DNA of 64,000 nucleotides. Origin: Bacilli bacterium. Its GTDB lineage: Bacteria; Bacillota_I; Bacilli_A; RF39; UBA660. Of this stretch, positions 1 through 64,000 are shown one piece after another. The stretch covers positions 162,042-226,041 of the forward strand of contig JAFWJL010000002.1 in assembly GCA_017511605.1 (NCBI GenBank). Direction: 5' to 3'. Each line of letters begins with the position of its first letter. The first letter of the stretch is position 1. A model generated the notes under the pieces. That model saw only the letters and a list, made by a program, of their open reading frames with translations. It was not told the origin of the DNA and made no database searches. A program made the position numbers and the translations under genes.

Positions 1-376
1 TAACAAACCCACATTTTTCATATAATTTATGAGCTTCAATTCTAGTCCATCTACAAGTAAGTTGTAAATACATTCCTCCACAATGTCTAGCATATTCTTC
101 AGCATAATCCAACATTTTTTCACCAACGCCATAACCCCTAAAATCTCTAACTACACATACATAATCTATTATATAGTAATGTCTATTTCTAATAGGATTT
201 AATACCTTTGTAAGTAGTAAATAACCAACTACTCTTCCATTGCATTCTGCAACTACTTCATGGAAATTTTCATCTTCAGAAATATCTGTCTTCTTTAATC
301 TACGGAATGCTTCATAAAGCATAATATTAACACCATCAAAATCTTTCTTATCATATTCTCTTACTTTAATTTCCAT
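1..376 (-). CDS. GNAT family N-acetyltransferase (3' end cut by window edge)
   Basis: About 125 residues are readable and the C-terminus runs off the window. The protein begins MEIKVREYDKKDFDGVNIML and carries the acetyl-CoA pyrophosphate loop as VRDFRGYGVGEKML, followed by the usual helix and a motif-B-like CRWTRIEAHKLYEKCGF end, where the Tyr/Phe pair closes the fold. The family transfers acetyl from acetyl-CoA to an amine; the substrate cannot be read from sequence. The ATG at 374-376 has an AGGTG Shine-Dalgarno and lies just downstream of a TTGTAA/TATAAT promoter. It is separated from the next gene by that gene's terminator, so it is probably transcribed alone or heads an operon outside the window. 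Confidence 0.9.
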   Translation of the reverse strand, partial: MEIKVREYDKKDFDGVNIMLYEAFRRLKKTDISEDENFHEVVAECNGRVVGYLLLTKVLNPIRNRHYYIIDYVCVVRDFRGYGVGEKMLDYAEEYARHCGGMYLQLTCRWTRIEAHKLYEKCGFV

Positions 377-397
377 ATTAACACCTACTTTTATTTT

Positions 398-425
398 ATT
401 ATATCAAAATACCAGGAAATTACAA
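398..425 (-). promoter_or_regulatory. sigma-A promoter for the GNAT gene
   Basis: Minus strand TTGTAA, 16 bp spacer, TATAAT with an extended TGA just before the -10. It sits between the terminator of the neighbouring gene and the acetyltransferase start. Confidence 0.6.
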
Positions 426-428
426 TTA

Positions 429-458
429 AAAAAGAAGATAATAATTTATCTTCTTTTA
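429..458 (-). terminator. Intrinsic terminator overlapping the stop of the pentapeptide-like gene
   Basis: Stem AAAAGAAGATAA / TTATCTTCTTTT followed by a T run on the minus strand. The TAA stop at 446-448 lies in the hairpin. Confidence 0.8.
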
Positions 459-1714
459 AATTGTGAACCAATAACTTCTATTAATTTTTTAAATTTAGTT
501 TTTTCTTTATTTTCAGTACTATGTCCTATAGAAACTAAATGCTTTTCTTTTTTCTTTTCTACTATATTTATTTGAACATTTATACCTTGATTATTATAAG
601 ATTTCTCATCTTTCAAATCTATATCAACATCCCATATATTAGAATATTCACTATTCATATAAGCTTTATATTCATCTATAGTCGCAGATTTATTTGGACG
701 TGTTGAACGAGAAATATAACATCCATACACATCAGTTGAAAGATCCTTTTCTTTTACATCTCCTGTTAAAGTAACCCCACTTAAATTACAAAAACATAAT
801 TTAGTTCTTATATTTTCATTTTCCCAACTATCATTTAGTATACCTTTTTCTTGATATACTAAATCATCTAAATTAATAATAATTTTATTTTTAGTATCAC
901 TAAAATCACAATCATCTATTATACAACCTTTGAAATTTGGTTCAACATATACACCATTTAAAATTAATCCCTTTAATCTTTTTTCAGGTAACGTTTGTGG
1001 ATTAATTACAATATTACCTGTTGCATGAGTAAAATTACATTCATCTATTTTTACTCCATCAAAACTTCCAACTATCTCTATATCTGCTAAATCAGTACAC
1101 ATCATTGATTTATATTTTATCTTTTGAGGATCTAATTTTAATTCATTTTCACTTCCACTAAATCTTGTATAATATAGCTTACAATCATCTAGGCTTCCTT
1201 TTAAAGTAACCCCATTAAAATTAGTATTAATTAAATCTTTCTCCATAACTTTATCTAAATCAATAGTCAAATTTCTTAATCCCCTAAAATCAAAACCATG
1301 AATATAAGTATTTGATATATCTACACCTGTCATATCAGCATGTAAATCACATAATGCATAAAACACTTTCTTATTTAAAGTATGATTTTTTCTATTAACT
1401 AATATAGTTTCTATTTGACTACTACTCAACTCAATTTTATCTTCATTGTCAATCTGATTAAGTAATATTTTAGCTAATTCCAAACACATTTTATTATCAG
1501 TTACATAATCATACTCAGGTAATTCTACTTTTTCATCATATAATTCTTCAGGTATCTTAAAATCATCTTCAGATAACTTATATGAAAAAGAAAAACCACT
1601 ATGTACTCTTATTCTTTTACTAACATAATCAGCACTCTTACTACTTGACTCATCCAATAAATTTTTTATTATTTCTTTTAAACTTTTTCCTGTACTTAAA
1701 ACATAAGTTTCCAT
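446..1714 (-). CDS. Pentapeptide-repeat-like protein of unknown function
   Basis: 422 residues. From about residue 130 onward it has irregular repeats of the type DISNTYIHGFDFRGLRN, INTNFNGVTLKG, DDCKLYYTRFSG, DECNFTHATGN, DDCDFSDTKN and CFCNLSGVTL, each with a small or aromatic residue flanked by N/D/G and hydrophobics, resembling a degenerate right-handed beta-helix of the pentapeptide class. The N-terminal 100 residues look helical; the last 60 are charged and end in a basic KFKKLIEVIGSQFKRR helix. No signal peptide or membrane segment. Transcribed alone, from its own promoter to its own terminator. Proteins of this shape are common in gut Firmicutes without known function; a binding scaffold is the most I would infer. 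Confidence 0.6.
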   Translation of the reverse strand: METYVLSTGKSLKEIIKNLLDESSSKSADYVSKRIRVHSGFSFSYKLSEDDFKIPEELYDEKVELPEYDYVTDNKMCLELAKILLNQIDNEDKIELSSSQIETILVNRKNHTLNKKVFYALCDLHADMTGVDISNTYIHGFDFRGLRNLTIDLDKVMEKDLINTNFNGVTLKGSLDDCKLYYTRFSGSENELKLDPQKIKYKSMMCTDLADIEIVGSFDGVKIDECNFTHATGNIVINPQTLPEKRLKGLILNGVYVEPNFKGCIIDDCDFSDTKNKIIINLDDLVYQEKGILNDSWENENIRTKLCFCNLSGVTLTGDVKEKDLSTDVYGCYISRSTRPNKSATIDEYKAYMNSEYSNIWDVDIDLKDEKSYNNQGINVQINIVEKKKEKHLVSIGHSTENKEKTKFKKLIEVIGSQFKRR

Positions 1715-1737
1715 GAATTCATCTCCGTTGTCTATTT

Positions 1738-1766
1738 ATTTTACACAAATAAATATAACTTTGCAA
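1738..1766 (-). promoter_or_regulatory. sigma-A promoter for the pentapeptide-like gene
   Basis: Minus strand TTGCAA, 17 bp, TAAAAT, about 20 bp before the ATG at 1714. Confidence 0.65.
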
Positions 1767-1790
1767 GAAAAAAAGAAGATTACTCTTCTT
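1767..1790 (-). terminator. Terminator of ssb
   Basis: AAGAAGA / TCTTCTT stem with a TTAC loop and a run of seven T on the minus strand; the ssb stop codon TAA lies in the loop. Confidence 0.8.
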
Positions 1791-2112
1791 CTTTAGGTTT
1801 ACTAGATAAAAATGTTATTTTTTCACATATTATTTCTAATTTATTTTCTTTCTTTCCATCTTTTTCTACTACATTAGATTGAATTCTACCCTTTATACCT
1901 ACAATATCTCCTTTAGCACAATATTCACTAGTATTCTCAGCAATTACATCAAAAGCAACACAATCAATAAAATCTGTATCATATACACCTTCTACATTTT
2001 TAAAACTTCTAGGAACAGCAATAGAAATAGTAGCAACCTTAACCCCACTATCAGATTTATTAACAGTAATATCTCTAGTTAACCTTCCAACTAAAACTAT
2101 TTGATTAAGCAT
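1780..2112 (-). CDS. ssb: Short single-stranded DNA-binding protein
   Basis: 110-residue OB-fold protein beginning MLNQIVLVGRLTRD, the classic SSB start, with the FIDCVAFDVIAENTSEYCAKGD core and a final IICEKITFLSS strand. It binds single-stranded DNA as a homotetramer in replication and repair. Bacterial SSBs normally run 150-180 residues and end in an acidic DDDIPF-type tail that recruits partners; here the protein stops at KPKEEE right after the OB fold, so the docking tail is missing. That makes it look like an accessory or competence-type SSB rather than the main copy, which in Bacilli sits between rpsF and rpsR. The Shine-Dalgarno AAAGGAGGTGATC is nearly the full complement of the 16S 3' end, implying very efficient initiation. 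Single-gene unit with its own promoter and terminator. Confidence 0.88.
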   Translation of the reverse strand: MLNQIVLVGRLTRDITVNKSDSGVKVATISIAVPRSFKNVEGVYDTDFIDCVAFDVIAENTSEYCAKGDIVGIKGRIQSNVVEKDGKKENKLEIICEKITFLSSKPKEEE

Positions 2113-2134
2113 AGATCACCTCCTTTCGAGAGGT

Positions 2135-2163
2135 ATATTAATAAATAAAAAAATATTATGCAA
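2135..2163 (-). promoter_or_regulatory. sigma-A promoter for ssb
   Basis: Minus strand TTGCAT, 17 bp, TAATAT, followed by a short leader and a 12-nt Shine-Dalgarno match. Confidence 0.6.
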
Positions 2164-2200
2164 ACGCCCATTTTTTATTTTTTATAAGAAAAAATCACAT

Positions 2201-2229
2201 AAAAAAAGAAAATCCTAAAACGAATTTTC
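2201..2229 (-). terminator. Terminator of the sufSU operon
   Basis: GAAAAT / ATTTTC stem with a 10-nt loop and seven T on the minus strand, downstream of sufU. Confidence 0.55.
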
Positions 2230-2265
2230 ATTTTTACAATTATAAACATTCTCCAAAAAACAAGT

Positions 2266-2691
2266 TTACTTATTTAATTCTTTTAACATTTTTTCTACTG
2301 CTTGCATTGGAAGTAATGCACAATTTTTTCTATTAGGTTGTTTACTTATTTCATCATAAACATTTAATTCTCCTAATAAACTACTATCATATTCTTTTTC
2401 TTCAATCATAGAAACATAATTTTCTAAAATAGATTTTACTTCTTCTACACTCTTACCTATAAAACTTTTAATCATAATAGAAGCACAAGAAGTACTAATA
2501 GCACAAGCTTCTCCATCAAAACGTATATCTTTAACAATTCCATCTTCTATTTTCATCATGAAATCTAAATTATCTATACAACTATCACTCTTAGTATTAG
2601 CTCTTAAATAACTATTATCTTCTACTAATCCTCTATTTGTAGGTTCTTTATAATTATCAAATATTATTTCTCTTTTTAATTCACTATCCAT
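2266..2691 (-). CDS. sufU: SufU, zinc-dependent sulfur acceptor for Fe-S assembly
   Basis: 141 residues of the NifU/IscU fold. SufU takes persulfide sulfur from SufS and passes it to the SUF machinery in Gram-positive bacteria. The zinc ligands are visible: Cys38 and Asp40 in SDSCIDN, Cys63 in DGEACAIS and Cys124 in NRKNCALLP, in the order seen in Bacillus SufU. An additional Cys69 occurs two turns after Cys63 where Bacillus has Ala. The start MDSELKREIIFDNYKEP matches the conserved YKxPxN opening of the family. It lies 8 nt downstream of sufS and is surely co-transcribed with it. sufB, sufC and sufD, normally in the same operon, are absent on both sides. Confidence 0.93.
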   Translation of the reverse strand: MDSELKREIIFDNYKEPTNRGLVEDNSYLRANTKSDSCIDNLDFMMKIEDGIVKDIRFDGEACAISTSCASIMIKSFIGKSVEEVKSILENYVSMIEEKEYDSSLLGELNVYDEISKQPNRKNCALLPMQAVEKMLKELNK

Positions 2692-2699
2692 ATATCCTC

Positions 2700-3893
2700 C
2701 TACAAAACTATTTTAAATATATCATGACTATTTTTTAATACTTCAATTAACTTATCTATTTCTTCATAACTATTATAGAAATACATACTAATTCTAACAG
2801 TATTCTTAATATCCATTTCATCTTTAAGCATCTTAGCACAATGATTACCTGCACGCACTGCTATACCATAATGATTTAAATACATTGAAGTATCTTGTGC
2901 AAAAACACCATCTATATTAAATGCAATAATACCACTATTAATATTCTTATTATAAATAATTATATTATCTATATCTTTAACCTTTTCAAGAAAATATGTC
3001 TTAAGATTAATTTCAGTTTTGTGAATATTCTCCATACCAATACCCATTAGGTATTTAATAGCTTCACCAAGTCCAATAACTTCAGCTATAGCTGGAGTTC
3101 CTGCTTCAAATCTTGTTGGAATAGATTTTAATTCATATGAATTATCTTCTTCAAAGAAAGAATTCATTCCTCCACCATACTTAAGTGGTTCCATTTTTTC
3201 TAATAATTCATATTTTCCTACTAATATACCAACACCAGTAGGTCCACACATCTTATGCCCTGAAAAACTTAAAAAATCAACATTAGAATTCTTGAAATCA
3301 AATTTCATATGAGGTATACCTTGTGCACCATCTACATTAAATATAATATTATTTTGATGACAATAATCACCAATACCTTTAATATCTCTTAAATCCCCAA
3401 TAACATTACTAATCATCGCAAGGCTAACTACCTTTGTCTTATCAGTAACACATTTCTTTATATTTTCCAAAGAAAGTGAATATTCCTCATCCAATGGAAC
3501 ATATTTAATAGTAAATCCTACTTCTTCACTTAACTTAATCCATGGAAGTATATTAGAAGCATGTTCTCCTTTATTTAAAAGAACTTCATCACCCGGTTTT
3601 AAATAATTCTTCATAAATCCAAAAACAACCATATTTAAAGATTCTGTAGCACCACTAGTATATATAACAGTATTAGGATCGCAATTAATAAATTCCCCAA
3701 CTATATTTCTAACATTATCATACATACTATTAGTTTTTATTGCTGAATCATAGTCACCTCTATGTATATTAGATGTATATTCTAAATAATATTTATTCAT
3801 CTCATCAATAACACATTTAGGTTTTAAAGTAGTAGCTGCATTATCGAAATATATTTTTCCATTACTTAATATAGGAAAATCTTCTCTATTCAT
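2700..3893 (-). CDS. sufS: SufS cysteine desulfurase
   Basis: 397-residue PLP enzyme, class V aminotransferase fold, normal length for SufS. It opens with the conserved YFDNAATTLKP. The PLP lysine is in SFSGHKMCGPTGVGIL, the H-A-D region in FNVDGAQGIPH, and the catalytic cysteine in VRAGNHCAKML, which is the group II (SufS-type) RxGxHCA active-site loop. It removes sulfur from L-cysteine as a persulfide, giving alanine, and hands it to SufU encoded immediately downstream. Because the ThiI gene of this window lacks its usual dedicated desulfurase partner, SufS may also feed tRNA thiolation; that is inference. Confidence 0.95.
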   Translation of the reverse strand: MNREDFPILSNGKIYFDNAATTLKPKCVIDEMNKYYLEYTSNIHRGDYDSAIKTNSMYDNVRNIVGEFINCDPNTVIYTSGATESLNMVVFGFMKNYLKPGDEVLLNKGEHASNILPWIKLSEEVGFTIKYVPLDEEYSLSLENIKKCVTDKTKVVSLAMISNVIGDLRDIKGIGDYCHQNNIIFNVDGAQGIPHMKFDFKNSNVDFLSFSGHKMCGPTGVGILVGKYELLEKMEPLKYGGGMNSFFEEDNSYELKSIPTRFEAGTPAIAEVIGLGEAIKYLMGIGMENIHKTEINLKTYFLEKVKDIDNIIIYNKNINSGIIAFNIDGVFAQDTSMYLNHYGIAVRAGNHCAKMLKDEMDIKNTVRISMYFYNSYEEIDKLIEVLKNSHDIFKIVL

Positions 3894-3926
3894 AACTTCA
3901 CCTCCATTTATATAACTTATTCAAAA

Positions 3927-3950
3927 TAATTTAATATAACCATTAAATTA
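3927..3950. promoter_or_regulatory. Inverted repeat upstream of sufS, candidate operator
   Basis: TAATTTAAT and ATTAAATTA are perfect 9-bp arms separated by 6 bp, about 35 bp upstream of the sufS start. The AT-only arms weaken the case because such palindromes arise easily in this genome. Confidence 0.3.
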
Positions 3951-4004
3951 AACTAGTTAATCCGAAATCACCATTATTTTATCACAAAAAATAGTATTTA
4001 TAAA

Positions 4005-4032
4005 TAAAAAAATCAACTAATGTTGATTTTTT
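4005..4032 (-). terminator. Terminator of the acidic coiled-coil gene
   Basis: AAAAAATCAAC / GTTGATTTTTT stem with a short loop, immediately after the stop at 4038. Confidence 0.8.
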
Positions 4033-4037
4033 ATCTA

Positions 4038-5453
4038 CTATGCTACTCTTCTATAAGAATAATTGTCATCACCATAATAATTATTCTCATTAACTAGTGC
4101 TCTAGCATCTCTAACTAATTGATCTAATTCATCTCTATCAGCATCTTTGCTAGCTAATTTCATACGTAATTTTTGATTTTCTAATTTTTCTTTTTCTAAT
4201 TCACGTTTTTGTAAATCACTAACTCTTCTTAAATCATGATATTTTCCTTCAAATGAATCACGTTCTGCTTCAACTTTACTAACTGTTGCTTTTAAATCAC
4301 GAATTTCATCATTTGCAGCATCCATTGCACGAGTTTGAGATTTATATTTTTCAGATAGAGCTTTTCTTGAAGCTTTAACTTTATCTAACTCTTCTTGAGT
4401 CGTAGCTAATTCTTCTTTTGCTCTATTTAATTCTTCTTTTTGTTCAGAATTATTTTGCATTAAACTTCTAATAACATTAGCTGCATCTGAATAAGTAGTA
4501 TTCTCTTCTAATGCTGTATTATCATCAATATCATTATACTCAGTACCATATTCATCATCTTCTGTATATTTATCAATACTATCTATTTGAACTTCTGAAT
4601 CACTAAATCTATCTTCAGGTCTAACAACAGTATTTTCAATTTCACTATACAATGAATTTAAATTATCTTCTTTTTCACTCATAGATTTTAAAGCTCTATC
4701 AGTTTCAGCTTCTTGTAAGTAATCTTCTTGATCACTAACTATTTCTAATCCTTCACCACTATCTACTTCTTCAGTATTAGTTTCATTTTCTACATCAAAT
4801 GAAATTCCTTCAATAGGCATATCTGAAACAACTTCATCAGTTGGAATAGTTATTTCTTCTCCTAAATCTGTTTCTGATGGTTGAACTCCTTCTTGAACAG
4901 GAGTAACTTCTGTACTTGGAACACTATCAGTATTAAATACACTACTTAATTCTGTAGGAGCTACATCTACTGGAGCAAATCCCTCATTAATGTTTTCAAC
5001 AACAGGTTCTGTTTCAGGAACTGATGTTATTACATTTTCTTCTACTGGTTGAACCCCTTCTTGAACAGGAGCAGCTTGTTCTACTGCTACACTGTTAGGA
5101 ACTATTTCTACTTCTTCCTTAACTATTTTTTGTTCAGGTATAGAAAACTCTAAAACTTCAGTATCTGCATTATTTTTTGTTATATATAATTTATCTTTAT
5201 CTTTAGCAATAAAACTATAATACTCATTATTTACTAAATTATTTCCATTTGCATCACAGATAGTAATATCTGAAAATTGATCATTATATAAATATCTACC
5301 TTCAGGACTCATCTTAGCATTTATTTTATCTTTAATTTGTGCAGATGTGGAAACTAATTTATTTGTTGATAGAGGATCCATTCTTGATTTATTTGCTTCG
5401 ATAACACTCTCTGAAACTGGTTCAGCTGGTTCTACTAATAATATTTCTGCCAT
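4038..5453 (-). CDS. Acidic protein with C-terminal coiled coil, unknown function
   Basis: 471 residues from MAEILLVEPAEP; I chose this ATG because GAGGAGG lies 6 nt upstream. The first 115 residues form a compact domain (SPEGRYLYNDQFSDITICDANG). Residues about 120-320 are a disordered acidic linker rich in E, P, V and T containing the repeated phrase PVQEGVQP. Residues about 325-450 are a continuous heptad-rich coiled coil (EELNRAKEELATTQEELDKV), and the end is a Tyr-rich tail. No signal peptide or membrane segment, so cytoplasmic and probably oligomeric. It starts 1 nt after the 83-residue gene, in another frame, and the two look functionally linked. I do not recognise a characterised family; a cytoskeletal or division-scaffold role is only a guess. 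Confidence 0.65.
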   Translation of the reverse strand: MAEILLVEPAEPVSESVIEANKSRMDPLSTNKLVSTSAQIKDKINAKMSPEGRYLYNDQFSDITICDANGNNLVNNEYYSFIAKDKDKLYITKNNADTEVLEFSIPEQKIVKEEVEIVPNSVAVEQAAPVQEGVQPVEENVITSVPETEPVVENINEGFAPVDVAPTELSSVFNTDSVPSTEVTPVQEGVQPSETDLGEEITIPTDEVVSDMPIEGISFDVENETNTEEVDSGEGLEIVSDQEDYLQEAETDRALKSMSEKEDNLNSLYSEIENTVVRPEDRFSDSEVQIDSIDKYTEDDEYGTEYNDIDDNTALEENTTYSDAANVIRSLMQNNSEQKEELNRAKEELATTQEELDKVKASRKALSEKYKSQTRAMDAANDEIRDLKATVSKVEAERDSFEGKYHDLRRVSDLQKRELEKEKLENQKLRMKLASKDADRDELDQLVRDARALVNENNYYGDDNYSYRRVA

Positions 5454-5454
5454 A

Positions 5455-5706
5455 CTATACCTCCTCAACTACTTTAATTGACTTATTAACACAAGGTATA
5501 AGTAAATTACCTTGACTATCAATTAATCCTATATTTTGTGCTTTTGTCATTGGATCTACTGCTTCCAATAATGAAGTAGTAACAATATGATTTCCATTAG
5601 AAAGATCTTGTTTAATATAGTATCTAGATCCATCTTCCATATCAACATATGAACATGGAATATCATTTCTACCATTCCATTGAACTAATCCACTTTTAAT
5701 TTCCAT
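5455..5706 (-). CDS. Small protein partner of the acidic coiled-coil protein
   Basis: 83 residues from MEIKSGLVQWNGRND; a GTG nine bases further upstream is part of the AGGTG Shine-Dalgarno and is not the start. The sequence predicts beta strands (VDMEDGSRYYIKQDL, IGLIDSQGNLLIPCVNKSIKVV) and resembles in style the N-terminal domain of the next gene, which begins 1 nt after this stop. The pair may be a single ancestral protein split into two reading frames, or a true two-gene operon; the good ribosome site of the second gene favours the operon. No family recognised. Confidence 0.6.
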   Translation of the reverse strand: MEIKSGLVQWNGRNDIPCSYVDMEDGSRYYIKQDLSNGNHIVTTSLLEAVDPMTKAQNIGLIDSQGNLLIPCVNKSIKVVEEV

Positions 5707-5793
5707 ACTATGCACCTACTATCTATTATAATCTACTATTAATTATATCACAAAAAAATAGCAAAACAACCATTTTTATTAAAAATATATAAA

Positions 5794-5822
5794 TTGCATT
5801 CTTTTTATTTATAAGTTAAAAT
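5794..5822 (+). promoter_or_regulatory. sigma-A promoter for the 5838 gene
   Basis: TTGCAT, 17 bp, TAAAAT. The -10 ends 16 nt before the ATG. Confidence 0.65.
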
Positions 5823-5837
5823 TAAATTGGTGATTTT

Positions 5838-6566
5838 ATGAATAAACAAAAAAAACTATTACTAGAAAGAAGTATATTCATACTTATAGTATTTGTAGCC
5901 CTAGGAGTAATAGTAATTACTGAAAAATTTGGTAATATAATGATTCCTAAAGCTTCTAAAAAAATTAATACTTATGTTGATGAAAAATATAAAGATTTAA
6001 ATTTAAAAACAAATGACGTAACATTTAAAAATACTACATATACTATGAAAGTAGAATCTAAAGAAAATAAACATCATTACTTTTATATAAACTACTATAA
6101 TAGAAAAATAACTGATACTTATAAAAAAGACTATGTAGAAGGAAAAAACTTATTAAATTATCTTAAAAAGAAATTAAAGAAAGAAATAAATAATAAAACT
6201 AATACAAATTGTGATATAGAAATAACTTCTACTCTAGATAAATATACTGAGTTAGTTCAAGAAAAAATAATAAAAGAAGATAACCTACTAGAATTAAAAT
6301 TCTATATAATAAAAAAAGAATTAGTAATAGATAAATGGGATGAAGAAACAATTACTAATAAAATAAATAACTTCTTAGAAAAATTTGAAAATATAACTCC
6401 AAAAAGTTACACAATCACAATAACTAATAAAGAAGATATAACTGAGTCTATTGAAATAAAAAATATAACTAATGAAGTAACTAAAGAAATAATCAGTGAT
6501 ATAATAAATAATAAGAAAAGTGATTTATTAAAAGAAAATAAAATTACTTATAAATATTTAAATTAG
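5838..6566 (+). CDS. Single-pass membrane protein of unknown function
   Basis: 242 residues. A basic start (MNKQKKLLLERS) precedes one membrane helix at about residues 13-31 (IFILIVFVALGVIVITEKF), giving an N-in signal anchor with some 210 residues outside. The extracellular part is rich in Lys, Asn, Thr and Ile, with alternating strands and helices and no cysteine pair or enzyme motif that I can see. It is followed after 8 nt by the HIT-family gene with an AGGAGG site, so the two form an operon. Function unknown. Confidence 0.7.
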   Translation: MNKQKKLLLERSIFILIVFVALGVIVITEKFGNIMIPKASKKINTYVDEKYKDLNLKTNDVTFKNTTYTMKVESKENKHHYFYINYYNRKITDTYKKDYVEGKNLLNYLKKKLKKEINNKTNTNCDIEITSTLDKYTELVQEKIIKEDNLLELKFYIIKKELVIDKWDEETITNKINNFLEKFENITPKSYTITITNKEDITESIEIKNITNEVTKEIISDIINNKKSDLLKENKITYKYLN

Positions 6567-6574
6567 GAGGATTT

Positions 6575-6967
6575 ATGGAAGATTGTATTTTTTGTAAAAT
6601 TATAAAAGGGGAATTACCTTCAAAGACTATTTATGAAGATAACTTAATTAAAATAATAATGAATATTAATCCAGCTACTAATGGACATTTATTAGTACTA
6701 CCTAAAGAACATATGACTAATATAATGGATACTACTGATGAAGTAATAATGCATTCATTAAAAGTTATTAGAGAATTATATCCTACATTAAAAGATAAAC
6801 TTAATTGTGAAGGATTAACTATATCTCAAAATAATGAATTAGGCCAAGAAATAAAACATTTTCATATTCATCTAACACCTAGATATAATAATGATTTATT
6901 AGAATTTAACTACAATAAAGACATGTTATCAAGTCTAGATGAAATATATGATAAATTAAACAAATAA
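6575..6967 (+). CDS. HIT family protein (histidine triad hydrolase)
   Basis: 130 residues starting MEDCIFCKIIKGELPSKTIYED, the typical Hint/HIT opening with a CxxC pair. The catalytic triad motif is HFHIHLTP, a match to HxHxHxx. HIT proteins hydrolyse nucleoside phosphoramidates or dinucleotides such as AMP-amines in the cytoplasm; in Bacillus the homologue is Hit (YhaE). Length and start agree with the family. Its ribosome site AGGAGG is optimal. The gene ends at a shared bidirectional terminator facing the two small spore genes. Confidence 0.93.
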   Translation: MEDCIFCKIIKGELPSKTIYEDNLIKIIMNINPATNGHLLVLPKEHMTNIMDTTDEVIMHSLKVIRELYPTLKDKLNCEGLTISQNNELGQEIKHFHIHLTPRYNNDLLEFNYNKDMLSSLDEIYDKLNK

Positions 6968-6994
6968 AAAATACCGAAAGGTATTTTTATTTTT
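6966..6994. terminator. Bidirectional terminator between HIT and the YjcZ-like genes
   Basis: AAAAATACC-GAAA-GGTATTTTT with T runs on both strands, serving the HIT operon from the left and the micropeptide pair from the right. Confidence 0.8.
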
Positions 6995-7082
6995 AATAAG
7001 TTAGTGTATTAGTAAATAGAATAGCTAATAATATATAAAGTACTATAACTATTAAACCTCCGTTAAAATTAGTTTTTTCCAT
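6993..7082 (-). CDS. YjcZ-like membrane micropeptide, second copy
   Basis: 29 residues: MEKTNFNGGLIVIVLYILLA followed by ILFTNTLTY. It has the layout of the YjcZ/SscA sporulation micropeptides: a short polar head with a Gly pair, then a single hydrophobic helix of about 18 residues. It has a strong GGAGGTG ribosome site 7 nt before the ATG and lies 13 nt after the first copy, so both come from one mRNA. In Bacillus such peptides are made late in the mother cell and aid spore assembly or germination. Similarity is one of shape and size, so the family call is tentative. Confidence 0.6.
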   Translation of the reverse strand: MEKTNFNGGLIVIVLYILLAILFTNTLTY

Positions 7083-7095
7083 TTAATTCACCTCC

Positions 7096-7185
7096 TTAAA
7101 TACGTGCGCCTAGAATAATGATTAAAAGTATAAATAAAACAAGTACGATTGCTCCACCAGTTGTATTTGATCCACAATTAGTCAT
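7096..7185 (-). CDS. YjcZ family sporulation micropeptide
   Basis: 29 residues: MTNCGSNTTGGAIVLVLFIL followed by LIIILGARI. The GGA(I/L)VLVLFILLIII helix with a small polar tail is the hallmark of the YjcZ/SscA family of tiny spore proteins (about 25-50 residues, one membrane helix). GGAGGAAT lies 8 nt before the ATG. First gene of a two-gene unit whose upstream DNA carries a sigma-K-like element rather than a sigma-A promoter. Too short for ordinary gene callers. Confidence 0.75.
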   Translation of the reverse strand: MTNCGSNTTGGAIVLVLFILLIIILGARI

Positions 7186-7216
7186 GAATATTCCTCCTTC
7201 TCTATTGTCTTCAAAG

Positions 7217-7243
7217 TATTCTATGGCAAAATAAAAAATATGT
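7217..7243 (-). promoter_or_regulatory. sigma-K-like promoter for the YjcZ pair
   Basis: Minus strand AC, 16 bp, CATAGAATA, which fits the late mother-cell consensus AC-N16/17-CATAnnnTA. The same arrangement occurs before the CotD-like gene. Confidence 0.5.
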
Positions 7244-7252
7244 TCATATTAT

Positions 7253-7281
7253 TTGCAAGAAAAAGAAATATTTGTTATCAT
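7253..7281 (+). promoter_or_regulatory. sigma-A promoter for prsA
   Basis: TTGCAA, 17 bp, TATCAT, divergent from the YjcZ promoter. Confidence 0.6.
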
Positions 7282-7305
7282 TGATTATGTACAGGAGGAT
7301 TAATT

Positions 7306-8304
7306 ATGAAAAAAAATAAAATAATTATGGGGATTAGTGCATTACTAGTAGTAACATTAATAGCTACAGGATGTGGAAAACAAATACCAGTAAAAAATGG
7401 TTCTAAAGTAGCAGTATCAATCAAAGGAGATAAATTTACCGCAACAGAGTACTATCAAGAAATAAAAAAATCTAATATTAGTAGATTAGTAGAAATGATT
7501 GATCATGGTATATTAGATAAAAAATATAAAAGTGATGAAGAAGAAAAGAATTATATAGACGACCAAATCAAACAAATTAAATCATATTATGGCGAAGACG
7601 ATGAAACATATAAAAAAGTAATTAAGCAATATTTTGGTGTTGATGATGAAGATGACTTAAAAGAAATGATTGCTCTAGAATATAAAAGAGAAAAAGCAAT
7701 TAATGAATACATAGAGAAAAATATCAAAGATGATGAAATAAAAAAATACTATGATGAAAATATTTTTGGAGAAATAAAAGCATCTCATATCTTAATTTCT
7801 ACAAATACAAAAGCTGATGCATCAGATGAAGAAAAACAAGAAGCAGAAAAGAAAGCTTTAGAAAAAGCTAAAAAAGTAATTAAGGAATTAAAGAGTGGTA
7901 AAAAATTCAAAGATCTTGCTAAAAAGTATTCAGATGATAAGGCAACTTCATCAAATGGTGGAGATTTAGGATATTTCCAATTAGGAGATATGGTTGTAGA
8001 CTTTAGTAATGCTGTTAAAGAATTAAAGAAAGGTGAATATACTAAAGAACCAGTAAAAACACAATATGGATATCACATAATTTTAAGAACTGGAGAAAAA
8101 GATAGAGCTAAGCTAGAAGATGTTAAAGATACCATTAAAGAAAAAATAAGAGAAAATAAACTAAATGAAGATAAAACACTATATTATGAAACATTAAAAG
8201 CAATCAGAGAAGAAAATAAAATCAAATGGAATGATGATGAATTAAAGAAAGCATATAATGAATATATGCAAGAATTAATAGAAAAAGTAAAAGAAAACAG
8301 TTAA
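7306..8304 (+). CDS. prsA: Foldase lipoprotein PrsA (parvulin peptidyl-prolyl isomerase)
   Basis: 332 residues. Signal peptide with lipobox LIATGC, lipidated Cys23. After an N-terminal chaperone region comes a parvulin domain at about residues 155-265: EIKASHILISTNT, KKYSDDKATSSNGGDLGYFQ and YGYHIILRTGEK, with the conserved His residues of the rotamase site. A helical C-terminal part follows, as in PrsA. It sits on the outer face of the membrane and folds secreted proteins and penicillin-binding proteins after Sec export. AGGAGG ribosome site; single gene between its promoter and a bidirectional terminator. Confidence 0.93.
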   Translation: MKKNKIIMGISALLVVTLIATGCGKQIPVKNGSKVAVSIKGDKFTATEYYQEIKKSNISRLVEMIDHGILDKKYKSDEEEKNYIDDQIKQIKSYYGEDDETYKKVIKQYFGVDDEDDLKEMIALEYKREKAINEYIEKNIKDDEIKKYYDENIFGEIKASHILISTNTKADASDEEKQEAEKKALEKAKKVIKELKSGKKFKDLAKKYSDDKATSSNGGDLGYFQLGDMVVDFSNAVKELKKGEYTKEPVKTQYGYHIILRTGEKDRAKLEDVKDTIKEKIRENKLNEDKTLYYETLKAIREENKIKWNDDELKKAYNEYMQELIEKVKENS

Positions 8305-8322
8305 TTAATTAACTGTTTTTTT
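8294..8322. terminator. Bidirectional terminator after prsA
   Basis: AAAACAGTTAATTAATTAAC-type palindrome with seven T; includes the stop codons of both converging genes. Confidence 0.75.
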
Positions 8323-9705
8323 ATATAAAATTAAATTATTATTTTCGTATAAAGTACTATATTCATCTTCATATCTTAAATAATTATAAATACTAGCTTT
8401 CTTATTAATTAATAAATAATCAAAATCATATTTATCAATAAGCTTCTTATAATCATTATTTAAATTAGCTATATCCAAATAATCTTTAAAATTATATTTA
8501 CCATATAAATCAGCTCTACCATCTATAAATACAGGTATATCATTATATATTAATTCTCCCCCATACTCATACATATTAAATAATCTATTGGGCTTTTCTT
8601 TTTTTATTATCCTAATTACTTCATCATTAAGATTTAACTTATTTGTAAGATTAACATATCTAAAATTATATATACTAACACCCAATATAAATATTATTAA
8701 AACACTTAATACACATATAGGTATCATAGATACTTTAATTTCCTTAACATAATCAAATATAATAAAACTCATTACTATAGGAGAATATAACCAAAAACGT
8801 ACACTTTTTATTCCTAAATAAGATACAAATAATAGTAATACAAAATCAATAAATTTAATCTTCTTAACACTAATCAACATAGTCATCACAATAAATAATA
8901 AATATATATAATAAACATAATGATACATAACACTTAATGTCGTAGGTTGCCACTCATTAATATTATTAATCATTGTAGTATCCAATATATTTTCATATGG
9001 ATATATAAACATCTTAAATCCATGAATATTTATACATATTCCAATCATACATAATATGGATACTAATAAATATCTATATATTTGTTTTTTACTTATTTTA
9101 TCTGATTCAATCTTTTTAAATTTAAAACTAACTAATCCACATATTAAAAATATAATACAAAATATATAGCTTAAATTACTACTACCACCATGCATATTAG
9201 ACCATAATATAGAAATAAGTGGTAAAAAATAAATCTTTTTAGAATCCCTATTGTTATATAAATCTAAACAAAGATAAACGGTCAAAGCTATAAATGAATA
9301 ACTAATCATATGAGGCCTAGCTTGTATAAAAGCTAATCCCATAGTCGCAAATAATACAAAGAAAAATAATGTATAAAATATGTTTTTAGAAAAACTATCT
9401 TTATTAAAAATAAATAATATAAATACTAATAAAAATATACTAGTTCCCACATACGCAATAGTATGGTAATTACCAAATATTATTTTATAAATATATAAGT
9501 ATATTTCAAATAGCCATTCATGACTCATCCAATACTTGCCTGAAACAAACCAAGAAAATATATCATGAGTAAGAACTCCATTCTTAAACATCTCACATCC
9601 TGCTTTTATATGCCAAAAATAATCTGTATCTAATACAAACCTAGATACTAAAAATATAGAAATACTGATAAGTAATAATATTATAAAAATCCTAGTCTTC
9701 TTCAT
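8305..9705 (-). CDS. Polytopic membrane protein, GT-C glycosyltransferase-like
   Basis: 466 residues with about ten hydrophobic helices. The first extracytoplasmic loop reads LDTDYFWHIKAGCEMFKNG, where the acidic pair followed by W/H and K resembles the first-loop catalytic Asp of GT-C lipid-linked-sugar glycosyltransferases, and the next loop has WMSHEWLFE. The soluble C-terminal 110 residues (PNRLFNMYEYGGELIYNDIPVFIDGRADLYG) form an alpha/beta end domain, which is also usual in this group. The start overlaps the recX stop by 14 nt in another frame, so the two are translated together. No donor or acceptor can be named. Confidence 0.6.
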   Translation of the reverse strand: MKKTRIFIILLLISISIFLVSRFVLDTDYFWHIKAGCEMFKNGVLTHDIFSWFVSGKYWMSHEWLFEIYLYIYKIIFGNYHTIAYVGTSIFLLVFILFIFNKDSFSKNIFYTLFFFVLFATMGLAFIQARPHMISYSFIALTVYLCLDLYNNRDSKKIYFLPLISILWSNMHGGSSNLSYIFCIIFLICGLVSFKFKKIESDKISKKQIYRYLLVSILCMIGICINIHGFKMFIYPYENILDTTMINNINEWQPTTLSVMYHYVYYIYLLFIVMTMLISVKKIKFIDFVLLLFVSYLGIKSVRFWLYSPIVMSFIIFDYVKEIKVSMIPICVLSVLIIFILGVSIYNFRYVNLTNKLNLNDEVIRIIKKEKPNRLFNMYEYGGELIYNDIPVFIDGRADLYGKYNFKDYLDIANLNNDYKKLIDKYDFDYLLINKKASIYNYLRYEDEYSTLYENNNLILYKKTVN

Positions 9706-10441
9706 AAACTAATCCCTTCAAATACATTTTCTCACGTATTTTATATTTTAATTCATCTCCACTATACTTTCTACTATACTTTTTATATAACTTATCATAT
9801 TCCTTTTTAGCAATATTTGAATCATTCTCAAACTCATAAGAACTAATCACACTATTTATTAAAGATATATCATATCCTAAATTTTTTAAATCATTATATA
9901 TTTTTTGTTTTAAGACAATTCCACCTCTAGAATGATTTGACTTAATACCTTTATCAATAAGTTTCTTAATTCTAACAGATTGTTCTTCCTCATCAAATAC
10001 TAATATCTCTTCATCTATTATATTAGAATCAACTTTCTTTTCATTTAATTCCCTAATTATTTTATAAGGGCCATTATTAGTAGTAATCATTTGATTATTA
10101 ATAAAACTCTTACAATAACTTCTATCATTCAAATATCCTTGTTCTAACAATTTAGAAATAGCTTTATCTATTAAATCTATAGGATATTCTTTCTTTATAA
10201 GAATACCTCTAAGTTCATATACACTTCTAAATCTATTCTTAATACTATTAAGAGCTACATAGTATACATCAATCTCTTGATTATATTTATCCATCTCTAT
10301 TATTAATTTTTCATCTATATCTTTTCTAATTAATAAATTATATTTTAAAATAACATCTTCATATAGTAATAATTCATGAGAATCATCTAAATATACTTTA
10401 TATCTACTATTAGCAAGTTTTTTATATTTAATAACTTTCAT
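9692..10441 (-). CDS. recX: RecX, regulator of RecA
   Basis: 249 residues from MKVIKYKKLANSRYKVYLDD; an upstream GTG is part of the GAGGTGAT ribosome site. The body consists of the tandem three-helix RecX repeats (VYYVALNSIKNRFRSVYELRGILIKK, YLNDRSYCKSFINNQ, GGIVLKQKIYNDLKNLGYD), close in length to Bacillus RecX (264). RecX binds the RecA filament and modulates its extension and strand exchange. recA itself lies 16 kb away here. Translationally coupled to the GT-C-like gene downstream. Confidence 0.85.
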   Translation of the reverse strand: MKVIKYKKLANSRYKVYLDDSHELLLYEDVILKYNLLIRKDIDEKLIIEMDKYNQEIDVYYVALNSIKNRFRSVYELRGILIKKEYPIDLIDKAISKLLEQGYLNDRSYCKSFINNQMITTNNGPYKIIRELNEKKVDSNIIDEEILVFDEEEQSVRIKKLIDKGIKSNHSRGGIVLKQKIYNDLKNLGYDISLINSVISSYEFENDSNIAKKEYDKLYKKYSRKYSGDELKYKIREKMYLKGLVYEED

Positions 10442-10470
10442 AATTATCACCTCTATAAAAATTATACCAT

Positions 10471-10499
10471 AAAAAAAGAAGCAATTAGCCTCTTTTTTT
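10471..10499 (-). terminator. Terminator of rpoZ
   Basis: AAAGAGGC / GCTTCTTT stem followed by seven T on the minus strand; the rpoZ stop lies in the loop. Confidence 0.75.
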
Positions 10500-10688
10500 A
10501 ACCTCGATTAAGCCTTCAGCGACCTCTTCAAGGGCCCTTCCTATATTCTTTTTAGAAGTATACTCAGATTCAGGCATTTGTAAAAATCCGTCTCTAGCAA
10601 TCTCTTTACTTCTTCTTGCTGCAATATGAACAAGTTCATATTTTGAGTCTACGACGTTAAGTAATTTATCAATAGATGGATAGATCAT
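10485..10688 (-). CDS. rpoZ: RNA polymerase omega subunit
   Basis: 67 residues from MIYPSIDKLLNVVDSKYELV; the frame stays open upstream but GGGAGTG lies before this ATG and the promoter sits in the upstream part. The conserved omega signature YELVHIAARRSKEIARDG is intact and the end ALEEVAEGLIEV is the usual second helix. Omega binds the beta-prime subunit and helps RNAP assembly and stability. In Bacillus rpoZ follows gmk; here it is a single-gene unit, with a terminator right after it. Confidence 0.92.
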   Translation of the reverse strand: MIYPSIDKLLNVVDSKYELVHIAARRSKEIARDGFLQMPESEYTSKKNIGRALEEVAEGLIEVKKRG

Positions 10689-10710
10689 TAATATCACACT
10701 CCCTATTATT

Positions 10711-10739
10711 AGAATACTAGGACTTAATGTAAATATCAA
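10711..10739 (-). promoter_or_regulatory. sigma-A promoter for rpoZ
   Basis: Minus strand TTGATA, 17 bp, TATTCT, about 22 nt before the rpoZ ATG. Confidence 0.55.
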
Positions 10740-10785
10740 GTCAATAGACATAACTTGACAAAAATATTTACAAATATATTGACAA

Positions 10786-11100
10786 CTATCTAAAATTACA
10801 GCAAGAACCACATTCTACATTACTACAAACATTCTCTTCAGAACATGTATATACTGGTCTGTAAGTATGTTTATAAATATGGTGATTAATTATTCTAGTA
10901 TGAATTGGGCATGTATGAGGAACCTCATGGACAAAAGTTCTATTAATAACTCTTTCTTGTACCCCATTGTTATTCATGGGCATAGTAGAATTATTATTCA
11001 TCATATTAATATCTACATCCATATCTTGATTAACATAGTTATTATCCCCATTAATACTAGATTCCATATTTATATTTTGAAAAAAATCTTGATTATACAT
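10786..11100 (-). CDS. CotD-like spore coat protein
   Basis: 104 residues. The N-terminal half is Asn/Met-rich and disordered (MNNNSTMPMNNNG). The C-terminal half holds the CotD signature VHEVPHTCPIHTRIINHHIYKHTYRP, with the HP.HTR.(I/V)NHH.(Y/F)KH pattern, then a cysteine cluster VCSNVECGSCCNFR suited to disulfide cross-linking. CotD is an inner-coat protein of Bacillus spores deposited late by the mother cell. The upstream DNA carries a sigma-K-like element. AGGAGG ribosome site. Stands alone between rpoZ and a regulatory pair. Confidence 0.82.
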   Translation of the reverse strand: MYNQDFFQNINMESSINGDNNYVNQDMDVDINMMNNNSTMPMNNNGVQERVINRTFVHEVPHTCPIHTRIINHHIYKHTYRPVYTCSEENVCSNVECGSCCNFR

Positions 11101-11115
11101 AAATACCTCCTAAAG

Positions 11116-11142
11116 TATTTTATGTAATAAGAATAAATATGA
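11116..11142 (-). promoter_or_regulatory. sigma-K-like promoter for the CotD-like gene
   Basis: Minus strand TC, 16 bp, CATAAAATA followed by CTTT. The -10 fits CATAnnnTA and the spacer (ATATTTATTC...) resembles that of the YjcZ promoter at 7217. Confidence 0.45.
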
Positions 11143-11146
11143 AACA

Positions 11147-11168
11147 AAAAACAGTCTATGACTGTTTT
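11147..11168 (-). terminator. Terminator of the Xre/DUF6442-like pair
   Basis: AAAACAGTC-TAT-GACTGTTTT hairpin at the 3' end of the small regulator gene. Confidence 0.7.
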
Positions 11169-11373
11169 AAAAATAAAATAGTTCCTCAAATTTCATATCT
11201 AATGCAACACAAAGTACATAAGCTAACTTTGCAGTAGGCTCATATTGACCAGTTTCTAAAGAACTTATCGTATTACGAGATACCCCTACCATATCAGCCA
11301 ATTCTTGTTGTGAAATATTTTTTTCTTTTCTTACTTCTTTTAGTTTGTTTTTTAATATTAATTCAGTTTTCAT
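11167..11373 (-). CDS. Xre-family transcriptional regulator (minimal HTH)
   Basis: 68 residues, essentially one Cro/C1-type helix-turn-helix: LKEVRKEKNISQQELADMVGVSRNTISSLETGQYEPTAKLAYVLCVALDMKFEELF. Such stand-alone proteins usually repress their own promoter and control a membrane partner. It directly follows the membrane-protein gene with a 1-nt gap, so the two are co-transcribed. A CCAAGT-TC-ACTTGG palindrome between promoter and first gene is the likely operator. Confidence 0.88.
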   Translation of the reverse strand: MKTELILKNKLKEVRKEKNISQQELADMVGVSRNTISSLETGQYEPTAKLAYVLCVALDMKFEELFYF

Positions 11374-11374
11374 A

Positions 11375-11695
11375 TTAGATTACCTTAAAATAACTTAATA
11401 CTAGCATTATTGTTAATAATCCCCAAACAACTGAAGTTGTGATGCTTAATCCTCTTTTATCTTTAATTTTAATTGCCTTATATCCATAAAGAATAGCATT
11501 ATACACTGTAATTACTGAATATAGTGCCGGATTAGATCCTTTTCCTGTAAATATTTCATAAGTGTAATAAATGAATGCAAGTATTAACATTGTTATTCCT
11601 GCATAGTTAGCTCCTTTTGTTTCAACTTGTAAAGCATATATATCTTTATTTTTATTTTCTTTTTTACTAGCTTCTAAAATTTCTTCTTTTTTCAT
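11375..11695 (-). CDS. Small membrane protein of the DUF6442-like type
   Basis: 106 residues: a charged N-terminal stretch (MKKEEILEASKKENKNKD) followed by three membrane helices at about 30-48, 58-72 and 84-104. This arrangement, with a minimal Xre regulator encoded immediately downstream, is common in Firmicutes and the membrane protein is usually annotated as DUF6442. Function unknown; the stable pairing suggests the membrane protein influences or is regulated by the small HTH protein. Confidence 0.7.
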   Translation of the reverse strand: MKKEEILEASKKENKNKDIYALQVETKGANYAGITMLILAFIYYTYEIFTGKGSNPALYSVITVYNAILYGYKAIKIKDKRGLSITTSVVWGLLTIMLVLSYFKVI

Positions 11696-11708
11696 AATTC
11701 TCTCCTTG

Positions 11709-11722
11709 CCAAGTTCACTTGG
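11709..11722. promoter_or_regulatory. Palindromic operator CCAAGTTCACTTGG
   Basis: Perfect 6-bp arms around TC, located between the -10 and the start of the Xre-linked membrane gene. Further ACTTG half-sites lie in the promoter spacer at 11738 and 11751, so a repressor dimer could cover the whole promoter. Confidence 0.6.
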
Positions 11723-11729
11723 TAAATAT

Positions 11730-11759
11730 AATATATCACTTGCAAAGCATACTTGTCAA
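11730..11759 (-). promoter_or_regulatory. sigma-A promoter of the Xre/DUF6442-like pair
   Basis: Minus strand TTGACA, 18 bp, TATATT, overlapped by ACTTG half-sites. Confidence 0.7.
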
Positions 11760-11769
11760 TACATAAAAT

Positions 11770-11797
11770 AAAAAAAGAAGATTAACTCTTCTTTAAA
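11770..11797 (-). terminator. Terminator of ffh
   Basis: AAAGAAGA / TCTTCTTT hairpin with a long T run on the minus strand; overlaps the ffh stop. Confidence 0.8.
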
Positions 11798-13100
11798 ATG
11801 GTAATTTCATATTTCCATTACTCATTTGTTTCATCATTTTCTTCATTTGTTCAAACTGAGTTAATAATTTATTTACTTCTTGTACTGAAGTTCCAGATCC
11901 TTGAGCTATACGAGTCTTTCTACTAGCCTTTATAATATCTGGATTTCTTCTTTCTTTAGGTGTCATTGATAAAACAATTGCTTCTATATGAGCCATTTGT
12001 TTAGGATCAATTTTTATATTATTAAGTCCCATCTTACTAGCACCAGGTACTAATTTTAATAAATTTTCAAGTGGTCCTAGTTTCTTCATTTGTTTCATAG
12101 TAGATAAGAAATCTTCTAAATCAAACTTACCTTCTTGCATTCTTTTAGCAGTCTTTTCAGCCTCTTTTTCATCTATACTTTCAGTAGCCTTTTCAACAAG
12201 AGAAATAATATCTCCCATTCCTAAAATTCTTCCAGCCATTCTTTCAGGATCAAATGAATCTAATCCATCAAGTTTTTCACTAACACCAATAAATTTAATA
12301 GGTACATTAGTTAAGTGACGAACTGATAAAGCTACACCACCTCTAGTATCTCCATCTAACTTAGTTAAGATAACACCAGTAAGATTTAATTGATCATTAA
12401 ATCCAGTAATTACATTAATTGCATCTTGACCCATCATAGAATCTATTACTAAAAGTGTTTCTTGTGGTTTTACTTCTTCAGTTATATTTTGTAACTCTTT
12501 CATTAATTCTTCATCTATATGTAGACGTCCTGCAGTATCTATTAATACATAGTCATATTTATTTTCTTTAGCATAATTAATTGCATTCTTAGCTATTTCA
12601 ACTGGATCTTTCTTTCCTTCTTCATATACTTCTATATTTAATTGCTTACCCAAAGTAATTAATTGGTCTATTGCAGCTGGACGATATACATCGCATGCAA
12701 CAAGTAATGGTTTTTTAGCATGTTTCTTTCTTAAGAAATTAGCTAGTTTTCCAATAGTAGTAGTTTTACCTGAACCTTGAAGACCTACTAACATAAGTAT
12801 TGCAGGACTACCACTCATATTTAAAGGAGCAGCTTCTCCTCCTAATAACTCTGTTAATTCATCTTTAACAATTTTAACAAATAAATCTCCAGGATTGATA
12901 GAAGAAGCAACTTCTTCACCTAAAGCTTTTTCTTTAACTGTATTAGTAAACTCTTTAACAACAGTATAGTTAACATCTGCCTCTAAAAGAGCTAATCTAA
13001 TCTCTCTCATCATATCTGAGATATTATCTTCTGTTATTTTTCCATAACCTTTAATTTTATGTATAGCATTTTGTAATCTATCACCTAATGTTTCAAACAT
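11793..13100 (-). CDS. ffh: Signal recognition particle protein Ffh (SRP54)
   Basis: 435 residues from MFETLGDRLQNAIHKI; an ATG codon three residues upstream is less well placed for the GGTGAT site. The NG GTPase domain shows GLQGSGKTTTIGKLA (G1), DTAGRLHIDEELM (G3) and TKLDGDTRGG (G4). The M domain, about 300-435, carries the RNA-binding SRIAQGSGTSVQEVN equivalent (KTRIAQGSGTSVQEVNKLL) and the Met-rich end EQMKKMMKQM. With 4.5S RNA it binds signal peptides on ribosomes and docks on FtsY. In Bacilli ylxM-ffh are adjacent; here a HerA-type ATPase gene lies between them, and ffh has its own promoter. Confidence 0.97.
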   Translation of the reverse strand: MFETLGDRLQNAIHKIKGYGKITEDNISDMMREIRLALLEADVNYTVVKEFTNTVKEKALGEEVASSINPGDLFVKIVKDELTELLGGEAAPLNMSGSPAILMLVGLQGSGKTTTIGKLANFLRKKHAKKPLLVACDVYRPAAIDQLITLGKQLNIEVYEEGKKDPVEIAKNAINYAKENKYDYVLIDTAGRLHIDEELMKELQNITEEVKPQETLLVIDSMMGQDAINVITGFNDQLNLTGVILTKLDGDTRGGVALSVRHLTNVPIKFIGVSEKLDGLDSFDPERMAGRILGMGDIISLVEKATESIDEKEAEKTAKRMQEGKFDLEDFLSTMKQMKKLGPLENLLKLVPGASKMGLNNIKIDPKQMAHIEAIVLSMTPKERRNPDIIKASRKTRIAQGSGTSVQEVNKLLTQFEQMKKMMKQMSNGNMKLPF

Positions 13101-13118
13101 ACATATCACCTAACACTT

Positions 13119-13146
13119 ATTATAACAAAAAACTATATTTAATCAA
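13119..13146 (-). promoter_or_regulatory. sigma-A promoter for ffh
   Basis: Minus strand TTGATT, 16 bp, TATAAT with extended TGT. Confidence 0.6.
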
Positions 13147-13148
13147 AG

Positions 13149-13173
13149 AAAAAATAGTGTTTCCACTATTTTA
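13149..13173 (-). terminator. Terminator of the HerA-like gene
   Basis: AAAATAGTG-GAAA-CACTATTTT hairpin with a T run; the stop codon is adjacent. Confidence 0.8.
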
Positions 13174-15198
13174 TTCATCATCAAAATTAGGTTCATCATC
13201 GTCATCATCTTCTATAACTAGTATAGGTGATGTATCAATACTTTGAGTTGGTACAGTTATTTCTCCTATACCGTCATTTTCTTTAGGTACATCTTTAACA
13301 ATAAATGAATCATCAAATTTTTCCGGAGTTTCTGCCTTTATTTGTGATGGTTCTATAACTGGCACCTCAGGTAATTCAACAACTGTATTATCAACTGGCT
13401 TCATAACTGGTTCACTTGTATGTGTACCAGTACCAGCACTACTATTAGTATCATTCCAAATCTTAGCAACATCACAGTTACCAGAAAGTGGTGCTGGATC
13501 AGGCATTTCCATCTTAATTATCAATGGTATCTTAAATCCCAAACCAAAGCCTAAACAAGTTCCAGATTGAAGTGCTTTTTGTTTTTCAACAATTTCATCT
13601 GTTATATTTGGAACCATCTTACGAATATATTCAACATCAATAGGATGGTTAATCTTAAATATTAAGAAGTTAGTACATTGAGAAATAACATTATCACTTA
13701 ACTCTACTGGTCTTTGAGTAATTATTCCTAAAATAACTCCATACTTTCTTCCCTCTTTAGCAATTCTTTCAAATATATTATATCCAAACAAGAATCTATC
13801 ATTATCACTTTGAATATACCTATGAGCTTCTTCAAGAACTATATGAAAAGGAATACTAGCACGTGTTTTTAATCCCTTAGAAAAATCAAATATTAATCTA
13901 GAATAAATCTTAGTTAATACTTTAGCAAACTCATCATCAATATCATTTAAATTAATATTAACAATTTGATATTTTCTTCCATCTTTAATTAATAATGAAG
14001 ATAAATATTTTTCAAGAGACATATACTCTTTAACATCAAAATACTTAGCATTTTCACCAGTAATTAAAGCATGTAATCTGACTCTTAAAGTAACTGAGTC
14101 ACCATAAGTTTGTTCATTCCTTAACCAACCTTCACTTATCAAAGTAAAGTTTAATGCTTTCTCCAACGTATCTAATGTATAATATACACCTGTTTTAGGT
14201 TCATAATTTTCAAACTCTTCTTTTATAAATGAATTAACATATTCCGTTAATAAAACACTTTCAGTAAAGTTTCCTGAATTATCTATTAAGAAACATTCTC
14301 TAAATTTTCGAACATATCCAATTCCTTGAACAGGAGCTTCTAAATTAAATTCTTTTGTAGAACAACTAGCTAATATACTAAATATTTCATTTCTCTTATT
14401 AGGAGCTGTTTCATTAGTATATAAAATAGTCATAATAGCTTTAGCTATTAAATAATTTTTATAATCTTCTGACTTAATATCATTTTGACTAAATACTAAA
14501 GCAAGTTTCAACATTCTTTCAATTATAGGTAATTGTGAATGACTAGTACATTGTAATAATAAAGCTAAATCATCTTTATTTAATAAATATACTGGTAATC
14601 TTAATTTTTCACCTAATCCATCAGTCTCATTAGTACTAATATATCTATAATTATACTTAGGATTAATACTATTTAAATTACTAAATGCATTATAGTATTC
14701 ACCTGATGAATCAAATATAAAAATATTAGCTTTATATGGATTTAGTTTTTCATCATGAAACATATTTTGAAATAATCTAGTAGTACCACAAGATTTACCA
14801 CTACCAGTATTACCAAAAATAGCAAAGTGATTACTAAAAAAACTATTAACATCTAAATATACTGGAAATCCATCATAGAAAGGACTTACCCCTAGATTCA
14901 TATATCCATCTGTATTACTACCTGTAATTAGAGGTATCTCACTCTTATCAATAATTCTTATTTTAGCATCCATGGAAGGTTTTCTAATAGTACCACCTAT
15001 TAATTTATCTCCAACAATCTCGCCTAAAAATCTCGCCTTTAAAAGTTTTCCATCTAAATCATCTACTTCAGCTAAAATCTTCTTAGTACCATCTTCAAAT
15101 ACTAAATGTAGATTCATTAAATTAACAGTAATTTCTTGATCTTCTTTTAACTTAACAGTACAAGAATCATCACTTATATATGTAATTCGATCAAACAT
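13171..15198 (-). CDS. HerA/DUF87-type DNA-translocating ATPase
   Basis: 675 residues. An N-terminal HAS-barrel-like region (about 1-110) precedes the ATPase core: Walker A GNTGSGKSCGTTRLFQNMF near residue 134, Walker B IPFHIVLEEAHRYIQ near 455, and the downstream ITQRPVELSDNVISQCTNF motif typical of HerA/FtsK-superfamily hexamers. The C-terminal 100 residues are a disordered acidic tail ending DDDDDEPNFDDE. HerA proteins pump DNA, often with NurA nuclease or, in defence systems, with Sir2 or other effectors. No NurA or effector gene is next to it; neighbours are ylxM and ffh. It has its own promoter with a palindrome at the start site. Confidence 0.85.
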   Translation of the reverse strand: MFDRITYISDDSCTVKLKEDQEITVNLMNLHLVFEDGTKKILAEVDDLDGKLLKARFLGEIVGDKLIGGTIRKPSMDAKIRIIDKSEIPLITGSNTDGYMNLGVSPFYDGFPVYLDVNSFFSNHFAIFGNTGSGKSCGTTRLFQNMFHDEKLNPYKANIFIFDSSGEYYNAFSNLNSINPKYNYRYISTNETDGLGEKLRLPVYLLNKDDLALLLQCTSHSQLPIIERMLKLALVFSQNDIKSEDYKNYLIAKAIMTILYTNETAPNKRNEIFSILASCSTKEFNLEAPVQGIGYVRKFRECFLIDNSGNFTESVLLTEYVNSFIKEEFENYEPKTGVYYTLDTLEKALNFTLISEGWLRNEQTYGDSVTLRVRLHALITGENAKYFDVKEYMSLEKYLSSLLIKDGRKYQIVNINLNDIDDEFAKVLTKIYSRLIFDFSKGLKTRASIPFHIVLEEAHRYIQSDNDRFLFGYNIFERIAKEGRKYGVILGIITQRPVELSDNVISQCTNFLIFKINHPIDVEYIRKMVPNITDEIVEKQKALQSGTCLGFGLGFKIPLIIKMEMPDPAPLSGNCDVAKIWNDTNSSAGTGTHTSEPVMKPVDNTVVELPEVPVIEPSQIKAETPEKFDDSFIVKDVPKENDGIGEITVPTQSIDTSPILVIEDDDDDEPNFDDE

Positions 15199-15222
15199 AC
15201 TATCCCCTCTTCACACTTTCCT

Positions 15223-15236
15223 ATTCTATATAGAAT
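15223..15236. promoter_or_regulatory. 14-bp perfect palindrome at the HerA-like gene start site
   Basis: ATTCTATATAGAAT is self-complementary and overlaps the downstream edge of the -10 element, a position where a bound protein would block transcription. Confidence 0.45.
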
Positions 15237-15263
15237 TATACTAATAAATAAAGTATTTATCAA
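15235..15263 (-). promoter_or_regulatory. sigma-A promoter for the HerA-like gene
   Basis: Minus strand TTGATA, 17 bp, TATAAT: near-consensus. Confidence 0.75.
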
Positions 15264-15290
15264 GAAAAAAAGAACTAAATTAAGTTCTCT
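15264..15290 (-). terminator. Terminator of the ftsY-ylxM operon
   Basis: AGAACT-TAATTT-AGTTCT type hairpin with a long T run on the minus strand; the ylxM stop TAG lies inside. Confidence 0.7.
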
Positions 15291-15568
15291 ATTCTTTCTT
15301 TTAATTTTTCATCTTCTATATGAGAAGATATCTTTAATAATTCATTTCTTTTTTCATATAATTTTAACTTAGATTCATATTCATCTAATTTCTCACAAAC
15401 TATATGAACTTGTTTAAATGTAGCATTACGACTAATATCATAATCTTCTGCCATTTCAGAAAAACTCATATTATTAAAATAATAATCTTCAAAGTATTTT
15501 CTTTGTTTATCAGTTAACAAATTACCATATAAATCATATAACTCATTATAGTAAACATAATCTTCCAT
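15275..15568 (-). CDS. ylxM: YlxM, HTH accessory protein of the SRP pathway
   Basis: 97 residues of the YlxM/sigma-70 region-4-like family: LYDLYGNLLTDKQRKYFEDYYFNNMSFSEMAEDYDISRNATFKQVHIVCEKL. YlxM binds scRNA/Ffh and stimulates the Ffh-FtsY GTPases in streptococci; it may also act as a regulator. Its stop and the HerA-like gene are separated by a terminator. The ATG overlaps the TAA of the membrane-protein gene upstream (TAATG), so translation is coupled. The location between ftsY and ffh matches its role in the family. Confidence 0.9.
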   Translation of the reverse strand: MEDYVYYNELYDLYGNLLTDKQRKYFEDYYFNNMSFSEMAEDYDISRNATFKQVHIVCEKLDEYESKLKLYEKRNELLKISSHIEDEKLKERIENLI

Positions 15569-15828
15569 TAAATATGCACACCTACCATTTTTAATATAAC
15601 ACCGATAAGCATTATTCCACCTACTACAAAATATATAAGTGCATATCTCTTATTTTTTACTAATAATAAATTATTAAGACCTAATACTACTAAATCAATA
15701 GCTAAAACTAGCATAATAATATCAAGTAATCCTTTATTACCTAAAAAGTATAAAACTACTCCTGTCAAACATACTATTACTAATAAACTTTGAATTATAA
15801 ATAAAATTAAACTAATTGTCTTTTTCAT
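15568..15828 (-). CDS. Small three-helix membrane protein
   Basis: 86 residues, almost entirely hydrophobic: helices at about 7-28 (LILFIIQSLLVIVCLTGVVLYF), 34-54 and 63-83, with short basic loops. No motif. It lies between ftsY (1 nt gap) and ylxM (overlapping stop/start), so it belongs to the SRP operon. Presence in a membrane-targeting operon suggests a membrane-biogenesis connection but nothing in the sequence proves it. Confidence 0.7.
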   Translation of the reverse strand: MKKTISLILFIIQSLLVIVCLTGVVLYFLGNKGLLDIIMLVLAIDLVVLGLNNLLLVKNKRYALIYFVVGGIMLIGVILKMVGVHI

Positions 15829-15829
15829 A

Positions 15830-16882
15830 TTACATCATATCCTTAAATAAACCATATATATATTTTTCAATATCGAATGCTTGAAGATCATCTTTAGTTT
15901 CTCCAAGTCCAATATATTTAACCGGTATTTTAACTTCTTCTTTAATAGCAAGTACTATACCACCTTTAGCAGTACCATCTAATTTAGTTAATACTATACC
16001 AGTTATATTAGTAATTTCTTTAAAAGCCTTAGCTTGACTAATACCATTTTGACCTGTAGTAGCATCTATTACAAGTAATGTTTCAGAACATCCTCCATCT
16101 ACTAAACTATCAATTACTTTATTAATCTTTTCTAATTCTTTCATTAAATTTACTTTATTTTGAAGTCTTCCTGCAGTATCTACAAGTACTACATCATAAC
16201 CATCTTTTTTAGCCTTCTCTATACCATCATACACTACACTAGCTGGATCACTTTCTTCTTTACCAAAGAAACCTACTCCAATTCTATCTGCCCACTCATC
16301 TAGTTGAGCAACAGCTCCAGCTCTAAATGTGTCAGCACCAACTAATAATACTTTCTTACCAGAATCCTTAAGCTTATTCGCAATCTTACCAATAGTAGTA
16401 GTCTTACCTACTCCATTAACTCCAATAAATAATATTACTGAAATATCTTTATCATTAAAATTAATCTTAGTACTTAATACTTCATCATCTACATAAATAA
16501 TAAATAACTCATCTACTATTATTTCTTTTAATTCACTAGGATCTTCTATATGTTCACTTCTAACTCTATCTCTTAATCTATCCATAAAACTCATAACAGT
16601 ATTAACACCAATATCTGCCATTATTAAGATTTCTTCTAATTCATCAAAATATTCATCAGTTACTTTTTTATATTTATTTGTTAAATCAGCTAGTTTAGAT
16701 ACAAAACCTTGTCTTGATTTAGTTAATCCCTTTTCATATATCTTAACTGATTCTTTTTCTTTTTTCTTTTTCTCCACAACTTTCTCTTCATTTTTTTCTT
16801 TTTCAACAACTTCTGTGGATACTTCTTCTTTAACCTCTTCTTTAGGTTTAAACATATTCTTTATCTTGTCAAATAATCCCAT
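15830..16882 (-). CDS. ftsY: Signal recognition particle receptor FtsY
   Basis: 350 residues from MGLFDKIKNMFKPKEEVKEE; an upstream GTG belongs to the GGTGAT ribosome site. A charged acidic/basic A domain of about 60 residues is followed by the NG domain: GVNGVGKTTTIGKIANKLKD (G1), DTFRAGAVAQL, DTAGRLQNKVNLMKEL (G3), TKLDGTAKGG (G4) and the closing IGLGETKDDLQAF. It is the membrane docking partner of Ffh. First gene of an operon with the small membrane protein and ylxM. Confidence 0.96.
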   Translation of the reverse strand: MGLFDKIKNMFKPKEEVKEEVSTEVVEKEKNEEKVVEKKKKEKESVKIYEKGLTKSRQGFVSKLADLTNKYKKVTDEYFDELEEILIMADIGVNTVMSFMDRLRDRVRSEHIEDPSELKEIIVDELFIIYVDDEVLSTKINFNDKDISVILFIGVNGVGKTTTIGKIANKLKDSGKKVLLVGADTFRAGAVAQLDEWADRIGVGFFGKEESDPASVVYDGIEKAKKDGYDVVLVDTAGRLQNKVNLMKELEKINKVIDSLVDGGCSETLLVIDATTGQNGISQAKAFKEITNITGIVLTKLDGTAKGGIVLAIKEEVKIPVKYIGLGETKDDLQAFDIEKYIYGLFKDMM

Positions 16883-16937
16883 TTGTATCACCAATTAAAT
16901 TATATCATAAACCATCTATTTTTAATACTTTTTTTAA

Positions 16938-16966
16938 TTGACACCATATACTTATTTTGTTATTAT
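16938..16966 (+). promoter_or_regulatory. sigma-A promoter for the metallophosphoesterase gene
   Basis: TTGACA, 17 bp, TATTAT. Confidence 0.7.
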
Positions 16967-16991
16967 AAAAAACTAAAGCAAGGAGATTTAT

Positions 16992-18872
16992 ATGGTAACA
17001 GAAGAACAAAAAAAGATATTTAATGACTTTTTAAACAATATATTTAATGAGACAATAAATAAAAACAACGAAACTTATCAAAAAACTAATCAATGGTTAA
17101 AGAATATGTATTATAGATATATAAATAATACATTACCAGGAGAACATAAACTTGCATTAGAAACAAGACTACGTAGACGTAATATTAGTGTTAATGAATT
17201 CCTAGAAACACAAGGAAAAATAGAATTATTACAAGAACTTTCTAAAAAGAAAAAAGCTGATAAGAAAAAAGCAAAAGAATTAGAAAATCAAAACAAAATC
17301 ATTAAAGAAACTCCAGTCGAAACAAAACCCGAAGTAATCGAAGAGTCTCCAATTGAAGCAAAGTCTGATGAAAACAAAGTAACAGAAACTAAAACAGATA
17401 CTATAGAAGACCTAAAAAAACTAAGAGATGAATTAGATAAACGCATCACCTGTCTAAAAAGTAAAATTACTAAAAGAAACAGAGCTCTATATCGTTTAAC
17501 TGATGAAGCATGTGAAGAAATAGAAAAACAAATTGATGAAGCTGAACAAAAAATTAAAGAAATAAATAAAAAAATTGCTGAACTAACTCCAAAAAATGAA
17601 ACAGAAACAATAAATGATGCCACTCAAAAGAAAATAGAAAAATTAGTAAATGAAAATAGAGAAAAAAATGATGAAATTCTTACTTTAAAAAAAGAAATAG
17701 CACAGTTTCGTGAAGAAAGAGCTAGCTATAGCACAAGATATAGAGAAGAAGCAGAAAGAACTATAGCAATATATAAAAAAGAAACAGATGAACAATTTGC
17801 CACAAAACTAGAAGAAGAAGTTCAAAGACAAATTAGTAGAGCCAATCAAAAAAATTCCCAGACCAAAGGATTACAAGTTGCCCATATAAAAAGATTATTG
17901 CTAAGGCATGAATCTATTAGTCTAAATGATATAAAATATAGTCTTGAAAAATCAAAAGTTTCTACAGCCAATTTAGATGTTGCCATCAATGAATTAAGAA
18001 CTAAAATACCAGGAATTGTAAAAAGCATAGATGTAGTAGAAAGAACTCCAATTTTTTCTATAAGTGGTACTGCTATGGATAGATGGGATGTCTTAAAAAA
18101 CAATACTAATTCCGTAAGAATAAGCAATGTTTTTGATGGAACAGTAAGTTTCATTGAACGTTCTGATGTACACGCAAGCTTAAGAAATACAGAAGATGAT
18201 TTAAAGAAGATGTTTGATCCTATTCTAAATTTCTCAAGTGCAAATGGCAACTTACCTATAGTAGATTTTGGTGATTTTATGGACACATTAAAAGAAATAG
18301 AATATAGCAAATGGGTAAATCACGATAAAGAAGCCATTGAATTAGCATGTAAGTTTTTGAAAAATCTTGCAAAAACATTAGCTACAGTTCCAACTACAAA
18401 ATTCTATTTCTTAAATGGAAATCACGAGAAACATTTATATTTAGCTGGTATAGATCCTTTAGAAATAATGTATGAGTATTGTAATAACTTAATCCCATTA
18501 GGAGCAGAAAAAGGATCATTTATGATAGGAAATGATAAAATTGGTGCCCTTCATGGCATAGATAATATTCCATACCTTGTAAAAAGTGATTCTTTATGTA
18601 AAGAAATAGAAGAGAAATTGCCAAAAATAGTAACTGATGAAATATACTCATTTATAGCTCATTTTCACATTGGAGCACACTATCCACTTCAAAAATATTC
18701 ATTAGTATCACGTGAACCATTAGTAATAACTGCAGAAGTTGAAGATGGAACCGTCACAAAAATGGATGCCCAAAAACTTAAAATGACAAAAAAAGCAGGA
18801 TTTGATTTTGATTCATTCCCAACAGAAATATATAATTCAAATTATCAATATAAAAAAATAAAGTCACACTAG
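16992..18872 (+). CDS. Coiled-coil protein with C-terminal calcineurin-like metallophosphoesterase domain
   Basis: 626 residues. Residues about 1-75 are a small helical domain; about 75-290 are charged coiled coil (KKLRDELDKRITCLKSK, EEIEKQIDEAEQKIKEI). The phosphoesterase domain fills about 375-610 and shows all metal-binding motifs: DVH in IERSDVHASL, GDxxD in VDFGDFMDTL, GNHE in LNGNHEKHLY, a following LHGI and HFH in IAHFHIGAH. No signal peptide, so cytoplasmic. Family members hydrolyse phosphodiesters in nucleic acids or nucleotides; the combination with a long coiled coil recalls SbcD/Mre11-SbcC partnerships but there is no ABC ATPase here. Transcribed alone between a good promoter and its own terminator. 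Confidence 0.78.
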   Translation: MVTEEQKKIFNDFLNNIFNETINKNNETYQKTNQWLKNMYYRYINNTLPGEHKLALETRLRRRNISVNEFLETQGKIELLQELSKKKKADKKKAKELENQNKIIKETPVETKPEVIEESPIEAKSDENKVTETKTDTIEDLKKLRDELDKRITCLKSKITKRNRALYRLTDEACEEIEKQIDEAEQKIKEINKKIAELTPKNETETINDATQKKIEKLVNENREKNDEILTLKKEIAQFREERASYSTRYREEAERTIAIYKKETDEQFATKLEEEVQRQISRANQKNSQTKGLQVAHIKRLLLRHESISLNDIKYSLEKSKVSTANLDVAINELRTKIPGIVKSIDVVERTPIFSISGTAMDRWDVLKNNTNSVRISNVFDGTVSFIERSDVHASLRNTEDDLKKMFDPILNFSSANGNLPIVDFGDFMDTLKEIEYSKWVNHDKEAIELACKFLKNLAKTLATVPTTKFYFLNGNHEKHLYLAGIDPLEIMYEYCNNLIPLGAEKGSFMIGNDKIGALHGIDNIPYLVKSDSLCKEIEEKLPKIVTDEIYSFIAHFHIGAHYPLQKYSLVSREPLVITAEVEDGTVTKMDAQKLKMTKKAGFDFDSFPTEIYNSNYQYKKIKSH

Positions 18873-18884
18873 TGACTTTTTTTA
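18860..18884 (+). terminator. Terminator of the metallophosphoesterase gene
   Basis: AAAGTCAC-ACTA-GTGACTTT with seven T; the TAG stop forms the loop. Confidence 0.85.
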
Positions 18885-18892
18885 TTACTCCA

Positions 18893-18921
18893 TAGACAAA
18901 AATTAAAAAATATAGTATAAT
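18893..18921 (+). promoter_or_regulatory. sigma-A promoter for rnj
   Basis: TAGACA, 17 bp, TATAAT. Confidence 0.7.
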
Positions 18922-18962
18922 TTATTAGTCAGTTCTTTATAAATATTTAGAAAGGAGATTTT

Positions 18963-20645
18963 ATGGAAACACAAAAGATGAATGATACAAGAATCATTGT
19001 CTTAGGTGGTTTAGGAGAAGTCGGAAAAAATATGTATTGTGTAATGCATAACGACGCGATTGTGATTATTGATGCCGGTGTAAGTTTTCCTGAAGGTGAA
19101 TTAATGGGAGTTGATTATGTACTTCCTGATTTCACTTTCTTAAAAGAAAACGAAGATAAAATTCAAGCTCTTTTAATAACTCATGGTCACGAAGATCATA
19201 TTGGAGGAGTTCCATTTTTACTACAAAGCGTAAATATACCCGCAATTTATGCGCCAAACCACGCTAAGGAATTGATTTCTGTCAAATTACAAGACAAGAA
19301 TATAAGATATGATAATTTATATGGATATGATGATAAAACTAAACTAAAATTTAAAGACATTGAGGTAGAATTCTTTAGAATAACTCACTCTGTACCAGAT
19401 TCACATGGTATTAGTTTAACTACACCAGACGGAAGAATCGTAACTACAGGAGATTATAAATTTGACTTAACTCCTATTGGTCCTATGGCCGACTTATATA
19501 AAATGGCTAAATTAGGTGAAGAAGGAGTAGACGTTTTAATTGGTGATTCCACTAATGCTTTAAATGAAGGATTCTCAAATAGTGAATCAGTTGTAGATGA
19601 AACATTAAATGAAATGTTTGGTAAATGGAAAAACAATCGTATAATTATTGCGACATTTGCCTCAAATATTTATCGTGTTAAACACATCTTTGAAACATGC
19701 TTTAAATATAATAGAAAAATATGTGTATTTGGTAGAAGTATGGAAAACAACATAAACATATCCCTAAATGGAGGATATATTGATCATAAAGAACTACTTG
19801 TTTCTCCAGAAGAAGCTAATAGCTTAAAACCTAATGAAGTATGTATATTATGTACAGGTTCTCAAGGAGAACCACTTGCTGCATTATCTAGAATATCTAA
19901 TGGTACACATAAATATATTAAATTAAGACCTGATGATGTAGTTTTATTCTCATCAAGTGCTATTCCTGGAAATGCCTTAAGTATATCTAAAACAATAAAT
20001 AAATTATACTTAAGAGGAGTAAAGGTATACACAAATAATGTCTTAGAAGATCTACATACTTCAGGACATGCTAATGAAGAAGAAATTAAATTAATGATTA
20101 GATTAATTAAACCAAAATACTTAATGCCATTCCATGGAGATTATCGTATGCTTAAGAAACAAGCTAATATTGGTATTAGTTGTGGAATACCTAAAGAAAA
20201 TACATTTATATTAAAAAATGGTGATGAATTAATCTTAAAGAATCATACATTAACAAGAGGAAGAAGCTATTCAGGCCAAGATATATATGTAGATGGTAAT
20301 AGAATTGGTGAAATCGGTGGAGCAGTTATTAAAGATAGACAAATAATGGCAAAAGATGGAATATTAGTTGTAATAATAAATGTTGATATGAAACGTCGTG
20401 AATTATTAATTACTCCTAATATTACTACAAGAGGATTTATCTTAGTAAATGAAAATGAAGAATTAATTCATAAGATAGAAAATAAAGCAGAAGAAACAAT
20501 AAAGACAGCTTTACAAAATCCTAAATCAACTTTTGCTACACTAAAATCTGATATAACTGAAACACTATATCCATATATAAACAGTTTAACAGGAAGAAAA
20601 CCAATTATTCTTCCAGTAATATTAGACATAAAAAGAGAGAAATAA
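18963..20645 (+). CDS. rnj: Ribonuclease J
   Basis: 560 residues, full length for RNase J1/J2. The metallo-beta-lactamase motif is LITHGHEDHIGGVPFLL (HxHxDH), with further metal ligands in TGDYKFDLTP and the beta-CASP His in LMPFHGDYRML; TGSQGEPLAALSRI and HTSGHANEEE are also family motifs. RNase J has 5'-3' exonuclease and endonuclease activity and is central to mRNA decay and 16S maturation in Bacilli. All catalytic residues are present, favouring a J1-like active enzyme. AAAGGAG ribosome site. It converges with the gene for RNase Y 0.4 kb downstream. Confidence 0.95.
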   Translation: METQKMNDTRIIVLGGLGEVGKNMYCVMHNDAIVIIDAGVSFPEGELMGVDYVLPDFTFLKENEDKIQALLITHGHEDHIGGVPFLLQSVNIPAIYAPNHAKELISVKLQDKNIRYDNLYGYDDKTKLKFKDIEVEFFRITHSVPDSHGISLTTPDGRIVTTGDYKFDLTPIGPMADLYKMAKLGEEGVDVLIGDSTNALNEGFSNSESVVDETLNEMFGKWKNNRIIIATFASNIYRVKHIFETCFKYNRKICVFGRSMENNINISLNGGYIDHKELLVSPEEANSLKPNEVCILCTGSQGEPLAALSRISNGTHKYIKLRPDDVVLFSSSAIPGNALSISKTINKLYLRGVKVYTNNVLEDLHTSGHANEEEIKLMIRLIKPKYLMPFHGDYRMLKKQANIGISCGIPKENTFILKNGDELILKNHTLTRGRSYSGQDIYVDGNRIGEIGGAVIKDRQIMAKDGILVVIINVDMKRRELLITPNITTRGFILVNENEELIHKIENKAEETIKTALQNPKSTFATLKSDITETLYPYINSLTGRKPIILPVILDIKREK

Positions 20646-20660
20646 TTCTCTCTTTTTTAT
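20633..20660. terminator. Bidirectional terminator after rnj
   Basis: AAAAGAGAGAA-TAAT-TTCTCTCTTTTTT-type hairpin with T runs on both sides, shared with the DUF1016-like gene. Confidence 0.75.
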
Positions 20661-20992
20661 ATTCTAATATAATAATTATTATTAATAAAATTATTAGTAT
20701 CTTCAAAATTGCTATTAAAGAATAATGATATATAAAAATAAAATAGTCTTTCTTTTCTATCATTTATATTAAATAATAACTTATATTGATCCCAAGATAT
20801 ATTATTAAGTTTCTTATAAAATATAGGAAAACATATATAAAATACTTTCATAAGTCTTATATTTTCTCTATTAAATAAATAACTATTACCATAATAATAT
20901 GAATAATAATTAGAATACTTCTCTACCGCATTACTACTAGTATCATAATATACTTTTTTACCTATATTCCAAAATAGTAAAAGATTATACAT
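20657..20992 (-). CDS. Stand-alone domain resembling DUF1016 (YhcG) N-terminus
   Basis: 111 residues from MYNLLLFWNIGKKVYYDTSS. The pattern LLLFWNIGKKV ... KYSNYYSYYYGNSYLFNRENIRLMKVFYICFP ... LNNISWDQYKLLFNINDRKERLFYFYIS follows the N-terminal domain of DUF1016/YhcG proteins, which normally precedes a PDDEXK nuclease domain. Here the protein ends in NNNYYIRI with no nuclease, so it is either a remnant or a family of N-domain-only proteins. GGAGGTG ribosome site; its own unit between RNase J and RNase Y genes. The family assignment rests on my reading of the motif order. Confidence 0.55.
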   Translation of the reverse strand: MYNLLLFWNIGKKVYYDTSSNAVEKYSNYYSYYYGNSYLFNRENIRLMKVFYICFPIFYKKLNNISWDQYKLLFNINDRKERLFYFYISLFFNSNFEDTNNFINNNYYIRI

Positions 20993-21018
20993 AAACACCT
21001 CCTACTATATTATTAGAA

Positions 21019-21047
21019 AAAAAAAGAGTTTTAAAACTCTTTTTTAT
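21019..21047 (-). terminator. Terminator of rny
   Basis: AAAAGAGTTTTAAAACTCTTTT hairpin with a T run on the minus strand, just after the stop. Confidence 0.8.
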
Positions 21048-22600
21048 TATTTAGCTTCTTCTATAGCTCTTGTTTCACGAACTACAGTAATCTTAATAGT
21101 ACCAGGGTACTTTAAGTTAGCCTCAATTTTTTCTTTAACTTCTCGAGCTATTTGATGTGCTTCTAAGTCATCTACTTCTTCAGGTTTAACAATTACACGT
21201 AATTCACGACCTGCTTGAACAGCATATGTCTTATCAACACCCTTAACTTCATTACCAATTTCCTCTAATTGAGATAGACGATTAATGTAGTTTTCTAATG
21301 AATCATTTCTAGCTCCAGGACGAGATGCAGACAATGCATCAGCAATAGCTACTATTACTGAGATAACTGATGTAGCAGCTGTATCACCATGGTGAGATGC
21401 AATTGCATTAATTACAACTTCATTTTCATGATACTTCTTAGCTATATCAACACCGATATCTACATGGCTTCCTTCTACTTCATGGTCAATTGCTTTACCA
21501 ATATCATGAAGTAAACCAGCACGTTTAGCTAAATTAACATTTTCTCCTAACTCACCAGCAAGTAATCCAGAAAGTTCAGCAACTTCTTTAGAATGTTGTA
21601 GAGCATTTTGTCCATAACTAGTTCTAAAATGCAATTTACCAATTGTCTCTATTAATTCAGGATCAAACTTTGCAAGACCTAATTCCATTGTAGTATTATT
21701 ACCATACTCAATGATTTGTTTTTTCATATCCTTACAGACTTTATCATATAACTCTTCAATACGAGTTGGATGAATTCTTCCATCTTTAATTAAACTTTCA
21801 AGTGTTACCCTAGCAATTTCTCTTCTTAATGGATCAAAACTAGATACAACTACAGCTTCAGGAGTATCATCAATAATTAAATCTACTCCAGTAATAGCTT
21901 CAATAGTACGAATATTTCTACCCTCTCTACCAATGATTCTACCTTTCATTTCATCGTTAGGTAAATCAACTACTGTAACTGTCTGTTCACTAGCAATATC
22001 AGCTGCATATCTTTGCATTGATGTTACTATTAATTCTCTAGCTTGTTTATCAGCCTTTAGCTTAGCTTCATCTTCAGCTTCTTTAATATACTCTGATATT
22101 TCTTTAGCCATACTTTCACGAACTTTAGTCATTACAAGTTCTTTTGCTTTTTCTTTACTAAATCCTGAGATTTTTTCAAGTAAATCTAGTTGTTCTTTTT
22201 TGATTTCCTCCACTTTACTTTTTTCATTTTGGATTTCTTCTTGTTTTTCAGATAGTTTATTTTCACGTTCTTCTAATGCAGATTCACGTTTTTGATACAT
22301 TTCATCACGTTTATCGATGTTAGCTTCACGTTGTAATAATCTATTTTCACTTTCTTTTAATTCTTCTTTTTTCTCACGAATTTCTTTATCTAAATCCATC
22401 TTTGCTTTATGAGCTTCTTCTTTTTGCTCAATAGCAGCATCTCTTTTTAATCTTTCTATTTCTTTCTTGGCATTAGCTATCATAGAATCAGCCTTTTTAC
22501 TAGCCATAGAACCTTTCAAAGAATTAATAATTAAAGAGATGACAAACCCTACTACAAGGCCTATCACAACAAGTAAAATGGAGAATAATGTCTTATCCAT
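21047..22600 (-). CDS. rny: Ribonuclease Y
   Basis: 517 residues, the standard length. N-terminal membrane helix (about 5-25, [20 protein letters not shown]), long coiled coil to about 195, KH domain with [12 protein letters not shown] near 215-225, and HD domain with [17 protein letters not shown] near 360. It is the membrane-bound endonuclease that starts decay of many mRNAs and processes operon transcripts in Bacilli. It has its own near-consensus promoter and a small leader hairpin. Upstream is murE with a terminator in between; recA, its usual Bacillus neighbour, lies 3.3 kb upstream. Confidence 0.97.
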
Positions 22601-22615
22601 ATACTTCCTCCATCT

Positions 22616-22634
22616 AGATTGAATCTCTCAATCT
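22616..22634 (-). promoter_or_regulatory. Leader hairpin just upstream of the rny ribosome site
   Basis: AGATTGA-GAGAT-TCAATCT stem-loop in the 5' leader. Could protect the 5' end or modulate initiation; position only. Confidence 0.4.
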
Positions 22635-22640
22635 ACTTCT

Positions 22641-22669
22641 ATTTTAGTAATTATTTTATCTATTGTCAA
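22641..22669 (-). promoter_or_regulatory. sigma-A promoter for rny
   Basis: Minus strand TTGACA, 17 bp, TAAAAT. Confidence 0.75.
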
Positions 22670-22676
22670 GGAAAAG

Positions 22677-22704
22677 AAAAATAGGATAAAATCCTATTTT
22701 TTAA
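22677..22704 (-). terminator. Terminator of murE
   Basis: AAAAATAGGA-TTTTA-TCCTATTTTT hairpin on the minus strand; the stop codon lies inside. Confidence 0.8.
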
Positions 22705-24073
22705 AGTATTTTTCAATCACATCATAATCACAATATTTAACCTTTTTATCACCTATTGCCATATAGTTATCACGTCCTTTTCCAAGAACTAAAACCACAT
22801 CACCCTTACTCGCAATACTGAGTGCATAATGAATTGCCTCTTCCCTATCAATTATTCTAATATAATCAGTATTATCTCCTACCATTTCATCTATTATTGA
22901 ATCAACACTCTCATTTCTAGGATCATCCATAGTAAATATAGATATATCACTCTTAGACATAACTATATCCCCAATAATAGACCTTTTAGAATGATCTCTT
23001 CCTCCAGCAGCTCCAGTTACCGTGATTATTCTAGAATAATTACTAAAAGCATCTAAAATACTTTCAATACCATTAATAGTATGCGCATAATCTAATACAA
23101 TATCAAAGTCTTGTCCAAAATCTAATAATTCGCATCTACCACTAATAGGACTAAGTTTACTAATATTATCTATTAATTCATTAGAATCTACCCCATATAA
23201 TAAACATATTATAAAAGCCATAACTACATTATATACATTATATTCTCCCTTCAAAGGGCTAGTAATAGAGTATTCCATATCCCTACATTTAAGTTCTATT
23301 AATACATTTTTATTAACATAACTAATGTTTTTCATTGTAAAATTTACATTTTTCTTACCAAAAGAATACAAATTTTGACATTTAATTTTTTGTAAATTAA
23401 CATCATCTCCATTTATCACAACACTTCCTGTATCCTTTACTAAATCCAATAATTTTAATTTACATTTCAAATAATTTTCAAAACTACCATGTACATTTAA
23501 ATGATCTCCAGTTATATTAGTAAAACCTATAATATCAAATAATATATTATCTACTCTATTATGCAGTAATGCTTCACTAGACACTTCCATCACAACTGTC
23601 TTTATACCAGCATCCTTAACTTTCCTTAAATCTCTATATAACTCACTAATACAAGGAGTAGTATTACTAGTACTAATAGTCTTATTGTTTATTGTAAGGC
23701 CATTTGTACCAATATAAGCACTATTCTTTATCAATCTACTAACTATCGTAGCAGTAGTAGTCTTACCATCTGTACCAGTTATACCTATAAAAGAAAAGTC
23801 TTCTAAATTAATATCATAAAACTTTAAACAAATATCTTTATAATAATCATCTATATTATCCACAACAATATGTGGAAAAGAAAAATCTATTTCTCTGTCA
23901 ACTACTAGAAATACACACCCATTATCTATAGCATCCCCTATATGATCAAAATGATCTACATTAAATCCCTTAGTAGCTACAAATATATAACCCTTCTTTA
24001 CTAATCTAGAATCATCAACAATCCCTTTAATTTCAATATCTAAATTTGTATCAATTAACTTATTTAATTTCAT
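22694..24073 (-). CDS. murE: MurE, UDP-MurNAc-tripeptide ligase
   Basis: 459 residues. Mur ligase ATP loop GITGTDGKTTTATIV near residue 97, STSNTTP/VMEVSSEAL substrate region, TNITGDHLNVHG, and the C-terminal TVTGAAGGRDHSKRSIIGD. It adds the third amino acid to UDP-MurNAc-L-Ala-D-Glu in the cytoplasm. The specificity motif reads DDPRNE; the Arg corresponds to that of the DNPR motif of meso-diaminopimelate enzymes, while Lys enzymes usually have Asn/Ala there, so meso-DAP is favoured, tentatively. Separated by 9 nt from the Fic-like gene, so probably co-transcribed with it. Confidence 0.93.
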   Translation of the reverse strand: MKLNKLIDTNLDIEIKGIVDDSRLVKKGYIFVATKGFNVDHFDHIGDAIDNGCVFLVVDREIDFSFPHIVVDNIDDYYKDICLKFYDINLEDFSFIGITGTDGKTTTATIVSRLIKNSAYIGTNGLTINNKTISTSNTTPCISELYRDLRKVKDAGIKTVVMEVSSEALLHNRVDNILFDIIGFTNITGDHLNVHGSFENYLKCKLKLLDLVKDTGSVVINGDDVNLQKIKCQNLYSFGKKNVNFTMKNISYVNKNVLIELKCRDMEYSITSPLKGEYNVYNVVMAFIICLLYGVDSNELIDNISKLSPISGRCELLDFGQDFDIVLDYAHTINGIESILDAFSNYSRIITVTGAAGGRDHSKRSIIGDIVMSKSDISIFTMDDPRNESVDSIIDEMVGDNTDYIRIIDREEAIHYALSIASKGDVVLVLGKGRDNYMAIGDKKVKYCDYDVIEKYFKK

Positions 24074-24082
24074 ATTATCCCT

Positions 24083-25012
24083 CTATTTATCATATGTTAA
24101 AAAACATTTTTTGAGAAAATTAGTTATATTCTTACTATTATTCGATTCATAATAATCAACTAAAAGTTTTTTATATTCTTCAATACTATCAGTAGGTATA
24201 ACTATCATTCCTACACCATTAGATATTAAATAATGATTAGCAAATATAACAGAGGTTCTTTTATTACCATCTAAAAAAACTTGAGAACGCACAATATAAA
24301 GTAATAATTCAATAGCTATATCAATTTTACTTTTCTTTTTAGCTATTATTGTATTAATTGATTCGATAACATCTATCTCTATAGGAATATTAGGAGTCCA
24401 TTTAGTACCACCTATCTTTACAGGTATACTTCTTATAATACCTGCATTATAAAAAAAACCTTCTTCTACTAATTTATTAATTGTACACAAAATTGAATAA
24501 TTAGTTTTTGTAGTAATAACACTCTTATTTAATATAAATTCCCAAGCATGTTTTAAATTAACTATCTTCATAATATCATCAGCACTCATATTATTAACTA
24601 CTCCACCTTCTATAATACTTTCCGTATCTAAAAGTGTTGTAGCAACACCCTCAAGCATTGCCTGTGTGTAAATAGTATCAGCCATATGTTTCTTAGCAAA
24701 ATCAATGTTTAAAGAAACATCTTTTTCAATATTAGAATCAGAATACCCTAGCAAAACTAATTCCTTTTGAAATTTTCTTAATTTCTTCTTCAATTCTTTT
24801 GCAACTAAATTATTTTCATTAATAACATTAAATAAAACATCAGTATATTCGCCTATATACTTAGTAGTTTGAACTCCATTTTCCCTAGAATGACAATAAA
24901 TATACTTATTATCACGAGAATCGCGCACTTCAATAGATCCATAAATCAAATTATCTAATTCAAATTCTAATATTTTAATTTGCTCTAATAAATTAAGTAT
25001 TCTATCACCCAT
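24083..25012 (-). CDS. Fic-domain protein with degenerate active site
   Basis: 309 residues. N-terminal helical domain, then a Fic domain about 130-290 with LKHAWEFIL and the core loop SQVFLDGNKRTSVIFANHYLI. The canonical Fic motif is HPFx(D/E)GNGR; here the catalytic His is Gln244 and the following Pro is Val, while the phosphate-binding DGNKR is intact. Without the His, AMP transfer by the usual mechanism is unlikely. A group of Firmicutes Fic-like proteins with this Q/xFxDGNKR loop exists without known function. The gene has a strong promoter overlapped by a 12-bp repeated element. It precedes murE, which may ride on its transcript. Confidence 0.8.
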   Translation of the reverse strand: MGDRILNLLEQIKILEFELDNLIYGSIEVRDSRDNKYIYCHSRENGVQTTKYIGEYTDVLFNVINENNLVAKELKKKLRKFQKELVLLGYSDSNIEKDVSLNIDFAKKHMADTIYTQAMLEGVATTLLDTESIIEGGVVNNMSADDIMKIVNLKHAWEFILNKSVITTKTNYSILCTINKLVEEGFFYNAGIIRSIPVKIGGTKWTPNIPIEIDVIESINTIIAKKKSKIDIAIELLLYIVRSQVFLDGNKRTSVIFANHYLISNGVGMIVIPTDSIEEYKKLLVDYYESNNSKNITNFLKKCFLTYDK

Positions 25013-25028
25013 AATATCACCTGTAACT

Positions 25029-25057
25029 ATTATATAATAAAAAAATTATTATGTGAA
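25029..25057 (-). promoter_or_regulatory. sigma-A promoter for the Fic-like gene
   Basis: Minus strand TTCACA, 17 bp, TATAAT. The -35 is part of repeat copy A at 25049-25060. Confidence 0.65.
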
Positions 25058-25108
25058 ACATTTTTAACATTTTTTATCAATTTTGTTTCACATAATTGTT
25101 TCACATAA
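25049..25108. repeat. Three copies of TGTTTCACATAA upstream of the Fic-like gene
   Basis: Copy A at 25049-25060 is inverted (TTATGTGAAACA); copies B at 25084-25095 and C at 25097-25108 are direct. All 12 bases match in all three. A covers the -35; B and C lie 24 bp upstream, 13 bp apart start to start. This is the layout of a regulator-binding array. Confidence 0.75.
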
Positions 25109-25130
25109 AAAGGAGCTATACTCCTTTTCT
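25105..25130 (-). terminator. Terminator of the sirtuin gene
   Basis: AAAAGGAG-TATAG-CTCCTTTT hairpin on the minus strand; includes the TAG stop. Confidence 0.75.
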
Positions 25131-25901
25131 ATATTCCTTAATTTTTTGAGCAACTTCCATAATATCGCCATCATACTTATAATCAGCAAAATAATCATAA
25201 TCAGTTGCACCTTTATTAACTATAAATAATTTTTTATGTCTTCCCATATAAGTTTTCTTTTCCCCTATAAAATCACGAACTAGATTAGCAGCAGGATCAA
25301 CATCTAATTCTGTGCCTAAAACCAATACACTATTACTATATCTAATCATATTTCTAGAAATGTTCAATAAATAAGGATCTAGTTCTTCTCCATATAATAT
25401 TATATCTGGACGTATTAATCCCCCACAACTACATTTTGGAACAATATCCATTCCAATAATATCATTTAACGAATAATTTCTATTACAACTCATACAATGA
25501 AATTTGCGGGCATTTCCATGTAATTCTATTACTTCTTTTGATCCAGCAGCAGTATCTAATCCATCAATATTTTGCGTCAATATAGATCTAACTACACCCT
25601 CTTTTTGAAGCTCTGCAATTACCTCATGCATCAAATTAGGTTTGACATTTTCATTAATTAAATATTTTCTAAAAAATTTATAAAACTTTAATGGATTTTC
25701 TTCCAAATATTTATGTGAAAGAATCTCTCTACCGTCTACTTTTTCTTTGTATAAACCATTTTCTCCATTAAAATCTCTTATTCCACTGGCTGTAGAAAGA
25801 CCAGCTCCAGTAAAAAATGTCATACCTTTTTTGTCTATACACTCAATAAGTGCTTTCACAAATTCATCAATATTCACAGTATCAGCTCCTATATGAAGCA
25901 T
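25116..25901 (-). CDS. Sir2-family NAD-dependent protein deacylase
   Basis: 261 residues. NAD motif FFTGAGLSTASGIRDFNG near residue 30, TQNIDGLD near 118, catalytic His in VIELHGNARKFHC, and two zinc Cys pairs CMSC and CSCGG about 20 residues apart; the closing VLGTELDVDPAANLV and FIVNKG are also typical. Family enzymes remove acetyl or other acyl groups from protein lysines using NAD, releasing nicotinamide. The GIRDFNG form differs from the common GIPDFRG, and NIDGLD replaces NIDGLH, which may alter acyl preference. Located between recA and the Fic-like gene, each with a terminator, so single-gene transcription is likely. Confidence 0.9.
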   Translation of the reverse strand: MLHIGADTVNIDEFVKALIECIDKKGMTFFTGAGLSTASGIRDFNGENGLYKEKVDGREILSHKYLEENPLKFYKFFRKYLINENVKPNLMHEVIAELQKEGVVRSILTQNIDGLDTAAGSKEVIELHGNARKFHCMSCNRNYSLNDIIGMDIVPKCSCGGLIRPDIILYGEELDPYLLNISRNMIRYSNSVLVLGTELDVDPAANLVRDFIGEKKTYMGRHKKLFIVNKGATDYDYFADYKYDGDIMEVAQKIKEYRKGV

Positions 25902-25910
25902 TATAACATA

Positions 25911-25936
25911 AAAAGGAGATTACTCTCCTTTTTTAT
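25911..25936 (-). terminator. Terminator of recA
   Basis: AAAAAGGAGA-GTA-ATCTCCTTTTT hairpin on the minus strand; the recA stop is in the loop. Confidence 0.85.
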
Positions 25937-26951
25937 CATTTTTTTCTGATATATCATAGAATTCTCTAACTTTCTTCTCTAATTCATTAGTTAATTCTTG
26001 ATTATCTTTTAATAATAGCTTAACGTTTTCTTTACCTTGTCCTAGTTTTTCTCCATTATATGAGTACCAAGCACCAGTTTTTTCTAAGATACCAGCTTCG
26101 CTAGCCATATCTATGATTTCGCCTTCTCTTGATACACCTTCCCCATACATGATATCTACCATACAAGATTTAAATGGAGGAGCTACTTTATTCTTAACAA
26201 CCTTAACACTTGTTTTATTTCCAACTACACCTTCGCCCATTTTTAATTGTTCACATCTTCTGATTTCAAGTCTTACACTTGCATAGAATTTTAATGCTCT
26301 ACCACCAGTAGTAGTTTCTGGATTTCCAAACATAACTCCTACTTTTTCTCTTAATTGGTTAATAAATATTACTGTTGTATTAGTCTTACTAATAGTACCA
26401 TTTAATTTTCTCAATGCTTGTGACATAAGCCTTGCTTGAAGGCCAACATGAGAATCTCCCATCTCACCATCAATTTCAGCTTGAGGTACAAGTGCAGCAA
26501 CTGAGTCAATTACTATAATACTAATAGCCTCACTTCTAACTAAAGCATCACATATTTCAAGTGCTTGTTCTCCTGTATCTGGTTGTGATAATAATAATTC
26601 ATCTATATTAACTCCTAATCTTTCAGCATATACTGGATCTAATGCATGTTCTGCATCAATAAAAGCAGCTCTTCCACCTAATTTTTGATGTTCAGCAATT
26701 GCTTGTAATGCAAAAGTAGTTTTACCACTAGATTCAGGTCCATATATTTCAATTATTCTTCCCTTTGGATAACCTCCAACTCCTAATGCAACATCAAGAG
26801 ATAAAATACCACTTGATACTACATCTACTTTCATATGTTTATTTTCACCAAGCTTCATAATTGAACCTTTACCGAATTGTTTTTCAATATCATTTAATAC
26901 TTGCTCTAAAGCTTTATCTTTATCTTTATTTGTATCTTTACTTACAGCCAT
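25920..26951 (-). CDS. recA: Recombinase RecA
   Basis: 343 residues from [20 protein letters not shown]; the frame is open further upstream but the ATG at 26949-26951 has a GAGGA site and lies after the promoter. Walker [15 protein letters not shown], the MAW region, L1/L2 loop regions ([25 protein letters not shown]) and the acidic C-terminus are complete. RecA forms filaments on single-stranded DNA, drives strand exchange and triggers LexA cleavage. A LexA-like box lies just upstream of its -35, so SOS control is probable. Normally next to rny in Bacilli; here sirtuin, Fic-like and murE genes intervene. Confidence 0.98.
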
Positions 26952-26984
26952 TTCATATCCTCCTCGTAAATAACTTACAATAAC

Positions 26985-27013
26985 ATTGTATAATCTAATT
27001 TTATAAATGTCAA
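26985..27013 (-). promoter_or_regulatory. sigma-A promoter for recA
   Basis: Minus strand TTGACA, 17 bp, TACAAT. Confidence 0.8.
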
Positions 27014-27022
27014 TACTTTTTT

Positions 27023-27036
27023 CGAACATTTGTTTT
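27023..27036. promoter_or_regulatory. LexA (SOS) box-like site upstream of recA
   Basis: CGAACATTTGTTTT agrees with the Bacilli SOS box CGAACnnnnGTTCG in 8 of 10 specified positions: a perfect CGAAC half and a GTTTT second half. It lies 9 bp upstream of the recA -35. Confidence 0.6.
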
Positions 27037-27068
27037 TATATTTTACACATTGTTTTTTCCTTGAAAAA

Positions 27069-27095
27069 TAAAGATTCCCTAGCAATTAGGGAATC
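27069..27095 (-). terminator. Terminator of pgsA
   Basis: GATTCCCTA-ATTGC-TAGGGAATC stem with a T-rich tail on the minus strand, after the pgsA stop; the plus-strand side is also followed by a T run. Confidence 0.75.
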
Positions 27096-27120
27096 ATTTT
27101 TTAATTTTTTTATTCTTTTT

Positions 27121-27723
27121 TTATAACATTTCTATTTTTTCAAATAATAACTTTTTATTTAATACAAAGTATTCTACTGCACTAACTACTGCCATAATAC
27201 ATGCAAAATATAATAAGAATAGATCTACTCTAATATTAATAAATTCAAATGGCATATTATAGAAGAATACTAATGTAGTACCAATCATCATTGTAGCAGT
27301 CTTCCATTTACCACTTTTTATAGCTGCTACTACTTTGCCTTTACTAGCAGCTTGCATTTTAATTGCATCTACTACAATATCACGAGTTATATAAATAACT
27401 GGAATAATAACTGGAATATATCCATTACATGCAAGTAATATTAATATTGGACTAACTAACACTTTATCAGCAATTGCATCCAAGATTTTTCCTGTATCAG
27501 TAACTAAATTATATTTTCTAGCTATATAACCATCTAAGAAATCTGTTAAACTAGCTATTACAAATATAACTCCAGCAATTAAATAATTTAATTCTACTAC
27601 TACTCCATTAACATCATACTTAGGAAAATTAAATCCAAAGAAATCAAATGGTATTGCAAGTAATGCAATAATCACAACTGTTAAGAATAATCTTGCTACT
27701 GTAATCTTATTAGGCAAGTTCAT
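27121..27723 (-). CDS. pgsA: PgsA, phosphatidylglycerophosphate synthase
   Basis: 200 residues from MNLPNKITVARLFLTVV; an ATG three codons upstream abuts AAAGGAG too closely. Five to six membrane helices. The CDP-alcohol phosphotransferase motif is complete: DFLDGYIARKYNLVTDTGK followed by ILDAIADK, i.e. DGxxARx8GxxxDxxxD. It transfers glycerol-3-phosphate to CDP-diacylglycerol, the committed step to phosphatidylglycerol. Its start overlaps the stop of the RodZ-like gene, a pairing (rodZ/ymfM-pgsA) that also occurs in Bacillus. Confidence 0.95.
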   Translation of the reverse strand: MNLPNKITVARLFLTVVIIALLAIPFDFFGFNFPKYDVNGVVVELNYLIAGVIFVIASLTDFLDGYIARKYNLVTDTGKILDAIADKVLVSPILILLACNGYIPVIIPVIYITRDIVVDAIKMQAASKGKVVAAIKSGKWKTATMMIGTTLVFFYNMPFEFINIRVDLFLLYFACIMAVVSAVEYFVLNKKLLFEKIEML

Positions 27724-28201
27724 ATATTTCATCTCCTTTAACCTTTAACTCTTCTGTTCTCTCAGGAACTTTATTTATACTATTAAGTATTATATATATA
27801 ACTAATATTATTATCAAAATACCTGTTATAAACCATACGATTGGCATAAAATTAAATTTTTCTTTATATTCCTTAGTATATGGAGATTTTACTTTTCTAC
27901 TTTGCTCTTCACTCTCTTTTTTCTTTTGAGCAGCTAATATATCATCTAAAGATATTTTTGATGTGTGTTGAAATAAAAAATTATTAAACTCATCTAATAC
28001 TTTATCTGGATTTAATCCTAAGTACTTAGCATATAGTTTAATATAATCTCTTAATTCATAAATATCTTTGAAAGCTTTAACGTTACCACTCTCAATATTT
28101 TCAAGTTGTGATGTTGAAAGTTCTAAATCTTCACAAGCTTCAGTAATGCTAACTCCATTACCAACCCTTGTTTCCTTTAAATACTCCCCTAATTCTTTCA
28201 T
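27710..28201 (-). CDS. RodZ-like membrane protein with cytoplasmic HTH (YmfM type)
   Basis: 163 residues. N-terminal HTH_25 domain, LGEYLKETRVGNGVSITEACEDLELSTSQLENIESGNV, continuing through YAKYLGLNPDKVLDEFN; basic linker; one membrane helix at about 120-142 (IVWFITGILIIILVIYIILN); only about 20 residues outside. RodZ ties MreB filaments to the membrane and elongation machinery. The extracellular domain found in longer RodZ proteins is absent here. It overlaps pgsA by 14 nt, as ymfM-pgsA do in Bacillus, which supports the call. Immediately downstream of the RNase P RNA gene. Confidence 0.85.
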   Translation of the reverse strand: MKELGEYLKETRVGNGVSITEACEDLELSTSQLENIESGNVKAFKDIYELRDYIKLYAKYLGLNPDKVLDEFNNFLFQHTSKISLDDILAAQKKKESEEQSRKVKSPYTKEYKEKFNFMPIVWFITGILIIILVIYIILNSINKVPERTEELKVKGDEIYELA

Positions 28202-28224
28202 ACGACACCTCTATTAAACAATAA

Positions 28225-28558
28225 TAATATAAATAAGCCATGTTCTGTACCCTTACGGGCGACAAACATTTATCTACCTTTCGGTCCCTAACTCCATTCA
28301 GTTCTTTCGTTAGGACTCTCCTACCAATTTTGGATTTCTCACTCGCGGAGTTTACCACGTTTCATTCTCTTCTTTCGAAAAGATTCGTCACTGCGGCACT
28401 TTATGGGATATTCCATATCCATTGGACTTAGGACATCTCCCGTCGTTAGTAAAACTACCCTAGGTTATTTATTCCCTAGGCACGAACACTACTACCATCA
28501 CAGGATAGTGTGAGCATGGACTTTCCTCAAGGGTCTCAAGAACCCCAGCGTTTGTCTA
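28225..28558 (-). ncRNA. rnpB: RNase P RNA
   Basis: The minus-strand RNA begins near ATAGACAAACGCTGGG and contains the universal CR I block GAGGAAAGTCCATGCTC about 30 nt in, and the CR V block GTACAGAACATGGCTTA at the 3' end, with ACAGNAA-type core in between. Length about 330 nt fits bacterial P RNA. It is the catalytic subunit that removes 5' leaders from pre-tRNA. It lies between gpsB and the rodZ-like gene on the same strand; gpsB-rnpB is also the Bacillus order. Exact ends are estimates. Confidence 0.96.
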
Positions 28559-28562
28559 TATA

Positions 28563-28910
28563 TTATTTGTCTTCTTCTTCCTCGTTATTTTTTTGACTAT
28601 AAACCATCTTCTCAAGTTGAGAAAGTCTACGCATAATATCTACATTCGTAATTTCTCCGCCATTAGAGTTAGCAGCTACTTCCATATTTAACTTAGTATT
28701 ACGTAGTTCTTGTTTTAAACTCATAATTTCACTAAGCAAATCTGTTTTCTCCTTCTCTAAACCATTAATGATTTCTAAGAATTGCTCATAGTCTCCAATA
28801 ATATCATCTAGAAATTGATCAACTTCTTTTAAACGATAACCTCTTGTATCAATTTTAAAACTTTTCTCTAAGATATCCTTAGGCATGAATTTAATTCTAT
28901 TTTGATACAT
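28563..28910 (-). CDS. gpsB: GpsB, cell division/elongation coordinator
   Basis: 115 residues with the DivIVA-type N-terminus IKFMPKDILEKSFKIDTRGYRLKEVDQFLDDIIGDYEQF, a coiled coil (EKEKTDLLSEIMSLKQEL) and a short conserved C-terminal helix DIMRRLSQLEKMVYS that trimerises or tetramerises the protein. GpsB brings the class A PBP between septum and side wall; its partner gene ponA is encoded 0.9 kb away on the opposite strand. Own consensus promoter. Position before rnpB as in Bacillus. Confidence 0.93.
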   Translation of the reverse strand: MYQNRIKFMPKDILEKSFKIDTRGYRLKEVDQFLDDIIGDYEQFLEIINGLEKEKTDLLSEIMSLKQELRNTKLNMEVAANSNGGEITNVDIMRRLSQLEKMVYSQKNNEEEEDK

Positions 28911-28935
28911 AATATCACCAATCCCTTACAATGAT

Positions 28936-28964
28936 ATTATGTCATTTCTTCGTATTTTTGTCAA
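28936..28964 (-). promoter_or_regulatory. sigma-A promoter for gpsB (and probably rnpB)
   Basis: Minus strand TTGACA, 17 bp, CATAAT. Confidence 0.75.
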
Positions 28965-29190
28965 TTATTAACCCATTCTTTAATACCCTAATTTTAGCTT
29001 CCCTCGTATTATTAATCATTTTGCTCAAAATTCTATTAATCATAATATTATTCATTTTTCCTCACCAAAATCATAATAATATAATATTTAAAAAAAATCA
29101 TAAAAACGACAAAACTAGATATAAAAATACATATAAAAATATATGGAAAAATTATTTACTTTATAGTATAATTAATGGTAGGTGAAAAAG

Positions 29191-29781
29191 ATGAATTATC
29201 CTAATGGTATAAAAAAAGATAATAGTATAAGTTTATCTACACTAAAGAACTCTAAAAACAGAGGAATGACTCTAGAAAATGATCTAAATGAAACTAATGA
29301 ATATTATAGAGAAGCAGATATTGCTATTATTTATAAAAAACCAACACCTATAAAAATAGTAAAAGTAGATTACCCATCAAGAAGTGAAGCAAAAATTAAA
29401 GAAGCGTTTTTTACAGTACCATCAACTACTGATTATAATGGAATATATAAAGGATACTATATTGATTATGAAGCTAAAGAAACTAGAAGTAAAACTTCTT
29501 TCTCTTTAGAAAATATTCACCCTCATCAAATTAAACATCTAGAAAGAATATATAATCATAAAGGAATAGCTTTTTTAATTATAAGATTTACTACTTTAAA
29601 TGAAACTTATTTATTAACAATACAAGATTTTTTAAGTTTTATTAATAATAATGATAGAAAATCAATACCAATTGATTATTTTAAAGAAAAAGGATATTTA
29701 ATAAAGGATGGTTATAGACCAAGAGTTGATTACTTAAAAGTAATTGACAACATATTGGAGGTATACGAATGCGAAAATTAA
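29191..29781 (+). CDS. recU: RecU Holliday junction resolvase
   Basis: 196 residues from MNYPNGIKKDNSISL; a GTG three codons upstream is the core of the TAGGTG ribosome site. RecU motifs: NRGMTLENDLNETN at the start of the fold, STTDYNGIYKGYYIDYEAKET with the PDDEXK-type Asp and Glu-x-Lys metal site, and HPHQIKHLERIYNHKGIAFLIIRF. It cuts Holliday junctions and modulates RecA. A TATAAT at 29167 is the probable -10. Its 3' end overlaps the ponA start by 13 nt, the same recU-ponA coupling as in Bacillus. Confidence 0.94.
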   Translation: MNYPNGIKKDNSISLSTLKNSKNRGMTLENDLNETNEYYREADIAIIYKKPTPIKIVKVDYPSRSEAKIKEAFFTVPSTTDYNGIYKGYYIDYEAKETRSKTSFSLENIHPHQIKHLERIYNHKGIAFLIIRFTTLNETYLLTIQDFLSFINNNDRKSIPIDYFKEKGYLIKDGYRPRVDYLKVIDNILEVYECEN

Positions 29782-32516
29782 AGAAAAGAAAAAAAACTAC
29801 TCATACCAGTAATGGTACAAAAGTAAGAAGAAGAAAATTAAAACTTAATATTAAATTAGCAATTATATTAGCTGTAATTGCAATGCTATTAATATGTTAT
29901 GTAGCACTAGGAGTAAAATATACTGCCTTAGTAGCTATGTTACTATTTATAGTATTTGGAATATGGTTTGTATTTACTAGAAAAGGAAGAAAAAGAAGAA
30001 AATTAATAAGTATTATCTTAATTCTATTCTTTTCATTAGGAATTCTTGCTTTAGTAGGTTTCTCAGTATTTGTTATTTATATTAAGGGTGAAGCAGATCC
30101 TAAATATCAAAAGAATAATTTAAATACCATAGAGATGTCGAGAATATATGATAAAGATGGTAATGAAATTGCTAAACTAGGTTCCGAAAAACGTGAAAAA
30201 GTAACTTACGATGAATTACCTGAAGTATTAGTAGATGCAATTATTGCCACTGAGGATTCAAGATTCTTCCAACATAATGGATTTGATGCACCTCGTTTTA
30301 TAAAGGCAACATTTGGTCAATTAACTCATGGTTCTGAAGCTGGTGGTGCTTCTACATTATCAATGCAAGTTACTAAGAATAGTTTTACAGATCCACTTGG
30401 GCAAGCATCTAGTGGTATTAAAGGAATTATTCGTAAATTTGAAGATATTTATATAACAGTATTTATGCTAGAAAAAGATTATTCAAAAGAACAAATCGTT
30501 GAGTTCTATGTTAATAATCACTTCTTAGGTGGAAACATATATGGTGTTGAAGAAGCATCTAATGCTTACTTTGGTAAATCAGTTAGTGATCTTAACTTGA
30601 GTGAAGCAGCAATCTTAGCTGGTATGTTTAAATCTCCTAACTACTATAGACCAACAACAAATCCAAAAAATGCTGCAGCAAGACGTAAGACTGTTCTTTA
30701 CTTAATGAGAAAACACGGATATATCACAAAAGAAGAAGAAGAAGCTGCTAATGCTATTCCAGTTGAATCACTAACTGCTGACGTCGCTAATTCAAATGTT
30801 AATCCATATCAAGGATTCATTGATACAGTAGCTGAAGAATTAGAAGAAAAATATGGAGTAAGTCCTTATACTACACCATTACTTGTATTTACTACTTTAG
30901 ATAAGAGTAGACAAGCAGGCGTTGATAGAGTATTAAGTGGTGAAACATATAGTTGGATAGATGATAGAGTTCAAACAGGTGTAGCTGTACTTGAATCTGA
31001 AACTGGTAAAATTCTAGCTATAGGTAATGGTCGTAATGTTAATTCAAGAAGTCAAGGACAAGCACGACAATATAACTATGCTACTCAAATCAAAAGACAA
31101 CCTGGTTCTTCCGCAAAACCATTATTTGATTACGGACCTGGTATAGAATATAATAACTGGTCTACATATGAAATGTTTGATGATGCACCATATACATATT
31201 CAAATGGTAGATCCATAAGAAACTGGGATGGTGGATATTTTGGAAATATCACTATGCGTAGAGCATTATCCACATCACGTAACATTCCAGCACTTAAAGC
31301 ATTCCAAAGAGTAGATAATGAAAAGATTAAAGAATTTGTATTAAACTTAGGATTAACACCTGAAGTATGTGCAAGTGGATATAAATATGACAGAGCAAAC
31401 AATAACTGTGTTAATAAAGAAGATAAAAATGATGTTCAAGGAACAATCGGATTACATGAAGCTCATTCAATTGGAGCCTTCACTGGAGTTTCTCCACTAG
31501 AAATGGCTGCTGCATATGCTGCATTCTCAAATGGTGGATACTATAACGAACCATACTCAGTTAACAAATTTATATATCGTCAAACTGGTGTAACAGTAGA
31601 ACATCAAGGTGAAAAGAAACAAGTAATGTCTGAAGCTACAGCATTTATGATTTCTAGTATGCTTCAAGATGTTGCATTAGTTGGTGGTACTCCTTCTAAT
31701 GTTGCTTGTAAAACAGGTACTACAAACTATGACGAATCAACACACTATAACTTAAACTTACCATATGATGCCATTCGTGATTCATGGGTTGTTGGTTATT
31801 CAACAAAAACAGCAATTGGTATGTGGTATGGATATGATAACTTAACAATAGAGTCTGTTGCCCAAGGTTATGTATTACACCAAACACCAGCAGCAATTCA
31901 AAAAGATAGATTATTCCTAGCTTTAGTAAATTCTGGAGCCATGGATTGGGATAGAAGTCCATTTGTTCAACCTGCAAGTGTAACAAAGGTTGCAGTATCT
32001 CCTAACTCAAATCCACCTAAACTAGCAATTCCGGGTCAACCATCAGTACAAGAATACTTTAAAAAAGGTACAGAACCTACTGAATATGATTTCTCAAATT
32101 ACAAATTACCTGCACCTTCTAATCTAAAGATAACTGATGATGGAACTAAAGTAACACTAACTTGGGGAGCTGTTTCTCCAGGAAGTCTAGCTACTGGAGA
32201 TCACGGAGCATTCGGTTATAATATTTATAAAGATGGAGTCTTAGTAACATGGACAGATAAAACAACTTATACATTTACACCAACTAGTGGATTATATGGT
32301 ACTTATAAAATTGTTGGTACATACAAATCATATAATGATATTCAAACTAACGCAGCAGAAAAGAAATATACAAAAGAACCTACAATCACATGTCCTGCTG
32401 ATGCCAAAGTAGAAAATAACAAATGCGTATGTACAGATGCTTCAAAAGTATATGATGATAAAACTAAGACATGTAAGGCTAAAGAAGAACCAAAAGAAAG
32501 CAATGAAAAAGAGTAA
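29769..32516 (+). CDS. ponA: Class A penicillin-binding protein 1
   Basis: 915 residues. Basic cytoplasmic tail, membrane helices about 27-110, GT51 transglycosylase domain with IIATEDSRFFQHNG and GGASTLSMQVTKN, then the transpeptidase domain with SSAKP (SxxK), STSRN (SxN) and ACKTGTTN (KTG). C-terminal from about 790 is a fibronectin-III-like domain (PSNLKITDDGTKVTLTWGAVSPG) and a Cys/Lys-rich tail CPADAKVENNKCVCTDASKVY with four cysteines. It polymerises and cross-links peptidoglycan on the outer face. Translationally coupled to recU. Confidence 0.96.
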   Translation: MRKLKKRKKTTHTSNGTKVRRRKLKLNIKLAIILAVIAMLLICYVALGVKYTALVAMLLFIVFGIWFVFTRKGRKRRKLISIILILFFSLGILALVGFSVFVIYIKGEADPKYQKNNLNTIEMSRIYDKDGNEIAKLGSEKREKVTYDELPEVLVDAIIATEDSRFFQHNGFDAPRFIKATFGQLTHGSEAGGASTLSMQVTKNSFTDPLGQASSGIKGIIRKFEDIYITVFMLEKDYSKEQIVEFYVNNHFLGGNIYGVEEASNAYFGKSVSDLNLSEAAILAGMFKSPNYYRPTTNPKNAAARRKTVLYLMRKHGYITKEEEEAANAIPVESLTADVANSNVNPYQGFIDTVAEELEEKYGVSPYTTPLLVFTTLDKSRQAGVDRVLSGETYSWIDDRVQTGVAVLESETGKILAIGNGRNVNSRSQGQARQYNYATQIKRQPGSSAKPLFDYGPGIEYNNWSTYEMFDDAPYTYSNGRSIRNWDGGYFGNITMRRALSTSRNIPALKAFQRVDNEKIKEFVLNLGLTPEVCASGYKYDRANNNCVNKEDKNDVQGTIGLHEAHSIGAFTGVSPLEMAAAYAAFSNGGYYNEPYSVNKFIYRQTGVTVEHQGEKKQVMSEATAFMISSMLQDVALVGGTPSNVACKTGTTNYDESTHYNLNLPYDAIRDSWVVGYSTKTAIGMWYGYDNLTIESVAQGYVLHQTPAAIQKDRLFLALVNSGAMDWDRSPFVQPASVTKVAVSPNSNPPKLAIPGQPSVQEYFKKGTEPTEYDFSNYKLPAPSNLKITDDGTKVTLTWGAVSPGSLATGDHGAFGYNIYKDGVLVTWTDKTTYTFTPTSGLYGTYKIVGTYKSYNDIQTNAAEKKYTKEPTITCPADAKVENNKCVCTDASKVYDDKTKTCKAKEEPKESNEKE

Positions 32517-32535
32517 GATTTAACTTACTCTTTTA
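32506..32535. terminator. Bidirectional terminator between ponA and nth
   Basis: AAAAGAGTAAG-ATTTAA-CTTACTCTTTT; both stop codons lie inside the hairpin. Confidence 0.85.
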
Positions 32536-33149
32536 TTTTTTTCTATACACATATCTTTTAACTTGCAATTCATACATTCCGGCTTTATTGCTTTACAATA
32601 ATACCTTCCAAACAAGACTAATTGTAAATGTCTTCTTGCCCATGTATCCTTTGAAAAATATCTCTCAAGCTTTTTCTCTACCTGTAATACATTATCTCTC
32701 TTAGAAGCTAATTTAAGTCGCTTAGAGACTCTCTCTACATGAGTATCAACTGCTATAGCTGGAATATTATAAAACTCACTTAAAAATACATTAGCTGTCT
32801 TTCTTCCAACCCCAGGTAATTCAATTAATTTTTCCCTATCGCAAGGAACTATTCCATTATATTTATCATCTAATATAGTAGCTATATCCTTAATATAAGA
32901 AGCTTTTCTTCTAAATGACCCAACTGGTCTAATAATATTCTCTAAGTCCTTTAAAGAGGCTTTTTTTAATGTCTTAAGACTATCATACTTATTAAATATA
33001 ATAGGAGTAACACTATTTACCCTCTTATCAGTACTTTGTGCACTTAAAACAATAGCAATTAATAACTCATAATCATTATTATAATTAAGTTCACATTTAG
33101 GATTAGGAAATAACTCATCTAGATATAAATCTATACTACTCTTCTTCAT
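32520..33149 (-). CDS. nth: Endonuclease III
   Basis: 209 residues. Helix-hairpin-helix LPGVGRKTANVFLSE containing the catalytic Lys of the family, catalytic Asp in IAVDTHVERVSKRL, and the C-terminal 4Fe-4S cluster Cys in CKAIKPECMNCKLKDMC (C-x6-C-x2-C-x5-C). It excises oxidised pyrimidines and nicks the abasic site. Overlaps the dnaD stop by 14 nt, so expressed with it; dnaD-nth next to ponA-recU is the Bacillus order. Confidence 0.96.
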   Translation of the reverse strand: MKKSSIDLYLDELFPNPKCELNYNNDYELLIAIVLSAQSTDKRVNSVTPIIFNKYDSLKTLKKASLKDLENIIRPVGSFRRKASYIKDIATILDDKYNGIVPCDREKLIELPGVGRKTANVFLSEFYNIPAIAVDTHVERVSKRLKLASKRDNVLQVEKKLERYFSKDTWARRHLQLVLFGRYYCKAIKPECMNCKLKDMCIEKNKRVS

Positions 33150-33804
33150 CTAACCAATTCCAATCAAAGATTTCAGTATCTATATCTACATCACCATCAT
33201 CTTTTTCTACTGGTTTATTCTTTTTATTTAAATCATCTACACTATTAATGCCTTTCTTATTCCATTCATATAATATCTTATCAATATATCTTATACTACT
33301 AACATTATTACGTGTAGCTTCACCTAAAGCTTCTTTAATTAATTCTTCATTATAGTTATTCTCTAACCAAGCTTTAATAATCTCATATTCAGTAGCATTC
33401 AAAGTTCTTCCAAACTCTTTCTCTATAAGTTCAAATACATTAGAATCAACAACATCACTATCTTTACTAATATCACCTATAGTCAAACATGTTAATTTAT
33501 TATAAAAATCATCTAATGAAATAATTTCTTCCATTACATTCTTATCATTCTTTAATACTTCTACTTTAATTAATTTCTTATCAGTTAATACACTAATATA
33601 ATTCATAATATTAGTTGTATCAATACCTAAATCATTAGAATACTTATTAGGATCAAATAAAAATCTATCTCCTAAATTATATAAATACATTAAAAATATA
33701 AATTCATCCATTTCAAGATTTAACTCTTTATAATTTTTAAGTAAATACAAAGGTACAACAATATTTCCATTCTTAAAAATATCTATTAATTTGGAATTTT
33801 TCAT
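33136..33804 (-). CDS. dnaD: DnaD replication initiation protein
   Basis: 222 residues: N-terminal winged-helix domain (about 1-100, VPLYLLKNYKELNLEMDEFIFLMYLYNLGD) and C-terminal DnaB2/DnaD domain with FELIEKEFGRTLNATEYEIIKAWLE and YNEELIKEALGEATRNNVSSIRYIDKILYEW, including the YxxxIxxxW-type end. An acidic tail follows. In Bacilli DnaD works with DnaB and DnaI to load the replicative helicase. Operon with nth. Confidence 0.93.
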   Translation of the reverse strand: MKNSKLIDIFKNGNIVVPLYLLKNYKELNLEMDEFIFLMYLYNLGDRFLFDPNKYSNDLGIDTTNIMNYISVLTDKKLIKVEVLKNDKNVMEEIISLDDFYNKLTCLTIGDISKDSDVVDSNVFELIEKEFGRTLNATEYEIIKAWLENNYNEELIKEALGEATRNNVSSIRYIDKILYEWNKKGINSVDDLNKKNKPVEKDDGDVDIDTEIFDWNWLDEEE

Positions 33805-33855
33805 ATTATCATCTCCTTAACTTAATATAATAACATAATTTAAAAAAAAAGAGAA

Positions 33856-34743
33856 TTAGTTAAAAAAACTTGTTAAGTCTGAACCATCCTCTTCTTCATC
33901 ATTTACAACTTCTTTTTCTAATGGATCTTCTATTTTTTCTAAAGGAACATTTACATCATCTTCTAATGTATTTTCATCACCCATAGAAACAGAAGAATCA
34001 CTCTCTATATTAGTACTATCTACTTCTCCATAACTTAAATCGACCGTCTCTTCAATAGGAGTAGTATCCACTTCTTTTACTTTAGTATATCTAGCATTCT
34101 TAGTCTTCTTGACAACAACACTAATAATCATAATAATTATTACAAATACAGCAATACTAACTAATACTAATATAACTAAAGGCATTAAACCCTTTTCTTG
34201 TAATTCAGTAATTAATCTAGTAATACCATTAACATCTTTCTTAATAGTAGCACCATTTACTATCTCATCTAATGTTAAATCTTTATATTTATCATACCCA
34301 CCTATTTGGCAATACTTATTATCATCATATACAGATATATATTTAACATCTTTAGCAGTTTTTCCATCTATAAAATACTTAGATACAACTTTAATAGAAA
34401 AAGGAGCACTACTATTACCATTTAACTTATAACCAGAATAATTACTATCTAAATCCCTATCAGTACAATAAGTTACAAAACCAATATTCTTTTGATCTTC
34501 TCCAAATAATAATACATTAATACTTATAGGTTTCTTAGTAACACCATTATTCTTAATAGATTCAAAAGTAATTAAACCATTCCCTTTATCATCTACACTT
34601 GTATTATAAACAAAATTACTATAATCAAAATTCTCAGTTTTAACACTAGCCTTAGTACCTACAGGAATAAGTGTTTGAACATCTTCTGCATATACCATTA
34701 TTGGCAATAATAATAAAACTAATAAAAACATATATTTCTTCAT
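33856..34743 (-). CDS. Secreted-then-anchored membrane protein of unknown function
   Basis: 295 residues. Cleavable signal peptide (MKKYMFLLVLLLLPIMVYAED, cut after AYA-like VYA), an extracellular domain of about 170 residues with two cysteines (FVTYCTDRDL and NKYCQIGGY), one membrane helix at about 190-215 (LMPLVILVLVSIAVFVIIIMII) and an acidic cytoplasmic tail of 75 residues. The type I topology suggests an adhesion or sensing role, but no family is recognised. It lies 10 nt after the cca stop direction and precedes dnaD, all on the minus strand. Confidence 0.65.
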   Translation of the reverse strand: MKKYMFLLVLLLLPIMVYAEDVQTLIPVGTKASVKTENFDYSNFVYNTSVDDKGNGLITFESIKNNGVTKKPISINVLLFGEDQKNIGFVTYCTDRDLDSNYSGYKLNGNSSAPFSIKVVSKYFIDGKTAKDVKYISVYDDNKYCQIGGYDKYKDLTLDEIVNGATIKKDVNGITRLITELQEKGLMPLVILVLVSIAVFVIIIMIISVVVKKTKNARYTKVKEVDTTPIEETVDLSYGEVDSTNIESDSSVSMGDENTLEDDVNVPLEKIEDPLEKEVVNDEEEDGSDLTSFFN

Positions 34744-34753
34744 ATTATCACCT

Positions 34754-35851
34754 CTATGAATACTTATCTTTAATATATTTAGATATACTAGTCTTTACAT
34801 TCTCTAATCTATTATATAATATTTCTTCTTCTAAATCATCATAAATATCTTTTAAATATTCTCCAGGCTCTCTATTTAATATAGCCATTATCTCTTCTGC
34901 AGTAATATTTATCTCTTTTCTACTCTTAATAATAAGATTATTATATGTTTCAGTTATTCTTTTAATATCATCTTTCTTAATCTTTCCAGCAACACTATTA
35001 ACATATAATCCATATTTATATAATACACTAGGATTTAAATTATCAAGTTCTATTACTTTATTAACATTATCTATTAAATCCATTTCATTCTTATTAAAAG
35101 GATATTTATCCCCTACATTTAATATACTCCATATCCCAATAGAACTAGTAACATCACTATCTAAAACTTTATATAAATTAGGTATTTCTAATTCTTTATC
35201 AAGCTCTAAATCAAGTAATAATCTAATACCTTTTCTAAAATTAGGACTAGTAAATATTTTATCCAATTCATCTTTTTTTCTATTATAAGATAAATTAGCT
35301 AATAAACCCTTAGTTTTCTTTATAGCATCAAAAGTATCTTCATCTAAATTAAAATCTAAAATAGTCGCAAACCTAATAGCTCTTAAAATACGTAAAGAAT
35401 CTTCTCTAAACTTTTCTAAACTATCTCCTACAGCTCTAATTATCTTAGAATCCAAATCCTTTTTACCACCTAAATGGTCTATTATATAACCATCTTTATC
35501 CATACATATAGTATTAATAGTAAAATCTCTTCTTAATAAATCTTCTTCCAAACTATCTATATACTTAATTTCATTAGGATGTCTATTATCACTATAACCT
35601 ATATCTTTTCTAAAAGTAGTAATTTCATAATTAATATTCTTAATTACTACTGTAATAGATCCATAATCATCCCCGGGTAAACATTTATCCTTAAAGATTT
35701 CTTTTATATCTTTAGGAGTAGCATTAGTACAAATATCTATATCGTTAGATTCTATTCCAAGTAAATAATCTCTAACGAATCCTCCTACAACATAAGATTG
35801 AAAACCTTTATTATCAATTTCTTTAAGTAGTTTTAATGCATTATTAAGCAA
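34754..35851 (-). CDS. cca: CCA tRNA nucleotidyltransferase
   Basis: 365 residues of the class II poly(A) polymerase/CCA family. Nucleotidyltransferase signature GGFVRDYLLGIESNDIDICTNA with the DxD carboxylates, then RRDFTINTICMD, the ERhxxExxx-like SLRILRAIRFAT region and helical C-terminal part. It adds or repairs the 3' CCA of tRNAs without a template. Shorter than Bacillus Cca (397) but all head and neck motifs are present. In Bacillus cca also lies in the dnaD-nth neighbourhood. Confidence 0.93.
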   Translation of the reverse strand: MLNNALKLLKEIDNKGFQSYVVGGFVRDYLLGIESNDIDICTNATPKDIKEIFKDKCLPGDDYGSITVVIKNINYEITTFRKDIGYSDNRHPNEIKYIDSLEEDLLRRDFTINTICMDKDGYIIDHLGGKKDLDSKIIRAVGDSLEKFREDSLRILRAIRFATILDFNLDEDTFDAIKKTKGLLANLSYNRKKDELDKIFTSPNFRKGIRLLLDLELDKELEIPNLYKVLDSDVTSSIGIWSILNVGDKYPFNKNEMDLIDNVNKVIELDNLNPSVLYKYGLYVNSVAGKIKKDDIKRITETYNNLIIKSRKEINITAEEIMAILNREPGEYLKDIYDDLEEEILYNRLENVKTSISKYIKDKYS

Positions 35852-35888
35852 AACTTATCACCTACCTACTAATAGTATAACATAAAAA

Positions 35889-35914
35889 TAAAAGAACCCA
35901 ACGGTTCTTTTTTA
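35889..35914 (-). terminator. Terminator of hbs
   Basis: AAAGAACC-GTTG-GGTTCTTT hairpin with T run on the minus strand. Confidence 0.85.
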
Positions 35915-35924
35915 ATAACTAAAA

Positions 35925-36197
35925 TTAGTTTACAGCGTCTTTTAATGCGCTTCCTGCTTTGAAAGTAACAGCTTTTCTAGCAGCGATTTTAACTGTAGCA
36001 CCAGTTCTTGGGTTACGTCCTTCTCTAGCAGCTCTTTTTGAAACACCGAATGTTCCGAAACCAACTAGTGGAACTTTATCTCCTTTTACTAATGCTTTTG
36101 TGATAGCACCGAATGTTGCATCGATTGCTCTAGTAGAGTCAGCTTTAGTTAATCCTGTTTCTTTAGCAACAGCTTCTACTAATTCAACTTTTTTCAT
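35925..36197 (-). CDS. hbs: DNA-binding protein HU
   Basis: 90 residues from MKKVELVEAVAKETGLTKAD, preceded by GGGAGG; an open extension of 13 codons upstream is leader. HU signature GFGTFGVSKRAAREGRNPRTG is intact and length is exact. Abundant nucleoid protein that bends DNA. Codons are the most GC-tolerant and optimised of the window (many GCA/GCT, CGT), as expected for a highly expressed gene. An inverted repeat AAGCAT...ATGCTT at 36222-36240 lies in the leader. Confidence 0.97.
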   Translation of the reverse strand: MKKVELVEAVAKETGLTKADSTRAIDATFGAITKALVKGDKVPLVGFGTFGVSKRAAREGRNPRTGATVKIAARKAVTFKAGSALKDAVN

Positions 36198-36280
36198 TTT
36201 ATTTACCTCCCTATGTAAATTAAGCATATGTATCATGCTTACAATTTAAAATTACCATATTTTAAAACCAAAAGCAACAA

Positions 36281-36625
36281 TTATATGCTATTTTTTTCAA
36301 GTTTTTCGTTAATTTGACTTAAAATAGCTATAATATGTCCAATTGCAAATATAAAAACACAAACTAGTAAACTAACAAACCAAATTACAAACATAATCGA
36401 AAAATTAAATTCTGTTACTACACAAGTATCATTTGAGAAATATGAAGTAGTTGCACAAGTAGAAAATAAGTTACCAAATACTATTCCTAAGAAAAAACAT
36501 ACAACAAATACTCCTATCGCAAACATTTGATAAATATTTAATTTATAACTACCTACTTTAGTCTTTACACTATTGGCTTTAGGGAAATCCTTCTTACTTT
36601 TATTTACCTCATCAAATAAATCCAT
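36281..36625 (-). CDS. Small two-helix membrane protein
   Basis: 114 residues with membrane helices at about 31-50 (IYQMFAIGVFVVCFFLGIVFGNLF) and 76-103, joined by a loop holding two cysteines (FSTCATTSYFSNDTCVV) that could form a disulfide outside. Ends in an amphipathic helix SQINEKLEKN. Starts 2 nt after the stop of the larger membrane protein upstream, so the two are one operon. No known family. Confidence 0.65.
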   Translation of the reverse strand: MDLFDEVNKSKKDFPKANSVKTKVGSYKLNIYQMFAIGVFVVCFFLGIVFGNLFSTCATTSYFSNDTCVVTEFNFSIMFVIWFVSLLVCVFIFAIGHIIAILSQINEKLEKNSI

Positions 36626-36627
36626 AA

Positions 36628-37512
36628 CTACTTATCTCCCTTCTTAGTAGTATTCTTTTTCTTATCTGTAGCTGCAAAACTTTCTTTAATATCAGTAGCT
36701 GCTTCCTTTACTCCTTCTCCTATTTGTTTTCCTACATCTTTTGCAGTCTTTACTACTGTATCTTTAGCTTTATCTATCTTTTTATCAATTTCCTTTTCTT
36801 TTACATAATTATCGATATCTTTTCCAAATTCATCTAATCTATTAGATACCTTCTTATCTACTTCATTAATTTTTTTCTTTATATCATCTAAATTCATTGT
36901 ATCACCTACATCTATTTTCTTTTTATCTAAAAATACTCTATATAAATATACATATCTTGCTACCAATATAATATATATAGTATCCAAAACTGAAATAAAC
37001 ACACCACTAATCGCAATAGTACTAATTAAATTAACTGCTAATAATATAATTGAAACTACCACTATACTATAAAACATAAATTCATTAGGCAACTCATTAA
37101 ATGGAGATTTACTAAGATAAAACTCTCTCCATATTCTTGTATCTCTCATCAACGTATGAACTAAATATATTAGTAATAGCATATTTATTAAAAAATCTAA
37201 TGATGTAATAAGAGAAAAAGCTTGAATTACTGTAAGAAAAGATGTTGTTGTCGTAATAAAATAAATAAATATTATCAATACACTTAAATAATTAAAATAT
37301 CTCTTCCCAATATAAAACTTAAGTAATGAAAAATAAATAAGTATAAATAAATAAACACTGTTATGATTAATAATACTTGTAAATAACTCTACCGAACCAT
37401 TTCTTCCTAATGCAAATGACTGTGTAAATATAATTATCAATAATATAGTCACAATAATCAAAGTAGTAATCATATTTGCATTATCATACCATTTAGTTTT
37501 TTTCTCCATCAA
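36628..37512 (-). CDS. Membrane protein with cytoplasmic amphipathic tail
   Basis: 294 residues: six hydrophobic helices between about 14 and 200, then a 95-residue tail of Lys/Asp-rich helices (KKINEVDKKVSNRLDEFGKDID, KAKDTVVKTAKDVGKQIGEG, VKEAATDIKESFAATDKK) that resembles LEA or YtxH-type 11-mer repeats. Function unknown. Divergent from der and co-transcribed with the 114-residue membrane protein. Confidence 0.65.
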   Translation of the reverse strand: MMEKKTKWYDNANMITTLIIVTILLIIIFTQSFALGRNGSVELFTSIINHNSVYLFILIYFSLLKFYIGKRYFNYLSVLIIFIYFITTTTSFLTVIQAFSLITSLDFLINMLLLIYLVHTLMRDTRIWREFYLSKSPFNELPNEFMFYSIVVVSIILLAVNLISTIAISGVFISVLDTIYIILVARYVYLYRVFLDKKKIDVGDTMNLDDIKKKINEVDKKVSNRLDEFGKDIDNYVKEKEIDKKIDKAKDTVVKTAKDVGKQIGEGVKEAATDIKESFAATDKKKNTTKKGDK

Positions 37513-37546
37513 TTGTCACCATCCTAATTAATTATATCACATTTAA

Positions 37547-37576
37547 TTGAAAATAAAATAATATTTATGTTATAAT
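37547..37576 (+). promoter_or_regulatory. sigma-A promoter for der
   Basis: TTGAAA, 18 bp, TATAAT with extended TGT. Start of transcription would fall near 37583, which excludes the ATG at 37579 as translation start. Confidence 0.7.
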
Positions 37577-37599
37577 AAATGCGAATTGGAGGGGATATT

Positions 37600-38907
37600 A
37601 TGAATCTACCTACTGTTGCATTAGTAGGACGTCCTAATGTTGGTAAATCTACTTTATTTAATAAAATAGTTGGTAAACAAGTATCAATCATCGAAGATTT
37701 ACCTGGAGTTACTAGAGACAGAATCTATCATGAAGCAACATATAATAAAAAGAGATTCTATCTAATTGATACCGGTGGAATAGATGCTACTAAAATGGAT
37801 TTTAATGACGAAATCAAAATGCAAGCAGAAATAGCCATTAATGAAGCAGATGTCGTAGTATTCATAGTAGATGGCAAAGATGGAATAAACTCAAATGATT
37901 TAATCGTAAGAGATATCCTAAGAAAAACAGATAAAAAAGTAATAGTAGCTATTAATAAAATAGATGTTAAAGAAGCTAAAGATAATATATATGATTTCTA
38001 TGAATTGGGATTTGATACATATATTCCTATAAGTAGTATCCACAATACGGGTTTCATTGAATTAATGGATAATATCACAATGAATTTTCATGAAAAAGAA
38101 GAACGTATTGATGATAGAATAAAATTTTCAATAATAGGAAGACCTAATGTAGGTAAAAGTTCTTTAATGAATGCCCTATTAAATGAAGAACGAGTTGTAG
38201 TATCAGATATTGCTGGAACTACCCGTGATTCAATAGACTCAGTATTAACCTATCATAATGAAGAATTTGTAGTAATAGACACTGCTGGGATGAGAAAAAA
38301 AGGAAAAGTATTTGAATCAGTAGAAAAATATAGTTTATTTAGATCGTTAAAGTCAATCGATAGAAGCGATTTATGTCTAGTAGTAATAAATGCTGAAGAA
38401 GGTATTACTGAACATGATAAACATATCGCAGGATATGCCATTGAAAGAGGAAAAGGATTAATATTTGTAGTTAATAAATGGGATACAGTAGAAAACACTA
38501 CTATAAATGAATTTTAAAAACTAATGAGAGCTGAATTTCAATTTGCTACATATGCTCCAATTGTATTCTTATCTGCAAAAACTAAAAAAAGAATACATAC
38601 TTTAATGCCCGAAGTATTAAAAGTAAAAGAAAATATAAAAAGAGAAGTAAAGACATCTCTATTAAATGATATGATACTAGAAGCATATAACCTAAATTTA
38701 CCTCCATCATATAAAGGTAAAAGATTAAAAATATATTTCACTAGTCAAACAGGTATTAATCCACCTAAATTTACATTTAGAGTAAATAATAAAGGTTTAG
38801 TACACTTCTCATATGAAAGATATTTAGAAAATAAAATAAGAGAAAACTTTGATTTTGAAGGTACTCCTATAGTACTACAATTTAAAAACAGGAATGGTGA
38901 TGAATAA
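37600..38907 (+). pseudogene. der: GTPase Der (EngA) interrupted by an in-frame TAA
   Basis: The first part (37600-38517, 305 codons from MNLPTVALVGRPNVGKST) carries G domain 1 and most of G domain 2: GRPNVGKSSLMN, DTAGMRKKG, and NKWD at the G4 site. Then NEF is followed by TAA at 38515-38517, and the same frame resumes KLMRAEFQFATYAPIVFLSAKTKKRIHTLMP through the KH-like domain to TAA at 38907. Compared with Bacillus Der (KEFEENIRDHFQF) the stop stands exactly where Glu is expected, so one base change GAA to TAA explains it. Der is essential for 50S assembly. Options are sequencing error, true null with a second copy elsewhere, readthrough, or a working two-chain Der with reinitiation at ATG 38524, 6 nt after the stop. 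Confidence 0.85.
38524..38907 (+). CDS. C-terminal fragment of Der (G5 and KH-like domain)
   Basis: 127 codons from ATG 38524, if this part is translated on its own. It contains the G5 motif VFLSAKTKKR that completes G domain 2, and the C-terminal KH-like domain FRVNNKGLVHFSYERYLENKIRENFDFEGTPI, which is full length and well conserved. There is no Shine-Dalgarno before the ATG, so only termination-reinitiation coupled to the upstream part could feed it. The absence of further stops or drift suggests the interruption is recent or that the part is still used. Confidence 0.5.
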   Translation: MRAEFQFATYAPIVFLSAKTKKRIHTLMPEVLKVKENIKREVKTSLLNDMILEAYNLNLPPSYKGKRLKIYFTSQTGINPPKFTFRVNNKGLVHFSYERYLENKIRENFDFEGTPIVLQFKNRNGDE

Positions 38908-39161
38908 TGATAATAGGAAATAATAATTATAATCCTAATGCCAATAATTTTAAAAATAAGATGACAGCCATTAAAAACAATTCACTTCTAGGACATCACA
39001 CTTCAAAAGAAATACAAACTAATGCCTATAAAGATATTAATGACAGTAATGAAATGCTACAAGAATCATTAGAAATGTTACAAGAAAGATTTAACAAAGG
39101 ATTAATTTCATATGATGATTTTATGAAACAAGTTAATAAACTAAATAAATTAAGAAAATAA
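38907..39161 (+). CDS. Small protein with SHOCT-like C-terminus
   Basis: 84 residues; the ATG overlaps the TAA of der (TAATG), so translation is coupled. An Asn-rich N-terminus precedes a helical stretch EMLQESLEMLQERFNKGLISYDDFMKQVNKLNKLRK, which resembles the SHOCT motif (L..L...G.I...EF...K..LL). Function unknown. It sits between der and spoVIF, where Bacillus has gpsA-yphE-yphF. Confidence 0.6.
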   Translation: MIIGNNNYNPNANNFKNKMTAIKNNSLLGHHTSKEIQTNAYKDINDSNEMLQESLEMLQERFNKGLISYDDFMKQVNKLNKLRK

Positions 39162-39167
39162 ATAAAT

Positions 39168-39198
39168 CTCCTACATATAATTATATAGGAGGTTTTTT
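39168..39198 (+). terminator. Terminator-like hairpin holding the spoVIF ribosome site
   Basis: CTCCTACATATAA pairs with TTATATAGGAG, followed by G and six T directly before the ATG at 39199. The GGAGG ribosome site is the 3' arm of the stem, so folding would both end the der transcript and hide the spoVIF start. Confidence 0.65.
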
Positions 39199-39438
39199 AT
39201 GTTTAAAGATAGCCTATTTAATAAAATAGAAAAGAAAACTAGTATAAATAAAGAAACAATCATGAATTTAGCCAATAAAATACAAAAAAATAATATGAAA
39301 GATGAAAAAACACTTAGAGAAGTAATTCAAGACTTAAGTAATTTAACTGGTAAAGAAGTATCAAAAGAAAAAGAAGATAAAATTATTAATGCGATTATTA
39401 ATGACCAAGTACCAAATAACGTTGATAAATTATTCTAA
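39199..39438 (+). CDS. spoVIF: Stage VI sporulation protein F (SpoVIF/YjcC)
   Basis: 79 residues matching SpoVIF end to end: MFKDSLFNKIEKKTSINKET, LANKIQKNNMKDEKTLREVIQDLSNLTGKEVSKEKEDKIINAIINDQVP. In Bacillus it is needed for spore coat gene control by GerE in the late mother cell. Preceded by the ribosome-site hairpin and followed by its own terminator, so it is separable from der transcription. No clear sporulation promoter seen within 60 bp upstream. Confidence 0.9.
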   Translation: MFKDSLFNKIEKKTSINKETIMNLANKIQKNNMKDEKTLREVIQDLSNLTGKEVSKEKEDKIINAIINDQVPNNVDKLF

Positions 39439-39464
39439 AAGACTAGTTATTTAGTCTTTTTTAT
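39435..39464 (+). terminator. Terminator of spoVIF
   Basis: AAAAGACTA-GTTAT-TTAGTCTTTTTT hairpin overlapping the TAA stop. Confidence 0.85.
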
Positions 39465-39492
39465 TATATAATTAAAAAGATAGGAGGTATAT

Positions 39493-40611
39493 ATGAAGAA
39501 AATAGTTTATATTCAATTCCCAGATAATACAATACATGATGTAGAAGTATATAAATTCTGTAAAACAGAAAATAATATGTATTATATAGAATATTTTGAT
39601 CTTATTAAGCAAATAGACATGTATACCGTATTATCAAATATTAATAATACATTAATAAATATCCCAGATAATGAAATACCATTTGATACTCTATCACAAA
39701 ATGCTATTAAATTGGATTTAAATATTCTTCCAGGATATATACCATGTATTACATTAATTAACAAAAAGGAAATACAAACAATAGAACCTCCTAAAGCACA
39801 AACTCAAAATCAGTTTATAGTATATGTAGATCAAAATAATAATAAATATATAACTAAAAATATCACAAATAAATATGGTATTACTAATAAAGATGAAACA
39901 ATTACTGTAGATGGAATCACTTATGTTAAGGTATATCAAAGTAATATAGATGATATAATTAAAAAATCAGGAAACACTGAAACTCCTATATATAAAGACT
40001 ATTATAATAACCAAGTTTCTAATTACGATGCTCCAGAACTAACAAAAGAACAAGGTAAACCAATAGATCCACCATATGTTCATGTTCATCATATAATGTC
40101 ATATTATTATGATATGCAAGATAATAAATATTATCTTGATAGAGAGGGACTAGATATAGCTCGTAAATACAATGTAGAAATTGAAGGTACCCCAACAATA
40201 GCTTTAGATAAAAATTGCTACTCTATCACAAAAGAACAAATAGAGAATTTAAAAGAAAAAACAATAGAAATGTATAGTTGGATAGAAAAAGCAGTTCTAA
40301 TAAATAAAGATAAACCTACAATCAAAAGTGTATTAGCTGTACATATATGTAATATTGATAATAATAATTTTATTCCATTAGATATATTTAAAAAATATAA
40401 ATTAATGCAAGCACAGAAATTAATAAAAGTAGATGGAATAATATATATAAACGTAACTGAAGATGATCTCGCAGAAATAAAAATGTCTTATTCCAAAGAT
40501 CATACAGAAATAGTACTAATAAATAAAAAAATAAGAAGAAAAACCAACGAACTAGAGAATATGTTAGATATAAGTACTAGAGAAGACAGAGAAAAACCAA
40601 CTCAAAAATAA
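39493..40611 (+). CDS. Protein with three tandem ~50-residue repeats, between spoVIF and spoIVA
   Basis: 372 residues, no signal peptide. I see three related units: about 108-157 (FIVYVDQNNNKYITKNITNKYG ... TVDGITYVKVYQSNIDDI), about 205-256 (YYYDMQDNKYYLDREGLDIARKYN ... NCYSITKEQIENL) and about 285-335 (HICNIDNNNFIPLDIFKKYK ... VDGIIYINVTEDDLAEI). Each has a beta strand, an NN/DN turn, a K-Y helix and a Y-strand followed by an acidic helix. An HVHHIM cluster precedes repeat 2. Unknown family. Location between two spore genes, with AGGAGG site and own terminator, makes it a candidate spore protein. Confidence 0.7.
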   Translation: MKKIVYIQFPDNTIHDVEVYKFCKTENNMYYIEYFDLIKQIDMYTVLSNINNTLINIPDNEIPFDTLSQNAIKLDLNILPGYIPCITLINKKEIQTIEPPKAQTQNQFIVYVDQNNNKYITKNITNKYGITNKDETITVDGITYVKVYQSNIDDIIKKSGNTETPIYKDYYNNQVSNYDAPELTKEQGKPIDPPYVHVHHIMSYYYDMQDNKYYLDREGLDIARKYNVEIEGTPTIALDKNCYSITKEQIENLKEKTIEMYSWIEKAVLINKDKPTIKSVLAVHICNIDNNNFIPLDIFKKYKLMQAQKLIKVDGIIYINVTEDDLAEIKMSYSKDHTEIVLINKKIRRKTNELENMLDISTREDREKPTQK

Positions 40612-40632
40612 AGAACTTTTTAGTTCTTTTTT
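40608..40632 (+). terminator. Terminator of the triple-repeat gene
   Basis: AAAGAAC-TTTTTA-GTTCTTT with eight T. Confidence 0.85.
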
Positions 40633-40673
40633 TTATGCATAAACATAAATATTTAATAAATGAGGAGAATGTT

Positions 40674-42137
40674 ATGGAAAAATATGAAATTATTAAAAAT
40701 ATCGCCAAACGTAGTGGCGGAGACATTTATCTAGGAGTAGTTGGTGCTGTTAGAACTGGTAAATCCACTTTTATTAAAAGAATGATTGAAACACTAGTAG
40801 TTCCAAATATAGAAGACGAATATGAAAGAAAAAGAGCATTAGATGAAATACCTCAAACAGCTGCAGGTAAAACTATTATGACTACAGAACCTAAATTTGT
40901 CCCTAATAATACAGCAAAAATAAAAATAGATGATGTTACTTGTAATATTAAATTAATTGATTGTGTAGGATACATGATTAATAATGCAATTGGTGCTACC
41001 GATGAGAATGGCCCAAGAATGGTTAAAACACCATGGTACAATGATGAAATACCATTCACAGAAGCTGCGGAAATAGGAACTGAAAAAGTCATTAAAGAAC
41101 ACTCAACAATAGGTATTGTAGTAACTCAAGATGGTTCCATTGGAGATTTTCAAAGAAGTGATTATGTTGAAGTAGAAAAACGAGTAGTAAACGAACTACA
41201 AAGCATAGGAAAACCATATATAGTAATATTAAATACTACCCATCCTACCCTACCTGATACAGAGAGACTATCAAAAGAATTAAAAGATGAATACAATGTA
41301 CCTGTACTTCCAATAAATATTGAAGCTATGAATGAAAAAGATATGTATAATATTCTAAGAGAAGCACTATATGAATTTCCAGTACTAGAAGTAAGAATAA
41401 ATATGCCAGAATGGATTTCTATATTAAATCCTGATAATAAGATTAAAAAAAGTTATATTGATTCAATAAGAGAAAGTGTCATAGAAATAGATAAAATAAA
41501 AGATGTAGATAAGATTTGTAATAAATTATTAGAAAATGAATATATTGAAAAAGCATACCTTTCAGATGTAGATACCTCTACAGGTATAATTACAGTAAAC
41601 TTAACTGCCCCTAATACATTGTTTAATGAAACATTAAAAGAATTAATTGATATAGATGTAAAATCCAAGGCAGATCTTCTATCTCTATTTCAAGAATTTA
41701 ATGTGGCAAAAAAAGAATATGATCAATACAAATACGCTTTAAAAATGGTAAAACAAACTGGTTATGGTATAGCTACCCCTACTATCAATGATATGAAATT
41801 AGATAAACCTGAAATTATTAAACAAGGAACACGTTTTGGAGTAAAACTAAAAGCAGTTGCACCATCTATTCACATGATAAGAGTAGATGTTGAATCAACA
41901 TTTGAGCCTATTATTGGTAGCGAAGTTCAATCAAAAGAATTAATTGACTATCTTACAAAAAATGATAATGATATATGGAAAAGTGAAATCTTCGGTAGAA
42001 GTTTAGATTCAATTGTCCAAGAAGGTATTCAATCTAAAATAAACTTAATGCCTGATAATATTAGATATAAACTACAAAATACACTTTCTAAAGTAGTTAA
42101 TAAAGGAAGCAATAATGTAATTACGATAGTAATCTAA
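40674..42137 (+). CDS. spoIVA: Stage IV sporulation protein A
   Basis: 487 residues from MEKYEIIKNIAKRSGGDIYLG (Bacillus SpoIVA 492); GAGGAG lies 7 nt upstream. Walker A GAVRTGKST near residue 28, LIDCVGYMINNAIGATDENGPRMVKTPW and the long conserved middle and C-terminal domains are full. SpoIVA is the ATP-hydrolysing cytoskeletal protein that polymerises on the forespore surface as the basement layer of the coat, recruited by SpoVM. It is the strongest single marker that this organism makes endospores. Confidence 0.97.
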   Translation: MEKYEIIKNIAKRSGGDIYLGVVGAVRTGKSTFIKRMIETLVVPNIEDEYERKRALDEIPQTAAGKTIMTTEPKFVPNNTAKIKIDDVTCNIKLIDCVGYMINNAIGATDENGPRMVKTPWYNDEIPFTEAAEIGTEKVIKEHSTIGIVVTQDGSIGDFQRSDYVEVEKRVVNELQSIGKPYIVILNTTHPTLPDTERLSKELKDEYNVPVLPINIEAMNEKDMYNILREALYEFPVLEVRINMPEWISILNPDNKIKKSYIDSIRESVIEIDKIKDVDKICNKLLENEYIEKAYLSDVDTSTGIITVNLTAPNTLFNETLKELIDIDVKSKADLLSLFQEFNVAKKEYDQYKYALKMVKQTGYGIATPTINDMKLDKPEIIKQGTRFGVKLKAVAPSIHMIRVDVESTFEPIIGSEVQSKELIDYLTKNDNDIWKSEIFGRSLDSIVQEGIQSKINLMPDNIRYKLQNTLSKVVNKGSNNVITIVI

Positions 42138-42159
42138 GAAGAGAAATCTTCTTTTTTTT
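42135..42159 (+). terminator. Terminator of spoIVA
   Basis: AAGAAGA-GAAA-TCTTCTT with eight T, starting at the stop codon; a TATAAT follows at 42163 for the next gene. Confidence 0.8.
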
Positions 42160-42184
42160 TGTTATAATAAATATAGGTGGTAAT

Positions 42185-43069
42185 ATGATTCTAAATATTA
42201 GTGGTAGAACAGATATAGTTGCTTTTTATTCAGACTGGTTAATGAATAGATTAAATGAAGGATTCTTTGATGTTAGAAATCCATTTAATCCAAAACTAGT
42301 AAATAGAATAATGTTAGAAGATGTAGACTTATTATTCTTCTGTACTAAAAACCCAATCCCAATATTAGATAAAATAAAAAAAATAAATAAGAAAATATAT
42401 TTTCATATTACTCTAACACCATATAAAAAAGATATAGAACCAAATGTCCCAGATAAAAAAGATATTATTGAAGCTATAAAAAAATTATCTAATATAATTG
42501 GTAAAGATAATATAGTAATTAGATATGACCCTATATTTATAAATGATAAATATACTTTAGACTATCATATAAAAGCATTTGATAAACTATGTAATCTATT
42601 AGATGGATATGTAAATAAAATATTAATATCTTTTATAGATGATTATAAAAATGTAAGAAATAATTATAAGTTATTAAAATATAAAAAACTAAATGAATCA
42701 GATTATAAAGTAATAGGAATAAACTTTTCCGAAAGTGCTAAAAAACATAATATTTTAGTTCATACATGTGCTGAAGAAAAAAACTTAGTAGAATACGGTT
42801 TTATACAAGATGAATGTATGTCTAAAGAATTAGCTTTTAAATTAACCGGTAAGATATATAAGAAATGGAATGCCAGAAAAAATGTACCATGTAAATGTAT
42901 AGAAATGGCTGATATTGGTGTATATAACTCTTGTAAACATTTTTGTAAGTATTGCTATGCAAATTTTGATGAAAAGAAAGTAATAGAAAACTATAATAAA
43001 CACGATCCTAATTCATCTTTATTAATAGGAAAATTAGAAGATGATGATATAATAAAAATAAGAAAATAG
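42185..43069 (+). CDS. DUF1848 family protein
   Basis: 294 residues, full length for DUF1848. Opens MILNISGRTDIVAFYSDWLMNRL and continues with RNPFNPKLVNRI, VDLLFFCTKNPIPIL and HITLTPYKKDIEPNVP, all family hallmarks. A C-terminal cysteine cluster CKCIEMADIGVYNSCKHFCKYCYAN (residues about 237-261) could bind a metal or 4Fe-4S cluster; the family is thought to be radical-SAM-like but has no proven activity. Single gene after spoIVA with its own promoter. Confidence 0.9.
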   Translation: MILNISGRTDIVAFYSDWLMNRLNEGFFDVRNPFNPKLVNRIMLEDVDLLFFCTKNPIPILDKIKKINKKIYFHITLTPYKKDIEPNVPDKKDIIEAIKKLSNIIGKDNIVIRYDPIFINDKYTLDYHIKAFDKLCNLLDGYVNKILISFIDDYKNVRNNYKLLKYKKLNESDYKVIGINFSESAKKHNILVHTCAEEKNLVEYGFIQDECMSKELAFKLTGKIYKKWNARKNVPCKCIEMADIGVYNSCKHFCKYCYANFDEKKVIENYNKHDPNSSLLIGKLEDDDIIKIRK

Positions 43070-43074
43070 TATAT

Positions 43075-43089
43075 GCAAAGATACTTTGC
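43075..43089. promoter_or_regulatory. Inverted repeat abutting the -35 of the membrane Xre gene
   Basis: GCAAAG-ATA-CTTTGC, perfect 6-bp arms, ending one base before the -35 hexamer. A related string GCAAAGCATACTT occurs in the promoter spacer of the other Xre gene at 11742. Confidence 0.55.
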
Positions 43090-43118
43090 TAGACATTTTA
43101 TTATCCTAAATATATGAT
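43090..43118 (+). promoter_or_regulatory. sigma-A promoter for the membrane Xre regulator
   Basis: TAGACA, 17 bp, TATGAT. Confidence 0.65.
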
Positions 43119-43139
43119 ATTTACGAAAGGAGGAAGAAT

Positions 43140-44069
43140 ATGGAAGTTGGTAAAAACATTATTAAAATAAGAAAAGATAATAATTTAACTCAAGATGATT
43201 TAGCTAATAAATACTTTGTCACAAGACAAACTATATCCAATTGGGAAAATGGAAAAACCTACCCAGATTTAGAAACCTTAGTAAAAATAAGTGATGATTT
43301 TAATGTATCTCTAGATATATTATTAAAGGAGGATAATAAAATGATTAAAGATATTTCAAAGAAACAAAAACGATATAAATTAATAATACTTCCAATAGTT
43401 TTATATGCTATCTTAGTAATCGGTATATTAGGTATAATAATATATGCTTATAATACTCAATATAACTTAAGAGGTATAAGTAATATTTTATCTGTATATA
43501 TAGATAAAAATAGAGAAAAAGAATATGTTGGAAAACTAAATGGATATAAAATATATGTAGAAAATCTAAGAGTAGAAGAATTAAACTATAGGACTTATAA
43601 TGAAAAAAGTATATCACTAAAAGATGCTATAAATAATAAATTAGTATCTATAAAAGACTGGAGAAGAGGCGCTTGGTATATCTTCAAAGATAATGATACT
43701 GAAATACTAAGATATGAATCTTATGAAATAGCCATTACTAAAGACGAATGTATCATAAGACCTGTTTCAAACTACAAAAGTGTAGATATTACTTGTCATA
43801 CTGATAATCCATATCGTATAACTCTAAAAAAAGGAAATATATTTGATTGTAGATTATTAGATAAAGATTATACTTTCCAAATTAAAGATATTAAAGAAAA
43901 TTATATAGTTATAAAAGCATCTGATTATGGATTAACAAAAGTAAAAGATGATAAAACATTTAGTTTAATATCTAAAAAGAAAGAATTTAAAATAGATAAA
44001 AATAAAAAAGTAGAATTAACAACTCAATCAACTGATTACACTAACTCAATTGTAATAGAATGGTATTAA
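43140..44069 (+). CDS. Membrane-anchored Xre transcriptional regulator
   Basis: 309 residues. N-terminal Cro/C1 HTH, IIKIRKDNNLTQDDLANKYFVTRQTISNWENGKTYPDLETLVKISDDFNVSLDILLKED, then one membrane helix at about 83-103 (LIILPIVLYAILVIGILGIIIYAY) and a 200-residue extracellular part without recognised motifs. The shape fits a one-component sensor in which an external signal alters a membrane-tethered repressor. AAAGGAGG ribosome site. An in-frame AAGGAGGATAATAAA-ATG at 43341 could start a second product lacking the HTH. Probably autoregulated via the inverted repeat upstream. Confidence 0.85.
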   Translation: MEVGKNIIKIRKDNNLTQDDLANKYFVTRQTISNWENGKTYPDLETLVKISDDFNVSLDILLKEDNKMIKDISKKQKRYKLIILPIVLYAILVIGILGIIIYAYNTQYNLRGISNILSVYIDKNREKEYVGKLNGYKIYVENLRVEELNYRTYNEKSISLKDAINNKLVSIKDWRRGAWYIFKDNDTEILRYESYEIAITKDECIIRPVSNYKSVDITCHTDNPYRITLKKGNIFDCRLLDKDYTFQIKDIKENYIVIKASDYGLTKVKDDKTFSLISKKKEFKIDKNKKVELTTQSTDYTNSIVIEWY

Positions 44070-44093
44070 AAGCAGACTAAAATCTGCTTTTTA
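44066..44093 (+). terminator. Terminator of the membrane Xre gene
   Basis: AAAAGCAGA-CTAAAA-TCTGCTTTTT beginning at the stop codon. Confidence 0.8.
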
Positions 44094-44120
44094 TATGATA
44101 TAATTAATAAGAGGTGTATT

Positions 44121-45443
44121 ATGGGAATTATCACATTAATATTAAATTCAATTATCTTATTTATAGTATCTAATACTTATATAATTAATAATACCTATAA
44201 TATTACAATACCTATTGTTATCACAATACTATTTGTAATATTACTAAGTATATTTCCATCATTACTTAATAAAAAATTACAAGATAAAAAGCTATATATA
44301 ATACGAGATGGATATAGATTATTAATTATATTTTTAACTAATATAATTCTAGACATAATATTATATTTAAATATCATATTAAAATATGTTATAAATACAA
44401 AAGCATTACTGATAAATACAGGAATACTTACACTAGCATTAGGCATTATATTTTGGGCTGGTATTATTAGAGTATATTTATTCTCAAGACAATTAGGTGT
44501 TAGATATAGACTAGGTGGTCTCATACTAGGATTAATACCTATAGCTCATTTAATAATGCTAGTTATAATAATAAAAATATGCAAAGATGAAGTAGAATTT
44601 GAGAATAATAAGATTATACTAAATAAATCAAGAGAAAAAGATAAAATATGTAAAACAAAATATCCAATACTTTTAGTACATGGAATATTCTTTAGAGATT
44701 TCGAAAAACTAAACTATTGGGGAAGAATACCAGAGGAATTAGAAAAAAATGGTGCAACTATTTATTATGGAAATCATTCTTCCTCTCTAGCCATAAAAGA
44801 TTCTGCTGAAGAACTTGCCAACCGCATTAAACAAATAATAAAAGAAACGGGATGTAAAAAATTAAATGTAATTGCTCACTCTAAAGGTGGATTAGACACT
44901 AGATTTGCTATAGCTAATCTAGGAATGGATAAATATATAGCTACTCTTACCATGATCAATACACCTAACCATGGATGCTTATTCGCAGATTACTTAATGA
45001 ATAAAGCTCCTGAAAAATTAAAGAAAAGAGTTGCTAGTGGATATAATTTCACATTAAAAAAACTAGGTGACAAAGATCCAGATTTCATTGCTGGAGTTAC
45101 TGATTTAACAAATCCTAAGACAGAAAAAATAAATAAACAAATGCCTATGTCAGATAAAGTATACTACCAAGCATATGGTTCGATACTTCATCGTGCATCA
45201 GGAAGTACCCTACCATTTAATCTAGCTGGTGCATTTATTAAAAACTTCGATGGTCCAAACGATGGAATGGTTGGAGTAGAATCTTTCCCTATAAACAAAG
45301 ACTTCACGCTAATAGAAACAACAAATCCAAGAGGCTTATCTCATGGAGATGTAATAGATCTAAATAGAGAAAACATCAAAGGTTTCGATGTTAGAGAATT
45401 CTATGTTCAATTAGTAAAAAATTTAAAAGATAAAGGATATTAA
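44121..45443 (+). CDS. Membrane-anchored lipase-like alpha/beta hydrolase
   Basis: 440 residues. Four membrane helices in the first 160 residues, then an alpha/beta hydrolase domain with YPILLVHGIFFRDFEKLNYWGRIPEEL (oxyanion region), nucleophile elbow VIAHSKGGLDTRF (AHSxG; Ser near residue 254), Asp in GPNDGMVGVES and His in GLSHGDVID. The order and the PNHG turn after the nucleophile match triacylglycerol lipases of the bacterial family I type. It would act on lipids at or outside the membrane. TATAAT near 44096 is the likely -10. No other lipid gene is adjacent. Confidence 0.85.
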   Translation: MGIITLILNSIILFIVSNTYIINNTYNITIPIVITILFVILLSIFPSLLNKKLQDKKLYIIRDGYRLLIIFLTNIILDIILYLNIILKYVINTKALLINTGILTLALGIIFWAGIIRVYLFSRQLGVRYRLGGLILGLIPIAHLIMLVIIIKICKDEVEFENNKIILNKSREKDKICKTKYPILLVHGIFFRDFEKLNYWGRIPEELEKNGATIYYGNHSSSLAIKDSAEELANRIKQIIKETGCKKLNVIAHSKGGLDTRFAIANLGMDKYIATLTMINTPNHGCLFADYLMNKAPEKLKKRVASGYNFTLKKLGDKDPDFIAGVTDLTNPKTEKINKQMPMSDKVYYQAYGSILHRASGSTLPFNLAGAFIKNFDGPNDGMVGVESFPINKDFTLIETTNPRGLSHGDVIDLNRENIKGFDVREFYVQLVKNLKDKGY

Positions 45444-45470
45444 AAAAAGAAGATTTAATCTTCTTTTATT
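45443..45470. terminator. Bidirectional terminator after the lipase-like gene
   Basis: AAAAAAGAAGATTTAATCTTCT-type palindrome holding the stop codons of both converging genes. Confidence 0.8.
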
Positions 45471-46153
45471 TTATTTATTAATTCATTATATTTATCAAAT
45501 ACTGGTTTAGATTTAAATTTAATTTGTCCCTCTTCTAATACACAATCATCCTTGTTATTTTTTAATAAATTTAATACCTCAGTACTTATATCTATTATCT
45601 TATTAACTTTAGACTTTATCTCTTCTAAAGTCTTTTTTGTTTCTTCTAATGATTTAATTCTTTCTTCAGTAACCATTAATTCAGTACATAGATTATTATA
45701 ATATTTATCTTTTATCTTTTTATCTATATACTTTTCCATACTCTTCTTATTAGATTTTTCTATTAAATTATCAATTTCTTTATTAAAAGATTCTTTTTCA
45801 CTACTTAAGTATTTAAATGATTCTACAAATTCAAATCCATCACTAGTATAATTATCAAAAGATAGTATCTTAGTAAGCTTAGAATCACTCATAGTACTCT
45901 TAACTTCTTGTACTCCTTTAGAATAATCATTTAAATAATTCTTAATAGTCTTCTCAACTAAAGCATAATCACCACTAGTTTTAATTCTTCTATCAAAATT
46001 ATCTTTAGTAATATCTAACTTATTTATTTCTTTTACTTCTTTCTCTAAATCAGCTAAATTAGTCTTATCTCTAATAACTAAATATCCAACAAGTAAGAAA
46101 GCATCTAATAATATAAATAAAAATATTATAAAAAACTTCTTCTTATTACTCAT
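45455..46153 (-). CDS. Membrane-anchored coiled-coil protein
   Basis: 232 residues. N-terminal membrane helix (about 6-26, FFIIFLFILLDAFLLVGYLVI) with basic head, then about 200 residues of charged helix with heptad character (VEKTIKNYLNDYSKGVQEVKSTM, RIKSLEETKKTLEEIKSKVNKII) and one Cys near CTELM. Extracellular by the positive-inside rule. Unknown family. Lies 8 nt after the 135-residue gene, forming an operon that begins with nrnA-ysxC. Confidence 0.65.
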   Translation of the reverse strand: MSNKKKFFIIFLFILLDAFLLVGYLVIRDKTNLADLEKEVKEINKLDITKDNFDRRIKTSGDYALVEKTIKNYLNDYSKGVQEVKSTMSDSKLTKILSFDNYTSDGFEFVESFKYLSSEKESFNKEIDNLIEKSNKKSMEKYIDKKIKDKYYNNLCTELMVTEERIKSLEETKKTLEEIKSKVNKIIDISTEVLNLLKNNKDDCVLEEGQIKFKSKPVFDKYNELINKIKED

Positions 46154-46161
46154 ATTTTCAC

Positions 46162-46569
46162 CTACTTTATAGTATCATAACCAAATATAAATTCCCCAAA
46201 TTCTACCTTTTCAAATATCTCATCAAAAGAATCATCTACTATACAATAATACATCCCATCTTTATATTTAATATTAGAAACATTCCTAATTACAAAATAA
46301 TCAGATGTTTTATAATAAACATTATCTTCTTTAATTTCTATTTTTAAATCTAATGTATTTTTATAAAATGCATCTTCTAACCTTTTTAATTCTATAAACA
46401 AACCTACTTTTTTATTTATAGCTATTACTTTATAAAAACCATTTAACTTTAGTCGTTTTTGAATTTTTTTAATTAATTCTTTTATATCATTATATAAAAA
46501 CTTATCATCTATTATATTTCTATAATAGTATATCTTATAATCTGTATCATTTATTTTTTCAATCTTCAT
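46162..46569 (-). CDS. Small protein of unknown function
   Basis: 135 residues, alpha/beta pattern: a first helix pair NDIKELIKKIQKRLKLNGFYKV followed by strands (VIAINKKVGLFIELKRL, NVYYKTSDYFVIRNVSNIKYKDGMYYCIVDD). No signal peptide. It follows ysxC after 22 nt and precedes the coiled-coil gene. No family recognised. Confidence 0.65.
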   Translation of the reverse strand: MKIEKINDTDYKIYYYRNIIDDKFLYNDIKELIKKIQKRLKLNGFYKVIAINKKVGLFIELKRLEDAFYKNTLDLKIEIKEDNVYYKTSDYFVIRNVSNIKYKDGMYYCIVDDSFDEIFEKVEFGEFIFGYDTIK

Positions 46570-46591
46570 AATATAATATATGAATTAGAAT

Positions 46592-47188
46592 TTAAAGAGT
46601 TTCACCATTTACTAAAGTATCTATTTTATTTAAAACTTCCTTAACTCCTAGTTTAGTAACACTAGAGAATACTACCAAATCATCCCCTACTACTAAATCT
46701 AATGTATCTAAAATTACTTTTAAATTCTTTTCTTTTTTGCTTCCACCAATTTTGTCTGCTTTAGTAGCAACTACTGTGACAGGTAAATTATAATACTTCA
46801 AAAAATTATACATTAATAAATCGTCTTCACTTGGTTTATGTCTAAAATCTATTAACATAAATACTCTTTTTAATTGGTCCCTTTTTTCTAAATATTCTTC
46901 TATCATCATTCCAAATTTAGCTTGAGTTTTCTTATCTGTTGCTGCATAACCATATCCAGGAACATCTATCAAATAAAATTGATCATTAACACCATAGAAG
47001 TTTAATGTTTGTGTTTTTCCAGGAGTAGCTGAAGTATGAGCTAAATTTTTACGTGAAAGAATTGAATTAATAAAGCTACTTTTACCTACATTACTCTTTC
47101 CTACAAGTAGGAATTCTGGTCTATTATCGTCAGGATATTGACTTCTTCTAGTCGCAATAATATCTAAATTTGCTTCTTTTATTATCAT
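46592..47188 (-). CDS. ysxC: Ribosome biogenesis GTPase YsxC/EngB
   Basis: 198 residues from MIIKEANLDIIATRRSQYPDD; a GTG three codons upstream overlaps the nrnA stop and is less likely. G motifs: GKSNVGKSSFINSIL, TPGKTQTLNFY (G2), DVPGYGYA (G3), ATKADKIGGS (G4) and FSSVTKLG (G5). EngB is essential for late 50S assembly. In most Bacilli it follows lon; here it follows nrnA with a 1-nt gap. Confidence 0.96.
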   Translation of the reverse strand: MIIKEANLDIIATRRSQYPDDNRPEFLLVGKSNVGKSSFINSILSRKNLAHTSATPGKTQTLNFYGVNDQFYLIDVPGYGYAATDKKTQAKFGMMIEEYLEKRDQLKRVFMLIDFRHKPSEDDLLMYNFLKYYNLPVTVVATKADKIGGSKKEKNLKVILDTLDLVVGDDLVVFSSVTKLGVKEVLNKIDTLVNGETL

Positions 47189-47189
47189 C

Positions 47190-48146
47190 CTAAACACTCT
47201 CCTCTTTACCCTTATTATACTCTTGTAGTAATAAATCTAAATCTCTCATTACTTCCAATGCTTCTTCTTTTGTTTTTGTTTTAACACCTGCTGCATATTT
47301 ATGGCCTCCCCCATTATGAGCTTCAGCCACTTTTTGTATTTCGGGTCCACGAGATCTAATTGATACTCGATATTGATTATTTTTAATATCTTCTGTAATA
47401 GTTGCCCAAACAAGAACTTCTTTAATAAAATTAAAATTATTAACCATATTACCAGCAGATGCACTATCCACACCATAAGTATTAATTATTTCATCACTTA
47501 TCACTACATAACCCAAATGATTTTCTGTAACTTCCATATTTAAAGCAATATATCCTTCTAATCTAACTTCATTTAATGGTCTCATATATAATTTTTGATA
47601 TACACTTGATAAATCAAAAGGATATTTTTCTAAATATCTAGAAACAACACTAAAAGTTTCTGGCGTGCAACTATTAAATAAGAATCTATTAGAATCTGAT
47701 ACTAAACCCATGTATAAAAGACTAGCAATATTACTATCACATCTTAATTCTGTTTCTTCTAATATATTCATTATTATTTCACTAACAGAAGTCTTATCAT
47801 CTTCGATATACTCTAAATCGCATACCTTTTCTACAAAAGGATGATGATCTATTTTAATTGAATATTTAAAATCTTCTACTACTGCTCCATCTATTCTTTT
47901 TCTATCAGGAGTATCACAAACAATAAGTAATGCATTATCCAATTTTTCATATTTATCTAATTTTCCAAAAGATAAAAACTTTTGACTACCTGTACCTATG
48001 GCTAACACATGCTTTCCTGGATAAGTTAATAAAATTGAATCTCTAAGCGCAAATTGACTACATAAAGCATCAGGATCTACACCAATGTGTCTAGCAATTA
48101 CTATATTATCAAATTCTTTAATTTTATTAATTAATTCACTATACAT
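47190..48146 (-). CDS. nrnA: NrnA-type oligoribonuclease/PAP phosphatase (DHH family)
   Basis: 318 residues. DHH subfamily 1 motifs: HIGVDPDALCSQFALRD (motif I D-x-D), VCDTPDRKRIDG, KIDHHPFVEKV (DHH), and the DHHA1 end HNGGGHKYAAGVK. NrnA degrades 2-5-mer RNA from the 5' end and dephosphorylates 3'-phosphoadenosine 5'-phosphate; it ends the decay path begun by RNases Y and J, both also in this window. Start ATG 48144-48146. Follows acetate kinase after 9 nt. Confidence 0.93.
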   Translation of the reverse strand: MYSELINKIKEFDNIVIARHIGVDPDALCSQFALRDSILLTYPGKHVLAIGTGSQKFLSFGKLDKYEKLDNALLIVCDTPDRKRIDGAVVEDFKYSIKIDHHPFVEKVCDLEYIEDDKTSVSEIIMNILEETELRCDSNIASLLYMGLVSDSNRFLFNSCTPETFSVVSRYLEKYPFDLSSVYQKLYMRPLNEVRLEGYIALNMEVTENHLGYVVISDEIINTYGVDSASAGNMVNNFNFIKEVLVWATITEDIKNNQYRVSIRSRGPEIQKVAEAHNGGGHKYAAGVKTKTKEEALEVMRDLDLLLQEYNKGKEESV

Positions 48147-48155
48147 AACAATTTC

Positions 48156-49337
48156 CTATCTATTCATTAATCTTAATGTATCCCTAGCAATCATTAATTC
48201 TTCATTTGTTGGGATAGTATAAACTAATATACTTGAATCATCAGTACTAAGTTTAGTTTCTTCTCCTCGTATATTATTTAAATCTAAATCTATTTTTACT
48301 CCTAAGCAAGATAATTTCTCACATATTTCACGTCTTATAGCAATATTATTTTCACCAACACCAGCAGTAAATACAATAATGTCAGCACCACCTAATAAAA
48401 CATAATATTGAGCTATATAATCAACTATTCTTCTAATATATTTATTCTTAGCTTTAAGAGCCTGTGGATTACCACTATCGCATGCATCTACTAGATCGCG
48501 CATGTCACTACATAGCTGGCTTAATCCTAAAACACCACTCTTCTTATTTAAATCTTCTATAATTTCAGAAGCATTTTTTCCTTCTTTTTCCATTACATAT
48601 GGAATAATTGATGGATCAATATCACCACTTCTAGTTCCCATCATAATACCAGCTAAAGGAGTAAATCCCATAGAAGTATCTACACATTTACCATCTTTAA
48701 TAGCACAAATACTTCCACCACTACCAATATGGCAACTAATAAGTTTAAAACTATCTTTACCAAGAAGCTTCTTAACTGTTTCAGCTATATATCTATGGCT
48801 AGTACCATGAAAACCATATTTACGTACTTTATAATTTTCATACCATTCATATGGTACTGGATATAAATATGCTTCCTCATCCATTGTTTGATGGAAAGCT
48901 GTATCATATACTGCTACCATTGGTACTTCAGGTAATACTTCTTTTAAGGCAAGTATACCAGCTATTTCACCAGGATGATGAAGAGGACCAAGTGGAGTTA
49001 ATTCCTTAATACTTTCAATAACATCATCATTAATAATTACTGATTCAGAATACTTTTCTCCTCCATGTAAAATTCTATGTCCCACACCTTTAATCTCATC
49101 GTATGAACTAATTATATTTAAATCAATCAATTTACTAAGTAATACATTGACTGCTTCAGTATGATTAGAAATTTCCATTTCTTCTTTTATTGTTTCACCA
49201 TTCAATTTAAATCTATAAAAACTATTATCTAATCCTATTCTTTCAAATACACCACTAACAATAACAGATTCGTCTTTCATTTCAAATAAAGTAAATTTTA
49301 ATGAACTACTACCTGCATTTACAGATAAAATTTTCAT
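48156..49337 (-). CDS. ackA: Acetate kinase (first copy)
   Basis: 393 residues. ASKHA-fold motifs MKILSVNAGSSSLKFTLF, HRILHGGEKYSES, YDTAFHQTMDEEAYLYPVPYEWY, YGFHGTSHRYI and FTAGVGENNIAIRREI; substrate and catalytic Arg and His residues are in place. It interconverts acetyl phosphate plus ADP with acetate plus ATP, an ATP source in fermenting cells. It lies in tandem with a second complete copy 1.2 kb upstream. Has TATAAT near 49370, overlapping the terminator of prsW. Confidence 0.95.
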   Translation of the reverse strand: MKILSVNAGSSSLKFTLFEMKDESVIVSGVFERIGLDNSFYRFKLNGETIKEEMEISNHTEAVNVLLSKLIDLNIISSYDEIKGVGHRILHGGEKYSESVIINDDVIESIKELTPLGPLHHPGEIAGILALKEVLPEVPMVAVYDTAFHQTMDEEAYLYPVPYEWYENYKVRKYGFHGTSHRYIAETVKKLLGKDSFKLISCHIGSGGSICAIKDGKCVDTSMGFTPLAGIMMGTRSGDIDPSIIPYVMEKEGKNASEIIEDLNKKSGVLGLSQLCSDMRDLVDACDSGNPQALKAKNKYIRRIVDYIAQYYVLLGGADIIVFTAGVGENNIAIRREICEKLSCLGVKIDLDLNNIRGEETKLSTDDSSILVYTIPTNEELMIARDTLRLMNR

Positions 49338-49387
49338 ACTGATTCCTTCTTTCTAAAACTATCATAAATATTATACTATAATAAGAC

Positions 49388-49414
49388 AAAAATAGAAAGA
49401 AATATCTTCTTTCT
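49388..49414 (-). terminator. Terminator of prsW
   Basis: AGAAAGAA-GATAT-TTCTTTCT with five T on the minus strand. Confidence 0.75.
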
Positions 49415-50261
49415 ACTTTATTTTAAAGCCACATTTCGAACAATAATTACACCCGTCAACATGATTACCACATAAAGGGCAATAATGGGTATCTCCATTA
49501 ATATTATTAAGAGGAGTAAATACTAATTGACCTGCATCATCAGTAGTAATCATTCCAGTATTTAAATTGTTATCCAAGTTTTGTTGAATCTTAGAAGTTC
49601 TATTAACTGTTAATAAACATATTACTACCATAGCTGTATCAAACATAAAGAATAATAATATACTTAATACATTATATTTTGCATAAAATAATAATGCATC
49701 ATAAGCAGTATGAGCTAATGCTGGTAATAATATACTTAAAATCATATTTTTTTTATATACACTTACACTTTTATTAATTTTACCAACTTTAGCTTGAGCT
49801 AAAAAATAACCCATAATAACTCCAAAGCACATATGCCCAGGAACTGAAAGCAAAGCTCTAAGTATTGCGTTACCAAACCCTCTAGTAAATACATATAAAA
49901 TATTCTCTATACAAGCAAATCCAAGTGAAGAAAAAACTGCATAAACAATAATATCATATATTTCATCAAATTCTTTATTCTTGTACCCGAAGAAAAGAGT
50001 AACTAACCATTTAAATCCTTCTTCTACTAGAGCCACTGATATAAATACATTGATAAATATTAATATAAAACTAGATACGTCTTCTGTTGGAAAAAAATTA
50101 CCCACAACTAATTCTACAAAAAATACAGGTACTGCACTTATAAAACCAAATATAAATATTTTAGCTAATAATCCACCCGGCTCATGATGAGGATCCTTTC
50201 TATATATGAAAAAACATAATACAAAGATTGGTAAAACTGCTGCTACTAATAGATATTGCAT
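49413..50261 (-). CDS. prsW: PrsW-family glutamic intramembrane protease with zinc-ribbon tail
   Basis: 282 residues from MQYLLVAAVLPIFVLCFFIY (AGGTG site 6 nt upstream). Seven to eight membrane helices. PrsW active-site motifs: VALVEEGFKWLV (EE), GFACIENILYVF (E-N), PGHMCFGVIMGY and LPALAHTAYDALL with conserved His. A C-terminal zinc ribbon CPLCGNHVDGCNYCSKCG has four CxxC cysteines, a known add-on in Firmicutes. Bacillus PrsW cleaves anti-sigma factors after a first cut; no sigma/anti-sigma pair is in this window. Sits between the two acetate kinases. Confidence 0.9.
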   Translation of the reverse strand: MQYLLVAAVLPIFVLCFFIYRKDPHHEPGGLLAKIFIFGFISAVPVFFVELVVGNFFPTEDVSSFILIFINVFISVALVEEGFKWLVTLFFGYKNKEFDEIYDIIVYAVFSSLGFACIENILYVFTRGFGNAILRALLSVPGHMCFGVIMGYFLAQAKVGKINKSVSVYKKNMILSILLPALAHTAYDALLFYAKYNVLSILLFFMFDTAMVVICLLTVNRTSKIQQNLDNNLNTGMITTDDAGQLVFTPLNNINGDTHYCPLCGNHVDGCNYCSKCGFKIK

Positions 50262-50307
50262 ATACATCACCTATTATTAATTCTATCAAAAATACCAAAT
50301 AATTCAA

Positions 50308-50337
50308 TAAAAAAAGTCATTTAATAATGACTTTTTA
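50308..50337 (-). terminator. Terminator of the 58-residue ORF
   Basis: AAAAAGTCATT-ATTA-AATGACTTTTT with seven T on the minus strand; the small ORF's TAA lies at its foot. Confidence 0.8.
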
Positions 50338-50511
50338 TTTTGAAAATTTAATTTCTTTTTTTATTTCCTTGCATCTTTTTTTATACTCTTTTATTTGATT
50401 ATCTTCATAACTTTTAGATTCAAAATCTATTAACTCGCCACCTGTATAGCTATATATTTTATCATAAATATAAAAAAACACAATAAAAAATAGGCATAGC
50501 CTATTTTTCAT
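50335..50511 (-). CDS. Small secreted or membrane-anchored protein
   Basis: 58 residues from ATG 50509-50511: MKNRLCLFFIVFFYIYDKIY, then SYTGGELIDFESKSYEDNQI and a basic helical end. The hydrophobic N-terminus could be a short membrane anchor or signal. Its ATG overlaps the end of the second acetate kinase in another frame. Support: the frame ends exactly in a terminator that no other gene would need, the habit of this genome. Against: the acetate kinase terminator falls inside its first codons, so its own transcript would depend on readthrough. Confidence 0.45.
   Translation of the reverse strand: MKNRLCLFFIVFFYIYDKIYSYTGGELIDFESKSYEDNQIKEYKKRCKEIKKEIKFSK
50484..50507 (-). terminator. Terminator of the second acetate kinase
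   Basis: ATAGGC-TAT-GCCTAT with six T on the minus strand, overlapping the stop. Confidence 0.8.
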
Positions 50512-51700
50512 TTACTATTTTATAAGTATCTTTAATAATCATTAATTCTTCATTAGTTGGAACTACATAAATTGCAACTTTAGAATCTTTAGAACTAATA
50601 ATTCCTTCTTGAACATCTCTATATCCAGCTATTGTATTATTAACTGCCTTATCAATAGATAATCCTAATGGAGCTAATCTATTAATGATTTCTTCACGAG
50701 ATTCAATACCATTTTCTCCAATACCTGCAGTAAATACTATTGCATCTACTTTTCCACCTAATTCAATATAATAGTCAGCGATATATTTAGCTATTCTATC
50801 ATGATACATATTTAAAGCTAATACTGCTCTTTCATCTCCATCAGCTGCAGCTTTTTCAACATCTCTGTTATCTGAAAATCCACATACACCTAAAAGACCA
50901 CTCTTCTTATTTAATGCATTTGTAATAGTAGCGATATCTTCACCAGACTCTTTACAAACGTATTCTAAGATAGATGGATCAATTGCACCACTTCTTGTTC
51001 CCATCATTAAACCATCAAGTGGAGTAATACCCATTGTAGTATCAAAACATTTACCATCTTTAATAGCAGAAATACTAGCACCACTACCAATATGACAAAT
51101 AATTAAGTTAACATTTTCTTTACCTAATTTTTCTTTCATTACTGTAGTAATATACTTATGGCTAGTACCATGGAAACCATATTTACGTACTCCATATTTT
51201 AAATACCATTCATATGGTACTGGATACATATAGTTTTCCTTAGGCATAGTTTGATGGAATGCAGTATCATATACAGCCACCATTGGTACATCAGGTAAAA
51301 CTTCTTTTAAAGCTTCAATACCAGCTAAGTTACCTGGATGGTGAAGTGGTCCAAGTTTAGTTAAATCTTTAATATCTTGAATTACTTCATCAGTAATTAA
51401 TACTGAATCTGAGTATTTTTCTCCACCATGAAGTACTCTGTGACCTACACCTTTAATTTCATCTAATGATTTAACAGCACCATGTTTTACTAATTCATCT
51501 AATAAAACTTGTACAGCTTCACTATGATTCTTTAAATATTTTGCTCCTTTAATCTTTTCTCCATTTACTTTAGTTGTCCAGAAACTATCTTCTAATCCAA
51601 TTTTTTCAATATAACCACTAATTAATACTTTTTCTTCAGGCATATCAAATAATTGAAATTTTAAAGAACTACTTCCTGCATTAACACATAAAAATTTCAT
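50501..51700 (-). CDS. ackA: Acetate kinase (second copy)
   Basis: 399 residues from MKFLCVNAGSSSLKFQLFDM with AAGGAGAG upstream; the open frame extends 18 codons further but beyond the promoter -10. Motifs: HRVLHGGEKYSDS, YDTAFHQTMPKENYMYPVPYEWY, YGFHGTSHKYI, FTAGIGENGIESREE. It is clearly paralogous to the copy at 48156, with the same domain order and active-site residues and an AT-optimised but slightly more conservative sequence. Two adjacent complete copies are unusual; one may favour the acetate-forming direction or serve a different acyl phosphate. Own promoter and terminator. Confidence 0.95.
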   Translation of the reverse strand: MKFLCVNAGSSSLKFQLFDMPEEKVLISGYIEKIGLEDSFWTTKVNGEKIKGAKYLKNHSEAVQVLLDELVKHGAVKSLDEIKGVGHRVLHGGEKYSDSVLITDEVIQDIKDLTKLGPLHHPGNLAGIEALKEVLPDVPMVAVYDTAFHQTMPKENYMYPVPYEWYLKYGVRKYGFHGTSHKYITTVMKEKLGKENVNLIICHIGSGASISAIKDGKCFDTTMGITPLDGLMMGTRSGAIDPSILEYVCKESGEDIATITNALNKKSGLLGVCGFSDNRDVEKAAADGDERAVLALNMYHDRIAKYIADYYIELGGKVDAIVFTAGIGENGIESREEIINRLAPLGLSIDKAVNNTIAGYRDVQEGIISSKDSKVAIYVVPTNEELMIIKDTYKIVNEK

Positions 51701-51725
51701 ATTATCTCTCCTTTTCAATATACAT

Positions 51726-51754
51726 ATTTTATCAAATAACCTGTCAAATGACAA
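51726..51754 (-). promoter_or_regulatory. sigma-A promoter of the second acetate kinase
   Basis: Minus strand TTGTCA, 17 bp, TAAAAT with extended TGA. Confidence 0.65.
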
Positions 51755-51811
51755 TAAATAATCTCATGAAAATAATAACTTATGTTATAATTTAGTAAAG
51801 TAGGTGACTAT

Positions 51812-52708
51812 ATGGAAGAAAGTATTAAACAATTAATAGAAATAGCTAAACAAAATAATAATCCTGAGTTAGTACAAAAACTAACTGAAGCACTAGAATT
51901 AGCTAAATCAAGTCAAAAAACTCAAGAAGACATAAAATTAAAATCTCAAGAAAATATTAATCAAGAAGTAAATATTAATCAAGAAGTAAAAAAAGAGGAA
52001 GTAATTGAGCAAACTAAGGAAGAAGAAAAACAAGACAAATTAAAAGAAGAAGACATACAAAAAATGGCTATTGGAGAAGTATCAAAACTTATAATTACAA
52101 AAACAAATAATCATATACTAGAAAGTAAGTATATGGATATAATTCCTAATACTAAGAATTCTAATCTACGTATAGATTTAGAAAACATATTAGTTACATT
52201 AGCTTTAGATGATGTTACTAAAAAGAAAAAAGCTACCGAAAAATTATATAAATTATTAGATGCATATCAAAAACCAGAAGATGTTAATGATATTCAAATA
52301 TTTTTAAATGACATTGCAAAAATAGGAAATGTTGGCTTAGAAGCAAAAGAAAGTATAACTAATAATTCCGATAATAATCATAAAAAAGAAGTATTTAATA
52401 GATACTTTGATGAGGAGTATGAAAAAAAGAAAAAAAATGCTGATTTCTTAGATATGGAATTAGATGAACTTCATAGTAAACCAAATAAAAATCCTAATGA
52501 TTATGAGGAAATAATTGATAGATATAACTTTTTGATACAAAGACTTGAAGAACTATATGATGAAACAATAAATAAAGTAAGTATTGAAAAAACACAAAAA
52601 CTAGAAGAAACAATTAAACAATTAAAAAACAAAGTAGCTGATATAAAGAAATACACTACTGCTTTAAATGAAGCAATAAATGAGACAAATAAACTATTTG
52701 ATTTATAA
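51812..52708 (+). CDS. Cytoplasmic helical protein of unknown function
   Basis: 298 residues, nearly all charged helix, no signal or membrane segment. Residues about 48-57 contain an exact tandem repeat NINQEV NINQEV (19-nt DNA repeat near 51955). Middle part IAKIGNVGLEAKESI and C-terminal coiled coil ERLEELYDETINKVSIEKTQKLEETIKQLKNKV. Preceded by TATAAT near 51785 and an AGGTG site. Stands alone, divergent from acetate kinase and convergent with thiI. Function unknown. Confidence 0.65.
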   Translation: MEESIKQLIEIAKQNNNPELVQKLTEALELAKSSQKTQEDIKLKSQENINQEVNINQEVKKEEVIEQTKEEEKQDKLKEEDIQKMAIGEVSKLIITKTNNHILESKYMDIIPNTKNSNLRIDLENILVTLALDDVTKKKKATEKLYKLLDAYQKPEDVNDIQIFLNDIAKIGNVGLEAKESITNNSDNNHKKEVFNRYFDEEYEKKKKNADFLDMELDELHSKPNKNPNDYEEIIDRYNFLIQRLEELYDETINKVSIEKTQKLEETIKQLKNKVADIKKYTTALNEAINETNKLFDL

Positions 52709-52709
52709 A

Positions 52710-52740
52710 CAAAAAAACAAGGTTTAACCTTGTTTTTATT
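52710..52740. terminator. Bidirectional terminator between the helical protein and thiI
   Basis: AAACAAGG-TTTAA-CCTTGTTT with T runs on both strands. Confidence 0.8.
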
Positions 52741-53928
52741 TTATAATAAATCACTAAATTGATTATCTTCACTACTAGTAATTTTAATAGTATTTAAAGT
52801 TTCTACTGCATTATCTAGCATAGGTTCATAATCAAATTTATTTTCTTCAGCAATAGCAATACCCATTTTAGGATTAATTGCAGGATGTTTTGGAACAAAC
52901 ACAGTACAACAATCTTCATATGGAATAATACTAGTCTCATATGTATCTATGTTTCTCGCAATCTCCATTATTTCTAATTTATCAAAGCAAGCAACTGGTC
53001 TTATTACTGGTAAATTAGTAACACTATTAATAACATTCATACTAGTTAGTGTCTGAGAAGCAACTTGTCCTACACTTTCTCCATTTACTATTACTAGTCC
53101 TTTATATTTCTTACATAGTTTTTCCATTATTCTATACATCATTCTACGCATTATAGTAATCATATAATCTTCACGTACATTCTTATATATTTCCTCTTGT
53201 ATAGGAGTAAAATTAACTATATGTAAATTAATGTGATCAGTATAAGAACTTAATTTCTTACATAAAGAAATAACTTTATTACGAGCTTCTATACTAGTAT
53301 GAGGCATAGCTTCAAAATATACGGCATCTAGTATCATTCCTCTCTTTAATGCAAGGTACCCTGCAACAGGTGAATCTATTCCTCCACTTAACATAAGCAT
53401 TCCTTTAGATTGTGTTCCAACAGGATATCCACCACTACCCTTATATGAATTAAAATAAATAAAACTTTGTTTTTCTCTAATTTCTACAGTAATCCATAAA
53501 TCAGGATTATGAACATCAACCTTACTACCAGATATATTTTTAAGAATTAATCCACCTAATACTCTATTATAATCTTGACTATGAATAGTAAAACTCTTAT
53601 CACTTCTTTTTGTCTCTACTTTAAAAGTTTTAAATTCTTGTTCTCTAACTGTACTTAGTACTTTATCTTGAATAATCTTATCATCCGTATCTACTATATA
53701 AGCAATATGATATGTATGGATTCCAAATACCTTAGAAACTATATTTTTTATGTCATCTAAATCTTTTTCTAAAAATTCAACATACATTCTTGCTCGATCT
53801 TTATGAATCTTAACTTCATAACCACCCAATTTATTCTTTAAATTTTTATACAAAGTATTAATAAAGAAATTACGGTTAGCCTTTTTAGTAGATAATTCTC
53901 CATATTTGATTAATATAACTCTATCCAT
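52741..53928 (-). CDS. thiI: ThiI, tRNA 4-thiouridine synthetase
   Basis: 395 residues from MDRVILIKYGELSTKKANRN. N-terminal ferredoxin-like and THUMP domains (to about 165), then PP-loop ATP pyrophosphatase with LMLSGGIDSPVAGYLALKRG and the YEDCCTVFVPKHP end. It makes s4U8 in tRNA and can feed thiamine thiazole. There is no C-terminal rhodanese domain, as normal in Firmicutes, so sulfur must come from a cysteine desulfurase. In Bacillus the partner NifZ is the adjacent gene; here that place is taken by a pilin-like gene. Confidence 0.95.
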   Translation of the reverse strand: MDRVILIKYGELSTKKANRNFFINTLYKNLKNKLGGYEVKIHKDRARMYVEFLEKDLDDIKNIVSKVFGIHTYHIAYIVDTDDKIIQDKVLSTVREQEFKTFKVETKRSDKSFTIHSQDYNRVLGGLILKNISGSKVDVHNPDLWITVEIREKQSFIYFNSYKGSGGYPVGTQSKGMLMLSGGIDSPVAGYLALKRGMILDAVYFEAMPHTSIEARNKVISLCKKLSSYTDHINLHIVNFTPIQEEIYKNVREDYMITIMRRMMYRIMEKLCKKYKGLVIVNGESVGQVASQTLTSMNVINSVTNLPVIRPVACFDKLEIMEIARNIDTYETSIIPYEDCCTVFVPKHPAINPKMGIAIAEENKFDYEPMLDNAVETLNTIKITSSEDNQFSDLL

Positions 53929-53959
53929 AAAATCACCACGCACATATTTTAGCAAAATT

Positions 53960-53984
53960 TCATAAAAAAAACAACCGAAGTTGT
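53960..53984 (-). terminator. Terminator of the pilin-like gene
   Basis: AAACAAC-TTCG-GTTGTTT, a UUCG tetraloop hairpin with eight T on the minus strand. Confidence 0.85.
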
Positions 53985-54602
53985 TTATTTTATTTTTGTT
54001 TTAGTACGATAGAATGGTTTCTTAACTACTATACATTCATTCTTAATAGTTTCTGCTTTATAATGATCACTACCATAATCATTATTAACAAGTCCCACAA
54101 AGTATACTTCTTCAGTATACTCTTCATATTTTTCTTTTCCACCATCTAAACAATTATATAGAACTTTTTCTTCTACTTTTCCTCTTGGTTTTTCTGATTT
54201 CCAATCACTTACTTTATAAATACTAATATCATCATAACTACCACCAATATGAGTTCTATCAATTAAATAGTTATCGCATCTTAAAGTAACCATTGTTTTT
54301 CCATCTTCTATTTCTACTTTAGATTCTGAAGCAGAACAATTCTTACCAGTAAATGGACTCTTTATTGCAGAAATAAGTCCTTCATTAATAGCTTCTCCTA
54401 AATAAGCAATATTAGTATTATGGAAACTATCCATATTTGCAGCTATTGTTTGAGATAAACTAGCAGCACTCTTTCTCATTGTATTATATTTTTCTTTGCT
54501 TGCATTACCCAATATAAACCATAATAATAATGCGATAAGCGCAGTACCAAATACTAATACTGTCAATAATTCAAATTTTCCAATTCCCTTATTATTTTTC
54601 AT
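53985..54602 (-). CDS. Type IV pilin-like (pseudopilin-like) protein
   Basis: 205 residues from MKNNKGIGKFELLTVLVFGT. A short basic leader ending in Gly is followed by IGKFE and a hydrophobic helix LLTVLVFGTALIALLLWFIL; Glu at position +5 after the Gly is the hallmark of class III (prepilin peptidase) signals. The mature part has AASLSQTIAANMDSF after the helix and a C-terminal domain with four cysteines. The call is by pattern; no prepilin peptidase or assembly ATPase lies in the window. It overlaps the end of ezrA by 11 nt, so it is translated with it. Confidence 0.6.
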   Translation of the reverse strand: MKNNKGIGKFELLTVLVFGTALIALLLWFILGNASKEKYNTMRKSAASLSQTIAANMDSFHNTNIAYLGEAINEGLISAIKSPFTGKNCSASESKVEIEDGKTMVTLRCDNYLIDRTHIGGSYDDISIYKVSDWKSEKPRGKVEEKVLYNCLDGGKEKYEEYTEEVYFVGLVNNDYGSDHYKAETIKNECIVVKKPFYRTKTKIK

Positions 54603-56304
54603 AAACACCCATCAACTTTCTATAAATTTTTTCATCTACTCTTGAAGTAGCTTTAATAGATATATCCAATGCTTCTTTATAATTTCCTTTATAAAACATC
54701 TTTTCAGCATCGCCTAGTTCTTTATCTACTTCACTTATTGAACTCCTATATCTATTACCATATACAATTACCATTTCTGCCATTCTAGCTGTCTTAACCA
54801 TATTCATTGTTGTATTATATAATTTTAATACTAAATCTCTAGCTGTATCAACTCGTGTATTTAATACTTTAATAACTATTGGTTTTTTCTCTAATTCTCT
54901 TATTACTTCAACTATTGCATCATTTGCTTCTCTAAGCTGTACATAATAGTTATCAGTAATAACTGGTAATTTATAACTTCTTATTTCATCTTTACAAGTC
55001 TTTAAGAAATCCTCAATTTCCTCTAGTTGTTCTCTAGCTCTTAATTCATCATCATACATATTTCCTAATGATTTTAAAGCTTTATCAAAATCATCTTCCA
55101 TAATAGTAAGCCTATTAGTTAAATTCTCTACTTCATCATTCAATACTGAATAAGGAGTAGATTTAGAATCATCTTTAGCAATCATTTTATGATAATCATC
55201 ATTAATTACCACTAATGTCTTATTAACTTCATCTATTATAGAAACATCCTCATCACTTAGATCATACATCTTTTTAATATCATCTAATTGATTATATACA
55301 TCTTGAACTAATAAATTAGTTTTATCTAACTTAGTATAGAAACTACTTACATTTTCTTCATATACTTTTCTAGATAATCTCTCTTTTTCAAAATCTACAA
55401 ATAATGAATCATAGTACTCAAGCATAGTTTTTAAATCAAACATAGCTCCTTCAAGATTAAGTATCTTTACTTTATCCATTATTTTTTCAATATTCTTTTT
55501 AGATTCTAAAATATTATAATCAATATTTAAATAATCTAATACATATCCATCTTGTACCATTTCTTTATGGGTATTAGCTACTTCATTCATCCTATTTGGA
55601 ATTATTTTTTGACTCATTAATAATATATCAGGCATTTCACTAATAATAATATCCATATGTTCTATCATAGTATCAAGAGCCTTACATATATTAACTACTT
55701 CACTATACTCATTCTCTTCCATTACTTTTTCAAAATCTAAGAATCTCTTTTCAATATTCTCTAGTTGTAATTCAATAGCTTCTTGCATAAAATCATATAA
55801 TTCCTTATGATCTTGATATTCCTTAGTTAAACTTCTATATTTAGCCTTTAACTTAGTAACTATAGCTCTATATTTTTCTTCACTCAATGTAATATCTTTA
55901 ATTTCATCTAATAGATGTTCAGCAGCTTCTCTTACTTTATAAATCTCTATTTCAGTTGAAGCAATACGATATCCACAATTTTTATAATCTCTTTTATCAA
56001 CATAGATATCCAAATCTATCAACATATCATCTATTACAGTTAATCTTCTAGTTTTAATATCTTCAAACTTTTCTTGCCATTTATTATATTTTTCTTCCAT
56101 CTTATCATTTTTAATAATAGGTTCTACTTTAGAAAGTTCTAGAAGTACTGGAGTAGAAGCAATTACATTACGCTCTATTTCTAAGTTTTTAACCTTATTA
56201 CGGTAATACCTTAACTCCGCTTTTCTAACTAAATGAAGTATTACAATAACAATAATTAACGCAATCACCATAGCTGATCCAATAATAAGAAATTGTCCTT
56301 GCAT
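54592..56304 (-). CDS. ezrA: EzrA, septation ring formation regulator
   Basis: 570 residues, normal EzrA length. N-terminal membrane helix (about 4-25, FLIIGSAMVIALIIVIVILHL) with the extracellular N-terminus, then spectrin-like coiled-coil repeats to the end. The sequence after the helix, YRNKVKNLEIERNVIASTPVLLELSKVE, is a family hallmark. EzrA interacts with FtsZ and moves PBP1 between septum and side wall, together with GpsB, also encoded here. Next to thiI and divergent from rpsD as in Bacillus (rpsD ... ezrA-nifZ-thiI). Confidence 0.92.
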   Translation of the reverse strand: MQGQFLIIGSAMVIALIIVIVILHLVRKAELRYYRNKVKNLEIERNVIASTPVLLELSKVEPIIKNDKMEEKYNKWQEKFEDIKTRRLTVIDDMLIDLDIYVDKRDYKNCGYRIASTEIEIYKVREAAEHLLDEIKDITLSEEKYRAIVTKLKAKYRSLTKEYQDHKELYDFMQEAIELQLENIEKRFLDFEKVMEENEYSEVVNICKALDTMIEHMDIIISEMPDILLMSQKIIPNRMNEVANTHKEMVQDGYVLDYLNIDYNILESKKNIEKIMDKVKILNLEGAMFDLKTMLEYYDSLFVDFEKERLSRKVYEENVSSFYTKLDKTNLLVQDVYNQLDDIKKMYDLSDEDVSIIDEVNKTLVVINDDYHKMIAKDDSKSTPYSVLNDEVENLTNRLTIMEDDFDKALKSLGNMYDDELRAREQLEEIEDFLKTCKDEIRSYKLPVITDNYYVQLREANDAIVEVIRELEKKPIVIKVLNTRVDTARDLVLKLYNTTMNMVKTARMAEMVIVYGNRYRSSISEVDKELGDAEKMFYKGNYKEALDISIKATSRVDEKIYRKLMGVYEK

Positions 56305-56429
56305 GCCTTCACCTCTATTCTAAACATTATTTTACCATATATACCCTACATTTTTCTACATTTTCCGCAAAATATTACTAAAAATTAAACATTTTGATAG
56401 TTTGTATTCCTAAAAAGTCCAATATTTTC

Positions 56430-56458
56430 TTGACATATCAACGTTTTTCACATATAAT
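56430..56458 (+). promoter_or_regulatory. Consensus sigma-A promoter for rpsD
   Basis: TTGACA, 17 bp, TATAAT: a perfect match to consensus, fitting a ribosomal protein gene. Confidence 0.92.
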
Positions 56459-56464
56459 TAATAG

Positions 56465-56614
56465 TGCAAATTCCTGAAACAGCAGGTTTAGAATATTTTA
56501 ATGTGTTTTTCGAATAAAAGGAGCGATTTCAAGGCTGTGGTCGTGGAAAGAAAAACTCCCTAAGATGTGGCTAAACCCTTCAAGACTTTGTAATAAAAGG
56601 AAAGGAGAAATATT
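56465..56614 (+). promoter_or_regulatory. Structured 5' leader of rpsD, probable S4 autoregulation element
   Basis: 150-nt leader between the promoter and the rpsD ATG. A 5' hairpin CCTG-AAACAG-CAGG, then GGTTTAG at 56485-56491 can pair with CTAAACC at 56571-56577, closing a large domain that contains AAGGAGCG and ACTCCCT, which can pair as well. S4 represses its own mRNA in Bacillus through a pseudoknotted leader; the position and nested helices suggest the same here, but I cannot match it base by base to the known Firmicutes motif. Confidence 0.6.
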
Positions 56615-57217
56615 ATGTCAAGATATACAGGATCAAGTTATAAACAAGCTCGTCGTGTTGGATTTTCAATTACTGAAACTGGTAAAGAATTAGCTCGTCG
56701 TCCATTTGGACCTGGTCAACATGGTAGTGACCGTAAAGGTAAATTATCTGACTATGGAACTCAATTAAAAGAAAAACAAAAAGTACGTTTCATGTATGGA
56801 GTTAATGAAAGACAATTCCACAAGACATTCTTAGAAGCTGAGAAGATGAAAGGTATCAATGGTACTAACTTCTTAAGATTACTAGAATCTAGATTAGATA
56901 ACCTAGTATACAGAATTGGTTTTGCATCAACTAGACGTGGAGCTAGACAATTAGTTAACCATGGACACGTAACTGTTAATGGAAAGAAAGTTGATATTCC
57001 ATCATACAGAGTTAAAGTTGGAGATGTTATCTCATTAAAAGATGCAGATAAAAACTTAAAAGTAGTTGCTGAAAGCTTATCTAAAGTTACTAAGAGAGTT
57101 GAATTCATTAACTATGATGAAAACAAAATGGAAGCTACTTATGTAAGATTACCTGAAAGAAATGAATTAAATGCTGATATTGATGAAGCATTAATCGTTG
57201 AATTCTATAATAAGTAA
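56615..57217 (+). CDS. rpsD: 30S ribosomal protein S4
   Basis: 200 residues, exact length. [50 protein letters not shown] and the S4 RNA-binding domain [47 protein letters not shown] are all present. It nucleates 30S assembly by binding the 16S 5' domain. It is the Cys-free form (no zinc site), typical of one Bacilli paralogue. AAAGGAG site; single gene with terminator. Confidence 0.98.
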
Positions 57218-57218
57218 A

Positions 57219-57248
57219 AATAAAAAGAAGACTAAGTCTTCTTTTTTT
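57219..57248. terminator. Bidirectional terminator after rpsD
   Basis: AAAGAAGAC-TAA-GTCTTCTTT with long T and A runs. Confidence 0.85.
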
Positions 57249-57783
57249 ATATCTCAAATTCTAAATATTCAGAGTTTTTAATATTTCTCTCAAATAAATC
57301 ACCTTTTAATTCTTTATTTTCTAATAAATATTTAAGTGCCTTAACCGGAGCACTATGACTAACTATTAAAATAGTAGTATCAGAAGGATACTTATTTTTT
57401 ATATACTCTAAAAAATCTCTACATCTATCAATAACACTTCTAAGAGGTTCAACACCAAGATCATTACTATTTAAATCATAATCCCAATATTTTTTAATAT
57501 CATATAATTCTCTTTTTTTACCTTCTAGCTCACCTAAATCTCTTTCAATCAGTCTATCGTCTTTAATCATTTCACATTTATCACCAATAAGTATAAATGC
57601 TGTTTCTACACATCTAACAAGCGGAGATGTATAACAACAATCAAACTTAATATCCTTAAGTTTTTCTCTTAATTTCTGACAATCCCTTCTACCAGTATCA
57701 TTTAATAAATTATTTCTTAACCCCTGCATAATATTATTAAAATTATCTTCTGTTTGAGCATGTCTAACTAATATTATTTTCAT
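57247..57783 (-). CDS. Histidine phosphatase family protein (phosphoglycerate-mutase-like)
   Basis: 178 residues. Catalytic RHG-type motif MKIILVRHAQTEDNFNNIMQG, partner Arg/Glu in YTSPLVRCVETAF and ERDLGELEGK, second His in ILIVSHSAPVKAL. These dPGM-like phosphatases act on small phosphorylated metabolites or sugars; the specific substrate is not readable. RHA replaces the usual RHG, which is common. Single gene downstream of tyrS. Confidence 0.9.
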   Translation of the reverse strand: MKIILVRHAQTEDNFNNIMQGLRNNLLNDTGRRDCQKLREKLKDIKFDCCYTSPLVRCVETAFILIGDKCEMIKDDRLIERDLGELEGKKRELYDIKKYWDYDLNSNDLGVEPLRSVIDRCRDFLEYIKNKYPSDTTILIVSHSAPVKALKYLLENKELKGDLFERNIKNSEYLEFEI

Positions 57784-57807
57784 ATAATCACCAAATTAAT
57801 TATAACA

Positions 57808-57838
57808 TAAAAAATAGATGTCTAAGACATCTATTTAT
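57808..57838 (-). terminator. Terminator of tyrS
   Basis: AAATAGATGTC-TTA-GACATCTATTT with T run on the minus strand; contains the tyrS stop. Confidence 0.8.
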
Positions 57839-59063
57839 ATATACCTACATAATATTTCTTTTTACCCCTACGTACTACTAAGTACTTAGAATCAATACAA
57901 TTATCTTTAGTAACAACAAACTCTAAATCAGTAATCTTATCTCCATTTAAAGTAATAGAACCATTACCAATAAATTCACGAGCTTCTCTCTTACTAGAGC
58001 AAACACCACTTTCAACTAATAAATCTACTATATTTAAATCACTACTAATTTCAAATGGAACAAGGCCCTTAAAAGCATCTTCTACTTCTTTAGAAGTGAA
58101 GTTTTTTATATCTCCACTAAATAATGATTCAGATATCTTTAACGCTCTCTCATAACTAGCCTCTCCATGTAGATCAGTAATTATTTGCTTAGCTAATTCT
58201 TTTTGAGCCATACGAAGTTCAGGTTGCTCATTATGTTTCTTCATCACATCTATTATTTCTTCTGGAGTAAGGAATGTAAATACTTTTAAATATTCTTCTA
58301 CACTTGCATCTTCTGTATTAATTAGATATTGGTATAACTCATATGAAGAAGTTTTATTTTCATTTAACCATAACGCATTACCTTCACTCTTACCAAATTT
58401 TTTACCAGTTGAGTCTAATATTAATGGCATGGTAAATCCATATACTTGTTTACCTTCCATCTTTCTAATTAGGTCTATACCAGTAGTAATATTACCCCAT
58501 TGGTCACTTCCAGCAGCTTGTAGAGTAACACCTTTTTCTCTAAATAAATGCAAATAATCATAACCTTGAAGTAACATATAAGAAAATTCTGCAAAAGTAA
58601 TTCCACTTTCTAATCTTCTTCTAATTATATCTTTATCTAACATATAGTTAACATTAATATATTTACCTACATCTCTCAAGAAATCTAAAAATGAAAATTC
58701 CTTCATCCAATCATAATTATTAACTACTTCTACGTCATTACCAACGATTTCTTTTACTTGTTTAGATAATCCTTCTACATTTTTATCAACAACTTCTTTA
58801 GCAATTATCTCACGTTCTGCAGTCGGTCTAGGATCACCAATAAGACCTGTCGCACCACCAACTAAAAGAATAGGATGATGCCCGCTTTTTGCTAATCTCT
58901 TTGCAGTAACTAAACTAGAATAATGTCCCAAATGTAAACTATCAGCTGTAGGGTCAGTTCCCCAATAAAAAGTTAATTTATCATTGTTTAACTTATCTTT
59001 AATATCATCTCCAGCTAAATCTTTAACAAGACCTCTCCACTCTAATTCTTCAAATAATGTCAT
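57831..59063 (-). CDS. tyrS: Tyrosyl-tRNA synthetase
   Basis: 410 residues. Class I signature HLGHYSSLVTAKR (HIGH), Tyr pocket QGYDYLHLFREKG and QAAGSDQWGNIT, and KFGKSEGNALW for KMSKS. A C-terminal S4-like RNA-binding domain (VDLLVESGVCSSKREAREFIGNGSITLNG) completes it. It charges tRNA-Tyr. Transcription is controlled by the Tyr T-box leader directly upstream. AGGAGG site. Confidence 0.97.
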   Translation of the reverse strand: MTLFEELEWRGLVKDLAGDDIKDKLNNDKLTFYWGTDPTADSLHLGHYSSLVTAKRLAKSGHHPILLVGGATGLIGDPRPTAEREIIAKEVVDKNVEGLSKQVKEIVGNDVEVVNNYDWMKEFSFLDFLRDVGKYINVNYMLDKDIIRRRLESGITFAEFSYMLLQGYDYLHLFREKGVTLQAAGSDQWGNITTGIDLIRKMEGKQVYGFTMPLILDSTGKKFGKSEGNALWLNENKTSSYELYQYLINTEDASVEEYLKVFTFLTPEEIIDVMKKHNEQPELRMAQKELAKQIITDLHGEASYERALKISESLFSGDIKNFTSKEVEDAFKGLVPFEISSDLNIVDLLVESGVCSSKREAREFIGNGSITLNGDKITDLEFVVTKDNCIDSKYLVVRRGKKKYYVGIYK

Positions 59064-59081
59064 TTTTATTCCTCCTTAAAA

Positions 59082-59283
59082 TAAAAAACGCGAAACAACT
59101 CATCTAAGGACGAATTATTCGCGGTACCACCTTAATTCATGTATAAACATGCACTTAAACTTTAACGCAGCTAACGATGTTTTCTAAAGAGTTGTATTTC
59201 ATAAAATAATATTTCTAATTTTCACCAACCATTAGATCTCTAAATAATAATTATTTTACTACTAAGTCTCCCTCACTGAAAAC
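59082..59283 (-). promoter_or_regulatory. Tyr T-box riboswitch of tyrS
   Basis: About 200-nt leader on the minus strand. The T-box sequence AAGGTGGTACCGCG is at 59120-59133, the AGTGA-type stem I start near 59275, and the specifier loop GAAATACAAC places the Tyr codon UAC at 59194-59196. A downstream GCGAA...TTCGC stem with GTTTTTT (59087-59123) is the terminator, competing with the T-box antiterminator. Uncharged tRNA-Tyr binding would switch tyrS on. Confidence 0.95.
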
Positions 59284-59291
59284 TTAACTAT

Positions 59292-59319
59292 ATTTTATCA
59301 TAAAAAAATAAAAAGTCAA
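59292..59319 (-). promoter_or_regulatory. sigma-A promoter for the tyrS T-box transcript
   Basis: Minus strand TTGACT, 16 bp, TAAAAT with extended TGA. Its -35 lies in the 3' arm of the neighbouring terminator hairpin. Confidence 0.65.
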
Positions 59320-59330
59320 ACGACTTTTTA
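59305..59330 (-). terminator. Terminator of the ytxGH-like operon
   Basis: AAAAAGTC-GTTT-GACTTTTT with T run on the minus strand; its GACTTTTT arm doubles as the tyrS -35. Confidence 0.8.
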
Positions 59331-59756
59331 TTTATCTTCTTTTTTAGCTTTTTCTAATTTTTTTAATGCATCTTTAGAAACTTTAATTACATTTTCTAAT
59401 ACTTTTTCAGCTGTATTAATTAAAGCAGGAGTTCCTTTTTCTTTAGCAAGAACTACTAATTCTTCAGCCTTAGCTTTTGCTTGTTCTCCTTTTTTCTTAG
59501 CAATGGCTAAAGCTTTTTCTTTATCCATATCAGCTAATTCTTCTTTTATTTCTTCAACTTTCTTATCAAATTGTTCTTTTACTTCTTTAATATCAATTTC
59601 CTTAGCTTGATCTAATAATTCATCTAATTTTTTCTTTAAGTCAGCTCTTAATTCACTACCCTTTTTAGGTGCGAATAATAAACCTATAGTAGCACCAGCA
59701 AGTGCACCTAGAATAAATCCTCCATAATGTCTTTTTTTCTTAACATCTTTACTCAT
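59328..59756 (-). CDS. ytxH: YtxH-domain membrane protein
   Basis: 142 residues from MSKDVKKKRHYGGFILGALA, overlapping the upstream stop. The GGFILGALAGATIGLLFAPKKGSELR segment is the YtxH signature (glycine-rich membrane helix then APKSGxELR). A long Lys/Glu amphipathic helix follows (KKLDELLDQAKEIDIKEVKEQF). YtxH in Bacillus is a general-stress (sigma-B) protein encoded as ytxGHJ; the pairing with the DUF948-like gene supports this. Function at the membrane unknown. Confidence 0.88.
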   Translation of the reverse strand: MSKDVKKKRHYGGFILGALAGATIGLLFAPKKGSELRADLKKKLDELLDQAKEIDIKEVKEQFDKKVEEIKEELADMDKEKALAIAKKKGEQAKAKAEELVVLAKEKGTPALINTAEKVLENVIKVSKDALKKLEKAKKEDK

Positions 59757-60036
59757 CTTCTTCATCCTCCTTAATTTTTTTACTAAATATTTTAGCAATA
59801 GCTGCTGTTATACCAGTAACTATAGAACTACTGATACCAGCAAAACTATTAGCAGTCTTACTTAATACAGATATAGCACCCTCAAATTCATCTAATTTAT
59901 CTTGAGCATCCTCTACTATATCTTCAACATCATCTAATATCTTAATTGCCTTGATTCCTAAGATTATTAATACTATTAATAACACAATACCTGCTATATA
60001 TAATATTATAGGTAAAAACTCATTTAAAAATTCCAT
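59749..60036 (-). CDS. DUF948/YtxG-like membrane protein
   Basis: 95 residues: one membrane helix at about 9-30 (IILYIAGIVLLIVLIILGIKAIKIL), then amphipathic helices DVEDIVEDAQDKLDEFEGAISVL and a second mildly hydrophobic helix IVTGITAAIAKIF. This fits the DUF948 (YtxG) shape, and the following ytxH gene agrees. Acidic C-terminus EDEEDE overlaps the ytxH start. Confidence 0.7.
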   Translation of the reverse strand: MEFLNEFLPIILYIAGIVLLIVLIILGIKAIKILDDVEDIVEDAQDKLDEFEGAISVLSKTANSFAGISSSIVTGITAAIAKIFSKKIKEDEEDE

Positions 60037-60051
60037 TTTTATTTCCCCTTC

Positions 60052-61089
60052 CTATTCACTTTCTTCATACATTGAATCAATCAAATCAAATAAGTTATCT
60101 TCATCAGGTTCTGTTTCTTTTTCTGCTTCAATTCTAACATCTTCAACTGCAATAGGTTTTTCTTCTTCTATAGGTTCATTTATTGTTTCATCGTCTTCTA
60201 ATTCTTCTACAGGTTCTTCATTTTTTGCTTTACTTCGATCTGTACTTACATCTACATAATCTACATTATATTCTAACCCTAAATCTTCAAAATATTCTTC
60301 AGCATCACCCATAGTTAATTCTTTAACTTCTGGTTTAGATCTATCACTTAAATCCACCATTACATTATCTTCGGCATCATTTTCTATTTCAAAGATATTT
60401 TCTTCTACTTCTGGCTCTGTTTCTTTTTCTTTACCATAAGCTTTAGCTCTTATATCATCAACATTCATATTACTTCTTGTATATCCAGTAATTCTAATAT
60501 CTTTTTTTTCCTTAACATCTTCTTTTCTATAGTTTTTATCTAAAATACCATAGATTGGTGAAATGATTGGACTTGGTTTAAAGTAAGTTTTTTCTTCTTT
60601 CTCATATGTACCATATTGATGAATAGGCACATCATATGAAGAATGATTGTTCATACCATATAAATTACCACTTGAATAATTAGGATTATTGTAGGCAGTA
60701 GATGATGGAGTATAATCTAATACTTCTTCTTTTTCTTCTCTATATACTGGTCTTTCCTCTACAACTGGAGGTTCTTCTAAATACTCAGGCTCATCATCAA
60801 CTTTGAAATCATTATCATCCATAAATTTAAATTGTTCACGTATTTCTTCAGGTTCTTCCTTAGGACGAATTTCAAAATCTTCATCTAATAATTCTTCTTC
60901 TTTTATTTCTTCAACCTTTTCTTCTCTCTTACCAGGTAAGACAATTCTCTTAGCAATAGGTTTTTCTTCCTCTACTATTTCTTCTCTCTTGTCTTTTTTC
61001 TTTTCCTTTTTATCTTTTTTAGGTGGTTCATCTACTTCAACATACTCTACTTCAAATAAAGCATTCTTTAACTTATCAAATACACCCAT
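60052..61089 (-). CDS. Acidic, largely disordered protein
   Basis: 345 residues, extremely rich in Glu, Lys and Asp with charged blocks. A short conserved-looking start MGVFDKLKNALFEVEYVEVD resembles the opening of SepF-type proteins, and a central patch FKPSPIISPIYGILDKNYRKEDV (about 165-190) is the only ordered motif; it recurs in uncharacterised Bacilli proteins. The rest is likely unstructured and cytoplasmic. Encoded between the lipoprotein and the ytxG-like gene in one operon. A scaffold at the membrane is possible; not proven. Confidence 0.65.
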   Translation of the reverse strand: MGVFDKLKNALFEVEYVEVDEPPKKDKKEKKKDKREEIVEEEKPIAKRIVLPGKREEKVEEIKEEELLDEDFEIRPKEEPEEIREQFKFMDDNDFKVDDEPEYLEEPPVVEERPVYREEKEEVLDYTPSSTAYNNPNYSSGNLYGMNNHSSYDVPIHQYGTYEKEEKTYFKPSPIISPIYGILDKNYRKEDVKEKKDIRITGYTRSNMNVDDIRAKAYGKEKETEPEVEENIFEIENDAEDNVMVDLSDRSKPEVKELTMGDAEEYFEDLGLEYNVDYVDVSTDRSKAKNEEPVEELEDDETINEPIEEEKPIAVEDVRIEAEKETEPDEDNLFDLIDSMYEESE

Positions 61090-61100
61090 ATGTCACCCTC

Positions 61101-61760
61101 CTAATCATTTAAATTAATCTTTTCATCTTCCAAATCCTTCTTATATTTTTCTGTTTCTTCTCTTTCAACAACATCTAAGAAAGATTCCTTAGAGGAATCA
61201 GCTTTAAATAAAGTATAATCCTCTTCTTTATAATTTAATTTATTTTCCCCTATTAAACTTTCTAAAACTACATCATTATATTTAATAGTTCTAAGAATTA
61301 AACACATATTAGTAACTGTATCTACTAAATCAGCTTTTTTAACATATGCTTCCATCTTAGCATAGTTATATACAAATTGAATAAAGTATTTTCCTTCTAC
61401 CTCATCTATTTGAATATAACCAGTCTTACCATGATATTCTATTCTATTAGAATAATGTGCATCATTCTTTATCTCATAATCATTTTCTACTTTATGATAA
61501 TAACTAATTACATCAACATACAAATAATATTTATTATTTTTTCTATCTTTTAATATTGCATTGTAATCATCTTTATCTAAAAAGGCTAATCCTTTTGGTA
61601 AATAATATTTATATCCTTCATAATGAACATTATATAACTTAGGTTGTTCATACATAAGTCTTTTTATATTCTTGCCAATATTATTATCATCAATTCTATT
61701 AATACTGCAACCTGTTACTAAAATAGTAACCATAGAGAGTAAAACAATTAATCTTTTCAT
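61101..61760 (-). CDS. Lipoprotein of unknown function
   Basis: 219 residues. Signal peptide with lipobox LVTGC, lipidated Cys18. The mature protein is alpha/beta (YNVHYEGYKYYLPKGLAFLDKDDYNAIL, KYYLYVDVISYYHKVE, GYIQIDEVEGKYFIQFVYNYAKMEAYV) with a charged tail. No enzyme motif. First gene of the operon leading into the acidic protein and ytxGH; upstream is trmB with a 56-nt gap that can hold its own promoter. Confidence 0.75.
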   Translation of the reverse strand: MKRLIVLLSMVTILVTGCSINRIDDNNIGKNIKRLMYEQPKLYNVHYEGYKYYLPKGLAFLDKDDYNAILKDRKNNKYYLYVDVISYYHKVENDYEIKNDAHYSNRIEYHGKTGYIQIDEVEGKYFIQFVYNYAKMEAYVKKADLVDTVTNMCLILRTIKYNDVVLESLIGENKLNYKEEDYTLFKADSSKESFLDVVEREETEKYKKDLEDEKINLND

Positions 61761-61816
61761 ATTTCACCTACTCTTATATCATTATATCATTATTTTTACA
61801 AATATGAAAACTTTTT

Positions 61817-62452
61817 CTATTTATTTACATCTTTATTACACATTACAAAGTATATAGGTAATCCATCTTTAGAAAACTTATCTTCATACTCAGTAGTTAT
61901 TTCTGGCATATCATCAGTATGTAAATCTAAACTTACTTTTTCTAATGTATAACCAAATTCACTAAAACTGACTAAAGAATATTGGAATAAATCTCTATTA
62001 TCAGTTCTCATTTCAATTATTCTTTTACCCTTAAATATATCTTCATACTTTTCAAGAAAAACTCTACTAGAAAGTCTTCTTAAATGATGTCTCTTCTTAG
62101 GCCATGGATCTGAAAAATTAAGATATATTCTATCTATTTCTTTAGAAAAAATATCATTTATATTTAAAGCATCCCATCTAACCATTACTAAGTTATTTAA
62201 TCCTTCAGGTACTTTTTGTAAACCTTTAGCTATAACACTATCATATTTCTCTATACCTATAAAATTTATATTAGGATAATGAATCGCATTATCTATTATA
62301 AATTTACCTTTACCCATGCCTATTTCTATATAGATAGGATTAGAATTATTAAATAAACTATTCCATTTACCTTTGTAATCACATGGATTCTTAACTAAAT
62401 AACTAGAATTATCCATTATTTCTTTCTTATTTTTAACATTTCTAAGACGCAT
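61817..62452 (-). CDS. trmB: tRNA (guanine-N7)-methyltransferase TrmB
   Basis: 211 residues. SAM motif I YIEIGMGKGKFIID, motif IV region IYLNFSDPWPKKRHHLRRLSS, and ELRTD-like IIEMRTDNRDLF; C-terminal TEYEDKFSKDGLPIYF is the family end that binds G46. It makes m7G46 in the variable loop of tRNAs. Length matches Bacillus TrmB (213). All key residues present. Confidence 0.96.
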   Translation of the reverse strand: MRLRNVKNKKEIMDNSSYLVKNPCDYKGKWNSLFNNSNPIYIEIGMGKGKFIIDNAIHYPNINFIGIEKYDSVIAKGLQKVPEGLNNLVMVRWDALNINDIFSKEIDRIYLNFSDPWPKKRHHLRRLSSRVFLEKYEDIFKGKRIIEMRTDNRDLFQYSLVSFSEFGYTLEKVSLDLHTDDMPEITTEYEDKFSKDGLPIYFVMCNKDVNK

Positions 62453-62503
62453 ATAATCACCTATTTCTTATTTTATCATAAAATACTAAGAAAGAGGGAT
62501 AAT

Positions 62504-62671
62504 ATGAATAATTTTCCAATACCTTTTCCTCCAATAAATAATAATAATTACTTTTTTAATATAATTGAGGAAATAAATAAATTAAATGAAAGAATAACTA
62601 AATTAGAAGAAAAACTTAATAAAGAACAAAAAGACTATCTAAAGAAAGATGATAATTATTACATGATATAA
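62504..62671 (+). CDS. Small Asn-rich coiled-coil protein
   Basis: 55 residues: MNNFPIPFPPINNNNYFFNI, then a heptad helix IEEINKLNERITKLEEKLNK and a Tyr-rich end DYLKKDDNYYMI. Preceded by AGAGGG 8 nt before the ATG and followed at once by a strong terminator, so it is a real single-gene unit. The N/P-rich head plus short coiled coil resembles small spore or coat-associated proteins, but there is no family match that I recognise. Confidence 0.65.
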   Translation: MNNFPIPFPPINNNNYFFNIIEEINKLNERITKLEEKLNKEQKDYLKKDDNYYMI

Positions 62672-62697
62672 AAAATGTAGAAAATCTACATTTTTTA
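62667..62697 (+). terminator. Terminator of the small coiled-coil gene
   Basis: AAAAATGTAGA-AAA-TCTACATTTTT starting at the stop codon. Confidence 0.85.
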
Positions 62698-62698
62698 G

Positions 62699-62727
62699 TT
62701 GGTAAGATTAATTTTTTTCTAATAATA
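62699..62727 (+). promoter_or_regulatory. Promoter of the micropeptide mRNA
   Basis: TTGGTA, 17 bp, ATAATA. Predicted start near 62734 gives a 75-nt leader with GAGGGGG and AAGGAGGTGATT. Confidence 0.5.
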
Positions 62728-62809
62728 TAGTGAGGGGGTAAGTTTGAGGATGTTTTTCTTTCTTATATTTTATCGGGGTTCGGTAATTTATTTGAAGGAG
62801 GTGATTATT

Positions 62810-62884
62810 ATGAAAGAACGTGAAAAACTATTATTTCTAATAATTATCTTATTACTAACCGTAGTGATCCTATTAGTTAGATAA
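62810..62884 (+). CDS. Hydrophobic micropeptide, candidate type I toxin
   Basis: 24 residues: charged head MKEREK, 17-residue hydrophobic helix LLFLIIILLLTVVILLV and C-terminal Arg. A near-perfect AAGGAGGTGATT Shine-Dalgarno lies 5 nt before the ATG. The frame is open back to ATG 62750 and TTG 62744, the latter after GAGGGGG, so a 44-46-residue form is possible. Size, topology, long leader and the convergent transcript ending in the same terminator fit the holin-like/Fst-like type I toxins of Firmicutes. The alternative is an innocuous membrane micropeptide. Confidence 0.55.
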   Translation: MKEREKLLFLIIILLLTVVILLVR

Positions 62885-62887
62885 TAA

Positions 62888-62964
62888 AAAACATCTGAAA
62901 AGAGTTTTTCAGATGCAATTCGAAAGAAAAGTGTCTCAGAAACCAGACTTACTTCTCTATATTT
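62888..62964 (-). ncRNA. Candidate antitoxin small RNA
   Basis: Minus strand TATAAT at 62967-62972 with a weak TTGTTT 16 bp upstream would start an RNA of about 75 nt that ends at the shared hairpin with T6. It would overlap the 3' end of the micropeptide mRNA through the terminator stem, as in par and txpA-ratA systems. No expression evidence. Confidence 0.4.
62889..62917. terminator. Bidirectional terminator of the toxin-like locus
   Basis: CATCTGAAAA-GAG-TTTTTCAGATG. Preceded by A6 on the left, which gives a T6 tail to a minus-strand transcript ending here. Confidence 0.75.
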
Positions 62965-63071
62965 ATTATACTACAAATTTTAATAAAAACAAAACATTTA
63001 TAATAAATCAACAAATAATATTTTATTATATTTCACTATTCTATGATATACTATAAAAGAAGGTGATATAA

Positions 63072-64000
63072 ATGTATAAACTAGTAACTCTTGAAAAAGA
63101 AGAATATGAAAATTTCACAAAAAATCATATAAAATCACACTTCCTTCATAGTTATGCTTGGGGAGAAGTAAGTAAAGTAAGAGGTCAAATACCTCATTAC
63201 TTAGGTGTTAAAGAAAATAATAAAATTGTTGCGACTGCTCTTCTATTAGAAAAGAAACTATTATTAGGATATACATATTTTTATATACCTAGAGGATTTG
63301 TATTAGATTATGATAATGAAGAATTATTAAAATTTATTTCTAAAGAAATAGGGAATTATACAAAAAAACATAAATCATTATATTTCTTAATAGATCCAGA
63401 TATTAAACTACACACAATAGATAAAGATGCTAGAAAAATAGATGGAGAAAATAATTATAAATTAGTTAAGTTTTTAAAAGATATTGGTTATAAACATAAA
63501 AAATTAAATTACTTCTTTGAAGGAAACCAACCTAGATTTACTTTTAGAGTTAATACTAAAATAAGCGAAGATGAAATAAGAAATAATTATTCAAAAAGTG
63601 TTAGACGTTGGATAAAAACAGCTGATAAATTTAAAGTAAATGCTTATACAGGTAAAAAAGATGAATTAAATGAATTTATTAGATTAATGAAAATGACTGA
63701 GAAGCGCCAAGGTTTTTTCTCTCATAACTATGACTTTTATCCTAAACTATACGATATATTAGAAAAAGAAGATATGATTTACTTATTACTAGCTAAAGTA
63801 AATATAAATGATGTCTTAGAAGAATTAAATAAAGAGTTAAAAGAAGATGAATCAAGAAGAGAAAAACTAGAAGGATTAATTAATCATTATACTGAATTAA
63901 AGAAAAATGGAGATGTTCAAGTAGTTAGTAGTTATATAAATATTGAATATGGTAATAAGAGTTGGTATTTATATGGAGCTAATGATATGGACTTTAAAGA
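63072..64000 (+). CDS. FemX/FemAB-type peptidoglycan aminoacyltransferase (3' end outside window)
   Basis: 310 codons visible. Start MYKLVTLEKEEYENFTKNHI with AAGGTGAT upstream. FemAB family features: HSYAWGEVSKVRGQIPHYLGVKENNKIVA, YFYIPRGFVLDY, FLIDPDIK, the FTFRVNT and VRRWIKTADKF blocks of the second GNAT-like half, and MTEKRQGFFSHNYDFYPKLYD, followed by a coiled-coil arm (ELNKELKEDESRREKLEGLI) and SSYINIEYGNKSWYLYGAND. These enzymes add amino acids from aminoacyl-tRNA to the third residue of lipid II. The window ends before the C-terminus. Confidence 0.92.
   Translation, partial: MYKLVTLEKEEYENFTKNHIKSHFLHSYAWGEVSKVRGQIPHYLGVKENNKIVATALLLEKKLLLGYTYFYIPRGFVLDYDNEELLKFISKEIGNYTKKHKSLYFLIDPDIKLHTIDKDARKIDGENNYKLVKFLKDIGYKHKKLNYFFEGNQPRFTFRVNTKISEDEIRNNYSKSVRRWIKTADKFKVNAYTGKKDELNEFIRLMKMTEKRQGFFSHNYDFYPKLYDILEKEDMIYLLLAKVNINDVLEELNKELKEDESRREKLEGLINHYTELKKNGDVQVVSSYINIEYGNKSWYLYGANDMDFK

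Follow-up and report, generated by a model that had tools for sequence, protein, structure and literature searches.

The ribosome biogenesis GTPase Der, or EngA (TIGR03594; B. subtilis EngA, PDB 2hjg), carries two G domains and a KH-like domain, and we take the B. subtilis protein YphC to be EngA. In-frame stops that are recoded are known from selenoprotein genes (UGA), from the frameshift of prfB and from ochre suppression. Single-base nonsense errors and private null alleles also occur in assembled sequences. The available excerpt of one study, the title of which describes EngA of B. subtilis as essential, names YphC as one of six GTPases that this bacterium needs for growth, reports that neither G domain is dispensable in vivo, and cites E. 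coli Der as essential for the biogenesis of the 50S subunit (PMC3466195). According to the same excerpt, E. coli carrying a G4 change in one domain, which leaves one functional G domain, still grew at 42 C (PMC3466195).

The der gene of the 64-kb stretch of DNA that we analyzed as a whole (the window) shares with recoded genes an in-frame stop inside an open gene, and with nonsense errors and null alleles the involvement of one base in one sequence, in a conserved gene of which an otherwise identical intact copy exists elsewhere (Table 1). The first-pass annotation had described a TAA at 38515-38517 followed by an intact KH part, and the sequence, the reading frame and Pfam all confirmed this: read from ATG 37600, the frame continues past the TAA with KLMRAEFQF up to TAA 38905-38907, and the 127-codon part contains the KH-like domain (residues 350-429; Pfam KH_dom-like, 106 bits). 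In the 305-aa part, Pfam MMR_HSR1 matched two stretches. Counted on P0002, an intact Der described below, NKWD (G4 of G domain 2) occupies residues 292-295 and SAK (G5) residues 325-327, so that the stop does lie between these 2 motifs, as proposed. With the standard code, the Der chain of the window ends past G4 of G domain 2, ahead of the KH-like domain, and two complete G domains and a KH-like domain are present in one chain in P0002 but not in the window. The TIGR03594 profile (Der/EngA; curated cut-off 306.7 bits) scored the 305-aa part alone above the cut-off (410 bits, profile positions 1-306) and the 127-aa part alone below it (122.3 bits). A single base change is enough to make the TAA.

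Table 1. Coordinates of der, its parts and other features of the window.
Feature	Position	Strand	Remarks
der (EngA) frame, 435 codons plus terminal TAA	37600..38907	+	Interrupted at codon 306; ORFs of relatives (n = 4) match across the stop
Shine-Dalgarno-like GGAGGGG of der	37588..37594	+	Read in the sequence, before ATG 37600
5' open part, 305 aa, with G domain 1 plus G domain 2 as far as G4	37600..38514	+	
In-frame TAA, codon 306 of der	38515..38517	+	After ...VENTTINEF
3' open part, 127 codons starting at an internal Met, with the remainder of G domain 2 (G5), then the KH-like domain	38524..38907	+	
Bacterial class B RNase P RNA	28229-28564	-	Rfam, 262 bits
T-box leader	59103-59285	-	Rfam, 105 bits

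Homologues were sought among approximately 5.8 billion proteins using the der frame with X at the stop as a query, and the figures given here come from the best 120 of 8000 matches. P0002, an intact Der of 435 aa found on 12 contigs, agrees with the window frame in each of the other 434 residues and has a Glu at the stop. Its source tag is '-', the tag of window-encoded proteins, probably because P0002 equals the window frame with the TAA read as Glu, and its origin is thereby hidden. The best 120 of the 8000 homologues were 433-442 aa long, with E at the site in 117 of them and T in 3. P0002 scored over the TIGR03594 cut-off (552.4 bits), and its alignment with B. subtilis EngA spans residues 1-426 with Glu at the stop site in both proteins, in agreement with the earlier alignment by eye that placed the stop where Bacillus Der has Glu. 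Compared with Der/EngA, the window sequence alone is broken by the TAA at codon 306. No identical 305-aa product was present among the best 120 matches of a search with the 305-aa part, and no identical 127-aa product among the best 120 of a search with the 127-aa part, possibly because the database lacks the window's own record.

A scan of genome contigs detected a sense codon at this site in all 80 related loci (titled as metagenome-assembled genomes (MAGs) or uncultured bacteria, mostly Bacilli-type and several with gut-sample names), the closest of which has 97% protein identity to the window der. The residue at codon 306 is Thr in 36 loci, Glu in 24, Ile in 7, Lys in 7, Leu in 5 and Arg in 1. 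The first-pass annotation had named GAA or AAA at this codon in a close relative as evidence against its reading, and both were found: GAA in 24 of the 80 loci, the first 16 listed included, and AAA in 4. A scan of viral contigs found no relative. Of 39 genomes in the genus to which the closest MAG belongs, 33 contain a full-length der free of stops, each with one der-strength match, 4 have no match of that strength, and 2 have der in two pieces (G020 and G016). The G020 pieces are found at two contig ends, on separate contigs. In G016 (contig 30, L115), der lacks residues 219-235, its parts are in different frames and it is located near the contig end; this gap is probably an assembly fault. 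In a family draw of 291 genomes, der matched at E 1e-60 or better in 271 and not in 20, and no stop in der occurred at the places listed from these genomes; G231, from the same draw and outside the places listed, has two der matches. The two closest genomes contain one der apiece, their remaining matches being far weaker. In contrast to recoded genes, the stop of der is a TAA, no recoding signal was found, and a stop occurs at this codon in 0 of the 80 related loci and in frame in no der row of the 39 genus genomes. The TAA at codon 306 thus seems, from these comparisons of sequences, to be private to the window.

The rest of the window was compared with four relatives, which show the same order, with gaps, in pieces of approximately 64-93% DNA identity; the contigs of G001 and G002 span only part of the window, and for them the comparison refers to the covered parts. 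An insertion or rearrangement at der is not supported, as the DNA match of each of the four runs through der without a break. To the window we also matched 162 ORFs of these relatives (at least 100 aa, spurious ones included), 13 of which had a stop inside the match. Four of these are der, one per relative and all at 38515, and the other 9 stops, each seen with one relative, are antisense to a longer gene (5) or fall either at the end of a gene or ahead of its start (4). No frame split was reported by this test, which required 45% identity on both sides and for that reason missed one non-core split pair, 5715-5455 and 5453-4038 (minus strand). As far as these 162 ORFs reach, the earlier statement that no other core gene is broken holds. 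As a control, 58 window proteins and P0002 were compared with 90 partly overlapping stretches of relatives (1.54 Mb), leaving ORF 10485-10811 out of the queries and dropping matches below 55% identity before counting. Five of 639 gene-locus pairs at this identity or above were broken, by an internal stop in 4 cases, 3 of them 15-18 positions from the match start, and by a frame split in 1. Because only 2 to 5 of the 639 pairs look broken, which corresponds to about 0.2-0.5 expected per 60 genes, one broken gene in approximately 60, chosen post hoc, is unremarkable and within chance. Of all single-base changes in 59 window genes, 5.8% make a stop.

An intact protein identical at 434 residues, P0002, and 80 related loci without the stop are what is observed. 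We consider it probable that the stop is a base or consensus error and that the organism has an intact Der: the TAA would be a one-base defect private to the assembled sequence, most likely introduced in base calling or consensus building, and ordinary Der would be made. That it is an error and not a real allele we infer from the essential role of Der in the model species and from the lack of a second der-strength copy in the relatives. Against this reading, the conserved genes of the window contain no other sign of base errors, so that a raised error rate is not supported, and the growth of E. coli at 42 C in the excerpt cited above suggests that loss of G domain 2 alone need not be lethal everywhere; the window stop would remove the KH domain as well as G domain 2. 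A real nonsense allele, private to one lineage or a minor subpopulation in which a recent mutation has abolished Der, and either on its way out or caught by chance, could be produced by one base change and agrees with the match of all other residues to P0002, which would make such an allele very recent. We regard it as unlikely, since the excerpt of PMC3466195 reports Der to be essential in both B. subtilis and E. coli, a second copy is missing in relatives, and a lethal allele would rarely be abundant enough for assembly. We therefore rank a sequence or consensus error first and a real, short-lived null second, and the stop is most likely one of these rather than new biology. Of the four options raised in the first-pass annotation, assembly error and recent null are accordingly favored, whereas read-through and a functional split Der found no positive support. 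Our searches for papers on nonsense errors in metagenome-assembled genomes and on oxidative sequencing artefacts returned none matching all terms. A premature stop in an essential gene of one assembly calls for a comparison with near-identical proteins before any conclusion of recoding or gene loss is drawn; should reads back the stop at full depth, nonsense suppression in an uncultured lineage of Bacilli would be indicated.

Reading through the TAA, whether by leaky termination or with the help of an ochre suppressor tRNA, would yield full-length Der, and since T, E, I, K, L or R occupies codon 306 in the 80 loci, the product would probably be functional if it were made. However, TAA is an ordinary terminator here: the 63 ORFs of the window (both der pieces counted) end in TAA in 40 cases, that of der itself included, in TAG in 23 and in TGA in none, and TAAA is their commonest stop context (22 of 63, among them the internal stop of der). 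Moreover, the 64-kb window contains no other internal TAA backed by all relatives, of the kind that an altered code would produce, RF1 and RF2 are over cut-off in 37 and 34 of the 39 genus genomes, respectively, and the RNA structure predicted around the stop barely beats shuffled sequences (z -1.88, 7 of 200 shuffles as good). Read-through is thus very unlikely, and we give even less credence to a natural strain whose ochre suppressor tRNA, or leaky termination at TAA, would let it live with a nonsense codon in a GTPase essential for ribosome assembly. The alternative in which Der consists of two proteins of 305 and 127 aa, the second made by reinitiation at ATG 38524, that assemble into a working GTPase benefits from the position of this ATG, six bases past the stop, from 10 of the 120 C-terminal database fragments listed, which come from other sequences and also start at residue 309, and from one 127-aa fragment (P0147) that sits on a 35-kb contig. 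The starts of these fragments nevertheless scatter over many internal Met residues, with residue 231 the most frequent (35 of 120), which is what gene calls on broken or cut genes would give, and the Met at 38524 is kept in the intact near relatives shown, which means that it is not a new start. Inspection of the upstream sequence bore out the earlier remark that a start is present and a Shine-Dalgarno is not, while the der start has GGAGGGG and a truly split gene of the window has GAGGAGG before its second ATG. A loose motif test, with starts chosen mechanically, finds a Shine-Dalgarno in just 34 of 63 window ORFs, so its absence at 38524 leaves room for reinitiation. The break, however, falls within G domain 2, between G4 and G5, and we find a split Der scarcely credible.

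Some further candidates and features were recorded. TAA as a sense codon is not supported, since it ends 40 of the 63 window ORFs. A frameshift at TTT TAA was rejected by eye: after a +1 slip a TAA follows within two codons, after a -1 slip a TGA follows at approximately 7 codons, and neither frame reaches the KH domain. No tRNA gene was found in the window. Loss of RF2, considered because no window ORF ends in TGA, is not supported, given the genus genomes with RF2 over cut-off. TGA-ended ORFs of at least 150 aa numbered 0 in the fetched stretches of G001 (23 ORFs), G002 (25) and G008 (61), although RF2 (prfB) is over cut-off in these three genomes, and in G003 TGA ends 5 of 66 ORFs.

The ORFs 5715-5455 and 5453-4038 (minus strand) match consecutive parts of one 556-aa ORF of G008; the former ends one base before ATG 5453, with GAGGAGG at 5466-5460, and neither contains a Pfam family. 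This part of the window (4038-5715, minus strand) resembles the outcome of a gene fission or fusion. Between der and a spoIVA homologue, a 372-aa ORF (39493-40611, plus strand) without a match in Pfam, NCBIfam, PADLOC or PHROG lies within a stretch (39439-40613) that is cleanly absent in G008, and at the same place G001 has a 290-aa ORF with 28% identity over residues 106-369. The window also encodes Fic-domain and SIR2-domain genes (24083-25901, minus strand). G001 lacks 24097-25901 at the corresponding place, and in G002 the DNA match extends over the Fic gene but leaves most of the SIR2 gene uncovered.
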